This document shows positions 1 to 64,000 of a DNA stretch of 64,000 nt, piece after piece (the first letter of the stretch is position 1; the number at the start of each line of letters is the position of its first letter). Position numbers and translations under genes: made by a program. The stretch spans positions 1,426,001-1,490,000 of the forward strand of contig NZ_CP062229.1 in assembly GCF_024707545.1 (NCBI RefSeq), in the 5' to 3' direction. Under the pieces are notes generated by a model that saw only the letters and a program-made list of their open reading frames with translations, did not search any database and was not told the DNA's origin. Source of the stretch: Mesorhizobium onobrychidis. Lineage in GTDB: Bacteria > Pseudomonadota > Alphaproteobacteria > Rhizobiales > Rhizobiaceae.

Positions 1-341
1 GCTTCGCCGTTTTCGGCATGGACGCTGACCAGGTCGGCGCCGGCCTCGATGAACTGACGCGTCTGCTCCTCGACGATCTCGGCTTCGACCATCAGGTGCA
101 CATGGATCGGCTTTGCCGTCAGCCCGGCGATCCGCGCCACCAGGTCAGGGAAGAACAGGAAGCCGGGGGTGAAGCGGGCGTCTGCGACGTCGATGTGGTG
201 GAGGTCGACATGAGGTTCTATGCGCTTCAGGTCGCGCTCCATATTGGCAAGATCGGCCGACCACAAGGAAAATTCGCCGAGCAGCCGGCTGCGCGGCAGG
301 GCGGCGATGGCGTCGGGACCGGACAAGAATTTGGTCGTCAT
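1..341 (-). CDS. Ribulose-phosphate 3-epimerase-like protein (3' end beyond window)
   Basis: This is the amino-terminal 113 codons of a TIM-barrel epimerase of the ribulose-phosphate 3-epimerase family; the rest lies beyond position 1. The strand beta-2 signature reads HIDVADARFTPG, matching the family's HxDxMDGxFVPN metal-binding segment, followed by HVHLMV and the AGADLVSVHAE stretch. The family interconverts ketopentose phosphates at C3 using a divalent metal. The ATG at 341 overlaps the stop of the upstream hydrolase by 4 bp, so the two are translationally coupled. Its place at the end of a sugar-uptake operon suggests a dedicated catabolic paralogue (for example on a C4 or C5 ketose phosphate), not the housekeeping Calvin/pentose-phosphate enzyme; that is inference. 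Confidence 0.8.
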   Translation of the reverse strand, partial: MTTKFLSGPDAIAALPRSRLLGEFSLWSADLANMERDLKRIEPHVDLHHIDVADARFTPGFLFFPDLVARIAGLTAKPIHVHLMVEAEIVEEQTRQFIEAGADLVSVHAENGE

Positions 342-1171
342 GACGGAATGAGGCTCCGGAAATTCCAGTAGGTGTGAAGGAAGGTCGTGATCTCAGCCTG
401 CAGCTCGGCGAAATGCCTGACGCTGTCGAGTGCCTTTGGAGAGGTTTCGGCAAAGGTTGCGCCGGGGATCGCCGCCGCGAGCGTACGGGCCGCCATCAGC
501 GGATGCACCGCATCCATGGCATTGCCGATGACGAGCGTGGGGATGCCAAGGGCAGCGGCGTCACTCGCAGAAACACCTGGGCCGTCGGCGGCAATGTCGG
601 CGAGGACCTGCGCGAATGGCGCGGCGTCCGGCCGGTCGAAATAGCCGAACAGCGAGGCAAGGTTGTCGGGCGCGTCGCGCTGCAGGCGCGCGGCGGTTTC
701 CGATTGCGCGAAGATCGTCCTGGCATCGTCGGGGCCGTGGTCCAGGATAAGCTTGGCAACCTCGGCGATCGGCCGCAGGTTCACCGGCGCGCTGTCGAAA
801 ATCCAGGCCGGCCGCACCAGCAGCAGGCCGGCGACGCGACCCGGGTGACGGCAGGCCAGGCGCAAGGCGATCGCCGCGCCCATGGAAATGCCGCCGGCGA
901 CGAAACGGTCGAGGCCGACCTGATCGGTGGCGGCAACAACATCGTCCGCGAACATGCTCAGGCAAAACGGACGGCGGCTGCCCAGTCCGGAGGCACCGTG
1001 TCCGCGGCATTCCAGCGTGATGCGCCGCAACCCCGTCCCGGAAGGGAAAGCCTGGGCGACCTGCGCCTCGCCGCCGCCCAGCCCATGCTGAAAGACGACC
1101 GCAAGCCCGTCGCCGTGGTCGCAGACTTGCAGCGCGGCGTCATCGCGAAGCAGCGTGGCAGGGCGCGCCAT
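338..1171 (-). CDS. Alpha/beta hydrolase (enol-lactonase/esterase type)
   Basis: A 277-residue alpha/beta-hydrolase-fold protein. The oxyanion segment is FQHGLGG near residue 30, the nucleophile elbow is GISMG near residue 93, and a late HF pair in the DSVRHFAEL segment near residue 253 would supply the catalytic histidine. The layout resembles 3-oxoadipate enol-lactonase and related carboxylic ester hydrolases. No signal peptide is seen, so it is cytoplasmic. It overlaps the upstream isomerase gene by 1 bp and the downstream epimerase by 4 bp, within one operon. A sugar lactone or acylated sugar as substrate would fit the context but cannot be read from the sequence. Confidence 0.75.
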   Translation of the reverse strand: MARPATLLRDDAALQVCDHGDGLAVVFQHGLGGGEAQVAQAFPSGTGLRRITLECRGHGASGLGSRRPFCLSMFADDVVAATDQVGLDRFVAGGISMGAAIALRLACRHPGRVAGLLLVRPAWIFDSAPVNLRPIAEVAKLILDHGPDDARTIFAQSETAARLQRDAPDNLASLFGYFDRPDAAPFAQVLADIAADGPGVSASDAAALGIPTLVIGNAMDAVHPLMAARTLAAAIPGATFAETSPKALDSVRHFAELQAEITTFLHTYWNFRSLIPS

Positions 1172-1989
1172 CAGATCAGCCCCTTCAGGAAGCGGGCAAC
1201 CGCAGGCGCTTCGTCGGCCGAAAGGCCGTGCGTGACCAGCGCCTCGTCAAAGCCAGATACTTTCAGGCGGGCGACGAAATCCCCAAAGTCGACGACACCT
1301 TGCCCGGCGGTGGCGAAGCGGCCGTCGGCAAAGCGGTCCTTGGCGTGCGCCATGGCGACATGGCCTGCCGTGGTTTCGACCGCAGCGGCCACGATGGCGC
1401 GTGCTTCCTCGGGGCTCGCCTGTTCGAACAGGTTGGCCGGATCGAGCACGACGCGCAGCCGTTTCGAGCCCATCTCGGCGATGAGGCGCATCGCGTCCGA
1501 CGCCGAGGTGACGATGTTGGCCTGTTCGGGCTCGATGCCGAGATCGACGCCGTGGCGCTCGGCGAGTTGCAGCGCCTTTTCCATCTCGCTCGCCATGTCG
1601 TCCCATGCCTCAGGGGCGGCATTGTCAGGGTGATACGCCCACTGATCGTCCGCGTTGCGCGTTCCCGTGCACAAGGTGACCAAGGGAACGGACAGGGATG
1701 CCGCGGCCTTGATGACCACGCCAAGCCGGCGCAGGCCGTCGTCGCGCATAGCCCTGTCGGGATGGGCCATGTTGTAGGTGCCGGAGAGCGCCACCAGCGC
1801 GACACCGCAAGCATTTGACGCGGCCGCGATGGCATGAATGGCGTCTTCCGGTACCGCATCCGGCATCGACGGCAGGCCGGCGCAGGCCAGGTTGAACTGG
1901 GCGACGGCAAATCCCGCGTCGCGGACCGCCGCCAGCACGACGGCCGGTTCGCTGCCCGGGAAGGTCTTGGCGAACACCCCGATCTGCAT
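1171..1989 (-). CDS. Sugar phosphate isomerase/epimerase (xylose isomerase-like TIM barrel)
   Basis: A 272-residue protein of the xylose-isomerase-like TIM-barrel superfamily (AP endonuclease family 2). Features include the MQIGVFAKTFPG start, EPEQ near residue 153 and VLDPANL near residue 182, positions where metal-ligand acidic residues usually lie, and an HAKD motif near residue 213. Members isomerise, epimerise or dehydrate sugars and inositols. The start ATG overlaps the dehydrogenase stop by one base (TGATG). Two proteins of this superfamily and one Gfo/Idh/MocA dehydrogenase in one operon suggest sequential oxidation and isomerisation or elimination on a sugar ring; the substrate is unknown. 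Confidence 0.75.
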   Translation of the reverse strand: MQIGVFAKTFPGSEPAVVLAAVRDAGFAVAQFNLACAGLPSMPDAVPEDAIHAIAAASNACGVALVALSGTYNMAHPDRAMRDDGLRRLGVVIKAAASLSVPLVTLCTGTRNADDQWAYHPDNAAPEAWDDMASEMEKALQLAERHGVDLGIEPEQANIVTSASDAMRLIAEMGSKRLRVVLDPANLFEQASPEEARAIVAAAVETTAGHVAMAHAKDRFADGRFATAGQGVVDFGDFVARLKVSGFDEALVTHGLSADEAPAVARFLKGLI

Positions 1990-3065
1990 CAGACCGCTCC
2001 CGTGACGCTGGCGATCTCGACGCGCTCACCGCTTTCGACCGAGCGGGCGATCGCCACCATGGCGCGGATCGAGGCGAGGCCGTCCTCGACATTGGCGCCG
2101 CGCAGCGGCGCGCCGTCGAGCACCGTGTCGGCGAGGCCCTCGAGCTGCCGTCTGAAGAAATGACCGTCGGCGCCGAGCGGCCTTCGCGACGTCGCATCCT
2201 TCTCGTGAAAGATATCGACCTCGCTCGCCCGGAAATACCAGGGGTTGAAGGTCTTGGCGATCACCGAGCCGTTTTCGCCATAGAGCTGGAAGCCCTCGTG
2301 CCAGTCCATGCGGACAGCGACGGTGAGGTCGAGATGGCCAAGCGCGCCGTTGGCGAATTCGGTTTCGACGAACCAGCAATAGGCGCCGAAACGCTCGTTG
2401 AGCCGGGCGCGCACGGCGACGATCTCGCCGCACAGGAAGCGCGCGGTGTCGACAAGGTGCGAGCCGTGCGCCAGCATAAAATACTGCCTGAGATCGGCCT
2501 TCGGATTGCCGCCCGGCCTGCGCGCCAGCTTGCTGGTGACGGGCAGCGGCTGGACCGCGTCGGTGTTGGTGTAGCGGTGGGTGGAATCGCAATACCAGGC
2601 TTTTAGCGCCAGGATCTCGCCGATCTCGTCGCGGACGAAATCGCGCGCCGCTTCCAGCGCCGGGTCGAAGCGCTTCATGTGCCCGACCTGCAGTACCTTG
2701 CCGGAGCGCCTGACCGCATCGGCGAGCATCTCGCCTTCCTCGATCGAGACGCCGATCGGCTTTTCGCACAGCACGTGCTTGCCGGCCTCGAGCGCCTTGA
2801 TCGACATCGGAACGTGGTAGGCGTCGGAGGTCGCGACGATCACCGCCTCCAGTTGCGGGTCGGCGAGCATCTCATCGTAATCGCCATACATTTTTTCGGG
2901 TTCATAGGTCGCGCCCATGCGCGCCAGAAGATCGGGGGCGGCATCGCAGATCGCATAGAGATCGGCGTTCCTGGCCTTCACGCAGGATTCGAGATGGGCG
3001 AATTGGGCGATCGGCCCGCAGCCGAGCACGCCGACACGAAGGCGACGGTCTTGCTTTCGGATCAT
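1989..3065 (-). CDS. Gfo/Idh/MocA family oxidoreductase
   Basis: A 358-residue NAD(P)-dependent dehydrogenase. The Rossmann motif GVLGCGPIAQFAH begins at about residue 11, and the catalytic-domain signature CEKPIG (Lys contacting substrate) follows near residue 96. The ATG at 3065 is chosen because GAGGAAGAG lies just upstream and because residues before it do not resemble the family; the open frame continues to 3194 as read-through. It lies 10 bp after the IolE-like gene and overlaps the next isomerase by 1 bp. The family oxidises sugars, inositols or keto-sugars; the exact substrate is not visible. Confidence 0.85.
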   Translation of the reverse strand: MIRKQDRRLRVGVLGCGPIAQFAHLESCVKARNADLYAICDAAPDLLARMGATYEPEKMYGDYDEMLADPQLEAVIVATSDAYHVPMSIKALEAGKHVLCEKPIGVSIEEGEMLADAVRRSGKVLQVGHMKRFDPALEAARDFVRDEIGEILALKAWYCDSTHRYTNTDAVQPLPVTSKLARRPGGNPKADLRQYFMLAHGSHLVDTARFLCGEIVAVRARLNERFGAYCWFVETEFANGALGHLDLTVAVRMDWHEGFQLYGENGSVIAKTFNPWYFRASEVDIFHEKDATSRRPLGADGHFFRRQLEGLADTVLDGAPLRGANVEDGLASIRAMVAIARSVESGERVEIASVTGAV

Positions 3066-3075
3066 GGTCTCTTCC

Positions 3076-3891
3076 TCACGCGCCGTAGCCGCGCATGGTC
3101 TGGCGGTTGGTCTTGACCGCGGCGGCCGGATCGGCGGCGGCAGTCTCGGATTCCTCTTCCAGCACCAGCCAGCCGTTGAAATGTGGCGCCGCACTGGCGA
3201 TCTCGATCACAGCTTGGGTGTCGCAGACGCCCTTGCCGAGCATGGCCCAGGTGCCGCTGGCGTCGACATCCTTCAGATGCACGTAGCGGATGCGGCCGCG
3301 GTAGGTGGTGAGCGTATCTGCCATGTCTTCATGGCCGCGCAATATGTGGCCGGTGTCGGGCACCCAGCCGACGAGCGACGGATCGATCAGTGCGAAAATC
3401 CGGTCGTAGTCGGCACGGTCGAACAGCAGCGTGTTGTGGTGGGAACTGGGATGGACAGCGATGTCGACGCCGGCCTTGCGTCCGAATTCGCCGGCCTTGT
3501 TGTAGAACTCGGCAGCGATGGCAAACTTGTCGTCACGCGGGCCGTCGGACACGACGGTGGCCGAACCCATGGAGACGAGGGCGCCGGGAAATGCGGCGGC
3601 GAATTCGATCCAGCGCTGTGCGGTTTCCAGGTCGGCGCCGATCCTGTCCTGCAGCGTGAAGCCGCTCTTCGAGCCGAATGCGAAAGAGACGAGAGTCAGC
3701 CCGGCCGACTTCAATGCCGTCGCGAATTCCGCCGGCCTGTCGGCATAGCGGCCGATCATCGTGTCGGTGATCTCGATGCCGGCATAGCCGCCATCGGCGA
3801 TCGCCTTCAAGAGATCGTCGGGACCACCGGCAAACCGGTCTCCGAGCATTTCCCAGGTAAAGGTCTGGCAACCGACTTTCAGGTCTTTCAC
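3076..3891 (-). CDS. IolE/MocC-like sugar isomerase or dehydratase
   Basis: A 271-residue xylose-isomerase-like TIM-barrel protein whose opening MKDLKVGCQTFTWEM resembles the inosose dehydratase IolE/MocC group. Candidate metal and base residues are in GIEITDTMI, AVHPSSHHNT, PDTGHILRG and RYVHLKDV, and EEE near the end matches the terminal glutamate ligand. IolE converts 2-keto-myo-inositol to a diketo product, and other members act on 3-keto-glycosides. It sits between the permease gene (10 bp gap) and the Gfo/Idh/MocA dehydrogenase (10 bp gap), so its substrate is probably the product of that dehydrogenase. An inositol role is possible, but no other iol gene is nearby. Confidence 0.75.
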   Translation of the reverse strand: MKDLKVGCQTFTWEMLGDRFAGGPDDLLKAIADGGYAGIEITDTMIGRYADRPAEFATALKSAGLTLVSFAFGSKSGFTLQDRIGADLETAQRWIEFAAAFPGALVSMGSATVVSDGPRDDKFAIAAEFYNKAGEFGRKAGVDIAVHPSSHHNTLLFDRADYDRIFALIDPSLVGWVPDTGHILRGHEDMADTLTTYRGRIRYVHLKDVDASGTWAMLGKGVCDTQAVIEIASAAPHFNGWLVLEEESETAAADPAAAVKTNRQTMRGYGA

Positions 3892-3901
3892 GATCGTCCT
3901 T

Positions 3902-4738
3902 TCATTCCTTGATGCCGCCCTGCGTCAGCCCTTCGATGATGTGCCGCTGGAAGAACAGCACCAGTATGATCAAAGGGACGGTGACGACGGCCGAAGCTGC
4001 GGCGATGTCGCCCCAGGGCACGTAATAGAGATTGGTGAAGTTGGCGATGCCGACGGGGATTGTCTGGCGATCGATGTTGGAGGTGAAGGCGAGCGCGAAC
4101 AGGAACTCGTTCCAAGCGGTGATGAAGGCAAGCAGGCCTGTTGTCACCAGGCTCGGCAGCGACATCGGCAGGATGATATGCCAGAGCAGGCCGGGAACGC
4201 TGACGCCGTCCATGCGCGCCGCCTCGTCGATCTCGCGCGGCAGCGTTTCGAAATAGCCGAACAGCACCCAGGTGACGAGCGGCAGCCCGAGCGCCAGATA
4301 GGTGATGATCAGCGCCGTGTAGGTGTCGAGCAGGCCGAGATTGGTCGCCACCAGATAGAGCGGCCCGACCAGTGCGATCTGCGGAAACATCGACACCGAA
4401 AGGATGATCATCAGGATGCCGAAGCGGCCCTTGACGTTGAGCCGCGACAGCGCGAAGGCGGCCAGCGATCCGACGAAGAGGCACAGGAATGTAGTGGCCA
4501 GCGAGACCACCAGCGAATTCCAGACATAGCGGTGCAGCTGCTTCTCGATGAAGGCGTTGTAGTAGTGCTCGAGCGTAAAAGGCGCGGGGATCAGCGATGG
4601 CGAGCCTGACGTCAGCGCCTTGTCGAGCTGGAACGATGTCGAGAACTGCCAGATGAACGGGCCGCCGGACCAGATGAGGATTAGCAGGGCGCCAAGATAG
4701 ATGGCGATCGTCTGCAGCGGCGAACGCGTATCGTTCAT
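3902..4738 (-). CDS. ABC sugar transporter permease (MalG/CUT1 type)
   Basis: A 278-residue inner-membrane permease with about six hydrophobic segments, the second of a heterodimeric pair. The EAA loop that contacts the ATPase reads EIDEAARMDGVS near residue 185, and the end has FFQRHIIEGLTQGGIKE, typical of carbohydrate uptake-1 family MalG-like subunits. The ATG at 4738 overlaps the upstream permease stop by 4 bp. The open frame extends to 5596 but that part is out-of-frame shadow of the first permease. No nucleotide-binding subunit is found in this operon inside the window. Confidence 0.9.
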   Translation of the reverse strand: MNDTRSPLQTIAIYLGALLILIWSGGPFIWQFSTSFQLDKALTSGSPSLIPAPFTLEHYYNAFIEKQLHRYVWNSLVVSLATTFLCLFVGSLAAFALSRLNVKGRFGILMIILSVSMFPQIALVGPLYLVATNLGLLDTYTALIITYLALGLPLVTWVLFGYFETLPREIDEAARMDGVSVPGLLWHIILPMSLPSLVTTGLLAFITAWNEFLFALAFTSNIDRQTIPVGIANFTNLYYVPWGDIAAASAVVTVPLIILVLFFQRHIIEGLTQGGIKE

Positions 4739-5667
4739 TGCGCCCTCCTGATCTGCCTGATGAGATAGAGGCAGAACGCCAGTGCGATGATGCCTTCGGT
4801 GACGAACATTGCCGTGGAAACGGCCGAGCCATAGCCGAATTGCAGCGTCGAGAAGAGCACCTTGTAGGACAGTGTCGACAACGTTTCGGTCGAATCGGCC
4901 GGACCGCCGCCGGTCAGCACGTAGACGAGGTCGAAGACGCGAAACGCGTCGAGCGCGCGGAACAGGCCGGCGATCAGCAAGGTCGGCATCAGCAGCGGCA
5001 GGCGGATATACCAGAAGGTGGTCCAGCCTTTCGCGCCGTCCATGCGCGCCGCTTCGATCAGCGAATTGGGCACAGTCTGCAGCCCGGTCAAAAGCAACAG
5101 CGCCATGAACGGTGTGGTCTTCCAGACGTCGGCGATGATGATGGTCGTCATTGCCGTGTCGGGCGAGCCGTACCAGTTGACGTTCTGATCGATCAGCCCG
5201 GCATGCAACAGGATATAGTTGATGATGCCGTTTTGGCCGTCGAACAGCCAGCCGAACATCTTGGAGGTGACGACGGTTGGCATCGCCCAGGGAACCAGCA
5301 TGGCGGCGCGAACCAGGCCGCGTCCTTTGAAGGCCTCGCACAGGATGAGCGCCATGCCGAGCCCGATCACCGTCTCCAGTATCGTGGACGCCGTGGTGAA
5401 CCACATCGTGTGCCACCAGGCATTCCAGAATTGGGCGTCGCCCCATAGCTGCACATAGTTGGAGAAACCCGAGAACTCGTTCTCCTGAGTGATCAGCGAG
5501 GTGTTGGTGAACGAGAGATAAAGCCCGTTGATGATCGGGTAGAAGGAAACCGACGCCAGCGAAACGAAGGCCGGCGTCAGCAGGAGCAAGGCCCACAGTG
5601 AAACTGGAAGCGCCTTGCCAAACCGCCGCGGCCGGCCAATGCCAGAAACAGTGGCCGCCGCGGTCAT
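4735..5667 (-). CDS. ABC sugar transporter permease (MalF/CUT1 type)
   Basis: A 310-residue membrane permease, first of the pair. Segments resemble CUT1 MalF-like proteins: the first helix starts near residue 22, and the EAA motif SLIEAARMDGAKGW lies near residue 210. The tail is hydrophobic and ends in RQIRRAQ. The gene starts 4 bp after the solute-binding-protein stop and overlaps the second permease by 4 bp, so all three are coupled. It imports the substrate delivered by the binding protein encoded just upstream. Confidence 0.9.
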   Translation of the reverse strand: MTAAATVSGIGRPRRFGKALPVSLWALLLLTPAFVSLASVSFYPIINGLYLSFTNTSLITQENEFSGFSNYVQLWGDAQFWNAWWHTMWFTTASTILETVIGLGMALILCEAFKGRGLVRAAMLVPWAMPTVVTSKMFGWLFDGQNGIINYILLHAGLIDQNVNWYGSPDTAMTTIIIADVWKTTPFMALLLLTGLQTVPNSLIEAARMDGAKGWTTFWYIRLPLLMPTLLIAGLFRALDAFRVFDLVYVLTGGGPADSTETLSTLSYKVLFSTLQFGYGSAVSTAMFVTEGIIALAFCLYLIRQIRRAQ

Positions 5668-5671
5668 GGGT

Positions 5672-7018
5672 TCAGCCGACGATCTGGTTGATTTGCGCAG
5701 CCAGCGCGTCCATCTCGGCCTGGACGTTGCCCGACACCAGCGCCTTGGAGATGCCCGACTGCAAGGCCAGCGTCACCTTCGCATATTCGGGCGTGATCGG
5801 CCGGGCGGTGGCGCCGGTGAACACGTTCTCGAGGGTGGCCATGAACGGCTGTTCGGTCTTGATCTTCTCGTCCTGGAACAGCGCCGGGCGCGTCGGCGCA
5901 AGGCCGAAGTTCAAGGCGATGCGATGCTGGGTCTCGGTCGACGACAGCCAGGTAAGCAACTCGATCGCGGCTTCGCGCTGCTTGGAGTTGGCGTTGACGC
6001 CAAGCTGGTAGCCGCCGAGACAGGCCGAGCTCTTGCCGCCGGGGAAGGACGGCAGCGGCGCGACACCGATCTTGTCCACCACTTGGGAAGCCTTGGCGTC
6101 CTGGGCAATCGGATAGACATAGGACCAGTTGCGCATGAACATCGCCTTGCCCGAGGTGAACGGCTGGCGCGACGGCTCCTCGTCCCAGGACAGGACGTCC
6201 TGCGGGCTGATCTTGGTCCCGTTGATGGTGTCGTGCAGGAACTGGATCGCGTCCACCGCCGGCTTCTGGTTGATCAGCGACGACTTGCCGTCGGTGGCAA
6301 GGATCGCGCCGTTGTTGGAGGTGATGATCTCGACCGCGTCGCAGACCAGAACCTCGGCCTGCTTGCCCTGCCAAAGATAGCCGAAATCGACATCGCCGGC
6401 CTTCTGCGCGGCGGCGGCGATGGTCGCCATGTCGGCCCAGTTTTCCGGCACCTTGCCGCCATGCTTTTCCAGCACGTCCTTGCGGTAATAGAACATGCCC
6501 GAATCCATGAACCAGGGCAGGGCAGTCAGCTTGCCGTCATAGGTACAGGCGTTGAGGGTTCCGGAGAAGTAGGCGCTGCGCTTGTCCGCCGGAAAGTATT
6601 CGTCGAGCGGCAGCGCCCAGCCGGCGGCGGCAAAGCCGGCGATCCAGATCACGTCCTGGCTGAAGACATCAGGCGTGCCGGTGCGCCGGGCGAGCTGCTG
6701 GACGAGGCCCTGATAGACTTCCGTCGATGAGCTCGGCGGCGGCAGCTCGATGTTCTTGACCAGAACGCGGTCCTGCGATTCGTTGAAGGCCTTGATCAGA
6801 TCGCCGAAAGTCTCCTTGCCGAAGAAGGCGGCGCTGGCAAAGCTGATTTCGGCGCGTGACTGTGCGCGCGCCCGGCGAACGCCCAGCCCGGTGCCAAGGC
6901 CAAGTGCCGCCGCACCCAGCAGGCCGGCGCTGCCGATGAGAAACTGCCGGCGGTCGGCGATCGTCACATGCGCCGCAGGCTTCGAGCCGGAGACCGGCCC
7001 TTTTTTGATGTCAGTCAT
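5672..7018 (-). CDS. Extracellular solute-binding protein, Tat-exported
   Basis: A 448-residue family 1 sugar-binding protein. The leader contains DRRQFLIGSAG, a twin-arginine motif, followed by a hydrophobic stretch and an AxA-type cleavage region near RRARAQ. The mature part begins EISFASAAFFG and includes the typical WY/WFMDSGMFYYRKDVLEKHG segment of CUT1 binding proteins. The ATG at 7018 is preceded by AAGGAGGAG at good spacing; the longer frame to 7090 lacks a ribosome site. It is the first gene of the leftward catabolic operon and should set its substrate, which is probably an oligosaccharide or glycoside. It delivers to the two permeases downstream. Confidence 0.88.
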   Translation of the reverse strand: MTDIKKGPVSGSKPAAHVTIADRRQFLIGSAGLLGAAALGLGTGLGVRRARAQSRAEISFASAAFFGKETFGDLIKAFNESQDRVLVKNIELPPPSSSTEVYQGLVQQLARRTGTPDVFSQDVIWIAGFAAAGWALPLDEYFPADKRSAYFSGTLNACTYDGKLTALPWFMDSGMFYYRKDVLEKHGGKVPENWADMATIAAAAQKAGDVDFGYLWQGKQAEVLVCDAVEIITSNNGAILATDGKSSLINQKPAVDAIQFLHDTINGTKISPQDVLSWDEEPSRQPFTSGKAMFMRNWSYVYPIAQDAKASQVVDKIGVAPLPSFPGGKSSACLGGYQLGVNANSKQREAAIELLTWLSSTETQHRIALNFGLAPTRPALFQDEKIKTEQPFMATLENVFTGATARPITPEYAKVTLALQSGISKALVSGNVQAEMDALAAQINQIVG

Positions 7019-7184
7019 TTTCTCCTCCTTGCGCTGGCAGCCTCCCAACCAGCATTTCCGCATGTTCCATAAAACTTTTACGCGCGTCAAGATTTAAAAT
7101 GCTGTAAAGCGGCCTGCGAATGTGATCCGTTGCTGGTGCAATGGGTCAACCAGAGCGTCGCGATGTCGGGAGGTGGATTAGAAA
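7019..7184. promoter_or_regulatory. Divergent control region between two sugar units
   Basis: These 166 bp separate the leftward ABC operon from a rightward dehydrogenase/esterase pair. The middle (about 7070-7105) is AT-rich and contains GCGTCAA at 7084-7090, the same half-site that forms the palindrome beside the LacI-family gene at 10442-10463. Ribosome sites are visible for both directions (AAGGAGGAG leftward, GGGAGG rightward). Control of both units by the LacI protein is inference from this shared half-site. Confidence 0.45.
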
Positions 7185-8333
7185 ATGCCAGGAATATCAG
7201 CAGCTAAGCTCGGCATCGGTGTTGTAGGGTGCGGCAACATCTCGATGACCTATTTGCGCAATGCGGCTCTGTTCGGCGAGGTGGAGCTGCGCGCCTGCGC
7301 CGACATATCGCCTGACATGGCGGCCCTGCGTGCCGGCGAATACGGCATCCGGGCTCTCAGCGTCGACGCGCTGCTGGCCGATCCCGAGATCGACCTTGTC
7401 CTCAACCTGACCGTCCCGGCGGCGCATTTCGACATTTCGTTTTCGGCGCTTTCGGCGGGAAAGCACGTCTTCACCGAAAAGCCGCTGGCGACCTCGGCCA
7501 GCGACGGGCGGCGGCTTGTCGCCGAGGCGGCGGAGCGCGGGCTGCTGCTGGGCTCGGCCCCGGACACCTTCCTTGGCGCCGCCGGACGGCGGGCGCGCTG
7601 CCTCATGGACGAGGGCGCGATCGGCCGCGCGGTGACCGGCACCGCCTTCATGATGGGGCGCGGCATGGAGCATTGGCATCCCAATCCGCAATTCTACTAT
7701 CAGCCTGGCGGCGGACCGGTCTTCGACATGGGCCCCTATTACCTGACGATGCTGGTCAATTTGCTCGGGCCGGTGGCCCGCGTGATGGCGATGGCGACGC
7801 GGGGCCAGGAGGAGCGGCTGATCACCGCCGAAGGCCCCTACCGGAACACCAGCTTCAAGGTCGGCACACCGACCAACATCCTGTCGCTGCTGGAGTTCCG
7901 CTCAGGCGCCACCGTTACCTTCGGCGCCTCGTGGGATGTCTTCAGGCATTCCAACCACCCTATCGAGCTGCATGGGACGGAAGGCTCGCTCAGGCTGCCC
8001 GATCCGGACACGTTCGGCGGCACCGTCTCGCTGTCGCAACGTGGGGCCGACTGGGCCGACTTTCCCAGTGAGAGCGAACTCTATGGCGCGCGCAATTGGC
8101 CCTTCGCCGCGCCCGACCGCGCCAACTATCGCATGCTCGGCGTCGCCGATCTTTCGCACGCGCTGACCACCGGCAGAAGGCCGCGGGCGTCCGGCGACCT
8201 GGCACTCCATGTGCTCGAGATCATGGAGGCGATCCTCGCTTCGGGAGAGAGCCGTAAGTCCGTCGCCGTCAACACAAAGGTTGATCAGCCGCTGCTTCTT
8301 CGGGAAGACGAAGCGGCCGGCCTGCTTGCCTGA
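7185..8333 (+). CDS. Gfo/Idh/MocA family oxidoreductase
   Basis: A 382-residue dehydrogenase with the dinucleotide-binding motif GIGVVGCGNIS at residues 10-20 and the catalytic-domain segment FTEKPLATS near residue 102, with Lys as the expected catalytic contact. GGGPVFDMGPYYLTML near residue 180 is a hallmark of this family's second domain. It starts 9 bp after a GGGAGG ribosome site. It is paralogous to, and divergently transcribed from, the dehydrogenase at 1989-3065, and is followed after 18 bp by an esterase. The two dehydrogenases could act in opposite redox steps of one pathway; the substrate is unknown. Confidence 0.85.
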   Translation: MPGISAAKLGIGVVGCGNISMTYLRNAALFGEVELRACADISPDMAALRAGEYGIRALSVDALLADPEIDLVLNLTVPAAHFDISFSALSAGKHVFTEKPLATSASDGRRLVAEAAERGLLLGSAPDTFLGAAGRRARCLMDEGAIGRAVTGTAFMMGRGMEHWHPNPQFYYQPGGGPVFDMGPYYLTMLVNLLGPVARVMAMATRGQEERLITAEGPYRNTSFKVGTPTNILSLLEFRSGATVTFGASWDVFRHSNHPIELHGTEGSLRLPDPDTFGGTVSLSQRGADWADFPSESELYGARNWPFAAPDRANYRMLGVADLSHALTTGRRPRASGDLALHVLEIMEAILASGESRKSVAVNTKVDQPLLLREDEAAGLLA

Positions 8334-8351
8334 TATCGGAGGCGACCTAAC

Positions 8352-9329
8352 ATGACGACATCGCTTTCGCCCTTGCTCGATCCGGAGGCGCGGCATGTGC
8401 TCGACCTCGACCGGCAAGCGGCTGCCCCGCCATTCGAAGCCGGCACGCCTGAAGAGGCGCGCCGCGCCTATGAGCAGGGCCTTCCGGCATTGCAGGGCGA
8501 GCGCGAGCCGGTCAGCTCGCTGACCGAGCGCACCATCGCCGGGCCAGGCGGCCCGTTGACGCTCAGGATCTACCGCGGGCAAGGCGCGGCCGCGACGGAT
8601 GCTCCTGCGCTGCTCTATCTGCATGGCGGCGGCTGGGTGATCGGCAATCTCGAGTCCCATGACGAGATCTGCCGCTGGTTGGCCAATCTGGCGGCCTGCG
8701 TCGTCGTCTGTCCCGACTATCGGCTGGCGCCGGAGCATAAGTTTCCGGCGGCCATCGAGGATTGCGTTGCTGTGCTTTCCTTCATGCAGGGCGGCGCGGG
8801 CGATCTTGGCATCGACGCAGAACGAATCGCTGTCGCCGGGGACAGTGCCGGCGGCAATCTCGCTACCGTGCTTTGCCTGCTTGCGCGCGGCGACAAGAAC
8901 CCGCCGACTGCGCAACTGCTGTTCTATCCGAACACGGACGCCTCGCAGGCGGCGGACAGTTATCGCCGCTTTGCCGACGGTTATGGTCTCACCGCGGCGA
9001 CCATGGCCTGGTTCCGCGACCACTACATCCGCGATGCCAGGGACATTGGCGACTGGCGCGTATCGCCGCTCAAGGCCGAGAGCCTTGCCGGCGCAGCCCC
9101 GGCCTTTGTCGCCATCGCCGGTCACGACATCCTCGCCGATGAAGGCGAGGCCTACGCGAAGCGTCTGGAAGATGACAAGGTGCCGGTCGTCCTGCGGCGC
9201 TGGCCCGGCCAGATCCACGGCTTCGTTTCGATGGGCCGCCATGGTCCGGCGGCACGGCAAGCGGTCGGCGCGGCGGTTGCCGCATGGCGCGGCTTCGATC
9301 CTGTCTTTGGAAACGCTCAGGCCGACTGA
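8352..9329 (+). CDS. HSL-family alpha/beta hydrolase (esterase)
   Basis: A 325-residue hydrolase of the hormone-sensitive-lipase group. The oxyanion-hole motif LHGGGW is near residue 89, the nucleophile motif GDSAGG near residue 163, the acid GHDILADEG near residue 255, and the histidine in GQIHGF near residue 284: a complete Ser-Asp-His triad. No signal peptide is seen. It follows the dehydrogenase by 18 bp and probably shares its transcript. Its last 13 bp overlap the 3' end of the convergent LacI-family gene. A role in removing acyl groups from imported glycosides is plausible but inferred. Confidence 0.85.
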   Translation: MTTSLSPLLDPEARHVLDLDRQAAAPPFEAGTPEEARRAYEQGLPALQGEREPVSSLTERTIAGPGGPLTLRIYRGQGAAATDAPALLYLHGGGWVIGNLESHDEICRWLANLAACVVVCPDYRLAPEHKFPAAIEDCVAVLSFMQGGAGDLGIDAERIAVAGDSAGGNLATVLCLLARGDKNPPTAQLLFYPNTDASQAADSYRRFADGYGLTAATMAWFRDHYIRDARDIGDWRVSPLKAESLAGAAPAFVAIAGHDILADEGEAYAKRLEDDKVPVVLRRWPGQIHGFVSMGRHGPAARQAVGAAVAAWRGFDPVFGNAQAD

Positions 9330-10339
9330 CGCATGACCAGCGTCGCGTCGAGACTGACCTTGGGGGCAACTGCCGCGTCGTCCTCGTCCAGCAAGGCCAG
9401 CAGCGTCTCGACGCTGTGTCCCGCCATGGAAGCGAAGTCCTGCGCCATGGTGGTGAGGGCAGGGCAGGTGTAGCGGCTCAGCGGATGGTCGTCATGGGCT
9501 GCGACCCGCAGGTCGCAATCGCCTTTGCGGCCGATCTTGCGGCCTTGCGAGTAGGCGGCAGCCATCACGCCGAAGGCGAGACGGTCGTTGGCGCACAGAA
9601 TGGTCTTGCCCGGCGGACCGCCACGGGCGAGCATCGCTTCCATCTGCTCATAGCCGATCCGTTCGAAATCCCAGGTGTAGTCATCGGTGTTGCCAATGAC
9701 CACCGGCTCGTGCCCGAGCCGCTGCATGGCGCCGATATAGCTCTTCAGGCGTTCGCGCGAATTGTGGTTGACGTGTGGGATATCGAAATAGACCGGGGCA
9801 TCGCCGGAACGGCAGAGATAATCGACGATCGTCGAGACGCTCTGGCTGTTGTTGTTGCCGACGAATGGCGTGTCGCCCTCCAGATAGGTGTCGAAATAGA
9901 CGATCGGTATGGTCTGCGTCAGCTTCTCCAGCGTGCGGTGGTCTGAGCGCAGGCCGAGCGGCGCGATCAGCGCGCCGGAGACTTTCAGCGAAAGAATGGT
10001 TCGCGTCGCTTCCACTTCGAGATCGCGCGAGCCGTGCGAGGAGATCACGATCGGCCAGTAGCCTTCGTCGCGCAACCTGAGTTCGATGCGGCTGACCATC
10101 TCGGAATAGAAGGGATCGGCGACCGTCGGAACCACGATGCCGATGCTGCGGGTCCGCTTGCGGTTGAGGTTGCGCGCAAAGAGATTGGGCTGGTAGTCGG
10201 ACGAGCGCAGCGCCACCTCGATCCGCTGACGCGTCGCCGGCTTGACGCTGGTCGGATCGTCGAAATATTTCGACAGTGTCGGCCTGGAGACGCCGCAAGA
10301 GCGAGCAAAATCCTCCATCGTCTTGTGTGTCATCGACAT
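9317..10339 (-). CDS. LacI-family transcriptional regulator
   Basis: A 340-residue repressor-type regulator. The amino-terminal helix-turn-helix is MEDFARSCGVSRPTLSKYF, with the hinge region SDYQPNLFARNL at about residues 48-59, then a periplasmic-binding-protein-like sugar-sensing domain beginning RTRSIGIVVPTVADPFYSEM. ATG 10339 is preferred; TTG 10342 and ATG 10333 are alternatives. It lies between the esterase, which it overlaps tail to tail by 13 bp, and the kinase/GatZ unit, from which it diverges. It should bind palindromic sites near both neighbouring sugar units and release them on sugar binding. Confidence 0.88.
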   Translation of the reverse strand: MSMTHKTMEDFARSCGVSRPTLSKYFDDPTSVKPATRQRIEVALRSSDYQPNLFARNLNRKRTRSIGIVVPTVADPFYSEMVSRIELRLRDEGYWPIVISSHGSRDLEVEATRTILSLKVSGALIAPLGLRSDHRTLEKLTQTIPIVYFDTYLEGDTPFVGNNNSQSVSTIVDYLCRSGDAPVYFDIPHVNHNSRERLKSYIGAMQRLGHEPVVIGNTDDYTWDFERIGYEQMEAMLARGGPPGKTILCANDRLAFGVMAAAYSQGRKIGRKGDCDLRVAAHDDHPLSRYTCPALTTMAQDFASMAGHSVETLLALLDEDDAAVAPKVSLDATLVMRQSA

Positions 10340-10441
10340 CAAAGCCCCCGCGCTGCTACGAGCGCTGCCCGGTCTCTACATACGGTGCACCAGCGCGCAA
10401 CTGCAAGGCGAAACTTTACAGACAATTTCGATAGTTTTCAT

Positions 10442-10463
10442 GCGTCAATTTATTAATTGACGC
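10442..10463. promoter_or_regulatory. 22-bp palindrome, candidate LacI-family operator
   Basis: Perfect 9-bp arms GCGTCAATT and AATTGACGC flank the 4-bp spacer TATT. The site lies 103 bp upstream of the LacI-family start and about 120 bp upstream of the kinase start, in the divergent intergenic region. Size, symmetry and position fit an operator of that regulator. One half-site (GCGTCAA) recurs at 7084-7090. Confidence 0.55.
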
Positions 10464-10583
10464 GAAAAAGCGCAAGCCCTATCACCTCCAGTGGGCGAAT
10501 TCGAAATTCATGTCACCCGGAAAGTGCTCGCGCGGTTCATCAGAAGCGAGGCCGGGGCGAAACGCCGGGAGGGATTCCGCGAG

Positions 10584-11528
10584 ATGAGGAAGCTGGTCAG
10601 TGCCGGCGAGATTCTGGTCGAGATCATGGCCGAGCGGATCGGCCAGAGCTTTCTCGAGCCTGGTCCGCTGCTTGGACCCTACCCGTCCGGAGCGCCTGCC
10701 ATCTTCATCGGCCAGGCGGCGGCGCTCGGCCAGCCGGCCGGTCTCATCGGCGCCGTCGGCGACGACGATTTCGGCAGGCTGAATATAGAGCGGCTGCGGG
10801 CACTAGGCGCCGACGTGTCGGCGATCGCGGTACACAAGGGCCATGCAACGGGCACGGCCTTCGTCACCTACCGGGCCGACGCCAGCCGGCATTTCGTCTT
10901 CAACATCCGCAACAGCGCCTCCGGCCTGATCGAGACCGACGGGGCGGCAACAAACTTGCTCGCTAGCGCCGATCACGTCCATGTCATGGGTTCATCGCTG
11001 TTTTCCGACCGCGCCATCGCGGTGGCGCTATCGGCGATCGAGACTGTCAAGGCCAAAGGTGGAACCGTGTCATTCGACCCGAACATCCGCCGGGAGATCA
11101 TGCAGGCGTCCGGCATGCGCGCGGCGCTCGATCATGTGCTGGCGCGAGCCGACATCTTCCTGCCGAGCGGCGAGGAGCTCTTCCTGTTTTCATCGGCGAA
11201 GGACGAGAAGAGCGCGGTCGACGAATTGCTGGCCCGTGGCCTGTCCTGCATCGTCCTGAAGAAAGGCGCCGCCGGCGCCGTTTATCATGATCGCAACGGT
11301 GCGGTCGCCTCGTCAGGCTTTGCCGTTGACGAGGTCGATCCGACCGGCGCGGGCGATTGTTTCGGTGCTGCCTTCGTCTCGTTCTGGCTGCGCGGGGCGG
11401 CTCCTGCCGAAGCCCTGCGGATCGCCAATGCCTGCGGTGCGCTTGCCGTCACCCGCAAGGGGCCGATGGAAGGCATTTTCCCGCTTGAAGCGGTCGAGGC
11501 ATTCATCGCCACGGGCAACACGCAGTGA
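10584..11528 (+). CDS. PfkB-family sugar kinase (tagatose-kinase-like)
   Basis: A 314-residue ribokinase/PfkB-family kinase. The opening VSAGEILVEIMAE, the middle GAVGDDDFGRLNIERL and the ATP-site signature DPTGAGDCFGAAF near residue 260, with the catalytic aspartate in GAGD, define the family. ATG 10584 is chosen because GGAGGG lies 10 bp upstream and because homology starts there; the frame opens earlier at 10491. Its stop overlaps the GTG start of the GatZ-like gene. Paired with a GatZ/KbaZ-family protein it is most likely a ketohexose 6-kinase for tagatose or a similar sugar; fructose or 2-keto-3-deoxygluconate kinase are alternatives. Confidence 0.82.
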   Translation: MRKLVSAGEILVEIMAERIGQSFLEPGPLLGPYPSGAPAIFIGQAAALGQPAGLIGAVGDDDFGRLNIERLRALGADVSAIAVHKGHATGTAFVTYRADASRHFVFNIRNSASGLIETDGAATNLLASADHVHVMGSSLFSDRAIAVALSAIETVKAKGGTVSFDPNIRREIMQASGMRAALDHVLARADIFLPSGEELFLFSSAKDEKSAVDELLARGLSCIVLKKGAAGAVYHDRNGAVASSGFAVDEVDPTGAGDCFGAAFVSFWLRGAAPAEALRIANACGALAVTRKGPMEGIFPLEAVEAFIATGNTQ

Positions 11529-12811
11529 GTGACGCGACGCGAAGGTTTGCGAACATTGTGGCCAGGCGCGCCGCAGGCGAGAGAAGCGGCATCGCCTCGG
11601 TCTGCTCGGCGCATCCGCTGGTCATCGAGGCTGCCCTGCGCCACGGCGCCTCGCGGCACGCGGATGTGCTGATCGAGGCCACCTGCAACCAAGTCAACCA
11701 CGAGGGCGGCTACACCGGGATGACGCCCGCCGACTTCCGCAGCTTCGTCGAGGCGCATGCGCTGAAAGCGGGTTTCCCAGTCGATCGCCTGATCCTTGGC
11801 GGCGATCATCTCGGACCCAATCCGTGGAAGCACATGGCTGCGGCCGCCGCGATGAAGAAGGCGGGGGCGATGATCGATGCCTATGCGAGCGCCGGCTTCA
11901 CCAAGATGCATCTGGACACGAGCATGGCCTGCGCCGACGATCCCTCGGTGCTTGCAGATGAAACGATCGCCGCGCGCGCGGCCGAACTTTCGGCTATCGC
12001 CGAGGCGGCGGTCGAGCGCGCCGGCAGCGAGAAACCCGTGTACGTCATCGGCACCGAAGTGCCGGTGCCGGGCGGTGCACTGGAGGCGCTCGACCACTTG
12101 CATGTGACGGCGCCGGACGATGCCTTGCGAACGGTGGAGGTACACGCCCGAGCGTTTTCCCGCGCCGGCCTCGAGGCCGCTTTTGCCCGAGCGATAGGCG
12201 TCGTCGTCCAGCCGGGAGTCGAGTTCGGCAATACCGAAATCGTGCCCTATGCGCCGGACAAGGCGACCGAACTGGTAGCTGTGCTCGACCGCATGCCAAA
12301 AGTCGTTTTTGAGGCGCATTCGACCGACTACCAGCCGGCCGAAGCGCTTAACGCTCTCGTTCGCGACGGCTTCGCCATTCTCAAGGTCGGCCCCTGGCTG
12401 ACCTTCGCGCTTCGCGAAGCGCTGTATAGGCTCAGCCACATCGCCGATGTGCTCGCGCCGGACCCTTCGCGCGAAAGCCTGCCTGCCGCGATGGAACGCA
12501 TCATGCTGGCGTCGCCGGACAACTGGCAGAAATACTATCCGGGCACCCCGGAAGAGCAGCGCGTGCAGCGGCATTTCTCGTTCAGCGACCGCATCCGCTA
12601 TTACTGGCCGACGCAGGCGGCGCAGCGCGCGACACAGACGCTGCTGGACGTGCTGAGCGAGAAGGACATTCCCCGGCCTCTGATAAGCCAGTATCTGGGG
12701 CAGCTCGACGCCGAGGTTGCGGCAGGCCGGGTCAAGCCCCTCGCGCACGACCTTCTGATCGGCAGCATCACCCGTGTCCTTGATATCTACGCGGACGCGA
12801 CGGGACAGTAG
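11525..12811 (+). CDS. GatZ/KbaZ-family protein (probable tagatose-6-phosphate 4-epimerase)
   Basis: A 428-residue member of the GatZ/KbaZ family, with IEATCNQVNHEGGYTGM near residue 50, LGGDHLGPNPW near residue 92 and HLDTSMACADD near residue 130. In enterobacteria these proteins are called the non-catalytic subunit of tagatose-1,6-bisphosphate aldolase and accompany GatY/KbaY. No GatY/KbaY is present here. In Agrobacterium, stand-alone members paired with a kinase epimerise tagatose-6-phosphate to fructose-6-phosphate (established knowledge, EC 5.1.3.40). The GTG start overlaps the kinase stop by 4 bp, so the pair is coupled. The epimerase reading is therefore favoured over aldolase chaperone. 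Confidence 0.8.
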   Translation: MSDATRRFANIVARRAAGERSGIASVCSAHPLVIEAALRHGASRHADVLIEATCNQVNHEGGYTGMTPADFRSFVEAHALKAGFPVDRLILGGDHLGPNPWKHMAAAAAMKKAGAMIDAYASAGFTKMHLDTSMACADDPSVLADETIAARAAELSAIAEAAVERAGSEKPVYVIGTEVPVPGGALEALDHLHVTAPDDALRTVEVHARAFSRAGLEAAFARAIGVVVQPGVEFGNTEIVPYAPDKATELVAVLDRMPKVVFEAHSTDYQPAEALNALVRDGFAILKVGPWLTFALREALYRLSHIADVLAPDPSRESLPAAMERIMLASPDNWQKYYPGTPEEQRVQRHFSFSDRIRYYWPTQAAQRATQTLLDVLSEKDIPRPLISQYLGQLDAEVAAGRVKPLAHDLLIGSITRVLDIYADATGQ

Positions 12812-12905
12812 GGATCGCGCAGCTGGAAAAACGGCAACTGCCTAAATCCGCCTCATAGAGTCCGATGTCGACGTCGTTTCGAAAAGGGCGCCGCCGCAAT
12901 TTACA

Positions 12906-12919
12906 ACTAACATGTTAGT
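12906..12919. promoter_or_regulatory. 14-bp palindrome ACTAACATGTTAGT, candidate GntR operator
   Basis: A perfect 14-bp inverted repeat lies 42 bp before the start of the DapA-family gene, and an overlapping near-repeat (GTGTGCTAGTG) follows it. The position suits an operator over the promoter of the aldolase-regulator-ABC operon. The GntR/FCD protein encoded second in that operon is the obvious candidate to bind it. The remaining 150-bp gap holds no gene. Confidence 0.5.
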
Positions 12920-12961
12920 GTGCTAGTGCTGCGTTCACATTGATCTCTGGAGAGAATAGCA

Positions 12962-13846
12962 GTGGCCTCGCGCTTTGGTCTTTCGGTTGCCCTCACCACG
13001 CCTTTCGAGGCTTCCGGGCAAATCGCCATCTCTCCCATGATCACGCAGGCCCGGGCTTGCCTTGGCGCCGGCTGCAGCAGCGCAACGCTCTTCGGCACCA
13101 CCGGGGAAGGCGCCTCGGTGGGCACGGGAGAGCGGCGGATCGCCACCGAGGCCATGCTGGCCGCCGGCATTCCGGCACATCAGCTCGTCGCCAGCGTGCT
13201 GGTCGATGCGGCCGAAGACGCTGCCGAACAGGCGCGGCATGCCTTGCAGTGCGGCGTCCGCAACATCCTGCTGGCTCCACCGAGCTACTTCAAGAATGTC
13301 AGCGAGGACGGGTTGTTCGGATGGTTTTCCGCCGCCTTCGCCGCGCTCGGCCCACTGGCCCGCGACGTCCTCCTCTACAACATCCCTTCTGTCACCATGG
13401 TGCCGCTCCCGCTTGCCCTGATCGGTCGGCTGCGTGCGGCCTTCCCCGGCGTGGTCGCCGGCGTCAAGGATTCGGGTGGCGACTGGAGTTACAGCGAGGC
13501 GCTGCTAAGAGCTCATGGCGACCTGGTGATCCTGATCGGCGACGAGCGGCACCTGGCCAGAAGTGTGCGCCAGGGCGGGCAGGGCGCCATTTCCGGCATG
13601 GCCAATTTCGTCACCAGTGAAATCCGTGCCATGGCCGAGGATGGGCGCGACGATGCCCGTGTCGAGAGCTTCGTGCTCGAATTGCTCAAATATCCGGTCA
13701 CCCCGGCGGTGAAGGTCATGGTGGCGCGCAAGACCGGCGACGAGCGCTGGCTGGCTGTCCGTCCGCCGCTGGAGCCGATCGCTTCGCAGGGGCGGCAACA
13801 GCTTGCTGCCGCCTATGACAGGCTGTTTGCGACAGAGCCGGCCTGA
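12962..13846 (+). CDS. DapA-family (dihydrodipicolinate synthase-like) aldolase
   Basis: A 294-residue class I aldolase/lyase of the DHDPS/NAL family. The substrate-binding TTGEG is at residue 45, the proton-relay tyrosine is in VLLYNIP near residue 140, and the Schiff-base lysine is in GVVAGVKDSGG near residue 168. Members cleave or form keto-acid aldols such as 2-keto-3-deoxy-sugar acids, or dehydrate sugar acids. GTG is the start, preceded by GGAGAG. As first gene of a sugar ABC operon with its own GntR regulator, a catabolic role on a sugar acid is more likely than lysine synthesis. Confidence 0.85.
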   Translation: MASRFGLSVALTTPFEASGQIAISPMITQARACLGAGCSSATLFGTTGEGASVGTGERRIATEAMLAAGIPAHQLVASVLVDAAEDAAEQARHALQCGVRNILLAPPSYFKNVSEDGLFGWFSAAFAALGPLARDVLLYNIPSVTMVPLPLALIGRLRAAFPGVVAGVKDSGGDWSYSEALLRAHGDLVILIGDERHLARSVRQGGQGAISGMANFVTSEIRAMAEDGRDDARVESFVLELLKYPVTPAVKVMVARKTGDERWLAVRPPLEPIASQGRQQLAAAYDRLFATEPA

Positions 13847-13869
13847 CCGGCAAAGGGAAGCGCGCTGAA

Positions 13870-14529
13870 ATGGACGACAGCAGCGAACCGGCAACCCTCA
13901 GGGAAAGAGCTTATGCCAGTTTCACGCGGCATTTGCTGGCCCGCGATCTGCGACCGGGACAGTTCGTGTCGCAGCGTGAACTGGTTGCCTTTACCGGGCT
14001 GCCGCTTGGCGCCATCCGCGAGATCGTGCCCCGTCTCGAGGCCGAGGGGCTTTTGACTACCATCCCGCAGCGCGGCATGCAGATCGCTCATATCGACATC
14101 AACCTGATCCGCGAAGCCTTCCAGTTTCGCCTGTTCATGGAGCGCGAAGCGGTGGCGATGTTCACCGTCAACGCCTCCGACGCCGAGCTCGCCCGCCTGC
14201 GGCACGAGCATGAGGACATGCTGGCTCAAGCGCTGTCGCAGGCGCCGACGCCGGAAATGGAAGCCAGGGCCCAGAACATCGATTGGGCCATGCATGACAC
14301 CTTCATCGATGCGCTGGGCAACGAGATCATCGCCAAGGCGTATCTGGTCAATTCGGTAAAGATCAGGCTAATCCACCAGGAGCGTTTCCGTATCGACGGG
14401 CGCGTCGTGCCGGTAATGCAAGAGCACCTGACGGTGATCGAAGCGCTCGAGAGCCGCGACCCGCAAAAGGCGGTCGAGGCGATCAGCCGGCATATCGACA
14501 ACGCGCGCCGGTTGGCGCTCCAGATCTGA
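13870..14529 (+). CDS. GntR-family regulator, FCD subfamily
   Basis: A 219-residue regulator. Residues 1-75 form a winged helix (LRERAYASFTRHLLARDLRPG, then QRELVAFTGLPLGAIREIVPRLEAEGLL and the wing TTIPQRGMQIA). The rest is an all-helical FCD ligand-binding domain, with histidines in WAMHDTFIDAL and SRHIDNARR likely to coordinate metal. It lies 23 bp after the DapA-like gene and 62 bp before the binding-protein gene. It probably controls this operon from the palindrome at 12906-12919 in response to a sugar acid. Confidence 0.85.
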   Translation: MDDSSEPATLRERAYASFTRHLLARDLRPGQFVSQRELVAFTGLPLGAIREIVPRLEAEGLLTTIPQRGMQIAHIDINLIREAFQFRLFMEREAVAMFTVNASDAELARLRHEHEDMLAQALSQAPTPEMEARAQNIDWAMHDTFIDALGNEIIAKAYLVNSVKIRLIHQERFRIDGRVVPVMQEHLTVIEALESRDPQKAVEAISRHIDNARRLALQI

Positions 14530-14591
14530 GGACGTATGGTTCGCGGCTGCCGCGACGCTATCCACAACGACAGCAACCCAGGGAGGAAGAA

Positions 14592-15929
14592 ATGTCGTCC
14601 AATCCGTTTAAGCCAACAAGAAGGCAAGTCCTTGCAGGAACCACGGCGCTCGCCGCCGCGGGCCTGGCGGGCCTTCGCCCGAGTTTTTCCGCCGGCGTCG
14701 ACTGGAAGCGCTTTGCCGGCACGACGCTCGACGTCAATCTGGTTAAAAGCCCGCGCAGCGACACCATCCTGAAATATATCGCCGAATTCGAGGAGCTGAC
14801 CGGCATCAAGGTCAATGCCGAGGCGACGCCGGAACAACAGCAGCGGCAGAAGACGGTGATCGAACTGAGCTCCGGCAAGCCGAGCTTCGATGTCGTGCAT
14901 CTGAGCTACCACGTGCAGAAGCGCCAGTTCGAAAAGGGTGGCTGGCTGGCCGACATCGCCGGCTATCTGGCCGATCCGACGCTGACCGATCCCGGCCTGG
15001 TCGAAAGCGATTTCGCCGAGGCCGGCATGCTTTTCGCCAAGGACAACCAGGGCGTGCTGCGTTCGCTGCCCTTCTCGGTGGACTACTGGATCGTCTACTG
15101 GAACAAGGAGCTGTTCGAGGCCAAGGGCCTCAAATACCCTGAATCGTTCGACCAGCTGGTGGCCGCCGCCGAAGCGCTGACCGATCCATCGACCAACACT
15201 TTCGGTTTCGTCGCCCGCGGCCTCAAGAATGCCAACACGCCGGTGTGGACGTCGCTGATGCTCGGCTACGACATGACGCCGCTCGATGACAAGGGAAAGC
15301 TGCGCACCGAAACGCCCGAGGCGATCGAGGCCGCTGCCCTCTACCAGAGGCTGATGACCAAGTCCGCCCCTCCGGGCGTCACCGGCTTCAATTGGGCTGA
15401 AGCGCAGTCCGCCTTCCTGCAAGGCAAGATCGGCATGTGGTTCGATGGCGTGGGTTTTGCTCCGCCGATGGAAAATCCCGAAAAGTCGCGCGTGGTCGGC
15501 AAGGTCGGCTATGGCGTCATGCCCAAGGGGCCCAAGGCGCATGCCTCCGGGACGTTTGGCGACGGCCTCGGCGTGACCGCCTCCAGCGAAAAGAAGGAAG
15601 CTGCCTATCTCTTCTGTCAGTGGGCGGTTTCCCCGGCCATGGGCGCGCGCCTGCTCCAGGCCGGCGCCGGCGTGCCTTTCCGCAAGTCGGTGCTGGAAGA
15701 CCCAAAGGTGCGCGAAGGCGTTACCATGCCGGCAAGCTGGCTCGATGCAGTGGTTCAGTCCGGCAATATCAGCAGGCTGGCGCTGCCGGTGATTATCCCG
15801 GTCACCGAGTTCCGCGACATCTACGGCGTGGCGTTGACCAACATGATTGCCGGTGCCGATCCTGCCGAAGAGCTGAAGAAGGCCACCGCGCAGTTCCAGC
15901 CGGTTCTCGACAGGAGCGAGCAGGGCTGA
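14592..15929 (+). CDS. Extracellular sugar-binding protein, Tat-exported
   Basis: A 445-residue family 1 solute-binding protein. The leader has PTRRQVLAGTTALAAAG, a twin-arginine motif plus hydrophobic region. The mature protein starts near VDWKRFAGTTLDVNLVKSP, and the body has the FSVDYWIVYWNKELFEAKG segment typical of CUT1 binding proteins. GGGAGGAAG precedes the ATG. The stop overlaps the first permease start by 1 bp. It defines the substrate for a complete importer encoded through 18796, probably a mono- or disaccharide or sugar acid handled by the DapA-like enzyme. Confidence 0.9.
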   Translation: MSSNPFKPTRRQVLAGTTALAAAGLAGLRPSFSAGVDWKRFAGTTLDVNLVKSPRSDTILKYIAEFEELTGIKVNAEATPEQQQRQKTVIELSSGKPSFDVVHLSYHVQKRQFEKGGWLADIAGYLADPTLTDPGLVESDFAEAGMLFAKDNQGVLRSLPFSVDYWIVYWNKELFEAKGLKYPESFDQLVAAAEALTDPSTNTFGFVARGLKNANTPVWTSLMLGYDMTPLDDKGKLRTETPEAIEAAALYQRLMTKSAPPGVTGFNWAEAQSAFLQGKIGMWFDGVGFAPPMENPEKSRVVGKVGYGVMPKGPKAHASGTFGDGLGVTASSEKKEAAYLFCQWAVSPAMGARLLQAGAGVPFRKSVLEDPKVREGVTMPASWLDAVVQSGNISRLALPVIIPVTEFRDIYGVALTNMIAGADPAEELKKATAQFQPVLDRSEQG

Positions 15930-16870
15930 TGTCCGCCATTGCCCCAGAACGCACCGGGGTGACGACTGAACAGGCCATCGAAGGGAGCCAGACGATTCGG
16001 CTGGCTCCCAACTACTGGCCCTTCGTCGTTCCGGCGCTCGTCGTCGTTAGCGCCGTGATCGTCTTTCCCTGGGCTTTCACGCTCTGGATGAGCGTCAACC
16101 GCTGGACGCTCGGCCAGTCGCGGAGCTTTGCCGGGATGGAAAACTATCTCCGCCTGGCCAGCGACCCGCGATTCTGGGAATCCCTTGTTCATACGCTGAC
16201 CTACACCTCCCTCTCGGTGGCAGCGCCGATGTTCTTGGGCACTGTCGCCGCCCTGATCTTCGACGCCAGGTTTCCGCTGCGCGGCCTGTTGCGCGGCGTC
16301 TTCGTCATGCCGATGATGGCAACGCCGGTTGCCGTGGCGCTGGTCTGGACCATGATGTTCCATCCCCAGCTCGGCGTGCTCAATTACCTTCTATCGCTGG
16401 TCGGCATCCCGGCGCAGGAATGGATATTCAACGCCAACACGGTCATCCCTTCGCTGGTCGCGGTCGAGACCTGGCAGTGGACGCCGCTGGTGATGCTGAT
16501 CGTGCTGGGCGGGCTAGCCTCGGTACCGCGCGAGCCGTTCGAGAGCGCCGAGATCGACGGTGCCAATGCCTGGCAGCAATTCCGCTACCTCACCCTGCCG
16601 ATGATCGCGCCGTTCCTGATGATTGCGTTGATCATCCGCACCATCGATGCGCTGAAGAGCTTCGACATCATCTATGCGATGACCCAGGGCGGACCGGGCA
16701 CGGCGTCGGAAACCATCAACATCTATCTCTACAACACCGCCTTTTCCTACTACGACATCGGCTATGGCTCGGCCATGGCCGTGGTGTTCTTCATCGTCAT
16801 CGTGGCGCTGTCCTTCATCCTCCTGATGCTGCGCCAGCGCTCGCAGTGGAACGACGCGGAGGGCAAATAG
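15929..16870 (+). CDS. ABC sugar transporter permease (MalF type)
   Basis: A 313-residue inner-membrane protein with about six transmembrane segments and the EAA motif EPFESAEIDGANAWQQF near residue 200. A 30-residue cytoplasmic lead precedes the first helix (FVVPALVVVSAVIVFPW). The start ATG at 15929 overlaps the binding-protein stop (TGATG). It forms the translocation pore with the next permease and couples to the ATPase at 17738. Confidence 0.9.
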   Translation: MSAIAPERTGVTTEQAIEGSQTIRLAPNYWPFVVPALVVVSAVIVFPWAFTLWMSVNRWTLGQSRSFAGMENYLRLASDPRFWESLVHTLTYTSLSVAAPMFLGTVAALIFDARFPLRGLLRGVFVMPMMATPVAVALVWTMMFHPQLGVLNYLLSLVGIPAQEWIFNANTVIPSLVAVETWQWTPLVMLIVLGGLASVPREPFESAEIDGANAWQQFRYLTLPMIAPFLMIALIIRTIDALKSFDIIYAMTQGGPGTASETINIYLYNTAFSYYDIGYGSAMAVVFFIVIVALSFILLMLRQRSQWNDAEGK

Positions 16871-17692
16871 ATGAGCTCACGATTGCTCAACCAGATCGGC
16901 CTGTTTTTCGCGGCCCTGGTCATCGTCTCGCCGGCGATTCTTTTCTTTCTCTGGATGATCTCGCTTTCGCTGAAATTCGAGATCGACAACGGCGCCTATC
17001 CGCCGATCCTGATCCCCGAACGCTTCGCCTGGTCGAACTATGTAAAAGTGTTCGAGGAGAACAATTTCCTGCTCTATCTCTGGAACTCGGTTCTGGTGAC
17101 CGGCACGGCGACACTGCTGGCGCTGCTGATCGGCGTACCGGCCGGCTATGGCATAGCGCGGCTCAAGGCCGAAAAATCGGCGGTCGTCATCATGATCGCC
17201 CGCATGACGCCGGGGCTATCGTATCTCATCCCGCTGTTTCTGCTGTTCCAATGGATCGGGATACTCGGCACGCTTTGGCCGCAGATCATCATCCACCTGG
17301 TGGTGACGGTGCCGATCGTAGTCTGGGTGATGATCGGCTATTTCGAGACCACGCCGATGGAACTGGAAGAGGCGGCCAATATCGACGGCGCCAGCTCCTG
17401 GCAGGTGTTCCGGCTGGTCGCCCTGCCCATCGCCAAGCCGGGCATCGTTGTCGCCTTCATCCTGTCGGTCATCTTTTCGTGGAACAATTTCGTCTTCGGC
17501 GTGGTGCTCGCCAGCCGTGAGACGCGCACATTGCCGGTCGCCGTCTACAACATGCTTTCCTATGAGCAGGTGAGTTGGGGGCCGCTCGCCGCCGCAGCAC
17601 TGGTTGTGACGCTGCCGGTGCTGGTCCTGACCATGTTCGCGCAAAAGCAGATCGTCGCCGGGCTGACCGCCGGAGCGGTCAAGGGCGGCTGA
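16871..17692 (+). CDS. ABC sugar transporter permease (MalG type)
   Basis: A 273-residue permease starting directly after the stop of the preceding one. It has six hydrophobic segments, the EAA loop MELEEAANIDGASSWQVF near residue 160 and the family's end signature FAQKQIVAGLTAGAVKGG. It resembles the permease at 3902-4738 but is clearly a separate system. Confidence 0.9.
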   Translation: MSSRLLNQIGLFFAALVIVSPAILFFLWMISLSLKFEIDNGAYPPILIPERFAWSNYVKVFEENNFLLYLWNSVLVTGTATLLALLIGVPAGYGIARLKAEKSAVVIMIARMTPGLSYLIPLFLLFQWIGILGTLWPQIIIHLVVTVPIVVWVMIGYFETTPMELEEAANIDGASSWQVFRLVALPIAKPGIVVAFILSVIFSWNNFVFGVVLASRETRTLPVAVYNMLSYEQVSWGPLAAAALVVTLPVLVLTMFAQKQIVAGLTAGAVKGG

Positions 17693-17737
17693 AGCCGCAT
17701 TCCAGCTCGACATCAATTTTTCTCCCGGAGAAATCCA

Positions 17738-18796
17738 ATGGCATCGGTAACAATCAACAACGTGCAGAAGGCTTTCGGAGCCACCAAGATCATTCACGAC
17801 GTCAGCGTCGATATCGCCGACGGCGAGTTCGTCATCCTGGTCGGCCCGTCCGGATGCGGAAAGTCGACGCTGCTGCGCATGATCGCCGGACTTGAAACGA
17901 TCTCGGGCGGCAAGATCACAATCGGCGAGCGTATGGTCAACAATCTGCGGGCGCGGGACCGGAACATCGCCATGGTGTTCCAGAATTACGCGCTCTATCC
18001 GCATATGACGGTGGCCGACAATATGGGCTTTGCCCTCAAGATCAAGAAAGCCGATCCCGCCGATACCGCTGGCCGCGTCAGGAATGCCGCCAGCATCCTC
18101 GGCCTGGAAAAGCTGCTTGAGCGCTATCCGCGTCAGCTCTCCGGCGGCCAGCGCCAGCGCGTCGCCATGGGCCGCGCCATCGTGCGCGACCCGCAGGTCT
18201 TCCTGTTCGACGAGCCGCTCTCCAATCTCGACGCCAAGCTGCGCGTCCAGATGCGCGGCGAGATCAAGGCGCTGCACCAGCGGCTGGGCACAACAACCAT
18301 CTACGTCACGCATGACCAGATCGAAGCCATGACGATGGCCGACAAGATCGTCGTGCTGCATGACGGCCTGGTCGAGCAGATCGGCGCGCCGCTCGACCTC
18401 TACGACCAGCCGGCCAATCTCTTCGTTGCCGGCTTTATCGGCTCGCCCGCCATGAATTTTATTGCCGGCCGCATCGAGGAAGGCGTGTTCCGCAGCGCCG
18501 GCGGGCTGATCCTGCCGCTGCCGGAAGGCGCCCGCCCGGCTGACGCCGCAGGACGCGAACTTGTCTGCGGCATCCGCCCCGAACATATCCGCGCAACTGC
18601 CCAGGGCATGCCGGGCACGGTCACGCTTCTGGAGGCCACGGGCTCGGAAATCTTCGCCAAGGTCGACTGCGCCGGCGAGGAAATCTCCTGCCTGTTCCGC
18701 GAGCGGCTGCCGCTCAAGCAGGGCGCGCAGGTGCGGATCGAGATCGATCGCGCCTGCGCCCACCTGTTCGACGCGAAAACCGGCCGGCGTGTGTAA
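17738..18796 (+). CDS. ABC transporter ATPase (UgpC/MsmK/MalK type)
   Basis: A 352-residue sugar-importer ATPase. Walker A is GPSGCGKST near residue 37, the Q-loop [12 protein letters not shown], the signature LSGGQRQR near residue 135, Walker [17 protein letters not shown] near residue 155 and the switch histidine YVTHDQ. A carboxy-terminal OB-type regulatory domain follows (GIRPEHI near residue 286). It is last in its operon, 45 bp after the permease, with its own GGAGAA ribosome site. Such ATPases can serve several CUT1 importers, so it could also power the permeases at 3902-5667, which lack an ATPase in this window. Confidence 0.93.
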
Positions 18797-18993
18797 CTGA
18801 CGCAGGCACCCATAATCAGCGTCAGCGAACCCATTCGCCAGCATTCCCGATCTGAGTTCCGGCCCAGCAAAGTCTCCCAAGGCCGCTTGAAACGGTTGCT
18901 CCTGGCGAAGGTTCGGAGCCGGATATGATCCCCGTGAAAATTACGCGAAGCGTCTTCGGCCAGGATTGACCGTTCAGTACCGCCGGAACCGGT

Positions 18994-19632
18994 CTAGCCG
19001 AAGACGAACGCCATCAGCAGCTCCGGCTCGATTACCGGCGCCCGCACGACGTTCAATTGACCACGGTACCGACGTTCGCCCGTGCCGAGGACAAATCCGC
19101 TGGTGACCGGCGTTTCACCGTTGATGTCGAGGCGCGCAAGAATGTCGGCGACGTTGAGGTCCAACGCCAGCTTGAGATCGTGCCGCGCATCGTCGTTTGG
19201 CCCGGAAGGCAGTTGGCGCTTCACCAGTTGCTGGAACGGAACATTGAAAGTCAGGATCTTCTTCGATGACGTCAAGGCAAATGCAGGCGAGGGGCAGGCA
19301 ACCAGTATGGCGTTGATTGTCCTTATTGACGCGAGCTTACTCAACGTAACGTTTTCCTCCGCCTGACCGCGTATGCAGGCTACCCGGATTGCCGATGTCA
19401 GGTTGCCCTTCTGCGCCTGAGTTCCGGCTATCTCATCGATGAGCATGCCGATCGTGCACTTCCGGCTCTCAGCCATCTGCTTCAGCGATATCCAAAAAGC
19501 CCGCTCCAGGCGGATCCCGCGGCGCATTCCGCCACGCGCCACAACTCGAAATTCCAGTGCAAAATCCTCGTTGGCGAGCGGCAGGAGTAGCGGATCAGGA
19601 TTGGTGGGGGGAGAGGTGGCGCTAGCGCTCAC
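18994..19632 (-). CDS. Ribbon-helix-helix domain protein
   Basis: A 212-residue protein. Residues 36-70 (RRGIRLERAFWISLKQMAESRKCTI) match the ribbon-helix-helix type 4 domain found in short alphaproteobacterial DNA-binding proteins. The rest, including a central basic stretch, is not recognised. The start overlaps the 3' end of the hlyD remnant by 11 bp, so it was the trailing gene of a type I secretion operon and may have regulated it or its substrate. A 10-bp inverted repeat (CGTCTTCGGC at 18952-18961, GCCGAAGACG at 18998-19007) straddles its stop and could act as terminator. The 197 bp between this gene and the ABC ATPase hold nothing else. Confidence 0.6.
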   Translation of the reverse strand: MSASATSPPTNPDPLLLPLANEDFALEFRVVARGGMRRGIRLERAFWISLKQMAESRKCTIGMLIDEIAGTQAQKGNLTSAIRVACIRGQAEENVTLSKLASIRTINAILVACPSPAFALTSSKKILTFNVPFQQLVKRQLPSGPNDDARHDLKLALDLNVADILARLDINGETPVTSGFVLGTGERRYRGQLNVVRAPVIEPELLMAFVFG

Positions 19633-20047
19633 TCATAGCCTCCTGACGCGCCTTGTTGATCGGCTTCAAAAGGTAACTCAGGATCGTCTTGCGTCCCGTC
19701 TTGATGTCGACTGAGCAGATCATGCCCGGGATGATCGAACGAGCCTTGCCATCCCGTTCGAGCGTCGATTTGTCTGTCGGGACATGTACCTGGCAAAAGG
19801 GCACACCCGTTTTTTGATCGACCAGGCTGTCGGCGGAGACCTTGCCTTCGATGCCGCCGAAAATCGAGAAGTCGTAGGCGATGACTTTTAGCAGCGCCCC
19901 CTGCTCTGCCAGCGCCTGCGTCAGTTCATCCAATGGGTCCTGCTGCAGCCGGAGCCCAAACTCCTCGACCTGGAGTTGAGCTTCGGTGATCGTTGACCTG
20001 ATCATCTTGACTGTCTCGCCGGACAAGTTCAGCTGACCATTGAGCAT
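19622..20047 (-). pseudogene. hlyD-type membrane fusion protein remnant
   Basis: A 141-residue open frame whose last 90 residues match the end of type I secretion membrane fusion proteins (FSIFGGIEGKVSADSLVDQK, then PGMICSVDIKTGRKTI and YLLKPINKARQEA). Residues 1-55 look like the end of the coiled-coil hairpin. The lipoyl/beta-barrel segment between them is absent, and so are the membrane anchor and first half. Family proteins are normally about 400-480 residues. With the broken ABC and tolC pieces just upstream it is best called an internally deleted pseudogene. Confidence 0.7.
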
Positions 20048-20091
20048 TTCCCCCCGTCCCGCTATATTGAACTCGTTTAATATAAACTATT

Positions 20092-20230
20092 TTATTCAGC
20101 GACTTTCTGCAGTGCCTGTACAACTTGTTCCTTTGGCCCGTCAGCAACTATCCTGCCTTGTCCGACGACAACAAGGCGATCTGCCAGCTCAAGCATGCTG
20201 TAGCGGTGGTTGACACGATCAGGCGACGGG
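20092..20230 (-). pseudogene. Type I secretion ABC ATPase remnant (C-terminal tail)
   Basis: Read leftward from about 20230 to the stop at 20092-20094, the frame gives HRYSMLELADRLVVVGQG and then GRIVADGPKEQVVQALQ. This is the H-loop and tail of PrtD/HlyB-type secretion ATPases. The preceding residues RLIVST lie in the next frame, so a single-base loss near 20213 breaks the reading. Upstream the sequence passes directly into the start of a tolC gene, so nearly the whole ATPase gene is missing. Confidence 0.65.
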
Positions 20231-20465
20231 CTCCCGAGGATGCCTCGAGATCGATGCTGGGAAGATAGAGCCCTTTCGCCTGGCGCAGTTCGAATTCGAT
20301 TGCTTCGCGGTTTTCGACCGCTTGGCCGATCTCCGGATTGGACTCGACGGCCACGGCCATCGCTTCCTTGAGCGTGAGGGCACTAGCGCCCCCGCAAGCC
20401 AGCATCGAAAATGTGAAGAGCAGGCCAAGGCGCTTGCCAATGGCCACTTTGATTGTCGTATTCAT
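20221..20465 (-). pseudogene. tolC-type outer membrane efflux protein, truncated
   Basis: The open frame from ATG 20465 encodes a signal peptide (LGLLFTFSMLACGGASA) and then TLKEAMAVAVESNPEIGQAV with QAKGLYLPSIDLEASSG, which is the amino terminus of TolC-family outer membrane channels. After about 80 residues homology stops and the sequence continues as the ABC-ATPase tail. The frame nominally runs to 20148 but those residues are shifted ATPase sequence. The 295 bp upstream (20466-20760) contain no gene and would hold its promoter. Confidence 0.7.
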
Positions 20466-20760
20466 GGTCTACCCCACCCACGCTTCTGCCCGGTACTTTT
20501 TGTATGGCCAAGCCTTCTCACCGAAGCTTTGACAAATTATCCGATAAATTCTTCGAATACGTGAGTGTTTATTGATTTAGGGCCGGCCAAGAACCGAATT
20601 CGGGCCATAAGTTTCGGGAATGTAGCAAAAATGGCACATAAAACGGGCGCTCGCCACGGTTGTGGGCTGCGCCTGCGCCTGTGATCAATGCTGTTCGCCG
20701 CTTTCCTTAAGCCTCGCGCAATCTTTGCAGTCTATCCTGCTTGTCGATTGGCGAGGGAAC

Positions 20761-21300
20761 ATGACACGCAAGCCGCTACTGCTTTTTGCCTTCCCGGCTC
20801 TCATTCTTCTCATTCTGGCAGGGGAGCGAGCAGCGACGTTCCTGCTCGGAAGCTATCCGGCCAGCCCCGCCCTGTGGCGGATCTGGCTTGAATTGCGGCC
20901 GTTGGCGACGATGTTCTGGCAGCAGGTCGACCTCTACCTGAGCGGTTCAATGGTCCTTCATGCCGCCATGCTGACCGCCGCATCGATCGTCTGCTGGATG
21001 GCTTGCCGGACGCGAAAATCGGCCGCGTTCTTCTTCCTTGCCAACCACGCCGCTCTGCTTTTCGCCGGGTTGATGATGGCTTCCAGCAGCCATTCTGAAA
21101 CAGCGAGCACGATTGCGGCATTCACCGCGCCGAGCGGACATCCATTCTCGCTGATCCTCGATTTCACATGGCAGAACAGCCTGGTGCTGGGTCTGGGCAC
21201 TGCAGCCTGCGCCTATTGTCATGTTGCGTTTCTCGTCGAAGCGCGACAGCGTTCCCAAGCGCTCGCCGTACGGCTTATTGCTCTGCAGCGGGATCTCTAA
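20761..21300 (+). CDS. Hypothetical membrane protein, 179 residues
   Basis: No family is recognised. The sequence has a leading hydrophobic segment (LLLFAFPALILLILAG) and three further candidate membrane segments around residues 65-85, 90-112 and 140-160, with an arginine-rich tail. ATG 20761 is preceded by GCGAGGGA. The TAA stop lies within the left end of the palindromic repeat at 21298-21403, so the natural end of this protein may have been set by that repeat. Confidence 0.5.
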   Translation: MTRKPLLLFAFPALILLILAGERAATFLLGSYPASPALWRIWLELRPLATMFWQQVDLYLSGSMVLHAAMLTAASIVCWMACRTRKSAAFFFLANHAALLFAGLMMASSSHSETASTIAAFTAPSGHPFSLILDFTWQNSLVLGLGTAACAYCHVAFLVEARQRSQALAVRLIALQRDL

Positions 21301-21403
21301 AGCGCGTCGCGCAAAAGTGCGCAGCGGTTTTGCGATAACGACATGCATAAGAACAAGAACTTAAAGCGCGTCGCATGAATCCATTCAAACGCGACGCGCT
21401 TTA
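21298..21403. repeat. Palindromic intergenic repeat, copy A
   Basis: A 106-bp element with ends TAAAGCGCGTCGCG and CGCGACGCGCTTTA as inverted repeats and an internal copy of AAAGCGCGTCGCATG. A second copy in reverse orientation is at 40039-40123, sharing the core with GTTCTTGTT, TATGCATGTCGTTATCGC and AAAACCGCTGCGCAC. Its ends supply the TAA stops of both flanking convergent genes. It may work as a two-way terminator. Confidence 0.8.
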
Positions 21404-21727
21404 GGACCCGGGGCACGCCGTGGTCTTCACGAAATGGGCCTTCACGTAGCCGTCCAGGCTGACTGACGGCAACGGATAGTAGGTGACCGGGCACCATTGC
21501 CGCTTTCGGTCGGCCCCCGCCGGCCGGCATGGGCCTGTGGCCACGATGATGCCGTTGTGATCGCTAGCGATTGCGCCGGCCGCGCTGGAGAGGTGGCTTG
21601 GCTGCGATCGGATATAGAGCACATCCCAAAAGTCGACATTGACAACATGGTAGCAGGTCGCAGCCGTCGCGCTCCCGATCGGCATTGCCGACAAGACGAC
21701 GGCAGCTCTGCACAAAGCTGAACGCAA
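21401..21727 (-). CDS. Secreted SH3-like small protein
   Basis: A 108-residue protein with a signal peptide (AAVVLSAMPIGSATA, cleavage before ATCYHV) and a mature part of about 85 residues resembling bacterial SH3 domains. The segment VLYIRSQPSHLSSAAGAIA matches the LNVRSGPSTSYPVVGTIP type pattern, and it ends in DGYVKAHFVKTT. Such domains bind peptidoglycan or wall proteins in the periplasm. A YkuD transpeptidase is encoded 614 bp upstream on the same strand, supporting an envelope role. Its stop codon lies in the repeat at 21298-21403. Confidence 0.6.
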   Translation of the reverse strand: MRSALCRAAVVLSAMPIGSATAATCYHVVNVDFWDVLYIRSQPSHLSSAAGAIASDHNGIIVATGPCRPAGADRKRQWCPVTYYPLPSVSLDGYVKAHFVKTTACPGS

Positions 21728-21756
21728 GAACCCGTCTCTCGATGTGTCTGTCGCTT

Positions 21757-22344
21757 CTAGTTGATTTTCTTGTAGTGGACCTTGCCGTCAGGCTGCACTA
21801 TGCGCTGGTAGGAAGAGTTTGGGGGAGGGGGCGGCGGCGCGATCCTCTTTTTGGGCGGGCGCGGCGCTTCGACGATACTGGGTTCGGTCGCTTCTTCGAG
21901 ATCGGTGGCTGCTTCCGCCATGGTGCTGGTCGTGATCACGGGAGGCTCCGCCGCGCTTGACATGTCGTCATCACTGTCCAGGGGCAGCTCCTGTTCAAGC
22001 CGGGCAATACTGCCTTTGACTTCGTTGAAGCTGCCCTGCAGTTGACTGTCCAGTTTTTCAAACCGGCTTTGAAAGCCGTTGTTGACCGTATCGAGCCGGG
22101 CTGCGATCCGTTGCTCGAACGATCCGAGCTGTTCCAGCCGCCGTTCGACAAGGCGCAGATCGTTGATGCCGCGGTAGAAATAGACCGCCGCCGTTATGTT
22201 TACCGCCGTGATCAGCAAGGCGCCGACGGCGACAACGCCGATCATCCTTGCATTGCTCGGTTTCCCCACCGCAGCTTGCTCTTCCGTGTGGGTTGCCGGC
22301 CCAATGTCGATTGCCGGCATATCCGGGTCGCTGATCATCGTCAT
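21757..22344 (-). CDS. Single-pass membrane protein with coiled coil and proline-rich tail
   Basis: A 195-residue protein with no recognised family. One transmembrane helix (MIGVVAVGALLITAVNITAAV, about residues 34-54) is followed by a heptad-like coiled coil (residues 60-120), an acidic stretch, and a tail with PPKKRIAPPPPPPN and YQRIVQPDGKVHYKKIN. The layout suggests an anchored periplasmic or cytoplasmic scaffold. ATG 22344 overlaps the stop of the upstream L,D-transpeptidase by 4 bp, so the two are coupled and may act together at the cell wall. The longer frame to 22608 is shadow. Confidence 0.6.
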   Translation of the reverse strand: MTMISDPDMPAIDIGPATHTEEQAAVGKPSNARMIGVVAVGALLITAVNITAAVYFYRGINDLRLVERRLEQLGSFEQRIAARLDTVNNGFQSRFEKLDSQLQGSFNEVKGSIARLEQELPLDSDDDMSSAAEPPVITTSTMAEAATDLEEATEPSIVEAPRPPKKRIAPPPPPPNSSYQRIVQPDGKVHYKKIN

Positions 22345-22931
22345 TGGACCACCACCTTTGCGCCGACCGAGACACGCTTGAAGAGATCGATCACATCGGT
22401 GTTGGTAAGACGGAAACATCCCGATGTTCCGTCGAAGCCGATGCCCTTGGGATCGTTGGTGCCGTGGATGCGGTAGAGCGTGTCGCGCCCGTCCCGCAGC
22501 AGATAGAGTGCCCTGGCGCCGAGCGGATTGTAGGGACCGGCGGGCACCATTTCCGGCAGCTCCGGCTGGCGGGCGCGCATTTCCCTGGGCGGGCGCCATT
22601 CCGGCCATTCCGTTTTCGCTCCCACCTTGACGATGCCGGTCCAGCCAAAGCCGTCGCGCCCGACGCTGATCTGGTAGCGCAGTGCCTGGCCCTGCCTGGT
22701 CACAAGATAAAGCGCCTTCTCGTCCTTGCGGATGATGATCGTGCCGGCCCGTTCCGCGGTTTGGAGAGCAACCGCCTTGCGCAGGCTGGGCCCCATTGCC
22801 GGCAGCGGCGGCCGGTCCGACAGCGCAGATCGGGCATGGGCGAATTCCCAGGCCGGCATCCCCAAGGCAAGGCCGATGATGCAGGCGCCGGCAAGCCTCG
22901 GGACGGTACGAAATCTACCGTGCAGCGTCAT
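22341..22931 (-). CDS. YkuD-family L,D-transpeptidase
   Basis: A 196-residue exported protein. A signal peptide covers the first 33 residues (ACIIGLALGMPAWEFAHA). The YkuD domain runs from about residue 60 to the end, with IHGTNDP near residue 155 and the catalytic SGCFRLTN near residue 170 (His and Cys of the active site). These enzymes form 3-3 crosslinks or attach proteins to peptidoglycan. It overlaps the end of the cpaE start region by 17 bp on the same strand and precedes the coiled-coil gene with 4-bp overlap. Linkage to the pilus operon may reflect wall remodelling for pilus passage; that is inference. Confidence 0.85.
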   Translation of the reverse strand: MTLHGRFRTVPRLAGACIIGLALGMPAWEFAHARSALSDRPPLPAMGPSLRKAVALQTAERAGTIIIRKDEKALYLVTRQGQALRYQISVGRDGFGWTGIVKVGAKTEWPEWRPPREMRARQPELPEMVPAGPYNPLGARALYLLRDGRDTLYRIHGTNDPKGIGFDGTSGCFRLTNTDVIDLFKRVSVGAKVVVQ

Positions 22932-24078
22932 CGAGCCGCTCTTTGAACATCCGCTTCAGGTCCTTGTTGAAGCGCGCCCGCCCATCCACTTCGGAGGGCA
23001 GGATGGCCCGGTTCAGCGCGTCGGTCAGCAGCGCATTGTCCAGGCCGACCGACTTGATGTGCGGCGCCTTGAAGATCTTCTCGAGTTCGCTGCGCGAAAA
23101 GTGGTTGCCGAACCATTTGCGCTTATGCTTGTTGGCGACCAGCGTGATGCTCACCGAATTGCCGCGCAGTTCGCGGATCTTCGTGTAGAGCCGCTTGCCT
23201 TGCCGCAGCGAGGCGACGTTGAGCTCGAAGACGATGAAGATCTCGTCGCTCGTCGAAAGCACGGAATTCTGCCAGGGGGTTTCGATATTCGGCAGGTCGA
23301 TGACGATGTCGTCGAACCGGTAGGCGACGAGGTCCAGCAGCCGGAACACGAAATCGGCGCCCTGCGGCTCAAACGGCAGCTGCGGCCTCTCGAATGAATA
23401 GAGGGTCAGGCCGGACGGGCGAGAGAGCTTGATGACATCCATCAGTTCGACATCGAGCCTTTCAGGCTGGCCGATGATGCCGGCCAGGTCGAACTGGTTG
23501 AACAGGTTGAGATAGGCGCCGCAATTGGCGCTCTGGAAATCGAGGTCGACGAGGCAGGTCGAAGCCGCACGTTCGGTGGATTTCGACGCCAGGAACTCCG
23601 CCGCCGACAGAGCGAGCGTCGTGGCTCCGGCGCCGCCGCTGGCGCTGATGAAAGTGATGATACGGCTCTTGGTGCCCTGGTTGCCGGTGTCGTGAAATGT
23701 GACCGCGTTGAGCAGTTCCTTGGCGTCGAGCGGCTTGTGCAGCCAGTCCGAGGCGTTCATGCGAACCAGGATGCGCGTCTTTTCGGAGGTCAATTCGTCG
23801 GAAACCGCGATCAGCGGCACGGATGCCCACAAGGCGCGCGCCGCGACGATGCCGGGCTCGCCGAGCAACTCGCCATTGGCCACGTCGAGGATGACGATGC
23901 CCGGCCGCGTCTCAGGGGGCGGGCCGTTGAGGAAGTCAGCCGTCTCGGAAATCCTGACATCGTAGATGGCCAGCGCGTCGAGCCGCGTCGCCACCTCGCG
24001 TTTGAACTGCGGATCCGACGAGAACAGAGCGACCTGCTTTCTTTTGGTCGGGAGAACTTTGGTGTTGATGGCATTCAT
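22915..24078 (-). CDS. cpaE: Tad pilus localisation ATPase-like protein CpaE
   Basis: A 387-residue CpaE/TadZ homologue. Residues 15-125 form a receiver-like domain (VALFSSDPQFKREVATRL and IVILDVANGELLG) and the rest a MinD/ParA-like domain. Its P-loop is deviant: ISASGGAGATTLA, without the lysine of GKT, as is common in CpaE proteins. CpaE places the Tad pilus machine at the cell pole. It starts with a 4-bp overlap with the preceding tadE-like gene and is the last pilus gene of this arm, whereas in many loci it lies between cpaD and cpaF. Confidence 0.9.
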   Translation of the reverse strand: MNAINTKVLPTKRKQVALFSSDPQFKREVATRLDALAIYDVRISETADFLNGPPPETRPGIVILDVANGELLGEPGIVAARALWASVPLIAVSDELTSEKTRILVRMNASDWLHKPLDAKELLNAVTFHDTGNQGTKSRIITFISASGGAGATTLALSAAEFLASKSTERAASTCLVDLDFQSANCGAYLNLFNQFDLAGIIGQPERLDVELMDVIKLSRPSGLTLYSFERPQLPFEPQGADFVFRLLDLVAYRFDDIVIDLPNIETPWQNSVLSTSDEIFIVFELNVASLRQGKRLYTKIRELRGNSVSITLVANKHKRKWFGNHFSRSELEKIFKAPHIKSVGLDNALLTDALNRAILPSEVDGRARFNKDLKRMFKERLDDAAR

Positions 24079-24647
24079 GGGTAGGTGCTTTTCATATCTT
24101 CGCCCGTAACCGTGCTGAGCATGGAGGGCATGGTGATGTCATTGAATCCAAGAAGCCCACTGAGAAAGAAGAACTGGAAGGTAAGACCCTCAAGGCTGAC
24201 CGTGACCGTCGGGACCGGTCCGCCTGGGCGGCCCCAATAGCCGAGGCCGGTCGCGGAGTAGGTGATCCTGACATTCGCCGGCTGGAGCCTGGGGAAGAAA
24301 ACGACCATGCGATTGTAGATCGCGTCGAAATTCGCCTGGTCGAATCCAGTACATCCGCCTGCACCGGTACAGGAATAGGTGGGGAAGCTTCCAGACGCCA
24401 TAGCCGTGCCCACCAGCGGCACGTTCGTGGTGACCGCCGCGCTGGCAAGCGCGACACTGACAGGATTGGAAATAGAGGCTGCCCTCGCGCCGACTTGGAC
24501 CGCCTTTGTGGCTGCGTTCCATTGGTAAAGCGCATAGCCGAAATCGATAAAGCCGAGCGTCAGCGTGAGAAGCAGGGTCATGGCAATTGTAGCCTCGACC
24601 ATTGCGGCTCCGCATTCCTCTTGTCTGAAATCACGTCGTGGTCGCAT
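24075..24647 (-). CDS. TadE-like minor pilin protein
   Basis: A 190-residue TadE-family pseudopilin. The amino terminus RQEECGAAMVEATIAMTLLL carries the conserved Gly-then-Glu processing pattern (CG before AAMVEA) in front of a hydrophobic helix ending GFIDFGYALYQW, and a periplasmic domain follows. ATG 24647 sits 1 bp after the preceding stop (TGACATG); ATG 24674 is the alternative. It is paired with the TadE-family gene just upstream, so the two may fill the TadE and TadF roles in pilus assembly. Confidence 0.8.
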   Translation of the reverse strand: MRPRRDFRQEECGAAMVEATIAMTLLLTLTLGFIDFGYALYQWNAATKAVQVGARAASISNPVSVALASAAVTTNVPLVGTAMASGSFPTYSCTGAGGCTGFDQANFDAIYNRMVVFFPRLQPANVRITYSATGLGYWGRPGGPVPTVTVSLEGLTFQFFFLSGLLGFNDITMPSMLSTVTGEDMKSTYP

Positions 24648-24648
24648 G

Positions 24649-25191
24649 TCAATAGCCAACAAATCGCTCCTCATGCGAGGCCGCGATGGTGATTGGGCCG
24701 ACCCCGATGTAGAACAACAGCGAGCCGGCCCCATAGTTGTAGGTAGTGGTCACGCGGATTGTGCGAACGGTCGTGCCGGTCCCTCTGTAGTCCTGCAAGC
24801 CCGTGTCTGGATCGACCGGGTTTGCAGTGTCGTAGGTCGCGATTGCGACGGGCTCGTCGGCAGCCCAGTCAGCTACCCTGAACGTCCCGGCCACCGGTGT
24901 CCCGTATTTAGCGATGTTTTGTGCAGTAGAGACGCAATAATTTGTGCCTGGGTCAGGGTTTACAAAGTCCTCTGTGCAGCGCGCCATGAAGCGTGCGGCA
25001 TCACGCAGACCCGCCTCGATCAGCAGCTTGCGATGGATAATGGTGCCAAACTCAAATACGCCGGCCGTCAGGGCAATCATCAGCGGCGTGATCAACGTCA
25101 TCTCGACCAAAATTGCACCGCGCTCCTCGCGCCGGAATTGCCGGGCGAGGCGCTGGACGGAGTCGACGCACCTAGCGATAAAGCTGCACAT
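24649..25191 (-). CDS. tadE: TadE-family minor pilin
   Basis: A 180-residue pseudopilin. The signature is RREERGAILVEMTLITPLMI followed by VFEFGTIIHRKLLIEAGLRDAARF, the standard TadE helix with the glutamate at position 5 after the putative cleavage glycine. The rest is a periplasmic domain. It overlaps the tadG gene by 20 bp. TadE and TadF are processed by the prepilin peptidase encoded at 34313 and needed for pilus formation in studied systems. Confidence 0.85.
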   Translation of the reverse strand: MCSFIARCVDSVQRLARQFRREERGAILVEMTLITPLMIALTAGVFEFGTIIHRKLLIEAGLRDAARFMARCTEDFVNPDPGTNYCVSTAQNIAKYGTPVAGTFRVADWAADEPVAIATYDTANPVDPDTGLQDYRGTGTTVRTIRVTTTYNYGAGSLLFYIGVGPITIAASHEERFVGY

Positions 25192-26692
25192 TGTCCTTCG
25201 CGAAGCCCATCATGGTGCCTCGACCCTTATTGCCATCGATGTCAACGATTTCGGCCAGCACGTCGTCACCGGTAACCGGCTCGGTGAGGAAGAAACTCGC
25301 GAAGCCCATCGCGGTCATGCTGCCACTCTGTCCGTTCAGTTCATCCTCGTATTGAGCGCAATCGACAATTGCTGCGTAGATCAAACGCCGATCAGGATCG
25401 GTCGATGGCGATGCATGGCAAAGTGCTTCGCCGGTTTCACCGCCGACTGATAGGGTGTCGACCAGACCGTTGGCGGGGTCCGTCTCGTATTTGTAAAGGT
25501 CATACCGGGACGGCGGGTTGGCGTTCGTATAGGCGCTCCCGTCTTCGTGTTGGAAGTCATCCAGCTCACCATTGGGGTAGTTGGCTGCCACGTAGCCCTC
25601 GTAATCCCACAGGCCATTACCGATGCGCCCGTCGAATAGCGGGTAGGCGGTGTCCTGCGTCAGGCCATGGAACTTTGTGAGGTCGGTCCCGGGTATCTTG
25701 TCGCACGGGTCGGTGCCGGGATTGTTGCCCTTTGGCGCGAAGTCGAACCCTTTTCGAATGTTGGGTGCCGGTGGCACCGACGCGTCGGTCTTTGCGAAGT
25801 GCGATCCGTACATGTCGAACCGGGTATTGAACGCCGCCTTCGCTTTTTCAGTCAGATTGCCGGTCTGTGTGTAAATTCCTCTGCTGTTCACGCATTCCGG
25901 AAAATCGACGTGCGCGATGTCATCGGCAAGATCTGGCTCACCGTAACCATGGGCAGACAGCGGGCGCAGGAAGCCCATGTTGCCCGGCCCCCACGACGTT
26001 GAGCCCATCACAAGTTTAATGCCCTTTCGGTAGAAATTCTGATTGTTCGCCACATCCTGCAGGTTCTGACCCGGGAACGGGTTGCAGATGAAGAGCGGGG
26101 TCATGTCGCAGACGACGACGCCCGCGAATCCCGCAACGGCGGTCGCGCCGACATCGAAGAAGTTGTTCGCCCCGGCGCCGACGAAGGACGCTGGGAAGAT
26201 CGCGTCGAAACGGCTTGCCTGGACTGAAACCATAGCAAACTGCGCATCCGCGCTGGTCGCCGCCTTCCGATCGACTCCATTGGCGTCGACCCCCGTCAGC
26301 GGATTTATGGCCGTCGAATCGCTTGGCGGTATGCTCGCGAGAAAGCACCAAGCGATGTCGCCTCCGTTCCGGCAGGCCGTCGTGCCGTTCACGGCGCCGC
26401 CATTATCAAGGTCGGCGCGAGCAGTCACACTGGAGAAGCGGCTGTCGTTCTCGACAAGGTTGGCGAGTGCTCGTTCCGCCCGGGTCCACGCATCCGGCTT
26501 GCCGTCCAGTTCCGCTGCCGCCGCGAGCGCGAACGCGTCAGCGCCCTTCTGAAGATCGTTGTGGAGGTTGTTGACCCGGCTCATATCGATCGCCAGCAGG
26601 GAAAAGCCGATGATCGCCGGCAGCATGACGCTGACCAGAATCAGCGCTATTCCCCTCTGATCGTGCCAGAACGCGCGAACAATCCGCAGCAT
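25172..26692 (-). CDS. tadG: TadG-like pilus assembly protein
   Basis: A 506-residue protein. The amino-terminal Tad helix HDQRGIALILVSVMLPAIIG followed by LLAIDMSRVNNLHNDLQKGADAFALAAA is typical of TadG/Flp-assembly proteins. No clear von Willebrand A MIDAS motif (DxSxS) is seen in the long periplasmic part. Cysteine pairs such as CDMTPLFIC suggest disulfides outside the cytoplasm. It lies between the small lipoprotein and tadE and overlaps tadE by 20 bp. Confidence 0.75.
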   Translation of the reverse strand: MLRIVRAFWHDQRGIALILVSVMLPAIIGFSLLAIDMSRVNNLHNDLQKGADAFALAAAAELDGKPDAWTRAERALANLVENDSRFSSVTARADLDNGGAVNGTTACRNGGDIAWCFLASIPPSDSTAINPLTGVDANGVDRKAATSADAQFAMVSVQASRFDAIFPASFVGAGANNFFDVGATAVAGFAGVVVCDMTPLFICNPFPGQNLQDVANNQNFYRKGIKLVMGSTSWGPGNMGFLRPLSAHGYGEPDLADDIAHVDFPECVNSRGIYTQTGNLTEKAKAAFNTRFDMYGSHFAKTDASVPPAPNIRKGFDFAPKGNNPGTDPCDKIPGTDLTKFHGLTQDTAYPLFDGRIGNGLWDYEGYVAANYPNGELDDFQHEDGSAYTNANPPSRYDLYKYETDPANGLVDTLSVGGETGEALCHASPSTDPDRRLIYAAIVDCAQYEDELNGQSGSMTAMGFASFFLTEPVTGDDVLAEIVDIDGNKGRGTMMGFAKDNVQLYR

Positions 26693-26746
26693 GGCCCTTG
26701 CTCCCCTGACGCCAGTCGCTTTGCCTGACGCTGAACCCGCACCCTT

Positions 26747-27034
26747 CTATTCAACGCCGGTGTTGCCGACATTGACCGTTATGGCTGGCGGTGGCGGTGG
26801 TGGTGGTGGAAATTTGTAACTCTGGGCAACAGCGGCAGCGCGCGCGCCATCGCCTTCAATCGCCGTGTTCCTCGACGCCGGGTTGAGCGGGTCGACCGTC
26901 TGCAGCAGCGAATTGTATTTCTGCGTGTCGCCGGCAGCCAGTGTCACCGTTTCGTAATTGTTCAGGTAGTCGGCGGCGCAGCCCGTCAGCAAGCCGGCGC
27001 ACAAGAGGATGAGCAAGATCCTATTTCTTGGCAT
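26747..27034 (-). CDS. Proline-rich lipoprotein of the Tad locus
   Basis: A 95-residue lipoprotein. The signal peptide LLILLCAGLLTGC ends in a clear lipobox (LTGC), and the mature protein has YETVTLAAGDTQKYNSLLQ, a run of eight prolines and a short end. It sits where cpaD is usually found, between the secretin gene (14-bp overlap) and tadG, but is much shorter than CpaD (about 200-250 residues). It may be a reduced functional substitute or an unrelated pilotin. Confidence 0.65.
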   Translation of the reverse strand: MPRNRILLILLCAGLLTGCAADYLNNYETVTLAAGDTQKYNSLLQTVDPLNPASRNTAIEGDGARAAAVAQSYKFPPPPPPPPAITVNVGNTGVE

Positions 27035-28466
27035 AGATCATCTTGTCCTTGGATTTGAGGTCGAGCATGTGGCCGTAGGGACCGACCACGCCTTGGCCGA
27101 GTTCATATTTGCGAACCATGTCCTTGGTCACTTCCAGTTGACCGAGCACGAAAAACTCTGGGTCGTTGGCCGACCGCGTCTTGTCGAACGGCGTCGCCAG
27201 TTGCTCGCCAGGCTTTACCGGCCGCACGATACGCGGCGTCACGATCACGACCAGTTCGGTTTCTTCCTTCTGGTTGCTCGAATTCCTGAACAGCGTCCCG
27301 ACGATCGGCACCTGGCCGAGCCACGGCACCTGCCTCTGGATCTTGGTGTTCTTGCTGGACAAAAGCCCGCCGACCGCGAAGCTCTGGCCGTCGCGCAATT
27401 CGACGACGGTCGACAGCTTGCGGTTGGTGAAGATCGGGTCGCCGGCGACGGTGAAGCCGGTCAGGTCGCTGACTTCCGGCGCCAGCCTGATGTTGATCTT
27501 GTCGTTGGCGAGCACGACCGGCGTGAACAGCAGATTGACGCCGAACTGCTTGTACTCGACCGAGATCTCGCCATCACCTTCGTCGGTGCGGATAGGCACT
27601 TCGCCGCCGGCGTTGAAGCTGGCCAGCTCACCGGAAAGCGTGGTGAGGTTGGGTTCGGCAAGGGTGCGCACCACGCCCTTGGCCTCGAGCGCCTCAATGA
27701 TCAGGTCGACCTTGATGTTGCTGTCGATGACGCGGGTGATCAGCGCCGCGAACGGGTTGGTGTTCGAAAGAAGGCCGGTAAGCAGATCGCCCGGCCCGAG
27801 CACCACACCGTCCTCATCGACGGCGGCTATGCCCGTTGCGGTGCGGGTCGTGCCGCTGCCATTGGTGCTCCTGATTGAGACGCCAAGATCGCGGCCGGCA
27901 TTGCGCTTGGCCTCCAGCACCCGCACTTCAAGGTTAACCTGCTGGCTGTCGTCGACGGTCACCGCGTTTATGATCGCGTCGGGGCCATATTGCTGAGCGA
28001 CCTCCATGATCGCCGCCAGCGTGGCGCCGTCCTTGACATGGCCGCCAAGCCTGACCTTGCCGTTGATCGAGCCGATATCGATGCGCGAATTGGGCGCGAC
28101 CTGCCGGATCGCCTGCGCCATGTCGCTCACGTCGACGCCGACCTCGATCTGGATCACGCCAAGCGAGCGCTTGTCCTCGGAAAAGAGGTTGACGGTGGTG
28201 GTGCCGGCGCTCTTGCCGATGACATAGAGCGTGCGGTCGGTCATTGGCTGGGCGTCGGCGATCTTCTCGTCGCCGACGACGATATCGCCGAGAGTGGCGT
28301 TCACCTGGATTGTCACCGACTGTGACATGGGCAGGAAAATGCGGTGGACGCTGGGGTTCGATACATCGATCCTGCGGTCGGCTGCATGAGCAGCGGGGCT
28401 TAAAGGCAATAGCGCCGCAGAACAGGCTAGTGTGGCCGCCGCAAGTGGTCCCCAGAACATACGCAT
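27021..28466 (-). CDS. cpaC: Tad pilus secretin CpaC/RcpA
   Basis: A 481-residue outer membrane secretin with a signal peptide (ATLACSAALLPLSPAAHA), an amino-terminal pilus-assembly secretin domain (residues 30-120, VTIQVNATLGDIVVGD), a BON-like segment and the secretin channel domain with VPWLGQVPIVGTLF near residue 375, the hallmark of the type II/III secretin family. It forms the pore through which the Flp pilus leaves. It follows cpaB by 57 bp. Confidence 0.92.
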   Translation of the reverse strand: MRMFWGPLAAATLACSAALLPLSPAAHAADRRIDVSNPSVHRIFLPMSQSVTIQVNATLGDIVVGDEKIADAQPMTDRTLYVIGKSAGTTTVNLFSEDKRSLGVIQIEVGVDVSDMAQAIRQVAPNSRIDIGSINGKVRLGGHVKDGATLAAIMEVAQQYGPDAIINAVTVDDSQQVNLEVRVLEAKRNAGRDLGVSIRSTNGSGTTRTATGIAAVDEDGVVLGPGDLLTGLLSNTNPFAALITRVIDSNIKVDLIIEALEAKGVVRTLAEPNLTTLSGELASFNAGGEVPIRTDEGDGEISVEYKQFGVNLLFTPVVLANDKINIRLAPEVSDLTGFTVAGDPIFTNRKLSTVVELRDGQSFAVGGLLSSKNTKIQRQVPWLGQVPIVGTLFRNSSNQKEETELVVIVTPRIVRPVKPGEQLATPFDKTRSANDPEFFVLGQLEVTKDMVRKYELGQGVVGPYGHMLDLKSKDKMIYAKK

Positions 28467-28523
28467 CTACGCTACCCCCCTTTGCCGGCTGATTCGGACG
28501 CCCCTTATCCTAACAGCCGGGTG

Positions 28524-29564
28524 TCACTTTTGTCGCGGCACGTCGTAAGATTCAAGCTTCACACCCCTGAAGACGCCGATTGTCGCACGCGCCGGCGGCT
28601 CCGGCTGCACATATTTGATCACTTCCTTAACCACTTCTTGCACCTGGGGTGCTGAGACCACTGCCGGAACAGGTTTTGCCTTGCTCAACAGGTCGAGCCT
28701 GCTTCCCACCCGTTCCACGGCCTGGGTGAGCCCATTGATCTTGTCGTCGGCGCGCTTGCGCTCGGCTGCGGCCTCAGCCTCGGCTATTGCCTGCTTGGCG
28801 AGTTCGGCCTGCCTGGCGGCAACATCGGCCGGCGTGTCACCGGTCAGGTCTGAAAGCGTAATGCGTTCGGTCGTCTCGCCCTTGCTGGCGGCAGCCTGGC
28901 GAAGCGCCAGTGACAGTTGGCCAGCGTCGGCGGCCAAGGTAAGCTTCTGGGCGTCTTTGGTGCTGACCTCGAGCGTGACCGCTTTGACGACCGTCGGGTT
29001 CTCGGTGCTTTCATCGGCGACCTGGTCGACGGCGAGCACCTTCATGCTCTGCAAAAGCACGTCGACAAAACTCTGGTCCGCCCCTTGGCCGGTGCGCACC
29101 TTGCGCGTCAGCAGCACATCGACCCGGTCGCCGGGGAAAACGAACCCGGCGACGCCGAGCACGTCGTTGACCCTGATAGAAACGGCCTTCATGCCTTCGC
29201 CGAGCACCGCCGAAAGCGTGGCGCGCTGGCCGGGACCGGTGATCTTGGTTGCGAGAACGGGCTCGTTAGTGCCGATCGCTTGCAGCGCCTGCTTCGTGCC
29301 ATCGCCGGCCAGCAGATCTTTTGTTGTCTTGAAAGCTCCGGTCGGGACCGCGCCTGAGGGCCAGGCGACTTCGCGCACCTTGTCCGCCGACAGCGTGTCG
29401 CCGAACTTCAACGGCATCGCGGCCACCACAACCGTGTCGTGCTGAACATCATCGGGCCGCGCCATTGCACTGCGCTGGCTAGCCAGCCAAATATTGGCGA
29501 GCACGACCGCCACCACGCCGAACACGCCGGCGAGAACGATCATGATGACAGTGTTTGCGCGCAT
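28524..29564 (-). CDS. cpaB: Pilus assembly protein CpaB/RcpC
   Basis: A 346-residue protein with one amino-terminal membrane helix (MIVLAGVFGVVAVVLANIWL), then an SAF/flagellar P-ring-like domain (residues 45-110, MPLKFGDTLSADKVREVAWP) and the RcpC domain (VSIRVNDVLGVAGFVFPGDRVDVLL). A predicted coiled coil occurs near residues 245-290. CpaB supports the secretin in the periplasm. ATG 29564 is used; GTG 29576 is an alternative four codons upstream. It is the first gene after flp in the left arm. Confidence 0.9.
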   Translation of the reverse strand: MRANTVIMIVLAGVFGVVAVVLANIWLASQRSAMARPDDVQHDTVVVAAMPLKFGDTLSADKVREVAWPSGAVPTGAFKTTKDLLAGDGTKQALQAIGTNEPVLATKITGPGQRATLSAVLGEGMKAVSIRVNDVLGVAGFVFPGDRVDVLLTRKVRTGQGADQSFVDVLLQSMKVLAVDQVADESTENPTVVKAVTLEVSTKDAQKLTLAADAGQLSLALRQAAASKGETTERITLSDLTGDTPADVAARQAELAKQAIAEAEAAAERKRADDKINGLTQAVERVGSRLDLLSKAKPVPAVVSAPQVQEVVKEVIKYVQPEPPARATIGVFRGVKLESYDVPRQK

Positions 29565-29659
29565 TTCTTGCCCCACCCGACTGCGTTTGCACAGCTTGCT
29601 GTATTATTCTTGATCATCGACGCCACGGATATCCGCGGCGTCGATGACAGCGACCCGTA

Positions 29660-29842
29660 TCACGGGTTGGCAGTCAACGTCGTCGATAGCGATGTCCACC
29701 GGGCACCGACCCAAGTGCCGACGACAACAATCGACGCAATCACTGCGATAGTGATGATGCCGAGCAAGATGGTATATTCGACCATAGCAGCGCCGTTTTC
29801 GTCGTCGCGGAACTGCCGGGTCATCGTCATGAGCTTCTTCAT
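29660..29842 (-). CDS. flp: Flp-type major pilin
   Basis: A 60-residue prepilin. A short basic leader (MKKLMTMTRQFRDDENG) is followed by the cleavage glycine and AAMVEYTILLGIITIAVIAS, the Flp motif (glycine then hydrophobic residues with Glu-Tyr at positions 5-6). The end is short. ATG 29842 has GGAG 8 bases before it; the frame extends upstream to 30187 without family similarity. It is the first gene of the left arm and should be cleaved by the CpaA peptidase. Confidence 0.93.
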   Translation of the reverse strand: MKKLMTMTRQFRDDENGAAMVEYTILLGIITIAVIASIVVVGTWVGARWTSLSTTLTANP

Positions 29843-30373
29843 GCCAATTTCTCCATTGGAGGTTTGAACCCGACGAGACGAGCCAAGGATGAAATCCATA
29901 CCCAAGCATCCCCCGTCATCTCGATCTAAGTCCCGACGAAAATCAGAGTCAAACGGGATTAAGGGTTTCTTAACTTTCCTATACATTGCCGGGCAAGAAT
30001 ATTTGCGACCTGAAGCGGACCAAAACATTGATTCGGCTCGTTTTTCAACCATCTTAACCATTCGTTCATAATTTGGCCGTGGGTATGGCAGAAGTGGGGC
30101 AGCATTAGCGGTAGTGCATATTCCTTTATATCTTAAGGGTTTGCGTGGGTTCCATGGCGCCTTTGTGACAAAAAAAGCATCTGGCATTGAAAGGCGAGTG
30201 CTCGTGTTCCATCAGGACAGCGCTACTGACCAAATAAGCGTCGCGTTTTCTGATGCTTGATCTTAACTATGTCTGAAGTATTAAATTGCATGGTGCGCGG
30301 CTGGCGCTTGTGCCCTGCGTGGTTAACGTTTAGTTTCCATGGCGACGGATTCTACGGGGGAGTATAACGCGAT
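29843..30373. promoter_or_regulatory. Divergent flp/cpaF control region
   Basis: A 531-bp AT-rich gap with no gene, between the two arms of the pilus locus. It contains one full TTAA-N7-TTAA box (29959-29973) and partial versions at 30054-30068 (TTAA-N7-TTCA), 30263-30277 (TTAA-N7-TGAA) and 30323-30337 (TTAA-N7-TTTC). Homopolymer runs occur near 30170. Promoters for both arms must lie here. Confidence 0.7.
29959..29973. promoter_or_regulatory. CtrA-type box TTAA-N7-TTAA
   Basis: The sequence is TTAAGGGTTTCTTAA, an exact match to the CtrA binding pattern known from Caulobacter and used in other alphaproteobacteria. It lies 117-131 bp upstream of the flp start. In Caulobacter CtrA activates pilA, so cell-cycle control of this pilus is a reasonable inference. 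Confidence 0.6.
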
Positions 30374-31762
30374 ATGCTGGGGCGGTTCACCAAAGGGCCA
30401 AGCGAGTTGCGAGTCGAGCCAAAGCTCGAGCCGATGGCGGTTTTGCCCGCCACCCCGACGCTTTCACCTGTTGTCGACTTTGAACCGCATGGTAACGATT
30501 TCCTGACGCTCAAGGTCGAGCTCCACCGCCACCTCATTGATCGCTTCAACCTGACCGCCCTTGAAAACGCGTCCAAGGATGAAATCTTGAATGAGATCCG
30601 GCCGATCGTGCGGGAATTTGTCCGCGCTCGCAACGTGCCGCTGAATGCTCGCGAGCTCGATCAATTGACCAGCGACACCGCCGACGAGATGCTCGGCCTG
30701 GGGCCGATCGAGCCGCTGCTGAAAGACGATTCAATTTCCGACATACTGATCAACACGCACAATCGCGTTTTCATCGAGCGGCGCGGCGTGATCGAGGAAA
30801 CCTCGATCCGTTTCCGCGACGAGGCACATCTGCTGCGTGTCATCAACAAGATCGTCTCGGCGATCGGCCGACGCGTCGACGAATCGGCGCCGATGGTGGA
30901 TGCGCGGCTGGAAGATGGTTCGCGCGTCAACATCGCAGTGCGGCCGATCTCGGTGGATGGCCCGCTGGTGTCTATCCGCAAATTTTCCAAAAACCCCTAT
31001 TCGCTCGAACGCCTGATGGCGTTCAATTCGATCCGCCAGCCGATGATCGACCTTCTGCGGATCGCGGTGCAGGCACGCAAGTCGATCCTGGTTTCAGGCG
31101 GCACCGGCAGTGGCAAGACGACCTTGCTCAACGCCCTGTCGAGCTACATCCCGTCCCGGGAGCGCCTGATCACCATCGAAGACGCCGCGGAACTGCAATT
31201 GCAGCAGCCGCATGTCGGCCGGCTGGAGACGCGTCCGCCCAATGTCGAGGGCAAGGGCGAGGTCCGCCAGCGCGAACTGCTCAAGAATGCGTTGCGCATG
31301 CGGCCGGACCGCATCATCGTCGGCGAGGTCCGCGGCGAGGAAGCCTTCGACATGCTGCAGGCGATGAACACCGGCCATGAAGGTTCGATGACCACCATTC
31401 ATGCCAACACACCGCGCGATGCAATATCGCGGCTGGAGCAGATGGTCGGCATGGCCGGCATGCCGATGACCCACGAGTCCATCCGAGCGCAGATTGCGTC
31501 GGCCATCGACATCATCGTGCAGACGCAGCGTCTTGCGGACGGCGGCAGGCGGGTCGTCTCCATATCGGAGCTGACCGGGATGGAAGGCAATGTCGTCCAG
31601 CTTCAGGAACTTTACCATTTCGTTCGCCGCGATGTGAATGCGGAGGGTCAGATCGTCGGTGAATTTCGCGCCACCGGCGTCCGGCCGCGCTTTGCCCAGG
31701 AAGCGGCGACGCTCGGCCACCACTTCGCCAAAGACGCGTTCAATCCGCAGGTTCCGCTTTGA
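30374..31762 (+). CDS. cpaF: Tad pilus secretion ATPase CpaF/TadA
   Basis: A 462-residue GSPII_E-type ATPase. Walker A is [15 protein letters not shown] near residue 243, the Asp box [11 protein letters not shown], Walker [16 protein letters not shown] and the His box [17 protein letters not shown]. The amino-terminal 90 residues carry the CpaF lead with a helical bundle. It powers pilus extension and probably retraction at the inner membrane. It is the first gene of the right arm, with GGGGGAG about 11 bases before ATG, and its stop overlaps tadB by 1 bp. Confidence 0.95.
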
Positions 31763-32733
31763 TGCCGTCTGGCCAGACATTACTTTACCTCATCTATGTG
31801 ATGGCGGCGGCGTCGGTTATTCTCGCGGCCGAAGCTCTGTACATGACGTACTCCAAGCGCCGCTCAACGGTCAGCACGATCAATCGTCGGCTGAAGCGGC
31901 TCGCTGATGAGGTTCCGGCCGAACAGACCTTGCAGGGATTGCTGCGAGAACGTGGGCTTACCGGCTCGGGCGATTTTCTTTTCAATGCGGTCGGGCTGAA
32001 CAGGCTATACACCCAATCCGGCATTACCGGGAATCCGCTGTCGTTTGTCGCGATATTTATTCTCGCTGGGCTAGTACTGGCACTGGTATTTTCGTTCCTG
32101 CTACACTTCTCCGCCGTGGTTTCGTGCATCGTCTTTCTTCTCATCGGATTCGCCCTGCCGTTTCTGGTTCTCCGCCGCGCCCGTGCCAAGCGAATCCAGA
32201 AATTCGCGAAGCAATTGCCGGATGCACTCGACATGATCGTGCGTTCGCTGCGCGCCGGTCATCCAACTTCCGTGGCGATAGGTCTTGTCGCCCGTGAAAT
32301 GCCTGATCCACTCGGCACCGAATTCGGCATCGTTTCCGACGAAATCACCTTTGGCCTTAGTCTTGAAAACGCGGTGCGGAAACTCTCGCAACGCGTTGGC
32401 TTCGAGGGCCTTCAACTGCTGTCTGTGTCGCTGTCGATTCAGGCCAAGACCGGCGGCAATTTGACCGAGATACTGTCGAACCTCGCATCGGTGCTGCGCG
32501 AACGGCAGAAACTCAGATTGAAGATCAAGGCGCTCTCGGCCGAGGGGCGAATGTCGGGGTGGATCATTTCATTGTTTCCGCTCTTCATGTTCGGCATCCT
32601 CATGGGCATCGCTCCGAGCTACTATGGCGATGTATGGGGCAATCCGCTGATCATGCCTGTGTTTTTGATTTTCGGACTATGGGCTCTGCTGGGCGACTTC
32701 ATCATGTATCGCATGGTCAATTTCGATTTTTGA
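31762..32733 (+). CDS. tadB: Pilus inner-membrane platform protein TadB
   Basis: A 323-residue member of the GSPII_F family. An amino-terminal membrane helix, two helices around residues 95-135, the cytoplasmic T2SSF domain (RIQKFAKQLPDALDMIVRSLRAGHPTS) and two final helices. ATG 31762 overlaps the cpaF stop (TGATG). With TadC it forms the platform on which CpaF acts. Confidence 0.92.
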   Translation: MPSGQTLLYLIYVMAAASVILAAEALYMTYSKRRSTVSTINRRLKRLADEVPAEQTLQGLLRERGLTGSGDFLFNAVGLNRLYTQSGITGNPLSFVAIFILAGLVLALVFSFLLHFSAVVSCIVFLLIGFALPFLVLRRARAKRIQKFAKQLPDALDMIVRSLRAGHPTSVAIGLVAREMPDPLGTEFGIVSDEITFGLSLENAVRKLSQRVGFEGLQLLSVSLSIQAKTGGNLTEILSNLASVLRERQKLRLKIKALSAEGRMSGWIISLFPLFMFGILMGIAPSYYGDVWGNPLIMPVFLIFGLWALLGDFIMYRMVNFDF

Positions 32734-32781
32734 CGGGAGCCAGCCATAAACCTGTTTTCGAATACCCAGGATCTGAGCCTT

Positions 32782-33702
32782 TTGGTCTCAATCGCCGTTT
32801 TCCTGGCGGCGGTGGCGCTATTCCTGTTGGGAGCGTTTGTCTTCACGCCGGCGCTGCAGACGAGGAAGCGGGTTGCGCAAAGCCTGTTGGCAGACGGTAT
32901 TCCCAACCGACGTTCGCTCGTCGGACAGGAAGAATTGGCCAGGATCTCGGCGCAGCGGCCGGTCGAGGCGTATTTTCGATCGCTCAAAAAGGAACGGGAC
33001 GAGCCCAGCGCGCTGGACGCGAAGCTCTTTCGCGCCGGCTTCTACCAGCCAAGCGCGCCGCTCATTTATACTCTGTCTCGGCTCGGCGCAGTCTGCGTCG
33101 GTTTTGTTGCGACCTATGCACTCCTATCCCAGATCTTACCACCCCAATTGCCCAGTCTTGTCGCTTTTGGAGGTTCAGCCTTGCTTGGGCTTGCATGCAT
33201 TGTCATACCCAGCATCGCGCTCGACCGGTTCGAGAATGGGCAAAAGCAGATCTATCGTCGCGGCTTTCCGGATTTCATGGATATGATGATTACCTGCGCC
33301 GACGCGGGCATGAGCCTGGAGGCGGCCGTCGAGCGCGTCAGCAACGAACTGGCCGGCACCCATAAATGGCTCGGTATCCAGCTTTCGATCATGACTCTGC
33401 AGTTGCGCGCCGGCAAGCCGCTGCGCGAGGCGCTGCGCGAACTCGCTGACCGAATCGGCCTTGACGAGGCGCGGGCGCTGGCTGTGCTGTTTCGTCAGTC
33501 GGAAGAACTCGGTACAAGTTTGACAGAAGCCCTGCGCGTCTACAGCGACGAAATGCGTGGACAGAGAATCCTTCGCGCCGAGGAACGCGCCAACTCTTTG
33601 CCGGTCAAGATGATGATTCCATTGGGGCTGTGCATCTTTCCGGTGGTGATGATGGTCGTCATGCTGCCTGTTATCATCCGAATGAAAGGCATTTTCTTCT
33701 AG
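32782..33702 (+). CDS. tadC: Pilus inner-membrane platform protein TadC
   Basis: A GSPII_F-family protein of about 306-318 residues. The amino-terminal helix (SIAVFLAAVALFLLGAFVF) and central T2SSF domain (GFPDFMDMMITCADAGMSLEAAVERVS) match TadC. The start is uncertain: no ATG or GTG begins the frame. TTG 32782 is used here, but ATA at 32746 has a well-placed GGAG 6 bases upstream and adds the plausible residues NLFSNTQDLSLL. It follows tadB by 48 bp (12 bp if ATA is the start). Confidence 0.88.
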   Translation: MVSIAVFLAAVALFLLGAFVFTPALQTRKRVAQSLLADGIPNRRSLVGQEELARISAQRPVEAYFRSLKKERDEPSALDAKLFRAGFYQPSAPLIYTLSRLGAVCVGFVATYALLSQILPPQLPSLVAFGGSALLGLACIVIPSIALDRFENGQKQIYRRGFPDFMDMMITCADAGMSLEAAVERVSNELAGTHKWLGIQLSIMTLQLRAGKPLREALRELADRIGLDEARALAVLFRQSEELGTSLTEALRVYSDEMRGQRILRAEERANSLPVKMMIPLGLCIFPVVMMVVMLPVIIRMKGIFF

Positions 33703-33758
33703 GCAGGTATATGCTTTGGTCGAAATACAGAGTCGGGGGAACTCTTTTGAGGGACAAA

Positions 33759-34304
33759 ATGACAGGGCCAATGCGCCGCGCAGCCGTCGCCAGCCTGCTG
33801 CTTATCGTGCTTTCCGGCTGTCAGACGGCTGATACCAGCGGCGTCGTCCGTACCAATGAGCCCTCAAAAGGTGACGTGACAGCCTTTGGCGATACCTTCG
33901 ACGGGCTGAAGACGGTCAGCGACGTCGAATACTATGCCTCGGACCAGGCCGTCGCCGAAGCCAAGAACCAGTTCCGTGCGGAAAACTACGGCAATGCCGG
34001 CGCCCTGTTCTACAAGGCGACGCAACTGGCGCCCAATGATGGTGGTGCCTGGATGGGCCTGGCCGCCTGCAGCGATCGCATCCGCCGCTTCGACCTCTCC
34101 GACCTGGCCTACGCCCGAGCCTTCCGGCTGGTCGGCGGGACGCCCGAATATTACAACAATGTCGGCTATTCCTATCTGCTGCGCGGCAAGCTGCAGGACG
34201 CGCGCAGCAATTTCCTCAAGGCTTATGAGCTGGCGCCCAACGATCCGACCGTGGCCAACAATCTGCAGCTCCTGTCGTCCAGCGTGAAGAATCTCGAGCG
34301 GTAG
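33759..34304 (+). CDS. tadD: Tetratricopeptide lipoprotein TadD
   Basis: A 181-residue lipoprotein with signal peptide AAVASLLLIVLSGC (lipobox LSGC) and about three tetratricopeptide repeats (AENYGNAGALFYKATQLAPN, DLSDLAYARAFRLVGG and LQDARSNFLKAYELAPNDP). TadD acts as the pilotin-like partner in Tad systems. ATG 33759 has AGGGA upstream; the open frame begins earlier at 33630 inside the tadC end. Confidence 0.85.
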   Translation: MTGPMRRAAVASLLLIVLSGCQTADTSGVVRTNEPSKGDVTAFGDTFDGLKTVSDVEYYASDQAVAEAKNQFRAENYGNAGALFYKATQLAPNDGGAWMGLAACSDRIRRFDLSDLAYARAFRLVGGTPEYYNNVGYSYLLRGKLQDARSNFLKAYELAPNDPTVANNLQLLSSSVKNLER

Positions 34305-34312
34305 GCGATAGC

Positions 34313-34837
34313 ATGCTGCTCGCCGCATCGCTGCTGCTGAAGGGACTAGCCATTCCTTTGCTGGCAAGGATCGCCTGGCGCGACTTCACCACCCAGAAGA
34401 TATCCAACCAGAATGTGCTGCTGCTGCTTTGCCTGGGTTTGGGCTCGCTGCAGCTCCTGTCGGTTCAATCCGGGTCGTGGTGGGACATGGGCCTGAGCGC
34501 GCTTGCCGGTCTTTTGCTGTTTGTTGCGCTGTTTCCGTTCTGGGCCATGCGCAAGATCGGCGCCGGCGACGTCAAGCTGATGGCGGTGGTGCCGTTGCTG
34601 ATCGGCGGCAGCGGCCTCCTGGTGTTCTCCGTGCTCCTGCTGGTTTTCGCCCTCGCCACGGCGTTGATCGTGAAAAATCCGTTCATGCTGCCCGCGGGAG
34701 TCTTCCGCCTCTACGTTCAGCACCTGGACCGCAAAGGCGTCGTGCCGTTTGGCGTGCCGATCTCGCTCGCAGCGATCTGCACGATAGCGTTTCAGGTCTA
34801 TAGCAACTTGACGGCTCTAGGCGGCTTCTCGATCTGA
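34313..34837 (+). CDS. cpaA: Prepilin peptidase CpaA/TadV
   Basis: A 174-residue type IV prepilin peptidase with about five membrane segments. The two catalytic aspartates are visible: in ARIAWRDFTTQKISN near residue 23 and in KIGAGDVKLMAV near residue 85 (the GxGD motif). It cleaves Flp and the TadE-type proteins. It follows tadD by 8 bp and closes the right arm. Confidence 0.92.
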   Translation: MLLAASLLLKGLAIPLLARIAWRDFTTQKISNQNVLLLLCLGLGSLQLLSVQSGSWWDMGLSALAGLLLFVALFPFWAMRKIGAGDVKLMAVVPLLIGGSGLLVFSVLLLVFALATALIVKNPFMLPAGVFRLYVQHLDRKGVVPFGVPISLAAICTIAFQVYSNLTALGGFSI

Positions 34838-34942
34838 CACTGGTGGCGCGCAAATCACCTTCCCAATTAACCTTCTGGAAACCATTAACTTGCGCTCAAA
34901 TCGGCGAAGTGCTTGGATTGGGTCTTGCCGGCGGGGCGCGGT

Positions 34943-35203
34943 ATGGACATTCTCAATCTCAAAGCGCTTTTGATTGCGGTTCTGATCTTCGTTCCGATCA
35001 AGCGCCTGTTTGCTCTAAGGCCAGGTCAAACGATCCTCAGGAAAGCCGACGCGCCCTTTGGAACGATGTACCTGCTGGCAAAGCGGTGCCGGAGCGTTAT
35101 AGCGATCGATGATCCCATTCCACCAACTTACGTCGAGCAACTCGCCTATCCATTTATTCCAAAGGGTAAATTCCATGAAGCTCCCACCAGCGGCGACGCG
35201 TGA
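34943..35203 (+). pseudogene. Sterol desaturase/fatty acid hydroxylase remnant with core deleted
   Basis: An 86-residue open frame. The first half (MDILNLKALLIAVLIFVPIK) resembles the first membrane helix of fatty-acid-hydroxylase proteins, and the second half (IDDPIPPTYVEQLAYPFIP) resembles their carboxy end. The central 200 or so residues with the histidine boxes are missing, so it cannot be active. Both ends are in one frame, which points to an in-frame internal deletion. The similarity is recalled, not searched; it could instead be an unrelated small gene. The frame also opens at 34913. Confidence 0.45.
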
Positions 35204-35864
35204 TTTCATCGGGCGCGCAATAATGGTACTCTACTTCACGGTCTGCGCGACTTTGAAGGCTGGAGCATTGGTTACAGCTCTTCGCGGCGCAGAATGGCCA
35301 ACAGCGCGAATTATCGGGGTCGTGGCAGACGTTGCCGCTCTCGGCTTCCTCGTTCTCGTTGTTGCAACGACAGTGGCGCGTCTTCCGCCGCTGAAGACAG
35401 CGCAGGGGCTTGAACCCCGAATCTCGGCGCTGATCGGATGCTTTGCCACCGTAACTTTGATTGCTGTCCCTCGAGTCGAGATACTTCCGCAGATTGAGCT
35501 CACTGCCAACCTGATTACCATCGTCGGCTTCGCGCTTTGCGTTTGGTGCCTATGGTGGCTCGGCAGATCGTTCAGCATCGCTGCTCAGGCCAGACGGCTC
35601 GTCACCGCAGGCCCCTATCAAATCGTGCGGCACCCGCTCTACGCCTGCGAAGCGATCGTCCTGCTCGGCATTCTTTTCGGTAATCCGACGTGGGCGACGG
35701 TCGCAATCTGCGCGATCGCCCTCGCTTTTCAATATCGGCGGATAATCAACGAGGAGAGGGTCTTGCGAGCGACGTTTCCCGAATATCATGAATACGCTCA
35801 GCGCGTTCCGATGCTCTTGCCTCGTTTCGCTGGCGCATCTTTGCCGGCGCCTGACCCGCGATAG
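35175..35864 (+). CDS. Isoprenylcysteine carboxyl methyltransferase-family membrane protein
   Basis: A 229-residue membrane protein with about five hydrophobic segments and the ICMT/PEMT signature TAGPYQIVRHPLYACEAIVL followed by QYRRIINEERVLRATFPEYHEYAQRV. The family methylates isoprenylcysteines, lipids or related groups using S-adenosylmethionine. ATG 35175 overlaps the end of the preceding remnant by 29 bp in another frame. It starts a two-gene unit with the PAP2 protein 3 bp downstream; lipid modification is a plausible joint role. Confidence 0.8.
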   Translation: MKLPPAATRDFIGRAIMVLYFTVCATLKAGALVTALRGAEWPTARIIGVVADVAALGFLVLVVATTVARLPPLKTAQGLEPRISALIGCFATVTLIAVPRVEILPQIELTANLITIVGFALCVWCLWWLGRSFSIAAQARRLVTAGPYQIVRHPLYACEAIVLLGILFGNPTWATVAICAIALAFQYRRIINEERVLRATFPEYHEYAQRVPMLLPRFAGASLPAPDPR

Positions 35865-35867
35865 CTT

Positions 35868-36917
35868 ATGTCGCATCTCAAAACACGGTGGGTAAATTCA
35901 TCCAATACTACGGCGAGGATTATGGGCGCGGGCGCAAGGAACTACCTTTACGCGACGTTGATCACTTCAGGCCTGCTTGGGGCTGTTGACCTGCTGTGGC
36001 TGCCCTATTCGACTGTCAGCTTTTCGCCACTTAACTGGCATGACATTAGAGCAGTGGCACTATGTATCTGCTTGGCTGGTTTGGTTTCGTGGCTTGTAAC
36101 GCGGCGCCTACGGGACGATCGCTCGCGGGCAGGCCAATTTGTTCGCCGGGCATCCGATTTTCTTGGAAGCTTGGTGCTTGTCGCGGCAGCCTTTGTCCCA
36201 CTGCTGATCTGCACGACTATTCTAATGCATGTGGCCAGCGCGACTGGGCGCCCGCTTGCCGACCCGGTGCTCGCCGCTATCGATGCCCGAATGGGCTTCG
36301 ATTGGCTTTGGTTCCTCTCCGTCACAAATAACAAGCTGGTAGCTCCTGTGCTGATCGTTGCCTACCATGCGCTCGGACCACAGGTGCCGTTTGTCCTATT
36401 GTTGAACATAGCCACAAACAGAAATGACAGGAGCTTGCAGTTCATCGCGATGCTAGCCGTCTCATCAGTGCTCGCTGGAGCAATAATGGCGCTCGTACCG
36501 GCTGAAGGGGCCTATGCGTACTTCAAGCCAACTGCAGAACAGTTCAACCATTTCACCGCCCAGGCAGGCATGTGGCATCACGAGACTTTGATGGCGCTGC
36601 GATCCGGCGAACCGTTCGATCTGATCATGACCAGAAGCAACGGACTGGTTACCTTCCCGTCCTACCATACAGCTCTCGGTATAATAGTCGTCTATGCGCT
36701 TCGCGACTATCGCTGGCTGATGTGGCCAATAGCTGTTTTGAATGCTCTGATGATCATCGCCACCCTTCCCGAGGGTGGGCATCACCTGATTGATGTGCTT
36801 GCTGGCGCAATGGTTGGCGTGGCTTCGATTTTTGCCGTGAGAATGATTGGCGCTTATGAGCGCGGAAAGGCCGACAGCGTCGCGAGATCAGCGGTGGGAT
36901 CGGAAGCGGGCCGCTGA
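35868..36917 (+). CDS. PAP2-superfamily phosphatase/inositolphosphotransferase-like protein
   Basis: A 349-residue polytopic membrane protein. The carboxy-terminal half carries PAP2-like motifs: FPSYHTALGII near residue 265 and LPEGGHHLIDVLAGAMVG near residue 302, providing the catalytic histidines. About eight membrane segments in total. Members remove phosphate from or transfer phospho-groups between lipids. It follows the methyltransferase-like gene by 3 bp. Confidence 0.8.
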   Translation: MSHLKTRWVNSSNTTARIMGAGARNYLYATLITSGLLGAVDLLWLPYSTVSFSPLNWHDIRAVALCICLAGLVSWLVTRRLRDDRSRAGQFVRRASDFLGSLVLVAAAFVPLLICTTILMHVASATGRPLADPVLAAIDARMGFDWLWFLSVTNNKLVAPVLIVAYHALGPQVPFVLLLNIATNRNDRSLQFIAMLAVSSVLAGAIMALVPAEGAYAYFKPTAEQFNHFTAQAGMWHHETLMALRSGEPFDLIMTRSNGLVTFPSYHTALGIIVVYALRDYRWLMWPIAVLNALMIIATLPEGGHHLIDVLAGAMVGVASIFAVRMIGAYERGKADSVARSAVGSEAGR

Positions 36918-36928
36918 GTCGGAAAGTT

Positions 36929-36960
36929 CGCCGTACTTAAATCACAGAAAGAGTACGGCG
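36929..36960. terminator. Hairpin after the PAP2 gene
   Basis: Arms CGCCGTACT (36929-36937) and AGTACGGCG (36952-36960) enclose a 14-base loop 11 bp after the PAP2 stop. No T-run follows, so an intrinsic terminator is possible but not certain. Confidence 0.4.
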
Positions 36961-37110
36961 GGGCTCCTCTAAGTGCCTGAAAATAAGGCGATCCCGACAG
37001 GGCGGGACGAAGACGCTACCGGGTGGGGGATTTGTGTGACGTGCCCGATCGTGATGGCGGCGTCGACAGGGCACGTCCGCTCATGTTTTGGCGCTATTTA
37101 TTGAAAAGCA

Positions 37111-37150
37111 TGGTGATCCCCGACAGAACCTGTGACCTACAGATTAGGAA
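37111..37150 (-). pseudogene. tRNA-Arg 3'-half remnant
   Basis: About 40 bases match the 3' half of the intact tRNA-Arg at 39365-39441 in the same orientation: the CCA end, most of the acceptor strand, a T-arm with about 6 bases lost, then an exact run through the anticodon-loop CCT. Beyond TTAGGAA the similarity ends. It looks like a decayed attachment-site copy. The surrounding gap from 36961 to 37199 has no gene. Confidence 0.7.
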
Positions 37151-37199
37151 ACTTCCTACAGTCCCTGCAGCGCAAGGCTTTGTCTGGCCGATGTCGCAG

Positions 37200-37502
37200 T
37201 CACTGCAGCAGAGCCGCCTCGGCGTTGGCCAATTCTGCGGCGTCATCGGACCGGGGAAACAGATGGCCGCAGTTGTCCATCGTCAGCCGGGGACATGATA
37301 GATGCGCTCGCCGGTTGATTGAAATATTGCCCTTGATGTCACAGCCAGCAGACGAGACGAATGCACTTACCGCATTCGCCAGATTGGATGAGTTCGACCA
37401 CAAGTAATTGCCTGCTGCAGCGCCGCCCGTGGCAGCGACAAGTATCCAGCCATATGGAATGCTGTTGCGGGGCTTTGCTTTGCCCCATGGAAGATCGGCC
37501 AT
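37200..37502 (-). pseudogene. Sunset-domain (ExoI/nuclease-like) small protein, frameshifted
   Basis: From ATG 37502 (GGGGAG 8 bases upstream) the frame gives PWGKAKPRNSIPYGWILVAA, a membrane helix and CDIKGNISI. In rhizobial homologues this leads into the motif STGERIYHVPG. That motif is present here in the next frame, directly after GNIS, and is soon closed by a stop. The usual end (GERWFCSEAEA type) is not found. A frameshift and 3' decay are therefore inferred. Confidence 0.55.
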
Positions 37503-37626
37503 TGCCATCTCTCCCCAAGGGAGAATGCGTCGGGGCCGGCGGCTTCGTCAAGCGGTTGCTAATGCAAGGCTTGACCTTGGATCGAGGTCGTGGTCCCTTT
37601 ACCAAAAAAGGAGGGAACCAACCCCC

Positions 37627-37923
37627 ATGAAGAAGAAGCTGAAATTCAATTCAGCCAAAGTCCGAAGCGAACTGGTCGAGATCCAACGCGGGAAATGCTA
37701 CTACTGCAAGGAACCGTTCACCGAGACCGGACCGAAGCAAGCCACCCTAGAGCACAAGAAGCCCAAAATGGATGGCGGCACGAACGAGCGGTCCAATCTG
37801 GCCGCCGCTTGCCTTGAGTGCAATCAGCGTCTCGGCCGGCAAATGAACGCTGCCAAGCAACGAAAAGCTATGGGAGCCGAGCGCTCGAAGCGCCCGGAGT
37901 CTGAATGCGCGACAGCGTACTGA
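37627..37923 (+). CDS. HNH endonuclease
   Basis: A 98-residue HNH nuclease. Zinc cysteines occur as CYYC (residues 22-25) and CLECN (residues 64-68), and the catalytic HNH core reads LEHKKPKMDGGTNERSNL. The amino end is rich in lysine. The ribosome site AGGAGG is strong, 10 bases before ATG. Free-standing HNH proteins occur in phages, restriction systems and mobile elements. It lies inside the decayed tRNA-Arg island without any recognisable partner. Confidence 0.85.
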   Translation: MKKKLKFNSAKVRSELVEIQRGKCYYCKEPFTETGPKQATLEHKKPKMDGGTNERSNLAAACLECNQRLGRQMNAAKQRKAMGAERSKRPESECATAY

Positions 37924-38002
37924 CAGATCGTCCAGGCCGCGGCTGGACGCCCTGGGCGGAAGGCACCGGCGAGAGCGCCATCGATGGTATCGAGTACTGG
38001 GG

Positions 38003-38200
38003 ATGTCGCCAGCCTCAATGGTGTATGCGGAAGAAGCCGGCCGACTGGCAGCCTTTGCCCGATGTCTACCGATTGCGCACGAGGAGGAAAAGCTGGCGGC
38101 GATAGAGCGATTCCCCGCCGGAGCTCAGGCCAGGGCTTTGCAGCGCCTCATTCAGGCCAGCGAGAAGCGCCGGCGTGCGCGAGGCGCTTCGGCGGCGTAG
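38003..38200 (+). CDS. Possible small protein, 65 residues
   Basis: No family is recognised. The frame encodes a helix-rich basic protein (EEEKLAAIERFPAGAQARAL, then a tail QASEKRRRARGAS). There is no strong ribosome site, and overlapping frames exist. It could be a coding remnant. The rest of 37924-38279 shows nothing else. Confidence 0.25.
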   Translation: MSPASMVYAEEAGRLAAFARCLPIAHEEEKLAAIERFPAGAQARALQRLIQASEKRRRARGASAA

Positions 38201-38279
38201 GAGAGCGCCCAGCCGGAACGCGCGCTGGTGGGCTCCTAAGGGCTAATCCAAGGGGCACTGGCACGCGAGCTTCCATTCT

Positions 38280-38816
38280 TCAGCCTGTATGATTCAGTAG
38301 TCTGGTGGAGGTGTCACGACGATGTTCGGTATTGGCGCGATCGATGCCTTCTACGGTAATCGCGAACATCCCGTTTTCGACCCTTCCTATCCAGCCTTTT
38401 GCTTTTAGATACCAGAGATGAAACTCCAGATGTTCACGCGGACAGCCCGACATGCGTTCGAGTTCTTCATCGCCAATGCCAGGATTGTTGACGTCTTGTC
38501 GACGTTTGACATAAAGCAGCGAGAGCAGTTTGGCCTGAATGACGCCGTCCCGTTCGATTCCTTTAGTGTTGCTGACTTCCTCAATCAACTCGCGGCGAAG
38601 TTTCAAATGGTCTTTATACTGAATGTCGTACTGCACGCGTTTGACCGGATCTTTGAGAGTATTATGGGCCTCCGCGATTTCACTGAAGCGTGATGCATCG
38701 CCGGTATCCTGATTGTCGGGATGGTAGCGCATAGCAAAATAACGAAATACCCGTTCTATCGTTTCCGAGTTGGCGTTCGGGCTGATTTCCAGGAGTTCGT
38801 AGTAGTCAATGAACAA
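38280..38816 (-). CDS. J-domain protein with C-terminal winged-helix-like region
   Basis: A 178-residue protein. Residues 1-68 form a J domain (YYELLEISPNANSETIERVF, then FAMRYHPDNQDTGD with the HPD motif that triggers DnaK, and AHNTLKDPVKRVQYD). Residues 75-165 look like a helix-turn-helix or winged-helix module ending HLWYLKAKGWIGRVENGMFA and ITVEGIDRA. No zinc-finger or DnaJ C-terminal domain is present. It may recruit DnaK to a specific client or DNA-bound partner. The island context leaves its origin unclear. Confidence 0.75.
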   Translation of the reverse strand: MFIDYYELLEISPNANSETIERVFRYFAMRYHPDNQDTGDASRFSEIAEAHNTLKDPVKRVQYDIQYKDHLKLRRELIEEVSNTKGIERDGVIQAKLLSLLYVKRRQDVNNPGIGDEELERMSGCPREHLEFHLWYLKAKGWIGRVENGMFAITVEGIDRANTEHRRDTSTRLLNHTG

Positions 38817-39262
38817 AGTGGTGCTCCCACAACGGCATTGCGCACACAGTCGAGGGAACGTCGCCGGAGTGTCTTGCGGTCATAGCTAGAAATCCGCGCT
38901 TGCTGGTTTCTACTCGCTCAATTCGTGGCATTCGTCCCCTCCCGTTTTGCAGATACTAGCGCGCAAGCTTCGCCCCTGCAAAGGGCTGCCCTCATTCCGG
39001 TCATCCGCCGATATACGTCGGCGATCATGCTGCTGAAGTGATAGCGGCCGGGATCAGCCCGCCAATGCCAGCCCAACGGCTATTCCCTATTAACTGTCGA
39101 CCCGCGGGTCTTTGATCGGCGTGAACTTTTCAACTCCTGGCGTCCAGATCATCGGCAGTCGCCAGCGGTCGCCTTTGCCAGAGGTCGAGATGCGTTCCTT
39201 CGTTGTGATCCACCATCGAATAACCAATGCGGCTTGGCCGAACCGTTTGAGGTCCGGCCACC
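38817..39262. other. Gene-free stretch of the decayed island
   Basis: No gene, RNA or repeat is recognised in these 446 bp. Some minus-strand reading around 39085-39235 gives protein-like residues (GKGDRWRLPMIW, then a stop) that could be a remnant, but no family comes to mind. Confidence 0.4.
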
Positions 39263-39358
39263 CAGCTGTCGCAAGTGAAGGGGGTCTTCGAGAAACTCGA
39301 TGGCTGGCTGCGGCGCAGACTACGCTGCATCCTGTGGCGCCAGTGGAAACGGCCTTGA
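39263..39358 (+). pseudogene. Group II intron maturase C-terminal remnant
   Basis: The frame from 39263 to the stop at 39356-39358 gives QLSQVKGVFEKLDGWLRRRL and then RCILWRQWKRP. This is the maturase-specific (GIIM) segment of group II intron-encoded reverse transcriptases, normally followed by about 60 more residues. Only about 30 codons survive, closed by TGA, and the remnant ends 6 bp before the CCA end of the tRNA-Arg. The reverse transcriptase domains are absent. Confidence 0.6.
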
Positions 39359-39364
39359 TTTTAT

Positions 39365-39441
39365 TGGTGATCCCGACAGGAATCGAACCTGTGACCTACA
39401 GATTAGGAATCTGCCGCTCTATCCTACTGAGCTACGGGACC
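39365..39441 (-). tRNA. tRNA-Arg (anticodon CCU)
   Basis: A 77-base cloverleaf including an encoded CCA. The acceptor stem is GGTCCCG/CGGGATC with one G-T pair. The D-arm is GCTC/GAGC, the anticodon loop TTCCTAA (CCT) and the T-arm ACAGG-TTCGATT-CCTGT. It reads AGG codons. It is a typical integration target, and the decayed island lies on its 3' side. Confidence 0.95.
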
Positions 39442-39588
39442 ACGCGGCCCGACACATAACCGCTTCGGATCGTTTCGCCAAGAGGCAGGCTTGACGCAAT
39501 CGGTCGGTTGCGGTGGATCGCAAAGATGAGCTGGGATAGCGGAACTTCGGACCACCGCCGCGCTTTAGTGTGCCGAAGGAGATGCCGC

Positions 39589-39882
39589 ATGAGTGCTACG
39601 AAAGAGTTCTTTGAAACCTGGCTCCAGGAGAACGTCGGCGACCTGCCCGCTGAAAGCGAGGTGAGCGTGGCGGTCCTGGCTCAGCAATTCGAACAGGATG
39701 CCGACGCGGCCGGCTATGGGCACGAGGTGCGCGAAGACGAGATCGGCGACATTGAAGAGGCTATTGCGGAAGCCCTGAGCAAGGCCAGGGCAGGCGCAGA
39801 GCCGCAGGCTGCGGCCGAAGGGAGTGATCCGGCGCCCGTCATGGAGGCGCTGGAGGTCGACGACCCGAAGAGCGGACCATAG
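39589..39882 (+). CDS. DUF768-like small protein
   Basis: A 97-residue acidic protein (KEFFETWLQENVGDLPAESE, then AVLAQQFEQDADAAGYGHEV and EDEIGDIEEAIAEALSKA) resembling the DUF768 family common in Mesorhizobium, whose function is unknown. The tail is low-complexity and rich in Ala, Pro and Glu. AAGGAG precedes the ATG by 7 bases. Helices predominate and there are no membrane segments. Confidence 0.6.
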   Translation: MSATKEFFETWLQENVGDLPAESEVSVAVLAQQFEQDADAAGYGHEVREDEIGDIEEAIAEALSKARAGAEPQAAAEGSDPAPVMEALEVDDPKSGP

Positions 39883-40038
39883 CGGTCCAGGCACCATCGA
39901 TTGATTTTCGCATAGGTTCTTCGCACCGGTTGCGGCCGCCTCTGCCCTACATGACCGCCCATGATAGATGCGTGGGCGTCGCGTCGGCTGCCTACCCTCG
40001 GGGGCAAGCCCGAGCGTCGGCTTTGTGGGGGCATGCAT

Positions 40039-40123
40039 TAAAGCGCGTCGCATTTGAACGGATCATGCGGCGCGCTTTAAGTTCTTGTTTTATGCATGTC
40101 GTTATCGCAAAACCGCTGCGCAC
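40039..40123. repeat. Palindromic intergenic repeat, copy B
   Basis: The reverse-complement relative of 21298-21403, lacking that copy's outer end (TTTTGCGCGACGCGCTTT). It starts with the inverted pair TAAAGCGCGTCGCA and GCGGCGCGCTTTA. It lies between the DUF768-like and amidohydrolase genes. GC-rich hairpins (CTCGGG/CCCGAG types) flank it at 39993-40015 and 40125-40143; the second may terminate the amidohydrolase transcript. Confidence 0.75.
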
Positions 40124-40164
40124 CCTCGGGTCAGGCCCGAGGGCATGCTTTTGGGCGACATGCA

Positions 40165-41328
40165 TCAGGCGGCCAGCGCCGTCTCCGCGAGCTTCACCCA
40201 ATAGCTCATGCCGTGCGGGATGACCTCGTCGTTGAAGTCGTAGGCCGGATTGTGCAGACCGGCGGTGTCGCCATTGCCGATGAAGATGAAGGCGCCGGGC
40301 CGCGCCTCCAGCATATAGGAGAAATCCTCGCCGCCCATCACCGGCTGGATGGCGCGGTGCACATGGGCCTCGCCGGCGACATCAGCGGCGACGTCGCTGG
40401 CAAAGACCGTCTCTTCCGGATGGTTGAAGGTGACGGGATAATTGGCATTGTAATCGACCTCGATCGTTGCGCCGAAGGCCGCACCCACGCCCTCGCAGAT
40501 GGCGCGCACGCGCTGCTCAGCCTTCCTGGCGACCTCCCCCTTCAGCGTGCGCACGGTGCCGGCGATCTCGGCGCTCTCGGGAATGACATTGTAGGCATCG
40601 CCGGCGTGGAATTTCGTCACCGACACCACGACAGCCTCGACCGGATCGGTGCTGCGCGAGGCGATCGTCTGCAGCGCGCCGACGAGCTGGCTGGTGATGA
40701 CGATCGGGTCGATCGTGCCGTGCGGCATCGCCGCATGCCCGCCCCGGCCCTTGACGGTGATGGTGAATTCGGCGGTCGCCGCCATGATCGGGCCCGCCTT
40801 GATGGCGAATTGCCCGACCGGCAGGCCCGGCATGTTGTGCATGCCGAATACCTTGGAGATGCCGAAGCGCTCCATCATGCCGTCCTTGACCATCTCGTTG
40901 CCGCCACCGCCGCCTTCTTCGGCCGGCTGGAAGATCACTGCGACGGAGCCGGCGAAATTGCGCGTCTCTGCAAGATATTTGGCAGCACCGAGCAGCATCG
41001 CGGTGTGGCCGTCATGGCCGCAGGCGTGCATCTTGCCTGGAATGGTCGAGGCGTAGGGTTTTCCGGTGATCTCGTTGAGCGGCAGCGCGTCCATGTCGGC
41101 GCGCAGGCCGATGCTCGTGCCTTCGCCCAGGCGGCCGCGGATGATGCCGACGACGCCGGTCTTGCCGAGCCCGGTCACCACGTCGTCGCAACCGAAGGCC
41201 TTCAGCTTGTCGGTGACGAAGGCGGCGGTCTTGAAGACGTCGAAATTCAGCTCCGGCGTCTGGTGCAGATGGCGGCGCCAGCCGGCGACCTCGTCTTGCA
41301 TTTCGGCGGCGCGGTTCAGGATCGGCAT
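40165..41328 (-). CDS. M20-family amidohydrolase (hippurate hydrolase type)
   Basis: A 387-residue metallopeptidase-fold amidohydrolase. Metal ligands are visible in MHACGHDGHTAM near residue 100 and in FQPAEEGGGGG near residue 137, with VMGGEDFSYML near residue 330 giving the late histidine/acid region. The dimerisation insert runs from about residue 185 to 300. It hydrolyses N-acyl amino acids or similar amides. ATG 41328 marks the start of homology; the frame opens at 41409. The 231 bp up to the next gene hold nothing recognised. Confidence 0.88.
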   Translation of the reverse strand: MPILNRAAEMQDEVAGWRRHLHQTPELNFDVFKTAAFVTDKLKAFGCDDVVTGLGKTGVVGIIRGRLGEGTSIGLRADMDALPLNEITGKPYASTIPGKMHACGHDGHTAMLLGAAKYLAETRNFAGSVAVIFQPAEEGGGGGNEMVKDGMMERFGISKVFGMHNMPGLPVGQFAIKAGPIMAATAEFTITVKGRGGHAAMPHGTIDPIVITSQLVGALQTIASRSTDPVEAVVVSVTKFHAGDAYNVIPESAEIAGTVRTLKGEVARKAEQRVRAICEGVGAAFGATIEVDYNANYPVTFNHPEETVFASDVAADVAGEAHVHRAIQPVMGGEDFSYMLEARPGAFIFIGNGDTAGLHNPAYDFNDEVIPHGMSYWVKLAETALAA

Positions 41329-41559
41329 GATGGTTCCATCTCGCTGTTGGAGCAGACGGGCCTCTGCCTGCTGCTTTGCAAATTGTGCCTGCTGTTTTAC
41401 AATTGTCATTCAGGCACTTTGCCATCTTGACGTCACATAGGCTAAATAGCACCGCAAGATTGCGATCCGGATAGGGGCCGGATCACCATGCTGGCGATCG
41501 CGTAACAAATCTTACGGAGCCAGAGGCGACTGCGGCAAGAGGCGATTTCGGATTCCACC

Positions 41560-42723
41560 ATGCGGTACAGGCATTTCCTCAAACTATTGCTGGCGGGCGC
41601 CGTGGCGCTTCCGGTGCTGGCCGGACCGGCTCTTGCCAATCCGACGATCGTGTTCGAACTGGGGAACGGCAAGATCCTCCAGCATCAGGAGGCTTTCAAG
41701 CGCTGGTATCCTGCCTCGCTGACCAAGCTGATGACCGCCTATGTGGCATTTCGCGCGATTGCCGCGGGCGAGGTCCAGCTCGATTCGCCGATCAAGGTCA
41801 CGAAGCGTTCCGCCGGCGAGCCGCCGAGCAAGATGGGCTTCAAGCCGGGTTCGGTCATGCGGCTCGACAACGCGCTGAAGATAATGTTGGTCAAGTCGGC
41901 CAACGATGTCGCCATGGCCGTCGGCGAGAACATCGGCGGTTCGCAGGTCGCTTTCGCCGAACGCATGAACACCGAGGCGCGCCGGCTCGGCATGACCGGA
42001 ACGCATTTCGTCAACCCGAACGGGCTGTTTTCGCCGGACCAGTATACGACGGCGCGCGACCTCGGCTTGCTGGTGATGGCGATCCGCACTGAATTTCCGC
42101 AATATGCCCCATGGTTCTCGATCGAGGGCCTGGCCGTCGGCAAGAAGCAGATCCCGAACTACAATCTCCTGATCGGCCGCTATCCCGGCGCCGACGGCAT
42201 GAAGACCGGTTTCGTCTGTCCCTCGGGCTTCAACATGATCGGCTCGGCAACACGCGACGGGCGCACGCTGGTGGCGGTGGTGCTTGGCGAGAAGTCGGCC
42301 GTCACCCGCGCCGAGACCGTCGCCAGGCTGCTCGACCACGGCTTTGCCACGCCGACACCGGGCTGGTTGACGGTGGCAGCGCTGCCTTCCTATGGCGACA
42401 CCACATCGGTCAACAACTTGAATGACGAGATTTGCAAGAAGAAGCCGGCTAAGGAGCAGTCGGAATCTGTCACTGTCGGCGATAAGAATGCGCCAAAATC
42501 TCCCTATCGGAAAAAGCTCGACCATGTGCCGACATTGGTCGCCGTCGGCCTTGGCGGCGCCACCGGGCCGAAGCCGAAGGCGATGCTCGATGCATCGGGC
42601 CTGGAATATGCAGACGTGCCGCTGCCGAACTGGCGGCCTGACCTGCCGCCGCCGCCCGGCGCCGAGCCGGCAGTGATCGGTTCCGCCACTGCGGCCCAGG
42701 AGCCCGCCAAGGCCGTGAACTAG
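41560..42723 (+). CDS. D-alanyl-D-alanine carboxypeptidase (DacF/PBP5 type)
   Basis: A 387-residue low-molecular-weight penicillin-binding protein with a signal peptide (LAGAVALPVLAGPALA). The active-site motifs are SLTK (in PASLTKLMTAY, near residue 52), SAND near residue 113 and KTG (GMKTGF near residue 210). The carboxy third is long and ends in proline-rich sequence; no clear amphipathic anchor is seen. It trims peptidoglycan pentapeptides in the periplasm. It lies 4 bp before the GTPase gene and shares its transcript. Confidence 0.9.
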   Translation: MRYRHFLKLLLAGAVALPVLAGPALANPTIVFELGNGKILQHQEAFKRWYPASLTKLMTAYVAFRAIAAGEVQLDSPIKVTKRSAGEPPSKMGFKPGSVMRLDNALKIMLVKSANDVAMAVGENIGGSQVAFAERMNTEARRLGMTGTHFVNPNGLFSPDQYTTARDLGLLVMAIRTEFPQYAPWFSIEGLAVGKKQIPNYNLLIGRYPGADGMKTGFVCPSGFNMIGSATRDGRTLVAVVLGEKSAVTRAETVARLLDHGFATPTPGWLTVAALPSYGDTTSVNNLNDEICKKKPAKEQSESVTVGDKNAPKSPYRKKLDHVPTLVAVGLGGATGPKPKAMLDASGLEYADVPLPNWRPDLPPPPGAEPAVIGSATAAQEPAKAVN

Positions 42724-42727
42724 CCTG

Positions 42728-43828
42728 ATGAGCAGCGGCTTTCCCATCGCCGTCTCGGTGCTGACCGGTTTTCTCGGCGCCGGCAAGACGACGCTGCTCA
42801 ACCGGCTGCTCAGGGATCCCGCGCTTGCCGATACCGCGGTCATCATCAACGAGTTCGGCGAGGTGGCGATCGACCATCTCCTGGTCGAACAGGCCTCTGA
42901 CGGCATAATCCAGCTTTCCGACGGCTGTCTCTGCTGCACGGTGCGCGGCGAACTGGTCGACACGCTGGCCGATCTCGTCGACCGGCTGCAGACCGGCCGC
43001 ATCGCCCGGCTTGCCCGTGTCGTCATCGAAACCACCGGCCTCGCCGATCCGGCGCCGGTGCTGCAGTCGATCATGGCGCATCCGGCGCTGGTCCATGCCT
43101 TCCGGCTCGACGGCGTCATCACGCTGGTCGACGTCGTCAACGGCAATGCGACGCTGGACGCCCATGTCGAGGCGGTGAAGCAGGTGGCCGTCGCCGACCG
43201 CATCGTGCTGACGAAAGCCGATCTGGCCACCGATCCGCGCGACGTCGAGGCCTTGCGGGCCCGGCTGCGGCAGATCAATCCGGGTGCCGAGCTGCTCGAT
43301 GCCGGTGACAGAAGAACCGATGTAGCGGCGCTGTTCGATTGCGGCCTCTACAACCCGGCCACCAAGTCCGCCGACGTGCGGCGCTGGCTGGGCGAGGAAG
43401 CCGCCCATGATCACCATGGCGATCATGACCACGGCGACCATGAGCACAATCATCGGCACGATTCCCGCGTGCGCGCCTACTCGTTGGTTCATGACGGGCC
43501 GGTGCCGTTTTCGGCGATCGAGATGTTCCTCGACCTGTTGCGATCGGCGCATGGCGAGCGCCTGTTGCGCATGAAGGGCATCATCGAATTGTTGGAAGAC
43601 CCGTCGCGGCCGCTGGTCGTCCACGGCGTGCAGAAGATCCTGCATCCGCCGGCGCGGCTGCCGTCCTGGCCGGACGGTCAACGCGGCACAAGGCTGGTGC
43701 TGATCACGCTCGACATGCCGGAAGATTACGTCCGCCGGCTGTTTGCCGCCTTCACCAACCGGCCGTCGATCGATACACCGGACCGCGCAGCGCTGGAAAA
43801 CAACCCGCTGGCCATCGCCGGGCGGTAG
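42728..43828 (+). CDS. CobW/COG0523-family GTPase, putative metal chaperone
   Basis: A 366-residue G3E GTPase. The P-loop is TGFLGAGKTTLLNRLL at residue 13, the metal-binding CLCC motif near residue 63, and IVLTKADLA near residue 160 is the guanine-specificity loop. A histidine-rich stretch (HDHHGDHDHGDHEHNHRH, residues about 222-239) should bind zinc, followed by the CobW C-terminal domain. Members insert or move zinc and other metals; the link to cobalamin is historical. No zinc-regulator site was recognised upstream of the operon. Confidence 0.88.
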   Translation: MSSGFPIAVSVLTGFLGAGKTTLLNRLLRDPALADTAVIINEFGEVAIDHLLVEQASDGIIQLSDGCLCCTVRGELVDTLADLVDRLQTGRIARLARVVIETTGLADPAPVLQSIMAHPALVHAFRLDGVITLVDVVNGNATLDAHVEAVKQVAVADRIVLTKADLATDPRDVEALRARLRQINPGAELLDAGDRRTDVAALFDCGLYNPATKSADVRRWLGEEAAHDHHGDHDHGDHEHNHRHDSRVRAYSLVHDGPVPFSAIEMFLDLLRSAHGERLLRMKGIIELLEDPSRPLVVHGVQKILHPPARLPSWPDGQRGTRLVLITLDMPEDYVRRLFAAFTNRPSIDTPDRAALENNPLAIAGR

Positions 43829-43851
43829 TTTCAATTTCCGAACGCCGCACT

Positions 43852-44019
43852 GCCCCTCATCTGCCTGCCGGCATCTTCTCCCCGTATAGTGACGGGGAGA
43901 AGGGCGCCCTCACCGACGCTTTCGGCAATCAGCAACGTTGCAGAAAGAGCGCCAAGGTTGCGGCCAGTTCCCTTCTCCCCGTTCAACGGGGAGAAGATGC
44001 CGGCAGGCAGATGAGGGGC
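43852..44019. repeat. 168-bp element with perfect 34-bp inverted ends
   Basis: The ends (43852-43885 and 43986-44019) are perfect 34-bp inverted repeats beginning GCCCCTCATCTGCCTGCCGG. Inside, further CTTCTCCCCGT/ACGGGGAGAAG pairs make nested hairpins. No coding capacity. It resembles rhizobial RIME/MITE-like intergenic mosaic elements. It fills the gap between the convergent cobW-like and tusA-like genes. Confidence 0.85.
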
Positions 44020-44053
44020 GGCGCACAGCTGGCAGAACGAGCTAAGTCGAGAC

Positions 44054-44329
44054 TCAGCCGCCGCCGCGCTGGACGAGGAAGCGATGGCCGCCTGACATCG
44101 CTGCCGTTTCGATCAGATGATGGCCGCTCTCGGCGCAGAAGGCGGGAATGTCGATGACGGCGAGGGGGTCAGTGGTTTCGAGCCACAGGCGGCTGCCCGG
44201 CTGCATTGTGGCCAACCGCTTTTTTGCCTTGAGCACGGGCAACGGGCAGTTCAGGCCTTTGAGGTCGTAGATGGCGGCGGGGCTGGATGAGGGCCTGTCT
44301 TCCTGGCCCCCATCTTCTTGTTCAAGCAT
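44054..44329 (-). CDS. TusA-family sulfurtransferase-like protein
   Basis: A 91-residue SirA/TusA-family protein. The conserved Cys-Pro motif is in LKGLNCPLPVLKAKKRL near residue 25, where the cysteine carries a persulfide in characterised members. The remainder keeps the two-layer alpha/beta pattern (LWLETTDPLAVIDIPAFC). It follows the YkuD lipoprotein by 5 bp. The sulfur acceptor is unknown. Confidence 0.8.
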   Translation of the reverse strand: MLEQEDGGQEDRPSSSPAAIYDLKGLNCPLPVLKAKKRLATMQPGSRLWLETTDPLAVIDIPAFCAESGHHLIETAAMSGGHRFLVQRGGG

Positions 44330-44334
44330 GAACC

Positions 44335-45627
44335 TCAGCCGCCGAACATGCCGAACAGCTTCTTCTTCAACCTTGTCGCCGTGCTTTCGGCGTCCGCAGC
44401 CTGCGTTTCGACTGCCGGGGCGGCCTCCGATGGCGCTACGGTGGCGGTGACGACAGGCGCTTCTGCGGCGGCCTTGGCAGCTTCCTTCTCGGCCAGAGCC
44501 TGAGCCTTGGCCGCCTCTTTCTCGGCCTTGGCTGCTTCTATCGCGGCAAGCCTTTGCTCCTCGGCCTTCTGCTTGGCGGCTTTCTCGGCGTCGAGCGCGG
44601 CCATTTTGCGGCCCGCCGGCGAATCGATGCGGCCCATGCGCGCCGTCTCGGTCACCGAGCCGTCGGCGTTGAATGAAGGCGGATCGATCGGCACACGTTC
44701 GCCACGGGCGCGCTTCTTCGACCACTCGGAGACGATGCTGGCTTCCTTGATGCCGGCGATGGTCGGCTTGGGCGCCGGCACGCTGGCCTTGACCGCGCCG
44801 TTGAAAGCCGCTTCGTAGGTGCTCTGATAGGCATTGAAGGCGCTCTTCAGCGAATCCGGCTGCGTCGTCGCGGGGCAGGCGCCGGCCGGATCGAAGGTCG
44901 CGCCGTCAGCCGCGACCTGGTTGAAGACATAGCGCTTCTGGCAGACGTCGACCTTCGGCGGCACTTTGGTGATCTCGAAATTATCGTAGCCGACCTTCAG
45001 CATCTTCCAGAATTCGTAGTTCGGGTCTTTGCGATAACGCGCCATGTTGGCGGCGGTCATGTGGAACGGAAAGGCCTGGATCTGGAACTCGGTCTGCCCG
45101 CCCTGGAAGGCATCGCGGCCGAAGGCGTAGATCTGCTCGATCTGTGCGTCGGTCATCGAATAGCAGCCCGACGACGAGCAGGCGCCATGGACCATCAGAT
45201 GGGAACCGGTGCGGCCATTGGCTCGGTCGTAGGCGTTGGGATAGCCGATGTTGAAGGCAAGGTGGTAGCTCGACCGCGGATTCATCTGCGCCGGACGGAC
45301 CGTATAGAAGCCCTCCGGCGCCTGGCGGTCGCCTTCGGTGTATTTGGGACCCAGCTTGCCCGACCATTTGCAGATGTCGTAGCTGGCGACCAAGTCATAG
45401 CGGCCGTTGGTCTTGGCCTTCCAGATTTCGAGCTTGCCCTCTTCCTTGAAGATGCGGGCCATCACCGGCGAGGTGCGGGTCATGCCCTTGGCCTTCATGC
45501 TGGCCAGGATCTTGTCGGGCAGCGGCTTGTTGGCCTGGGGGGCAAAATCCTTCATCGAAGAATCATTGCAGCCGGCGACGCCTAACGCGGCAATCACAAG
45601 TGCGGTGCGGGCAAGCTTGGCAAACAT
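44335..45627 (-). CDS. YkuD-type L,D-transpeptidase lipoprotein (YafK-like)
   Basis: A 430-residue lipoprotein (signal ALVIAALGVAGC, lipobox VAGC). The catalytic domain resembles the YafK/DpaA group: GDRQAPEGFYTV near residue 100, then HLMVHGACSSSGCYSMTDAQ with active-site His and Cys near residues 147-155. Residues 345-395 are an alanine/lysine/glutamate-rich helical tract (KQKAEEQRLAAIEAAKAEKE) likely spanning the periplasm. It is a second, distinct member of the superfamily in this window. Such enzymes may detach lipoprotein from, or crosslink, peptidoglycan. Confidence 0.85.
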   Translation of the reverse strand: MFAKLARTALVIAALGVAGCNDSSMKDFAPQANKPLPDKILASMKAKGMTRTSPVMARIFKEEGKLEIWKAKTNGRYDLVASYDICKWSGKLGPKYTEGDRQAPEGFYTVRPAQMNPRSSYHLAFNIGYPNAYDRANGRTGSHLMVHGACSSSGCYSMTDAQIEQIYAFGRDAFQGGQTEFQIQAFPFHMTAANMARYRKDPNYEFWKMLKVGYDNFEITKVPPKVDVCQKRYVFNQVAADGATFDPAGACPATTQPDSLKSAFNAYQSTYEAAFNGAVKASVPAPKPTIAGIKEASIVSEWSKKRARGERVPIDPPSFNADGSVTETARMGRIDSPAGRKMAALDAEKAAKQKAEEQRLAAIEAAKAEKEAAKAQALAEKEAAKAAAEAPVVTATVAPSEAAPAVETQAADAESTATRLKKKLFGMFGG

Positions 45628-45854
45628 GGCTATGTCTTTTCTTTCGGGCCGCAGGCATCAGCGCCGTCAGGCCCAACCCTAATCCCGTTAACCTTGAAAA
45701 TTCCTTACCGCAAGCGCCGGGCCTTACGGCAATCTGATTGAAACGAGTGCAGCGGCATTTTTGTGGCGAAGGTGCTCAATCTCGCCACATTGCGGCGCCG
45801 AAACCGTCTGGCGGTCCGTCCGATTGAAGTCGGACGGCCTGAAGCTTCTTGTTT

Positions 45855-45903
45855 GACCATGATCTTTTCCGAAAACCGGTACCCACTTTTTGGGATCATG
45901 GTC
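45855..45903. repeat. ATGATCTTTTCCGAAAACCGG palindromic repeat, copy 1
   Basis: A 49-bp element with ends GACCATGATC and GATCATGGTC and inner TTTTCCGAAAACCGG. This short palindrome is frequent in Rhizobiales genomes. Its last base is also the final base of the accA TAG stop read on the minus strand. A near copy lies at 59607-59655. Confidence 0.8.
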
Positions 45904-46853
45904 TAGAGGTTTCGCCCCATAGCCAGGTATTTCTCGCGGCGCTGCTCACGAAAATCGGTGTTGGCGCCGGAGAATTCCTTCATCGTTTTGGCGATGAGAT
46001 CGCCGGTGGCGGCAATCACCGTCTCCGGGCCACGATGGGCGCCGCCGAGCGGTTCGGGAATGATGGCGTCGATAATCTTCAGCTCCAGCAGGTCCTGGGC
46101 GGTGATCTTCATATTGGTCGCCGCATCCTTCGAGCGGGTGGTGTCGCGCCACAGGATCGAGGCGGCGCCCTCCGGCGAGATCACCGAATAGATGGCGTGT
46201 TCGAGCATATAGACGCGGTTGGCGGTGGCGATCGCGATGGCGCCGCCCGAGCCGCCTTCGCCGATGACCACCGAGATCGACGGCACCTTCAGGCCGAGAC
46301 AGGCCGAGGTCGAGCGGGCGATGGCTTCCGCCTGGCCGCGCTCCTCGGCATTGACGCCGGGGTAGGCGCCAGCCGTGTCGACCAGCGTCAGCAACGGGAT
46401 ATTGAAGCGGTCTGCGAGTTCCATCAGCCGCACCGCCTTGCGATAGCCCTCCGGTCGCACCGAGCCGAAATTATGCTTCAGCCGGCTGGCCGTGTCCGAA
46501 CCCTTTTCCTGGCCGATGATCGCTACCGGCTCGCCGCGGAAGCGGGCGAAGCCGCCGACGATCGCCTGGTCCTCGCCGAAATTGCGGTCGCCGGCAAGCG
46601 GGGTGAAATCGTTGAACAGGCCCTTGATGAAGTCGACGCAATGCGGCCTGTCCGGATGGCGCGCCACCTGCACCTTCTGCCACGGGGTCAGCGCCCTATA
46701 AGTGTCGCGCAATGCGTCGCGCACGCGTTTCTCGAGACGGCTGATCTCATCGCCGACATCGACCGCCTCGCCATTCTCGGCGAGCTTCTTCAGCTCGACA
46801 ATCTTGCCTTCGAGATCGGCAACCGGCTTTTCGAAATCGAGGTAATTGTACAT
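45903..46853 (-). CDS. accA: Acetyl-CoA carboxylase carboxyltransferase subunit alpha
   Basis: A 316-residue AccA of standard length. The start [18 protein letters not shown] and the crotonase-fold motifs [20 protein letters not shown] and [15 protein letters not shown] are diagnostic. With AccD it transfers the carboxyl group from biotin to acetyl-CoA, the first step of fatty acid synthesis. ATG 46853 matches known starts; the frame opens at 46937. It lies 99 bp downstream of xerD on the same strand. Confidence 0.97.
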
Positions 46854-46952
46854 TCTTGAGCGGACCGATAAGCCGGGAGGCAAAGACTGACGGAACCTAG
46901 GAAATACAGGCTCCGGGCGGTGGAACGTCGTCCTCACATAGCGATATGACGC

Positions 46953-47870
46953 CTAGTCGGCAAGCGGATGATGATCGTTGACCAGCCGCACCAGCCGCTC
47001 CTCCAGCACGTGCGTGTAAATCTGCGTCGTTGAAATATCGGCATGGCCAAGCAACTGCTGCACGGCCCTGAGATCGGCGCCGTTCTGCAGGAGATGGCTG
47101 GCGAAAGCATGGCGCAGCACATGCGGCGATATTTTCGCCGAGGCGATGCCGGCCCGCGCGGCAAGGCCCTTCAGGTCGCGCGCGAAGACCTGCCTGGAGA
47201 GATAGCCGCTATCGCTTGCTGCCGGAAACAGGAACGGGCTATCTGCGAAGGCCGGCACCGTTGCCCGGGCAGTGAGCCAGGCCCGCATCGCCGTGCGCGC
47301 CTTTGCCGACAGCGGCACCATACGTTCCTTGTCACCCTTGCCGCGCACCATGAAGAAACGATCGTCGCGCAGCGCCACCGTCACCGGCAGGCCGACCAGT
47401 TCGGAAACACGCAGGCCGGTGGCGTAGAGTACCTCGACCAGCGCATGCAGGCGCAACGCCGCCAGGCTGTCGCTATCGTTCAGCGAGACGTCAGCTGCCT
47501 CCTGCGCCGCACGGTCGATCAGCCGGCCGGTGTCGGCCTCGCTCATCGTCTTCGGCAGCGGCCGGCCTTTCTTCGGACTGTCCAGGGTTCCGGTCGGGTC
47601 GTCGCCGCGCAGGCCTTCAGCATAGAGGAACTTGAAGAACTGGCGGATCGCCGACAGTTTGCGCGCCTGCGAGGTGGCGGCAAAGCCGCGTGCGGCGATC
47701 TCGTCGAGATAGTTGCGGATATCGGCGGCGGCGGCACCCGCGAGCCCGCCGTCGATCCCGGCCGAAGCGTCTTCGAGGTCGCGGCGATAGCTGGAAAGCG
47801 TGTTTTCGGCAGCGCCGCGCTCGGCACTCATCATTTCCAGAAAGGCTTCGATGCGAGCCGCGCTGTTCAT
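46953..47870 (-). CDS. xerD: Tyrosine recombinase XerD
   Basis: A 305-residue tyrosine recombinase. The core-binding domain spans residues 1-90. The catalytic residues are visible: Arg in [14 protein letters not shown], Lys in GKGDKER, His-x-x-Arg in [14 protein letters not shown], His in [11 protein letters not shown] and the nucleophile Tyr in IYTHV. The length, neighbourhood and close fit to XerD mark it as the chromosome-dimer-resolving recombinase, not a mobile-element integrase. Confidence 0.92.
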
Positions 47871-47893
47871 TTCTCGGGTCAGTTTTTCTTGAT

Positions 47894-48046
47894 TCAGTCT
47901 TTATGGGGATTCAGCTTTTCGGGAGGAATGCGTACGCTCATTTCGGCCTTTCTTGGCTCGACGAACATCGCCAGAGCGAACATCGCGCCATAGACAATGC
48001 CGGCCAGAATCGTGAGCGTCACGACAAAGCGGAACAGTGTCGGCAT
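47894..48046 (-). CDS. Small single-pass membrane protein, 50 residues
   Basis: A short gene with one membrane helix ([20 protein letters not shown]) and a conserved-looking basic tail ([13 protein letters not shown]). Proteins of this kind lie beside xerD/aroK in many Rhizobiales, as I recall; the function is unknown. ATG 48046 ends a longer frame from 48193. It lies 23 bp upstream of xerD. Confidence 0.65.
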
Positions 48047-48200
48047 CAATTTTCGCCCGTCTGCTTGTTCTGCGTTTCCAAACCCTGTGCCCTTATGAGA
48101 CGCCAATCCGGCCAATTCAAGGGCGAAGCTCGGACGACGCGCGGCCGCGCCACGCTTGACGCAATCAGGCTTTTGATGTCGATACGCCGGCAAAGAGGGC

Positions 48201-48306
48201 CTAAGCAGGCATTCGTGGGCTGGCCCACGAATGCCTGCTTAGATTCTTTGGCTTGTCGCAGGTTCTTGTCGCAAAACCGTGGGACACTTTTGCGGAACCT
48301 GCTTAG
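48201..48306. repeat. Double-hairpin element upstream of aroK
   Basis: First a perfect inverted repeat with 20-bp arms (CTAAGCAGGCATTCGTGGGC at 48201-48220 and its complement at 48223-48242). Then a second stem, GCAGGTTC (48258-48265) with GAACCTGC (48295-48302), enclosing GCAAAA/TTTTGC. It ends CTTAG, mirroring the CTAAG start. It lies 16 bp before aroK, so it is probably in or near its leader. A mobile repeat or an RNA structure are both possible. Confidence 0.7.
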
Positions 48307-48321
48307 AAACATCATGGTGTC

Positions 48322-48927
48322 ATGAACGCGCTACCAGCAAATCCTCCTGATGAGAGCCATGCCGCGCTGCTCGGCCGGCTGGGCAATCGTTCCATCGTCT
48401 TTGTCGGCCTTATGGGCGCCGGCAAAACGGCGATCGGCCGCAAGGTGGCGGCGATCCTGGGACTGCCTTTCATCGACAGCGATCAGGAGATTGAAAGCGT
48501 GTCGCGCATGAGCGTCCCCGAATTGTTCGAACGCTATGGCGAGACCGAGTTCCGGGCGCTGGAGCAGCGCGTCATCCTGCGCGTGCTGGAACACGGGCCG
48601 CAGGTGCTGTCGACGGGCGGCGGCGCCTTCATGAGCGCGAAGACGCGGGAGGCCATTGCCGGCCATGGCGTGTCGGTATGGCTGAAGGCCGAGATCGACC
48701 TCTTGATGGACCGCGTTTCCAAGAAGCAGAACCGGCCGCTCCTGAAAAGCGCCGATCCGCGCGCCGTGATCGAGCGGTTGATGGCCGAGCGCTATCCGGT
48801 CTACGCAGCCGCAGATGTCACCGTGCCGACCCGCGACGATCGCAAGGAGGTCATTGCGGCCGAGGTGGTGAACGCGCTTTGCGGGTATTTCGGCGTTGCA
48901 GCCGCGACAGGCGAGGTGCGCTCGTGA
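48322..48927 (+). CDS. aroK: Shikimate kinase
   Basis: A 201-residue shikimate kinase. The P-loop is [14 protein letters not shown] at residue 27, the shikimate-binding DSDQEIE near residue 52, FRALEQRVI with the substrate arginine and STGGGAF near residue 97. It phosphorylates shikimate on the way to chorismate. It overlaps the aroB GTG start by 4 bp. Confidence 0.95.
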
Positions 48928-50126
48928 GCAGCAATGCGACCGTCACCGTCGAAGTCGGGCTCGGCGATCGTGCCTATGACATAATGATCGGCTCCGGCCT
49001 GCTTTTGCGCGCCGGCAGCGAGATTTCGCGCCGCCTGCCCGGCACGCGCGCCGCCGTGGTCACCGACGTCAACGTCGCCGCAGCCCACCTCGATACGTTA
49101 AAGGCCGGCCTCGAAAAGGGCGGCATTCAGCCTGCCGTCATCACGCTGCCGGCTGGGGAAAAAACCAAGAGTTTTGCGCATCTAGAGGAGGTGGTGGACG
49201 GCGTGCTGGCAGCCAGGCTTGAGCGCGGCGATGTCGTCATCGCGCTCGGCGGCGGTGTCATCGGCGACCTGGCCGGCTTTGCCGCCGGCATCGTGCGCCG
49301 CGGCATGAATTTCGTGCAGATCCCGACTTCGCTGCTGGCGCAGGTCGACTCTTCCGTTGGCGGCAAGACCGGCATCAATAGTGCGCGCGGCAAGAACCTC
49401 GTCGGCGTCTTTCACCAGCCGAAACTGGTGCTGGCCGATACCGAAGTGCTCGACACGCTGCCGATCCGGGAATTCAGGGCGGGTTACGCCGAACTCGCCA
49501 AATACGGGCTCATCGACCGCCCCGAGTTCTTCGCCTGGCTGGAGCAAAACTGGGGCAAAGTGTTTGCCGGCGGCCCGGAGCGAGCCGAGGCCATCGCCGA
49601 AGCCTGCCGCGCCAAGGCCGATGTCGTCGCCCGCGACGAGTTCGAGACCGGCGACCGCGCGCTGCTCAATCTCGGCCACACGTTCGGCCATGCGCTCGAG
49701 GCCGCCACCCACTATGACAGCGCCCGTCTCGTGCACGGCGAGGGGGTCGCCATCGGTATGGCGCTGGCTTATCGTTTTTCGTCACGCCTCAATCTGGCAA
49801 GTCCCGACGATGCGGCGCGCGTCGAGACGCATCTTCGCGCGGTTGGCCTGCCCTGGCGCATGGCCGACATCCCGGGCGAATTGCCTGATGCCGAGGCGCT
49901 GCTTGCCTTCATCACGCAGGACAAGAAGGTGTCGCGCGGCGCGCTGACCTTCATCCTGACCCGCGGCATCGGCCAGGCGTTCATCGCCAAGGATGTGCCG
50001 GCGTCGGAAGTGCTGTCGTTTCTGAGGGAGAACCATCCGGGTCAGCAGGAAAGCCGCCCGGGTCAGCCGAAACGCAGCCCGAGTCAGCAGAAGAGCCGCC
50101 CGGGTCAGCAAAGCCGCCCGGGATGA
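48924..50126 (+). CDS. aroB: 3-dehydroquinate synthase with repetitive C-terminal tail
   Basis: A 400-residue AroB. The NAD motif [17 protein letters not shown], the loop [19 protein letters not shown] and the zinc-site segments [14 protein letters not shown] and [13 protein letters not shown] are all present. It makes 3-dehydroquinate from DAHP, with aroK in the shikimate pathway. The core ends near residue 371 (SFLREN). The last 29 residues are a heptad-like repeat ([27 protein letters not shown]) encoded by tandem DNA repeats, not part of the normal enzyme. GTG is the start. Confidence 0.95.
50038..50118 (+). repeat. Tandem 21-bp repeat in the 3' end of aroB
   Basis: Three 21-bp units (50038, 50059, 50080) and one 18-bp unit (50101) of CGGGTCAGCAGGAAAGCCGCC type, with 3-6 changes between units. 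All preserve the reading frame. The array ends 4 bp before the next gene's ATG. Confidence 0.85.
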
Positions 50127-51016
50127 ACGAGGCCGGCTGGGTTGTCGCTGCTGTCCTGGCCGGGCTCGGCCTGCTCGCCTTCGCCTTTCGCGCGCGCCTG
50201 CTCGCCGCCTTCGGCTATGAACTGCAGCGCATCGAGCCGCAGCATTCGAACCATGATGAAGCGCGCGGCGCCGTCGACGATTCACGGCGCGACGGCCAGG
50301 TGGTGCGCGAGGATCGCGCCCGCATCGGCCGCCTGTCCGATCTCGACGAGCTCGAAGTGTCCGATGTCATGGTCCACCGCACCAACATGCGGTCGGTCAA
50401 TGCCGACAATCCGCCGGAAGCCGTGGTGCGCGAGATCCTGCAGAGCCCGCATACCCGCATGCCCTTGTGGAAGGGCTCGCTCGACAACATCGTCGGCGTG
50501 CTGCACGCCAAGGACCTGCTGCGCGCGCTGAACGATGTCGGCAACGACTTTTCCAAGATCGACGTGATGAAGATCGCTTCAAAACCGTGGTTCGTGCCCG
50601 ATACCACGACACTGCAGGAACAGCTCAATGCCTTCCTGCGTCGCAAGGCGCATTTCGCCGTCGTCGTCGACGAGTATGGCGAGGTCGAGGGGCTGGTGAC
50701 GCTGGAGGACATCATCGAGGAGATCGTCGGCGAGATCGCCGACGAGCACGATATCGACATGCAGGGCGTCAAGCAGGAAGCCGACGGCTCCGTTGTCGTC
50801 GACGGCACTGTCTCGATCCGCGACCTGAACCGGGCGCTCGACTGGGACCTGCCGGACGAAGAAGCCACCACCATTGCCGGTCTCGTCATCCACGAGACGA
50901 AACTGATTCCGGACGAGAAGCAGGCTTTCACCTTTCACGGCAAGCGCTTCGTCGTCATGAAGCGCGACAAGAACCGGATCGCAAGGCTGAGGATCAGGCC
51001 GGCCGGCGACATTTAG
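50123..51016 (+). CDS. CorC/HlyC-family CBS-domain protein lacking the CNNM membrane domain
   Basis: A 297-residue protein. One membrane helix ([20 protein letters not shown]) is followed directly by the CBS pair (residues 80-205, [20 protein letters not shown] and [20 protein letters not shown]) and the CorC/HlyC domain ([20 protein letters not shown]). Rhizobial homologues are usually about 430 residues with a DUF21/CNNM domain of about 170 residues in front of the CBS pair; that is missing. E. coli CorC also lacks it, so function may be retained. Members affect magnesium/cobalt resistance. It overlaps the aroB stop by 4 bp. Confidence 0.85.
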
Positions 51017-51100
51017 TTCTGGTAGGTTCTGTCCCGGCTAACCAATCCTTGACTGGACGCTCGCCGCGCTGGCGTGCACTTTCGACTGGGCTGTCTGGAG

Positions 51101-51910
51101 ATGACGGTGATCGATCGGCGAACCCTGCTTTTGATGTCGATGGCTTTGTTGCCGGCCAGCGCTGCGGCGGCATCGCGCCGGCGCTCGCCGTCTCCGCAAA
51201 CCTTCGACTACGGACCGGCCCTGCTCGACGTCTACACGCGCGATGGCGCAAGCTCCCTGCCTGTGGTCCTTTTCATCCATGGCGGTGCCTGGCGGGCCGG
51301 CAACCGCACCAACGTCAACGTCAAGCCGGCCTTCCTGCTCGACAATGGCTTCTGCTTCGTCTCGATCGACTACCGGATGCTGCCCAAGGCCGATGTCGCC
51401 ACCCAGGCGGACGATGTCGAGCAGGCATATCGCTACGTGCGCGCCAACATGGCCAGATACGGCGGCGATCCGAACCGGATAGCGGTCATGGGGCATTCGG
51501 CCGGCTGCCATCTCGCCGCATTGACCGGGCTGCGCGGCGGTCTGCCCGGTGTCGCGGCGCTGGTTCTGAACGACACCAGGGCCTATGACCTGGAAGCGCT
51601 TGCGAGGAGCGGCGGCATGACACCGGCCTATGCCCGGGCGTTTCCCGACCCGGCGCAGTGGCGCGCACTGTCGCCTGCGACCCATGTCGGGAGCCGCAAA
51701 CATCCGCCGACCTTTGTCGCCTATTCGCGCGCACAGGGGAGGGAACAGGATTCCAGGGCCTTCGCCGAGCGTTTGCGCGCCACCGGGACCGAGGTCACGC
51801 TGTTCGACGGCAGCGCCTATTCGCACATGTCGATCAATCGCGATTTCGGCGAGGAGGGCGATGCCCTGACCGCAGCGGTGATGATTTTCCTGAAGGCGAC
51901 GATCGTCTGA
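51101..51910 (+). CDS. Alpha/beta hydrolase, probably exported
   Basis: A 269-residue hydrolase with a Tat-like or Sec signal (DRRTLLLMSMALLPASAAAA). The oxyanion motif is FIHGGAWRAG near residue 59, the nucleophile GHSAG near residue 134, and a late histidine in DGSAYSHMSI near residue 243. It resembles the BD-FAE/esterase-lipase group. ATG 51101 begins a good signal peptide; GTG 51074 is an alternative. It stands alone between the CorC-like and ThDP-enzyme genes. Confidence 0.75.
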   Translation: MTVIDRRTLLLMSMALLPASAAAASRRRSPSPQTFDYGPALLDVYTRDGASSLPVVLFIHGGAWRAGNRTNVNVKPAFLLDNGFCFVSIDYRMLPKADVATQADDVEQAYRYVRANMARYGGDPNRIAVMGHSAGCHLAALTGLRGGLPGVAALVLNDTRAYDLEALARSGGMTPAYARAFPDPAQWRALSPATHVGSRKHPPTFVAYSRAQGREQDSRAFAERLRATGTEVTLFDGSAYSHMSINRDFGEEGDALTAAVMIFLKATIV

Positions 51911-52063
51911 TTTCGCTGGCGATCGCTTCGCCTGGCTTTTCGATGTCCACCGCGATCGCGGCCGCCCTTCAAGCTGGATCATGTCAAAGTCGGCGGCGGG
52001 ATATTGCTCTCGGGGCGTATGCCAGCTCAATTGCCGTTCGGTCGACATGCGAGGGAGAAGTTC

Positions 52064-53617
52064 ATGAATGGGGCCGACGTCCTGTGCGACGTGCTTTTGG
52101 CGAACGGCGTGAACGTCTGCTTCGCTAACCCCGGCACCTCTGAAATGCATTTCGTCGCGGCGCTCGACCGCAAGCCCGAAATGCGCTGTGTGCTCGGCCT
52201 GTTCGAGGGCGTGGTGACGGGAGCTGCCGACGGTTACGCCCGGATGACCGACCGGCCGGCCGCGACGCTGCTCCACACCGGCCCTGGACTGGCCAATGGA
52301 TTGGCCAATATCCACAATGCCCGGCGCGCCCGCATTCCGATGATCAACATTGTCGGCGATCATGCTTCTTATCATCTTGAACTTGACGCGCCGCTTACCA
52401 GCGACATCGAAAGCCTCGCGGCGCCGATGTCGAACTGGGTCCGTCGCATCGCGGGTCCGGCCGACATCGCGCCCGCCGCGCAAGCGGCTTTTCGCGCCTC
52501 GCTGATGCCTCCGGGCATCGCGACCTTGATCCTGCCGGCGGACGCGGCTTGGGGCGATGCCAGCCCGGTCTCGTTGGCCACGGTGGAGCTTCCCCTGTCG
52601 CCTTCGGTCGACATGAGTGTTGTCCGCAAGATTGCCGAAGCGATACGTGCCGCTCCAGGGCGCGCGGGCATCGTCGTGCGTGGGCTCGCGGCGCGCGCCG
52701 ATGCGCTCGAGATCGCCGGCCAGATCTCGGCGGCGATGGATGTTCGCGTGTTTGGCGAGGTTCTGATCGCGCGCATGGAGCGCGGCCGTGGCCGTGTCGC
52801 GCCCGTGCGCATCCCCTATCCGATCGACGCCGCCCGGGCCTTGCTCGACGACATCGATGTCCTGATCCTTGTCGGCGCCAAGGAACCGGTGGCCTTCTTT
52901 GCATATCCGGGAAAGCCGGGACGGCTCGTCCGTGAGGGTTGTGATGTATTGACGCTGGCCGCGCACGGCGAGGATTTGAAGGCGGCGCTGGCGGCGCTTC
53001 GCGAGGAACTTGGCGTCAGGCCATCGCGGCAGCTTCCCATCGCCACGGCCTTTCCCGACGAGTCAACCCCGCGCGGTAAGCTGACCGACGATGCAATGGC
53101 GCTTTTGGTGGCGAGAAGACTTCCCGCCAATGCCATCGTCTGCGACGAGGCCGTCACTTCGGCGCGACGCTACTTCGCCCTATCGGCCTTCGCAGCGCCG
53201 CACGACTACATGATGACCACCGGTGGATCGATAGGTGGAGGCATCCCGCTGGCAACCGGGGCGGCGATTGCCTGTCCCGGCCGCAAGGTCGTCAACCTGG
53301 AGGCGGATGGCAGCGGGATGTATACCGTGCAGGGGTTGTGGACGCAGGCAAGGGAAAAGCTCGACGTGGTCACGATCGTTTTCTCGAACCGAACCTACGC
53401 GATCCTGCATGGCGAAATGCGCAATGTCGGCGTGAATGCTGTTGGCGAGAATGCCAGACGCATGCTTGATCTCGACCAACCGGCGCTGGACTGGGTTTCG
53501 CTGGCAAATGGCATGGGTGTAGAAGCCGCCCGCGCCGAGACTTGCGAGCGGTTCGACGCGCTGCTGGACAGCGCCATGTCCCGCCCCGGGCCGTTTCTCA
53601 TCGAAGCATTGATCTGA
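52064..53617 (+). CDS. ThDP-dependent enzyme (acetolactate synthase large-subunit-like)
   Basis: A 517-residue thiamine-diphosphate enzyme with the usual three domains. The amino-terminal Pyr domain carries the cofactor-activating glutamate in LGLFEGVVTGAADGYARM near residue 48. The carboxy-terminal PP domain has LEADGSGMYTVQGLWTQARE through to FSNRTYAIL, the GDG...N motif with alanine for the first glycine. It is shorter than AHAS (about 570), and no small subunit is near, so it is probably a 2-keto-acid decarboxylase or similar, not valine/isoleucine synthesis. GAGGGAGAAG precedes the ATG. Confidence 0.82.
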   Translation: MNGADVLCDVLLANGVNVCFANPGTSEMHFVAALDRKPEMRCVLGLFEGVVTGAADGYARMTDRPAATLLHTGPGLANGLANIHNARRARIPMINIVGDHASYHLELDAPLTSDIESLAAPMSNWVRRIAGPADIAPAAQAAFRASLMPPGIATLILPADAAWGDASPVSLATVELPLSPSVDMSVVRKIAEAIRAAPGRAGIVVRGLAARADALEIAGQISAAMDVRVFGEVLIARMERGRGRVAPVRIPYPIDAARALLDDIDVLILVGAKEPVAFFAYPGKPGRLVREGCDVLTLAAHGEDLKAALAALREELGVRPSRQLPIATAFPDESTPRGKLTDDAMALLVARRLPANAIVCDEAVTSARRYFALSAFAAPHDYMMTTGGSIGGGIPLATGAAIACPGRKVVNLEADGSGMYTVQGLWTQAREKLDVVTIVFSNRTYAILHGEMRNVGVNAVGENARRMLDLDQPALDWVSLANGMGVEAARAETCERFDALLDSAMSRPGPFLIEALI

Positions 53618-53644
53618 CCGGGATTCGCGACCCGCCTTGGAAAC

Positions 53645-53947
53645 TTACCAGCGCGTCTTTTCGTCCGGCGCGGCCGGCTCGATCGCCAGCGCGTGGACAC
53701 CAGCCTTCAGCTCCTCGGCCAGCAATGCGTTGACCGCGCGGTGGCGCTCGATGCGGCTCATGCCGGCAAAGGCCGAGGAGACGATGCGGACGCGGAAATG
53801 CGTCTCGCCGGTGCCGTCATAGGTGCCGTGATGATCGGAGTCCTGATGGTGATGGCCGGCATGCAGATGGCTTTCGTTGATGATGACCAGTCGCTCCGGC
53901 GAGAACGCCTTCTTCAACTTGCCTTCCATCGTTGACTGTATGGACAT
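53645..53947 (-). CDS. bolA: BolA-family protein
   Basis: A 100-residue BolA protein. The ESHLHAGHHHQDSDHHG segment carries the invariant HxGH region with additional histidines, followed by THFRVRIVSSAFAGMSRIERHRAV, the family's class II KH-like fold. BolA works with monothiol glutaredoxin in iron-sulfur handling. It converges with the ThDP enzyme gene (27 bp apart) and diverges from the J-domain gene downstream, an arrangement common in Rhizobiales. Confidence 0.92.
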   Translation of the reverse strand: MSIQSTMEGKLKKAFSPERLVIINESHLHAGHHHQDSDHHGTYDGTGETHFRVRIVSSAFAGMSRIERHRAVNALLAEELKAGVHALAIEPAAPDEKTRW

Positions 53948-53974
53948 TCGTACTTCCCTTCACCACATATGGCC

Positions 53975-54011
53975 CGCGCATGACCCCCGAAAATCGGTGC
54001 CCTTTGCGCGT
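53975..54011. repeat. Variant CCCGAAAATCGG palindromic repeat
   Basis: The stretch begins CGCGCATGACCCCCGAAAAT and ends CTTTGCGCG, with CGCGC ends inverted. It is an eroded relative of the ATGATC...CCGAAAACCGG family (45855, 59607). Another variant in reverse orientation is at 55881-55914. It lies between bolA and the J-domain gene. Confidence 0.5.
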
Positions 54012-54140
54012 CCAGAAGGACGCGCGGTGCCGCCGCCGCGACAAAATTCGCCGATCGCCCGCTTTATGCCGCGATTCAGCGGTTAGGGCGATCATCGCGA
54101 AAATGTCAATTCTTGTTTCGCACCGGCGAACAGCCCATAA

Positions 54141-54770
54141 ATGGGTGAGATGAAACCGTACCCCAAATATTTCGAGAAAATCCGCATCCGCCCGGAGAAG
54201 GATGCGGAGCTGAAGTCGCGCTCGCCGATCTGCCAGTGGGACGGTTGCAAGGAGGCCGGCACCCATCGCGCGCCGGTCGGACGCATGAAGGAGGGCGAGT
54301 ATTTTCAGTTCTGCTTCGATCATGTGCGCGAGTACAACAAGGGCTTCAATTATTTCTCCGGTGTCCCCGATACCGAGATCGCCCGCTTTCAGAAGGAAGC
54401 GATGACCGGCCACCGGCCGACATGGAAGATGGGCGTCAACGGCGCCTCGACGCGCTCCTCGCCCGATTTCGCCCAGCAGCGTTCCGGCCGCGCCGGCTAT
54501 TACAACCGCATGCGCGATCCGTTCGACCTGTTCAAAGGTCCGAAGGATCCGCGCGAAGCCCGCGAGCGCAAAGCCAAGCCGCTTGAGGCCAAGGCGCTGG
54601 AAACGCTTGGCCTTGATACAAAGGCGACTGGCAAGGACATCAAGGCGCGTTATAAGGAACTGGTGAAACGCCACCATCCCGATGCGAATGGCGGCGACAG
54701 AGGTTCGGAAGACCGGTTCCGCGATGTGCTCCAGGCCTATCGCGTGCTCAAGCAGGCAGGATTGTGCTGA
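54141..54770 (+). CDS. DnaJ-like J-domain protein of the bolA-cobS locus
   Basis: A 209-residue protein. The J domain is at the carboxy end (residues 152-205: LETLGLDTKATGKDIKARYK, then LVKRHHPDANGGDRG with the HPD motif). The amino half has cysteines (CQWDGCKEAG and FCFDHVREYN) that could bind metal. This inverted layout is typical of a Rhizobiales family encoded between bolA and cobS. It should act with DnaK on an unknown client. Confidence 0.85.
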   Translation: MGEMKPYPKYFEKIRIRPEKDAELKSRSPICQWDGCKEAGTHRAPVGRMKEGEYFQFCFDHVREYNKGFNYFSGVPDTEIARFQKEAMTGHRPTWKMGVNGASTRSSPDFAQQRSGRAGYYNRMRDPFDLFKGPKDPREARERKAKPLEAKALETLGLDTKATGKDIKARYKELVKRHHPDANGGDRGSEDRFRDVLQAYRVLKQAGLC

Positions 54771-54893
54771 GCGACCTTACGGTCCGTGTCGTTTTCCAAC
54801 TTTCATAAGGTTGGAAAAGGCTTTAAGACCGCCCCCGAACAAAATCGATTGCCGGCGAAACGCGGCGTTTCGCCCGTGGAGACGTTGATAAAG

Positions 54894-55880
54894 ATGAACA
54901 AGGTCGATCGCGACATCGCCAACCTGCCCGACACCACCGTGCCGGTGAAGGAGAAATTTGGCTTCGAGTCCAAGATGGTGGTGCCGGCCTATTCGGTGAC
55001 GAGCGAGCATGTGCCCGACATCGATCCCGACTACCTGTTCGACAAGAACACGACGATGGCGATCCTCGCCGGCTTTGCCTACAACCGCCGCGTCATGGTG
55101 TCGGGCTATCACGGCACCGGCAAGTCGACGCATATCGAGCAGGTCGCCGCCCGCCTCAACTGGCCTATGGTGCGCGTCAATCTCGACAGTCATGTCAGCC
55201 GCATCGACCTCGTCGGCAAAGACGCCATCGTCGTCAAGGAAGGGCTGCAGATCACCGAATTCCGCGACGGCATCCTGCCCTGGGCCTACCAGCACAATGT
55301 CGCGCTGTGCTTCGACGAGTACGATGCCGGCCGTCCGGACGTGATGTTCGTCATCCAGCGTGTGCTGGAATCGTCCGGCCGGCTGACGCTGCTCGACCAG
55401 AGCCGGGTCATCCGCCCGCATCCGGCATTCCGGCTGTTTTCGACCGCCAACACGGTCGGTCTCGGCGACACCACCGGCCTCTATCACGGCACGCAGCAGA
55501 TCAACCAGGCGCAGATGGACCGCTGGTCGATCGTCACCACGCTGAACTATCTGCCGCACGACAATGAGGTGAATATCGTGCTGGCCAAGGCCAAGCACTA
55601 TCGCGACGGCAAGGGCAAGGAGATCGTCAACAAGATGGTGCGTGTCGCCGACATGACGCGTTCCGCCTTCATCAATGGCGACCTGTCGACTGTCATGAGC
55701 CCGCGCACGGTCATCACCTGGGCCGAGAATGCCGAGATCTTCGGCGATATCGGCATGGCGTTCCGGCTGACCTTCCTCAACAAATGCGACGAACTGGAAC
55801 GCTCGCTGGTCGCCGAGTTCTACCAGCGCGCCTTCGGCCAAGACCTGCCGGAATCCGCGGCGAACGTGGTGCTGGGGTAA
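54894..55880 (+). CDS. cobS: Aerobic cobaltochelatase subunit CobS
   Basis: A 328-residue AAA+ ATPase of the cobaltochelatase. Walker A is [14 protein letters not shown] near residue 72, Walker [17 protein letters not shown] near residue 136, and sensor/arginine-finger regions follow ([19 protein letters not shown]). ATG 54894 gives the standard length and start ([16 protein letters not shown]); the frame opens at 54786. CobS and CobT form the motor that drives cobalt insertion by CobN, which is not in this window. CobT follows by 47 bp. Confidence 0.96.
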
Positions 55881-55914
55881 GCATGGCTCGATTCCGATTT
55901 TCGGGGTCATGCTC
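55881..55914. repeat. Variant palindromic repeat between cobS and cobT
   Basis: GCATGGCTCGATTCCGATTT then TCGGGGTCATGCTCC, the reverse-oriented relative of the element at 53975-54011. It begins at the base after the cobS TAA stop. Confidence 0.5.
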
Positions 55915-55927
55915 CAAGGAATGATCG

Positions 55928-57829
55928 ATGGCGGGTCCGGGCGACAACACGCGCAACAAGTCGAAGACGGGTTCTGAAGCCGACAGCTTCAAGCGCGCCG
56001 TCACCGTCTGCATGCGCGCGATTGCCGGCGACAAAGACCTCGAAGTCGGTTTCGCCAAGGATCGGCCGGCGCTCGCCGGCAGCCGCGCCCGGCTCCCTGA
56101 ACTGCCGAAAAAAGCCTCGAAGGCCGACATCGCTATCACCCGCGGGCTCGGCGATTCCATGGCGTTGAAGCGCGCCTGCCACGACACGCGCATCCACACC
56201 AGGCTGGCGCCGGAGGGCAAACAGGCCCGCGCCATCTACGATGCGGTCGAGCAGGCCCGCGTCGAGGCGATCGGCTCCCGGGCCATGCAAGGTGTGGCCG
56301 ACAATATCGGCTCGATGCTCGAGGACAAATACGCCAGGGCCAACCTCATCGACGTCAAGGACAAGGCGGATGCGCCGATCGAGGAAGCGCTGGCCCTGAT
56401 GGTCCGCGAAAAGCTGACCGGCCGCGCCGTCCCGAAGAGCGGCGAGCGGCTTGTCGACCTCTGGCGCCCTTGGGTCGAGGAGAAGGCAAGCGCCGATCTC
56501 GACGGGCTGTCGGCAAAGCTCGACGACCAGCAGGCCTTCGCCCGCGTCGTGCGCGAGATGCTGGCTTCCATGGAAATGGCCGAGGAACTCGGTGACGACC
56601 AGGAGACCGAAGACTCCGAAGACAATGATGAAAACCAGCCGCAAGGCGAGGACCAGAGCGAGGAGGGCGGCGAGGACGATTCCGGCTCCGAGCAGTCGCA
56701 GTCGGACGATACCGAGGCGTCGTCCGACGACGAGCAATCGGCCGAGACGGAGGCATCCGATGCCACCGCCGACGACCTGTCCGACGATGACGACGCCGAT
56801 GCCGAGACACCCGGCGAGGCGCGCCGCAACGACAATCCCTTCACCAATCTGTCGAAGGAGATCGACTACAAGGTCTTCACCACCGCCTTCGACGAGACGG
56901 TGGGTGCGGAGGACCTGTGCGAAGAGGAAGAACTGGATCGGCTGCGCGCCTTCCTCGACAAGCAGCTTGCCAACCTGTCCGGCGTTGTCGGCCGGCTGGC
57001 CAACCGGCTGCAGCGCCGCCTGATGGCGCAGCAGAACCGCTCCTGGGATTTCGATCTCGAAGAGGGTTATCTCGATCCGGCACGGCTGGTGCGCGTCGTC
57101 ATCGACCCGATGCAGCCGCTGTCCTTCAAGCAGGAACGTGACACCAAATTCCGCGACACGGTGGTGACGCTGGTGCTCGACAATTCGGGCTCGATGCGCG
57201 GCCGGCCGATCACGGTCGCCGCCACCTGCGCCGACATTCTGGCGCGCACGCTGGAACGCTGCGGCGTTTCGGTCGAGATCCTCGGCTTCACCACCCGCGC
57301 CTGGAAGGGCGGGCAGGCACGCGAGAAATGGCTGAAGGAAGGCAAGCCGCCGAATCCGGGCCGGCTCAACGATCTGCGCCACATCATCTACAAATCCGCC
57401 GACCATCCGTGGCGGCGGGCGCGCCGCAATCTCGGCCTGATGATGCGCGAGGGCCTGCTCAAGGAAAACATTGATGGCGAGGCGCTGCTGTGGGCGCACA
57501 ACCGCCTGATCGCCCGGCCGGAGCAGCGCAAGATCCTGATGATGATCTCAGACGGCGCACCGGTCGACGATTCGACGCTGTCGGTCAATCCGGGCAACTA
57601 TCTCGAACGGCATCTGCGCGCGGTGATCGAACTGATCGAGACGCGCTCGCCGGTCGAGCTTTTGGCCATCGGCATCGGCCACGACGTTACCCGCTACTAT
57701 CGCCGCGCCGTCACCATCGTCGATGCCGAGGAACTGGCCGGCGCCATGACCGAGCAACTGGCCTCGCTGTTTGGCGAGGAAAGTGCGCGGGACGCGCGAA
57801 GCGGCGGCGGCATACGGCGCGCCGGATGA
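55928..57829 (+). CDS. cobT: Aerobic cobaltochelatase subunit CobT
   Basis: A 633-residue CobT. The amino-terminal domain (residues 1-225) is followed by a very acidic linker (residues about 225-300, runs of Asp, Glu and Ser) and a von Willebrand A domain with the MIDAS motif [12 protein letters not shown] near residue 418 and [14 protein letters not shown] near residue 540. It pairs with CobS in aerobic cobalamin synthesis. Its stop overlaps the next gene by 4 bp. Confidence 0.96.
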
Positions 57830-58857
57830 TTTTTTCGCGGGGCGGCTTTCGGCAGACGCTTTTCGCCGCCACAGCGCTTTTCGTTGCCGGCATCGCCTTG
57901 TCGCCTTGCATCGCGGCCGGCCCGGTTTCGGTCGACCCGATCGAAATCTCGGCACGGACCATAACTCGGTTTCACATCGGTCGTGACGACAAGCAGTTTG
58001 GCCCGCTCGAATTCGTCGGTGGGCTGGAAATGACCTCACCGTCACGCGATTTCGGCGCGCTGTCGGCGTTTCGCTTTCTCAAGCCCGGCAGTGATTTCAT
58101 CGGCGTCGCCGATACCGGTTTCTGGTTCTTCGGCACCGTTACCCACGATGCCGAAAAGCGCCCGTCGGGCATCCAGAATTTCCGTATGCAGGAAATGGCC
58201 GACGAGGCGGGCCATCTGATCGACGAGAAATGGGATGTCGACGCCGAAGGGCTTGCGGTCAAGGACGGCATTGCCACGGTCGGCTTCGAGCGCAACCCCC
58301 GTGTCGCCCAGTTCAGCATTGCCCCGGAAGAGATGAAGCCGCCGTTCAGGCAACTTGACTTCCTGGTTCCTGCCTGGGAGCTCCGACGGAATCGCGGCTT
58401 TGAGACCGTCACTCATGCCAGTCCAAACGGCCAGCACGAAGGCGGGCTAGTCGTGGTGTCGGAGAAGAGCCTCGACAAGGCCGGCAACATCTATGCGGCT
58501 GCTATCGAAGGGCCGCATAAGGGCGTCTTCACCGTCAAGCGCAACGGTGATTTTGACATCACCGACGGCGCCTTCCTACCGGACGGCGACCTTCTGCTGT
58601 TGGAGCGCAGTTTTTCGATGGCCCGCGGTGTCAAGATGCGGCTGCGGCGCATCTATGGCGAAAGCGTCGAGAAGGGCGCCGTTGCCGACGGGCCGGTGCT
58701 GTTGGAAGCCGACATGGGCTACCAGATCGACAGTATGGAAGGGCTCGACGTCTGGACCCGCGACGACGGCGCTGTGATGGTATCGCTGGTCTCTGACGAC
58801 AACCACTCGATGCTACAGCGCAATCTCTATCTGGAATTTGTGCTGCACGAGGATTGA
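57826..58857 (+). CDS. Esterase-like/phytase-like periplasmic protein
   Basis: A 343-residue protein with a signal peptide ([16 protein letters not shown]). The body resembles the esterase-like activity of phytase family (DUF related to PF13449): [30 protein letters not shown] and [12 protein letters not shown], with repeated acidic/aromatic beta-propeller-like segments. The function is unproven; calcium-dependent phosphoesterase is a family suggestion. The ATG overlaps the cobT stop, so it is co-translated with cobalamin genes without an obvious reason. Confidence 0.75.
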
Positions 58858-58890
58858 GAGGCGGGCGGCAAAGGACGGCCGATAACAAGT

Positions 58891-59592
58891 CTACAGCTTC
58901 GCGCCGGTTGCCGCAGGCCGGGGTCCGCTGGTCGCGATCCAGATGACGTGGCGCGCGCCGCGCTTGCCATTGGCGCGGACCTTGACTTCCTCGACCGCGA
59001 AGCCTGCCTGCCTGAGCCTGCGGGTAAAACCGCTGTCGGGTCCCTGTGACCAGACCGCCAGCACGCCGCCGGGCTTGAGCGCTGCTCTCGCGCTGATCAG
59101 CCCGGCTATACTGTAGAGAGCCTCGTTGGCCTTGTGGACGATCCCTTCCGGACCGTTGTCGACGTCGAGCAGGATGGCATCCCAGGCCGAGGCTTCCGAT
59201 CGTATGAGCTGCCCGACGTCCATTTCGCGAACAGTCAGGCGCGGATCGTCGAGACAGCCGCCGAACACCGCCGCCATCGGGCCGCGCGCCCACGCCACGA
59301 CGGCGGGCACCAACTCGGCGACAACGACACCGGCATCGGCGCCAAGCTCGGCGAGAGCGGCGCGCAGCGTGAAACCCATGCCCAACCCGCCAATCAGGAT
59401 TTTCGGCTGGCTACGGCCGGCAATCCTTTGGCAGGACAGCCTGGCCAGCGCTTCCTCGGAGCCGCTGAGGCGGCTGTTCATCAGCTCGTTCGAGCCGAGC
59501 ATGATCGAGAATTCGGTGCCGCGTTGTTTCAGGCGAAGCTCGTGGTCGCCGTCAGGCGTTTTCGCGGTATCGAGCTGGACCCATGGGATCAT
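58891..59592 (-). CDS. Spermidine synthase-like methyltransferase-fold protein
   Basis: A 233-residue Rossmann-fold protein. The nucleotide-binding motif is ILIGGLGMGFTLRAAL near residue 65, with acidic VVVAELVPAVVAWARG and ILLDVDNGPEGIV near residue 145. It resembles spermidine-synthase-like proteins that lack an obvious polyamine site. The stop is 33 bp after the convergent neighbour. A repeat begins 15 bp upstream of its start. Confidence 0.75.
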   Translation of the reverse strand: MIPWVQLDTAKTPDGDHELRLKQRGTEFSIMLGSNELMNSRLSGSEEALARLSCQRIAGRSQPKILIGGLGMGFTLRAALAELGADAGVVVAELVPAVVAWARGPMAAVFGGCLDDPRLTVREMDVGQLIRSEASAWDAILLDVDNGPEGIVHKANEALYSIAGLISARAALKPGGVLAVWSQGPDSGFTRRLRQAGFAVEEVKVRANGKRGARHVIWIATSGPRPAATGAKL

Positions 59593-59606
59593 GCTTGAGA
59601 ACCTGT

Positions 59607-59655
59607 GAGCATGATCTTTTCCGAAAACCGGTTCCCACTTTCAGGGATCATGCTC
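59607..59655. repeat. ATGATCTTTTCCGAAAACCGG palindromic repeat, copy 2
   Basis: A 49-bp near copy of 45855-45903 with ends GAGCATGATC and GATCATGCTC. As with copy 1, its last base is the final G of the neighbouring gene's TAG stop (here yhhQ). Confidence 0.8.
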
Positions 59656-60335
59656 TATGCCGCCAGTGCCGGCTGGCTCCAGCGGGCGGCAAGCAGCCGG
59701 TAGGGGATCAGCGCCACCACGGCGATGATCAGCTTCACGCCGAGGTCGCCGAGTGCCCATGACACCCAGCGCATGGTCTCGAGCGACAGCACGCCCATCA
59801 GCGGCGCGGTTTCGAGCGCGAAGCCATCGTTCGGGCCAGCGAAGGCGAAGGCCGCCGAAAAAGCGACGGTGAAGAACACGGCGGTGTCGAACACCGAGCC
59901 GACCAGCGTGCCGACGATCGGCGCCCGCCACCAGCTCTGCCGGCGCAGCCGGTTGAACACGGTCACGTCGAGCAGTTGCGCGATCAGGAACGCGGTGCCG
60001 GAAGCCGCCGCAATGCGCACCAGCCGGTCGGCGGCCGTTTCGAATTCGATCAGGCCGTAGCGGAACAGCAAGGGCGGGATGACGACCGAGCAGATCACCG
60101 CCGCCGTGAAGCCGACAAACACGATCCGGCGCGCCACGGCCGGGCCGTAGCGGCGGTTGGCAAGGTCGGTGACCAGGAAGGAGAACGGATAGGTGAAGGC
60201 GCCCCAGGTCAGAATGTCGGCCAGCGACAAGCCGCCGATCGCACCTTGCAGCGGGAACTGCACGAGGATGTTCGACGCCACCACGACAAGCGCCATGGCC
60301 GCAACAAAGGGCAGATATCGGGAGAAAAAACTCAT
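59655..60335 (-). CDS. yhhQ: YhhQ-family queuosine precursor transporter
   Basis: A 226-residue membrane protein of the VUT/YhhQ family (DUF165) with about six helices. Characteristic segments are LTWGAFTYPFSFLVTDLANRRYG and VGTLVGSVFDTAVFFTVAF. YhhQ imports preQ0/preQ1 for queuosine in tRNA. It is 81 bp downstream of rpmB, and that gap carries a candidate preQ1-I riboswitch overlapping its start codon, which supports the assignment independently. Confidence 0.9.
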   Translation of the reverse strand: MSFFSRYLPFVAAMALVVVASNILVQFPLQGAIGGLSLADILTWGAFTYPFSFLVTDLANRRYGPAVARRIVFVGFTAAVICSVVIPPLLFRYGLIEFETAADRLVRIAAASGTAFLIAQLLDVTVFNRLRRQSWWRAPIVGTLVGSVFDTAVFFTVAFSAAFAFAGPNDGFALETAPLMGVLSLETMRWVSWALGDLGVKLIIAVVALIPYRLLAARWSQPALAA

Positions 60336-60362
60336 TTTTTTATCCTGGGTAATGGAACCAGC
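60331..60362 (-). promoter_or_regulatory. Candidate preQ1-I riboswitch over the yhhQ start codon
   Basis: Read on the minus strand: CTGG (60361-60358), loop TTCCATTAC, CCAG (60348-60345), then GATAAAAAAATGAG. This is the preQ1-I layout: a short stem, a C/U-rich loop, C before the 3' strand, and an A-rich tail. Loop CAT (60354-60352) can pair with the start codon ATG (60335-60333) as the pseudoknot P2. Ligand binding would hide the ATG and stop translation of the transporter. A search with the RNA family model is needed to confirm. Confidence 0.7.
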
Positions 60363-60365
60363 GGG

Positions 60366-60390
60366 GTGTCATGCCGAGTTCGGACGACAC
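60366..60390 (-). terminator. Hairpin between rpmB and the riboswitch
   Basis: An imperfect stem: outer arms GTGTCGT and ATGACAC (one G-T pair), inner CCG and CGG around AACT. It follows the rpmB stop by 26 bp. No T-run follows, so it may be a weak terminator, an RNase barrier or part of a longer leader structure. Confidence 0.4.
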
Positions 60391-60416
60391 TCCTTGGAAG
60401 GCGGTTGCCTGAGAAA

Positions 60417-60713
60417 TTAAGCGGCCGGCTGTTCGACAAGCTTCTTGGCGATCTGCTTCTTCAGCAGGCGCGCGCGCTGCGACAGCTCCTTGGCGTCGGC
60501 CTTGGCCAGGAACGCATCAAGGCCGCCGCGGTGCTCGACCGAACGCAGCGCGTTGGCCGAAATGCGCAGGCGCACGTTCTGGTTCAGCGCTTCCGAGATC
60601 AGCGTCACATTGACGAGATTCGGCAGGAAGCGACGCTTGGTCTTGTTGTTGGCGTGGCTCACATTGTTGCCGGACATGACTGCCTTGGCAGTGAGTTCGC
60701 AGGTGCGGGACAT
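60417..60713 (-). CDS. rpmB: 50S ribosomal protein L28
   Basis: A 98-residue L28: [20 protein letters not shown] then [20 protein letters not shown]. Basic throughout, standard alphaproteobacterial length. It is a core large-subunit protein. The yhhQ gene follows on the same strand. Confidence 0.97.
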
Positions 60714-60969
60714 GGTTCTAAACCTTCAGTTCTCGGTCTGGCCAAACATTCGACCCGCGCCGGGTGGCGCGCGGTTTCGGTCAGGCGGCCTTATGGAAAA
60801 AGTTGGCGTTCCATAGTTGCATTTCGCCGATGCGTCAAGCTCCGGCTTGCGCGCGGGTGTGACGACGCCTTTCACATAAAGGCCGGAATTCAGCCTATAA
60901 GCGGTCGCACAAGGAGATACCAGGCCGGAGTTGTCCGCTTCCGCTGAAAATCGAGGATCAATCCCCGCC

Positions 60970-61758
60970 ATGCTTCGTTCGTCTCATGCTCTCCTTGCCT
61001 CGCTTGCCGTCGCGCTGCCGACGGCAACGTCTGCCGCCACGCAACAATCCTTCAAGGGCGAGTATACGGTGTCGATCCTCGGCCTCTCGGTGGCAAAGGC
61101 AACCTTTTCCAGCAGTTACGAAGGCGATACCTATTCGATCGACGGCAGCGTCTCCAGCGCCGGCCTCGCCACAATCTTCGACGACACACGTGGCACGATC
61201 TCGTCAAAAGGCAAGATTTCGGGCAAGCAATTGCAGCCGCAAGCGTTCCGCGCCGACTACAAGTCGGGCGAGAAGGCGTCGATGATCGATATCCAGTTCG
61301 CCAATGGCACTGTTACCGCGACGAAAGTCGTGCCTGCGCCGAAGAAGCGCAATCCCAAGAATTGGATACCGCTGGGCGCCAGCCATCTCGCGTCGGTGCT
61401 CGATCCGATGGCCGCCACCGTCATCCATGCCGATAGTCTCGACAAGGTCTGCGGGCGCACGGTGAAACTCTATGATGGCGAGATGCGCGCCAATCTGACG
61501 CTGACCTACGATTCGAAAGGCTCGACCTCGGTGCGCGGCTACAAGGGCGATACCGTCACCTGCAGGCTGGGCTTTGAGCCGGTGGCGGGTTACCGCAAGA
61601 ACCGCAAAGCTTTGACGTACCTGAAGGATCGCAGCCGCATCATGGTGACGTTTGCACCGGTTGGCCAAACCGGCGTATATGCGCCGATCCACGCCACGGT
61701 CGGTACGAAAATCGGCACCCTCACCGTCAGCGCGGAGCGGTTCGAAGCGACAGAATAG
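60970..61758 (+). CDS. DUF3108 periplasmic protein
   Basis: A 262-residue exported protein (signal ALLASLAVALPTATSAA). The sequence FKGEYTVSILGLSVAKATFS and the beta-rich repeats that follow fit the DUF3108 family, a lipoprotein-localisation-like or envelope fold of unknown role. Two cysteines (CGRTVKLYDG and TCRLGFEPV) may pair. ATG 60970 gives the signal peptide. It stands divergent from rpmB. Confidence 0.75.
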   Translation: MLRSSHALLASLAVALPTATSAATQQSFKGEYTVSILGLSVAKATFSSSYEGDTYSIDGSVSSAGLATIFDDTRGTISSKGKISGKQLQPQAFRADYKSGEKASMIDIQFANGTVTATKVVPAPKKRNPKNWIPLGASHLASVLDPMAATVIHADSLDKVCGRTVKLYDGEMRANLTLTYDSKGSTSVRGYKGDTVTCRLGFEPVAGYRKNRKALTYLKDRSRIMVTFAPVGQTGVYAPIHATVGTKIGTLTVSAERFEATE

Positions 61759-61786
61759 GCGCGATCGCGCGCCGCCGGAGACGGAC

Positions 61787-62674
61787 ATGGGGCGCGCTAC
61801 ACTGATCGGCTTCTCGGCGGTCGCCATGTGGGCGCTGCTGGCGCTGCTTACGGACGCTTCCGGCGAGGTGCCGCCGTTCCTGCTTTCAGCGATCACCTTC
61901 ACGATCGGCACCGGCGTCGGGCTCGTCGCGCGGCTGTTCATGCCGGCCGCCGCCACCCGGCAGAAGATACCGCCGCAAGTGTGGGTGATCGGCATTGCCG
62001 GCCTGTTCGGCTATCACTTCTTCTACTTCACTGCGCTGCGCAACGCGCCGGCGGTGGAGGCAAGCCTCATCGCCTATCTTTGGCCGCTGCTGATCGTGCT
62101 CGGATCCGCGCTGATGCCGGGCGAGCGGCTGGCCTGGAACCATGTCGTCGGCGCGCTGCTCGGCCTTGCCGGCACTTTCCTGATCGTCACCAAGGGCGGC
62201 GGGCTTGCCTTCGACGCACGCTATGCCTTCGGCTATGCGATGGCCGGCGTCTGCGCCGTGCTGTGGTCGTCCTATTCGCTGTTGTCGCGGCGCTTCCCGT
62301 CGGTGCCGACCAGCATCGTCACATGGTTCTGTGCGGCTACGGCAGCGCTTTCCCTTGTCTGCCATCTCATGCTGGAACAGACGGTGCTGCCTGTCGGTGC
62401 CGGCCAGTGGCTGGCCGTGCTCGGCCTCGGCCTGATGCCGGTGGGTGCGGCCTTCTACGCCTGGGATGTCGGCGTCAAGCGCGGCAACATCCAGGTGCTG
62501 GGCGCGGCGAGCTATGCCGCCCCGCTGCTGTCGACGCTGGTGCTGATATCGGCCGGTTTCGCCGAGCCGTCCCTGCGCATCCTCGCCGCCTGCGTGCTGA
62601 TCACCGGCGGGGCAGCGCTTGCGGCGAAATCGCTGTTCTTGCGCAAGCAGGCAACGAGCGAGGCCGAGGCATGA
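61787..62674 (+). CDS. DMT-superfamily exporter (YddG/EamA-like)
   Basis: A 295-residue ten-helix transporter with two EamA repeats; GYHFFYFTALRNAPAVEASL and YLWPLLIVLGSALMPGE match the YddG aromatic amino acid exporter group. The second repeat has WDVGVKRGNIQVLGAASYAA. The substrate is probably an amino acid or metabolite leaving the cell. GGAG precedes ATG 61787. The stop overlaps the next gene by 4 bp. Confidence 0.85.
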   Translation: MGRATLIGFSAVAMWALLALLTDASGEVPPFLLSAITFTIGTGVGLVARLFMPAAATRQKIPPQVWVIGIAGLFGYHFFYFTALRNAPAVEASLIAYLWPLLIVLGSALMPGERLAWNHVVGALLGLAGTFLIVTKGGGLAFDARYAFGYAMAGVCAVLWSSYSLLSRRFPSVPTSIVTWFCAATAALSLVCHLMLEQTVLPVGAGQWLAVLGLGLMPVGAAFYAWDVGVKRGNIQVLGAASYAAPLLSTLVLISAGFAEPSLRILAACVLITGGAALAAKSLFLRKQATSEAEA

Positions 62675-63342
62675 TGCCGTTTCCCGGCGGCATCGACGCC
62701 AACGCCAATGCGACGCTGCTGTTTTCGCTGGCGGCGGCGGTGATCTACGCCTTCACCATCGACATGCCGCCGAAGCTTGCGCGTTCTGCGGTCAAGACAC
62801 TGGCCGTGGCAATGCTTGGCGTGCTGGCATCGCTGCAGGGCGGTCCGTGGCTGCTCGTCGCGGCGCTGACGCTCAGCGCCATCGGCGACGCGTTGCTGTC
62901 ACGCGAGGGTGAAAAGGCTTTTCTCGGCGGGCTGGCCAGTTTTCTCGTTGCGCATGGGCTTTACATCGCGCTGTTCCTGCGCTTCGGCGACGGGATCGGG
63001 CTGCTGTCGGCCGAGCCGTGGCGCGCGGCGATTGCCATGGCAATGGCCGTGTTCGCGCTCGCCATGCTTTTTGCGCTCTGGCGCCGTGTCGGCCCCGCCT
63101 TGCGCCTTCCGGTCAGCGTCTATATCGCGGCAATCCTCGCCATGGCGATTTCAGCCCTCACCCTGAGCAATTTCTGGATCATCGGCGGCGCCGCGCTGTT
63201 CATGGCGTCCGACGGGCTGCTCGCCTCGGAAAAGTTCCTGCTAAGCGCCATCTCGCCGCACCGCGTCTGGACGCGCTATGCGGTCTGGATGCTGTATTAC
63301 GCCGCCCAGCTGGCGATCACGATGGGTTTCCTGCTGGGTTAG
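62671..63342 (+). CDS. YhhN/lysoplasmalogenase-family membrane protein
   Basis: A 223-residue polytopic protein with about eight helices. ALTLSAIGDALLSREGEKAF and AALFMASDGLLASEKFL carry the family's paired acidic residues, and the end WMLYYAAQLAITMGFL is typical. Eukaryotic relatives (TMEM86) are lysoplasmalogenases. It is coupled to the exporter gene by a 4-bp overlap and overlaps the convergent cupin gene by 26 bp. Confidence 0.82.
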   Translation: MMPFPGGIDANANATLLFSLAAAVIYAFTIDMPPKLARSAVKTLAVAMLGVLASLQGGPWLLVAALTLSAIGDALLSREGEKAFLGGLASFLVAHGLYIALFLRFGDGIGLLSAEPWRAAIAMAMAVFALAMLFALWRRVGPALRLPVSVYIAAILAMAISALTLSNFWIIGGAALFMASDGLLASEKFLLSAISPHRVWTRYAVWMLYYAAQLAITMGFLLG

Positions 63343-63757
63343 GCCTCCAACCCGGTGCTGCCAACTCGAAGGCGGCGAAATCGAAGCCTGGCGCCACGGT
63401 GCAGCCGACCAGCGTCCACTCGCCCAGGCTGCGTGCCGATTGCCACCAGCCTGCCGGCACGACGATCTGCGGCCGCTCGCCCGCCGCCAATGCCGTGCCG
63501 AGCACCTGCTCGATCACCGGCCCGTTTTCCCGATGCATCGACAGTGCCAACGGGGCGCCGGCATAGAAATGCCAGACCTCGGCCGCGTCCTTGACGCGGT
63601 GCCAGGCCGACACTTGCTCCTGCTCCAAAAGGAAATAGATCGCGGTCGAATGGCCGCGCGCGCCCTCCGCGCCATCGCGGAAGGTCTCGGCATACCAGCC
63701 GCCTTCCGGATGCGGTTTCAGGCCGAGCGTTGCGATGATTTCGGCGGAACTGGTCAT
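63317..63757 (-). CDS. DUF985 cupin protein
   Basis: A 146-residue cupin. LGLKPHPEGGWYAETFRD, then STAIYFLLEQEQVSAWHRVK and VVPAGWWQSARSLGEWTLVG, is the DUF985 (cupin_5) pattern, with possible metal residues His and Glu. The function is not established. ATG 63757 begins the homology; the frame opens at 63937. It lies 22 bp after the gloB stop. Confidence 0.85.
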   Translation of the reverse strand: MTSSAEIIATLGLKPHPEGGWYAETFRDGAEGARGHSTAIYFLLEQEQVSAWHRVKDAAEVWHFYAGAPLALSMHRENGPVIEQVLGTALAAGERPQIVVPAGWWQSARSLGEWTLVGCTVAPGFDFAAFELAAPGWRPNPAGNPS

Positions 63758-63779
63758 GATTTCCAGCACATCATGGTGC

Positions 63780-64000
63780 TCAGAAATTGTCCTTGCGTTT
63801 GCGAATTTCGGCGAACACTTCGGCGTCGGAGGCCTTCTCCATGCCGAGATGCTTGCGGATTGCCGGATCGTGCCAGCGCAGGAACGGATTGGTCGACAGT
63901 TCCTCGCCGATCGTGGTCGGCAGCGTCGGCTTGTCATCGGCGCGCAGCGTCTCGATTTTCGCAGCGCGCTCCTTCAACGCCGAATTGGTGGGGTCGACGG
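63780..64000 (-). CDS. gloB: Hydroxyacylglutathione hydrolase, C-terminal part
   Basis: The last 73 residues of a glyoxalase II; the start is beyond 64000. The visible end, [20 protein letters not shown] and then [20 protein letters not shown], matches the carboxy-terminal HAGH domain with its glutathione-contacting region. The enzyme hydrolyses S-lactoylglutathione in methylglyoxal detoxification. The metallo-beta-lactamase core is outside the window. Confidence 0.88.

Follow-up and report, generated by a model that had tools for sequence, protein, structure and literature searches.

A 29-nt element that ends in the start codon of yhhQ in Mesorhizobium onobrychidis is, in our judgment, very probably a class I preQ1 (preQ1-I) riboswitch that is closest to type III and would control the translation of this gene; this reading comes from sequence comparison. 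The element lies on the minus strand of the window (the whole stretch of 64,000 nucleotides analyzed here), where it runs from 60361 to 60333 as CTGG-TTCCATTAC-CCAG-GATAAAAAA-ATG, its 3' end being the start codon itself. We established its sequence, the gene that it precedes, its conservation throughout the family, the match of its loop to that of the Escherichia coli type III riboswitch, and the matched changes between two clades.

The element and the genes around it

The first-pass annotation had proposed a CTGG/CCAG stem, a TTCC-containing loop, and an A-run tail before yhhQ, with a loop CAT complementary to the ATG start and a position between rpmB and yhhQ. All these parts are present (Table 1); the complementarity was confirmed in the sequence, and an 81-nt gap separates the end of rpmB (60417), on the same strand, from the ATG of yhhQ. 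A descriptor consisting of a 4-bp stem, TTCCxTNAC, and AAAAx'G (x and x' being paired) occurred once in the 64 kb, both strands taken together, and this single occurrence was the element.

Table 1. Features of the element and of the neighboring genes (window coordinates)
Feature	Position	Strand	Basis
yhhQ, queuosine precursor transporter, 226 aa	59655..60335	-	ORF, TIGR00697, and Vut_1
rpmB (L28), same strand, upstream	60417..60713	-	Profile matches; upstream in 109/109 loci
Whole element (P1, loop, A-rich L3, start codon)	60333..60361	-	Conserved in 147/150 family loci
P1 5' strand, CTGG	60358..60361	-	Complement of CCAG
9-nt loop, TTCCATTAC	60349..60357	-	Sequence
Loop CAT, proposed P2 5' strand	60352..60354	-	Complements ATG in 147/147 motif-bearing loci
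C in loop, counterpart of E. coli C14, the ligand specificity base	60349	-	From PMC10622847
P1 3' strand, CCAG	60345..60348	-	Sequence
AGGA, likely Shine-Dalgarno, 7 nt before ATG; its AG within P1	60343..60346	-	Sequence
L3, GATAAAAAA	60336..60344	-	Sequence
A in L3, counterpart of E. coli A27, which reads preQ1	60336	-	From PMC10622847
ATG start codon of yhhQ, proposed P2 3' strand	60333..60335	-	Sequence and ORF

The yhhQ product matched the NCBIfam model of the queuosine precursor transporter, TIGR00697, at 108 bits (cut-off, 50.95) and Pfam Vut_1 at 99.4 bits; with the narrower model NF008406 it scored 123.9 bits, below the cut-off of 252 bits. The genome of the window has one copy of yhhQ. 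The gene is a known target of type III (PMC10622847) and is found under various preQ1 riboswitches (PMC5372724). The element was preceded by rpmB on the same strand in all 109 family loci checked, with a stop-to-start distance of 53-252 nt. Downstream of yhhQ, the product of an ORF at 58891-59592 (minus strand) is weakly similar to polyamine aminopropyltransferase models, far under their cut-offs, and has no Pfam match.

The genome of the window encodes both QueF (105.4 bits) and TGT. TGT gave matches in all 49 family genomes tested (48 over the cut-off), and QueF was over the cut-off in 24 of 48. Because QueF is patchy while TGT gives a match in every genome tested, many family members may depend on imported or salvaged precursor, which suggests that reliance on salvage is frequent in the family. 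A correspondence between loss of QueF and loss of the element was also considered; no clear link was seen among 48 family genomes.

A hairpin, GGAGTGTC...GACACCCC, lies directly before P1 at 60363-60393 (minus strand), and its foot is able to pair with UGG of P1. The fold of the window prompted us to consider such an anti-P1 pairing as a common feature; its probability exceeded 0.5 in just 17 of 85 leaders, so it is not general. Many relatives have hairpins of different sequence before P1, some with a T-run resembling an rpmB terminator (for example, L148 and L116). A promoter and terminator scan found neither. In folding calculations that allow nested pairs only, the 4-bp P1 had a probability of 0.09 in the leader of the window and above 0.5 in 27 of 85 leaders.

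Conservation in the family and searches outside it

An open pattern, in which seven loop bases and the first base of the start codon were left free, matched 248 of the 297 genomes of the GTDB family to which the window belongs. Among the matches listed, the 48 that were tallied all had loop CAT and ATG, and the reversed pattern, used as a control, gave one match (G160) among the matches listed; one genome (G557) had two sites for the open pattern. We examined 150 family loci, with some genomes counted twice, and 147 had one site each, in 22 variants, all with CAT facing ATG; the three without the element were L133, L137, and L151. Included in the 150 were 40 leaders chosen for diversity, 37 of which had the element, and 80 named loci, mostly from Mesorhizobium, all of which had it. 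We also examined nine genomes left unmatched by the pattern: seven contained versions of the element with small indels, and two lacked it. CAT/ATG is invariant within the family, where it shows no covariation, and in none of the family loci did the element occur with a GTG or TTG start.

The per-column information content, calculated for 64 of 67 leaders selected by a loose pattern, was 0.7-2.0 bits (mostly above 1.5) from P1 through the G of ATG, and 0.04-0.48 bits in the 34 columns before the element and 0.03-0.52 bits in the 15 columns after it. Conservation ends at both borders of the element, and CTGGT and CAT, which are upstream of AGGA, are conserved too.

The loops of the family include UUCCAUNAC, UGCCAUNAC, and UGGCAUNAC, with C or U possible at position 13, and two genomes (L263 and L266) have a 10-nt loop, UGGCAUCAAC. 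The specificity C before the P1 3' strand is present in all 147 loci, having been fixed there by the pattern, and the seven indel variants have it too. Rhizobium-type loops have changes at U7 and C8 and, in some cases, at A13, and UG instead of UU follows the P1 5' strand. Because U7, C8, and A13 shape the pocket in E. coli, the Rhizobium-type pocket must differ in detail, and these changed pocket bases are the main doubt about the ligand and the subtype.

By eye, the element was absent from 26 yhhQ leaders from other families of the order. An order-level pattern matched 24 of 297 genomes, and yhhQ was found only in the loci of eight genomes of the genus of the window; a class-level pattern matched 24 of 385 genomes, and yhhQ was found only at the locus of the window itself. 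Both patterns require TTCC, so UG-type loops would escape them. A covariance model built from 15 family sequences (R2) gave one match at E ≤ 1 in the genome of the window, at 53.8 bits. In a phylum search with stricter filters and 29 candidates scored per genome, R2 gave matches at E ≤ 1 in 87 of 244 genomes; ten family genomes scored 48.0-53.8 bits, all others scored 28.1 bits or less, and none of the 20 background loci examined contained yhhQ. No intermediates were found in these sampled searches beyond the family.

Relationship to the type III riboswitch of E. coli

The type III preQ1-I riboswitch of E. coli yhhQ is known from a crystal structure, in which P2 consists of U11-A28, C10-G29, and C9-G30, U7-A27-preQ1 and C8-A28-U11 form triples, A13 contacts U11, and C14 (C15 in wild-type numbering) is the specificity base; it prefers preQ1 to preQ0 by about 138-fold (PMC10622847). 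AAGG lies within P2 of type III (PMC11625349). The distribution of type III is almost exclusively gammaproteobacterial (PMC10622847), and preQ1 riboswitches in general are mostly limited to Firmicutes (PMC3766115).

The loop of the window copy, TTCCATTAC, and that of E. coli, UUCCCUCAC, are of equal length and identical at 7 of 9 positions. One of the two differences is at the variable position 12, and the other is A10 in place of C10, with a matching U29 in place of G29 in the tail (AAUG in place of AAGG). Because A10 is matched by U29, the Shine-Dalgarno AAGG of P2 in effect becomes the start codon AAUG. UU, AC, and a short pyrimidine-rich loop, which are features of type III, are present in the window copy, and the AAGG tail is absent; because the tail is AAUG, we file the element as class I and type III-like, not as type III.

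A phylum-level pattern with the loop and tail of type III fixed matched at least 63 places in 54 of 349 genomes. Thirty of these loci together with E. coli yielded 19 distinct elements of the form GGG-TTCCCTNAC-CCC and AAAAAGG, the sameness of loop and tail arising by construction, since the pattern fixed both, including C10 and G29. A YhhQ-like ORF followed each of the 19 elements, as judged by eye.

We counted pairs in 27 distinct sequences (11 from the family and 16 gammaproteobacterial; linkers were cut, and L116 and repeats were omitted). P2 forms in 100% of cells and the 4-bp P1 in 97.2%. In three pairs, 3-19, 4-18, and 11-27, both bases differ between the clades; two of the three are among the four pairs of P1. 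In the observed register, 98.4% of cells were paired, 30 cells had both bases changed, and the covariation score was 0.397; none of 500 shuffles reached any of these values, and with slid registers there were fewer paired cells and less covariation. The changed-pair and pair-type counts, two of the five covariation measures, were no higher than in the shuffles (487 and 494 of 500). Because the 27 sequences represent two clades only, each pair change amounts to about one event. The change in P2 likewise counts as one event between the clades, since CAT/ATG is constant, no GTG or TTG was found, and C10 and G29 of the gammaproteobacterial elements are fixed by the pattern; U29 is dictated by ATG. 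As for the compensatory changes that the first-pass annotation had suggested looking for, there were thus none in CAT/ATG within the family, but C-G is replaced by A-U in P2, and P1 is changed on both sides, between the clades.

A covariance model of the 19 gammaproteobacterial sequences (R1), run against 47 family loci of our choice, matched 19 times at E ≤ 1, always at the element; the window copy scored 8.2 bits (E = 7.2), ranking third in the window after two unrelated places. R2 gave poor matches only in the 19 gammaproteobacterial loci, the best one being off the element. Because the window copy scores weakly and R2 gave no reciprocal match, the link to type III rests on the loop identity and the matched changes and not on model scores.

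With the preQ1 models of Rfam, no match was obtained in the window at the gathering score, in 60200-60800 even at E ≤ 10, in the whole genome at E ≤ 0.001, or in 20 relatives. The sole Rfam match at the gathering score in the window is a tRNA at 39368-39441 (minus strand). RF00522 (release 15) also left the E. coli yhhQ leader, which contains the structurally solved type III riboswitch, unmatched at E ≤ 10. Because the same library misses this verified element, the negative result for the window is uninformative, and a match to RF00522 is not a valid defining feature of the preQ1-I class; a missing Rfam match is little evidence against type III-like preQ1-I riboswitches. Of the two findings that the annotation had said would count against it together, the lack of an Rfam match was thus observed, as in E. 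coli, but the CAT/ATG complementarity was kept in all 147 motif-bearing loci. Its reading of a preQ1-I riboswitch whose pseudoknot takes in the start codon is supported by the match to E. coli type III, the changes between the two clades, and the conservation in the family.

Proposed mechanism, alternatives, and known systems

P1, the loop, the A-rich tail, a loop and tail capable of forming P2, the specificity C (C60349), and the neighboring yhhQ are features of class I, as seen in the sequence and the two-clade pair counts, the fold being predicted. We infer the ligand, the fold, the OFF direction, and control at translation as follows. Without ligand, the pseudoknot would be open or short-lived, and the ribosome would use AGGA and AUG. 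Abundant preQ1 would sit between P1 and P2, pair with C60349, and hold the tail against the loop, with C60354-G60333, A60353-U60334, and U60352-A60335 as the proposed P2 pairs. The start codon would then be paired beside the pocket, with half of the Shine-Dalgarno sequence in P1, so that 30S binding would be blocked and no transporter would be made; rpmB, which lies ahead of the element, would not be affected. The annotation had the switch locking the start codon itself. AUG does lie in the proposed P2, but the Shine-Dalgarno sequence is not outside the fold: because AGGA (60346-60343) overlaps the P1 3' strand, both would be masked.

We also lean, with less assurance, towards regarding the element as a fourth preQ1-I subtype across the Rhizobiaceae-type family of the window, in which the complete ribosome-binding site would be the aptamer: the Shine-Dalgarno sequence would lie in P1 and L3, the spacer would be the A-tract, the start codon would form the P2 strand on the ligand side, and the base before it would read preQ1. 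Such a subtype would be a very small natural aptamer: most members measure 28-29 nt, compared with the 36-mer of E. coli. With one matched base-pair change, the same ligand-binding knot would come to cover the start codon instead of the Shine-Dalgarno sequence, and a large group of plant-associated bacteria would gain preQ1 control of precursor uptake that is invisible to Rfam.

Efficient ribosome-binding sites often have an A-rich spacer and AGGA at its usual distance, and the CAT/ATG match is only 3 nt; the element might then be an ordinary, strongly kept site with a chance hairpin. The conserved CTGGT and CAT, however, sit upstream of AGGA, and the absence of the element from the 26 yhhQ leaders of the other families of the order also argues against this explanation, to which we give hardly any weight. 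A short and almost invariable stretch that covers the start region and occurs beside one gene would fit an operator as well, at which a protein or a small RNA, and not a metabolite, controls the translation of yhhQ. We consider this highly improbable because the element resembles the type III aptamer in detail and shows a matched change in P2, and we know of no protein or RNA of that kind. The element could instead be a preQ1-I-like pseudoknot that uses the start codon in the same way but senses a related compound, such as preQ0, queuine, or another guanine-like base. The pocket bases U7, C8, and A13 of E. coli vary in the family, QueF is over the cut-off in only 24 of the 48 genomes, and YhhQ transports preQ0 and preQ1 in E. 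coli and, in others, queuine (PMC11570991). This alternative is unlikely, though less so than the other two, since U6, C9, U11, the specificity base (C14), and the A-tract remain unchanged, the window copy retains U7, C8, and A13, and E. coli type III strongly favors preQ1 over preQ0 (PMC10622847).

The preQ1-I riboswitch that we propose shares with E. coli type III the same gene, a pyrimidine-rich 9-nt loop, UU after P1, AC before P1', an A-rich L3, and a 3-bp P2 that keeps C9-G30 and U11-A28. It differs in the tail, which is AAUG (start codon) and not AAGG (Shine-Dalgarno), in A for C10 of the loop, in a P1 of 4 bp and a shorter L3 (29 nt against the 36-mer), and in being alphaproteobacterial with rpmB ahead of it. 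We found no description of a start-codon variant in the literature covered, which lay outside McCown 2014 (reportedly the study that defined type III) and most subscription papers and preprints. Neither 'start codon' nor 'AUG' occurs in the available wording of PMC10622847 and PMC11625349, and the element is not described in the available parts of PMC11570991 and PMC13273304.

Likeness to type II (T. tengcongensis) consists in the class I pseudoknot and in the UGGCAUCAAC loops of L263 and L266, which are similar to the type II loop with its G8, C9, A10, and AAC; the window copy has a type III loop. Type II works by termination or hides no more than the first bases of the Shine-Dalgarno sequence (PMC11625349). 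Start-codon occlusion is not itself new, because other switches, namely the add adenine switch and the T-box, hide AUG together with the ribosome-binding site in a sequester hairpin (PMC10907184). Like these switches, the present element would make the start codon inaccessible when OFF; in them, however, AUG belongs to a separate expression platform, whereas here it is a predicted strand of the aptamer itself.
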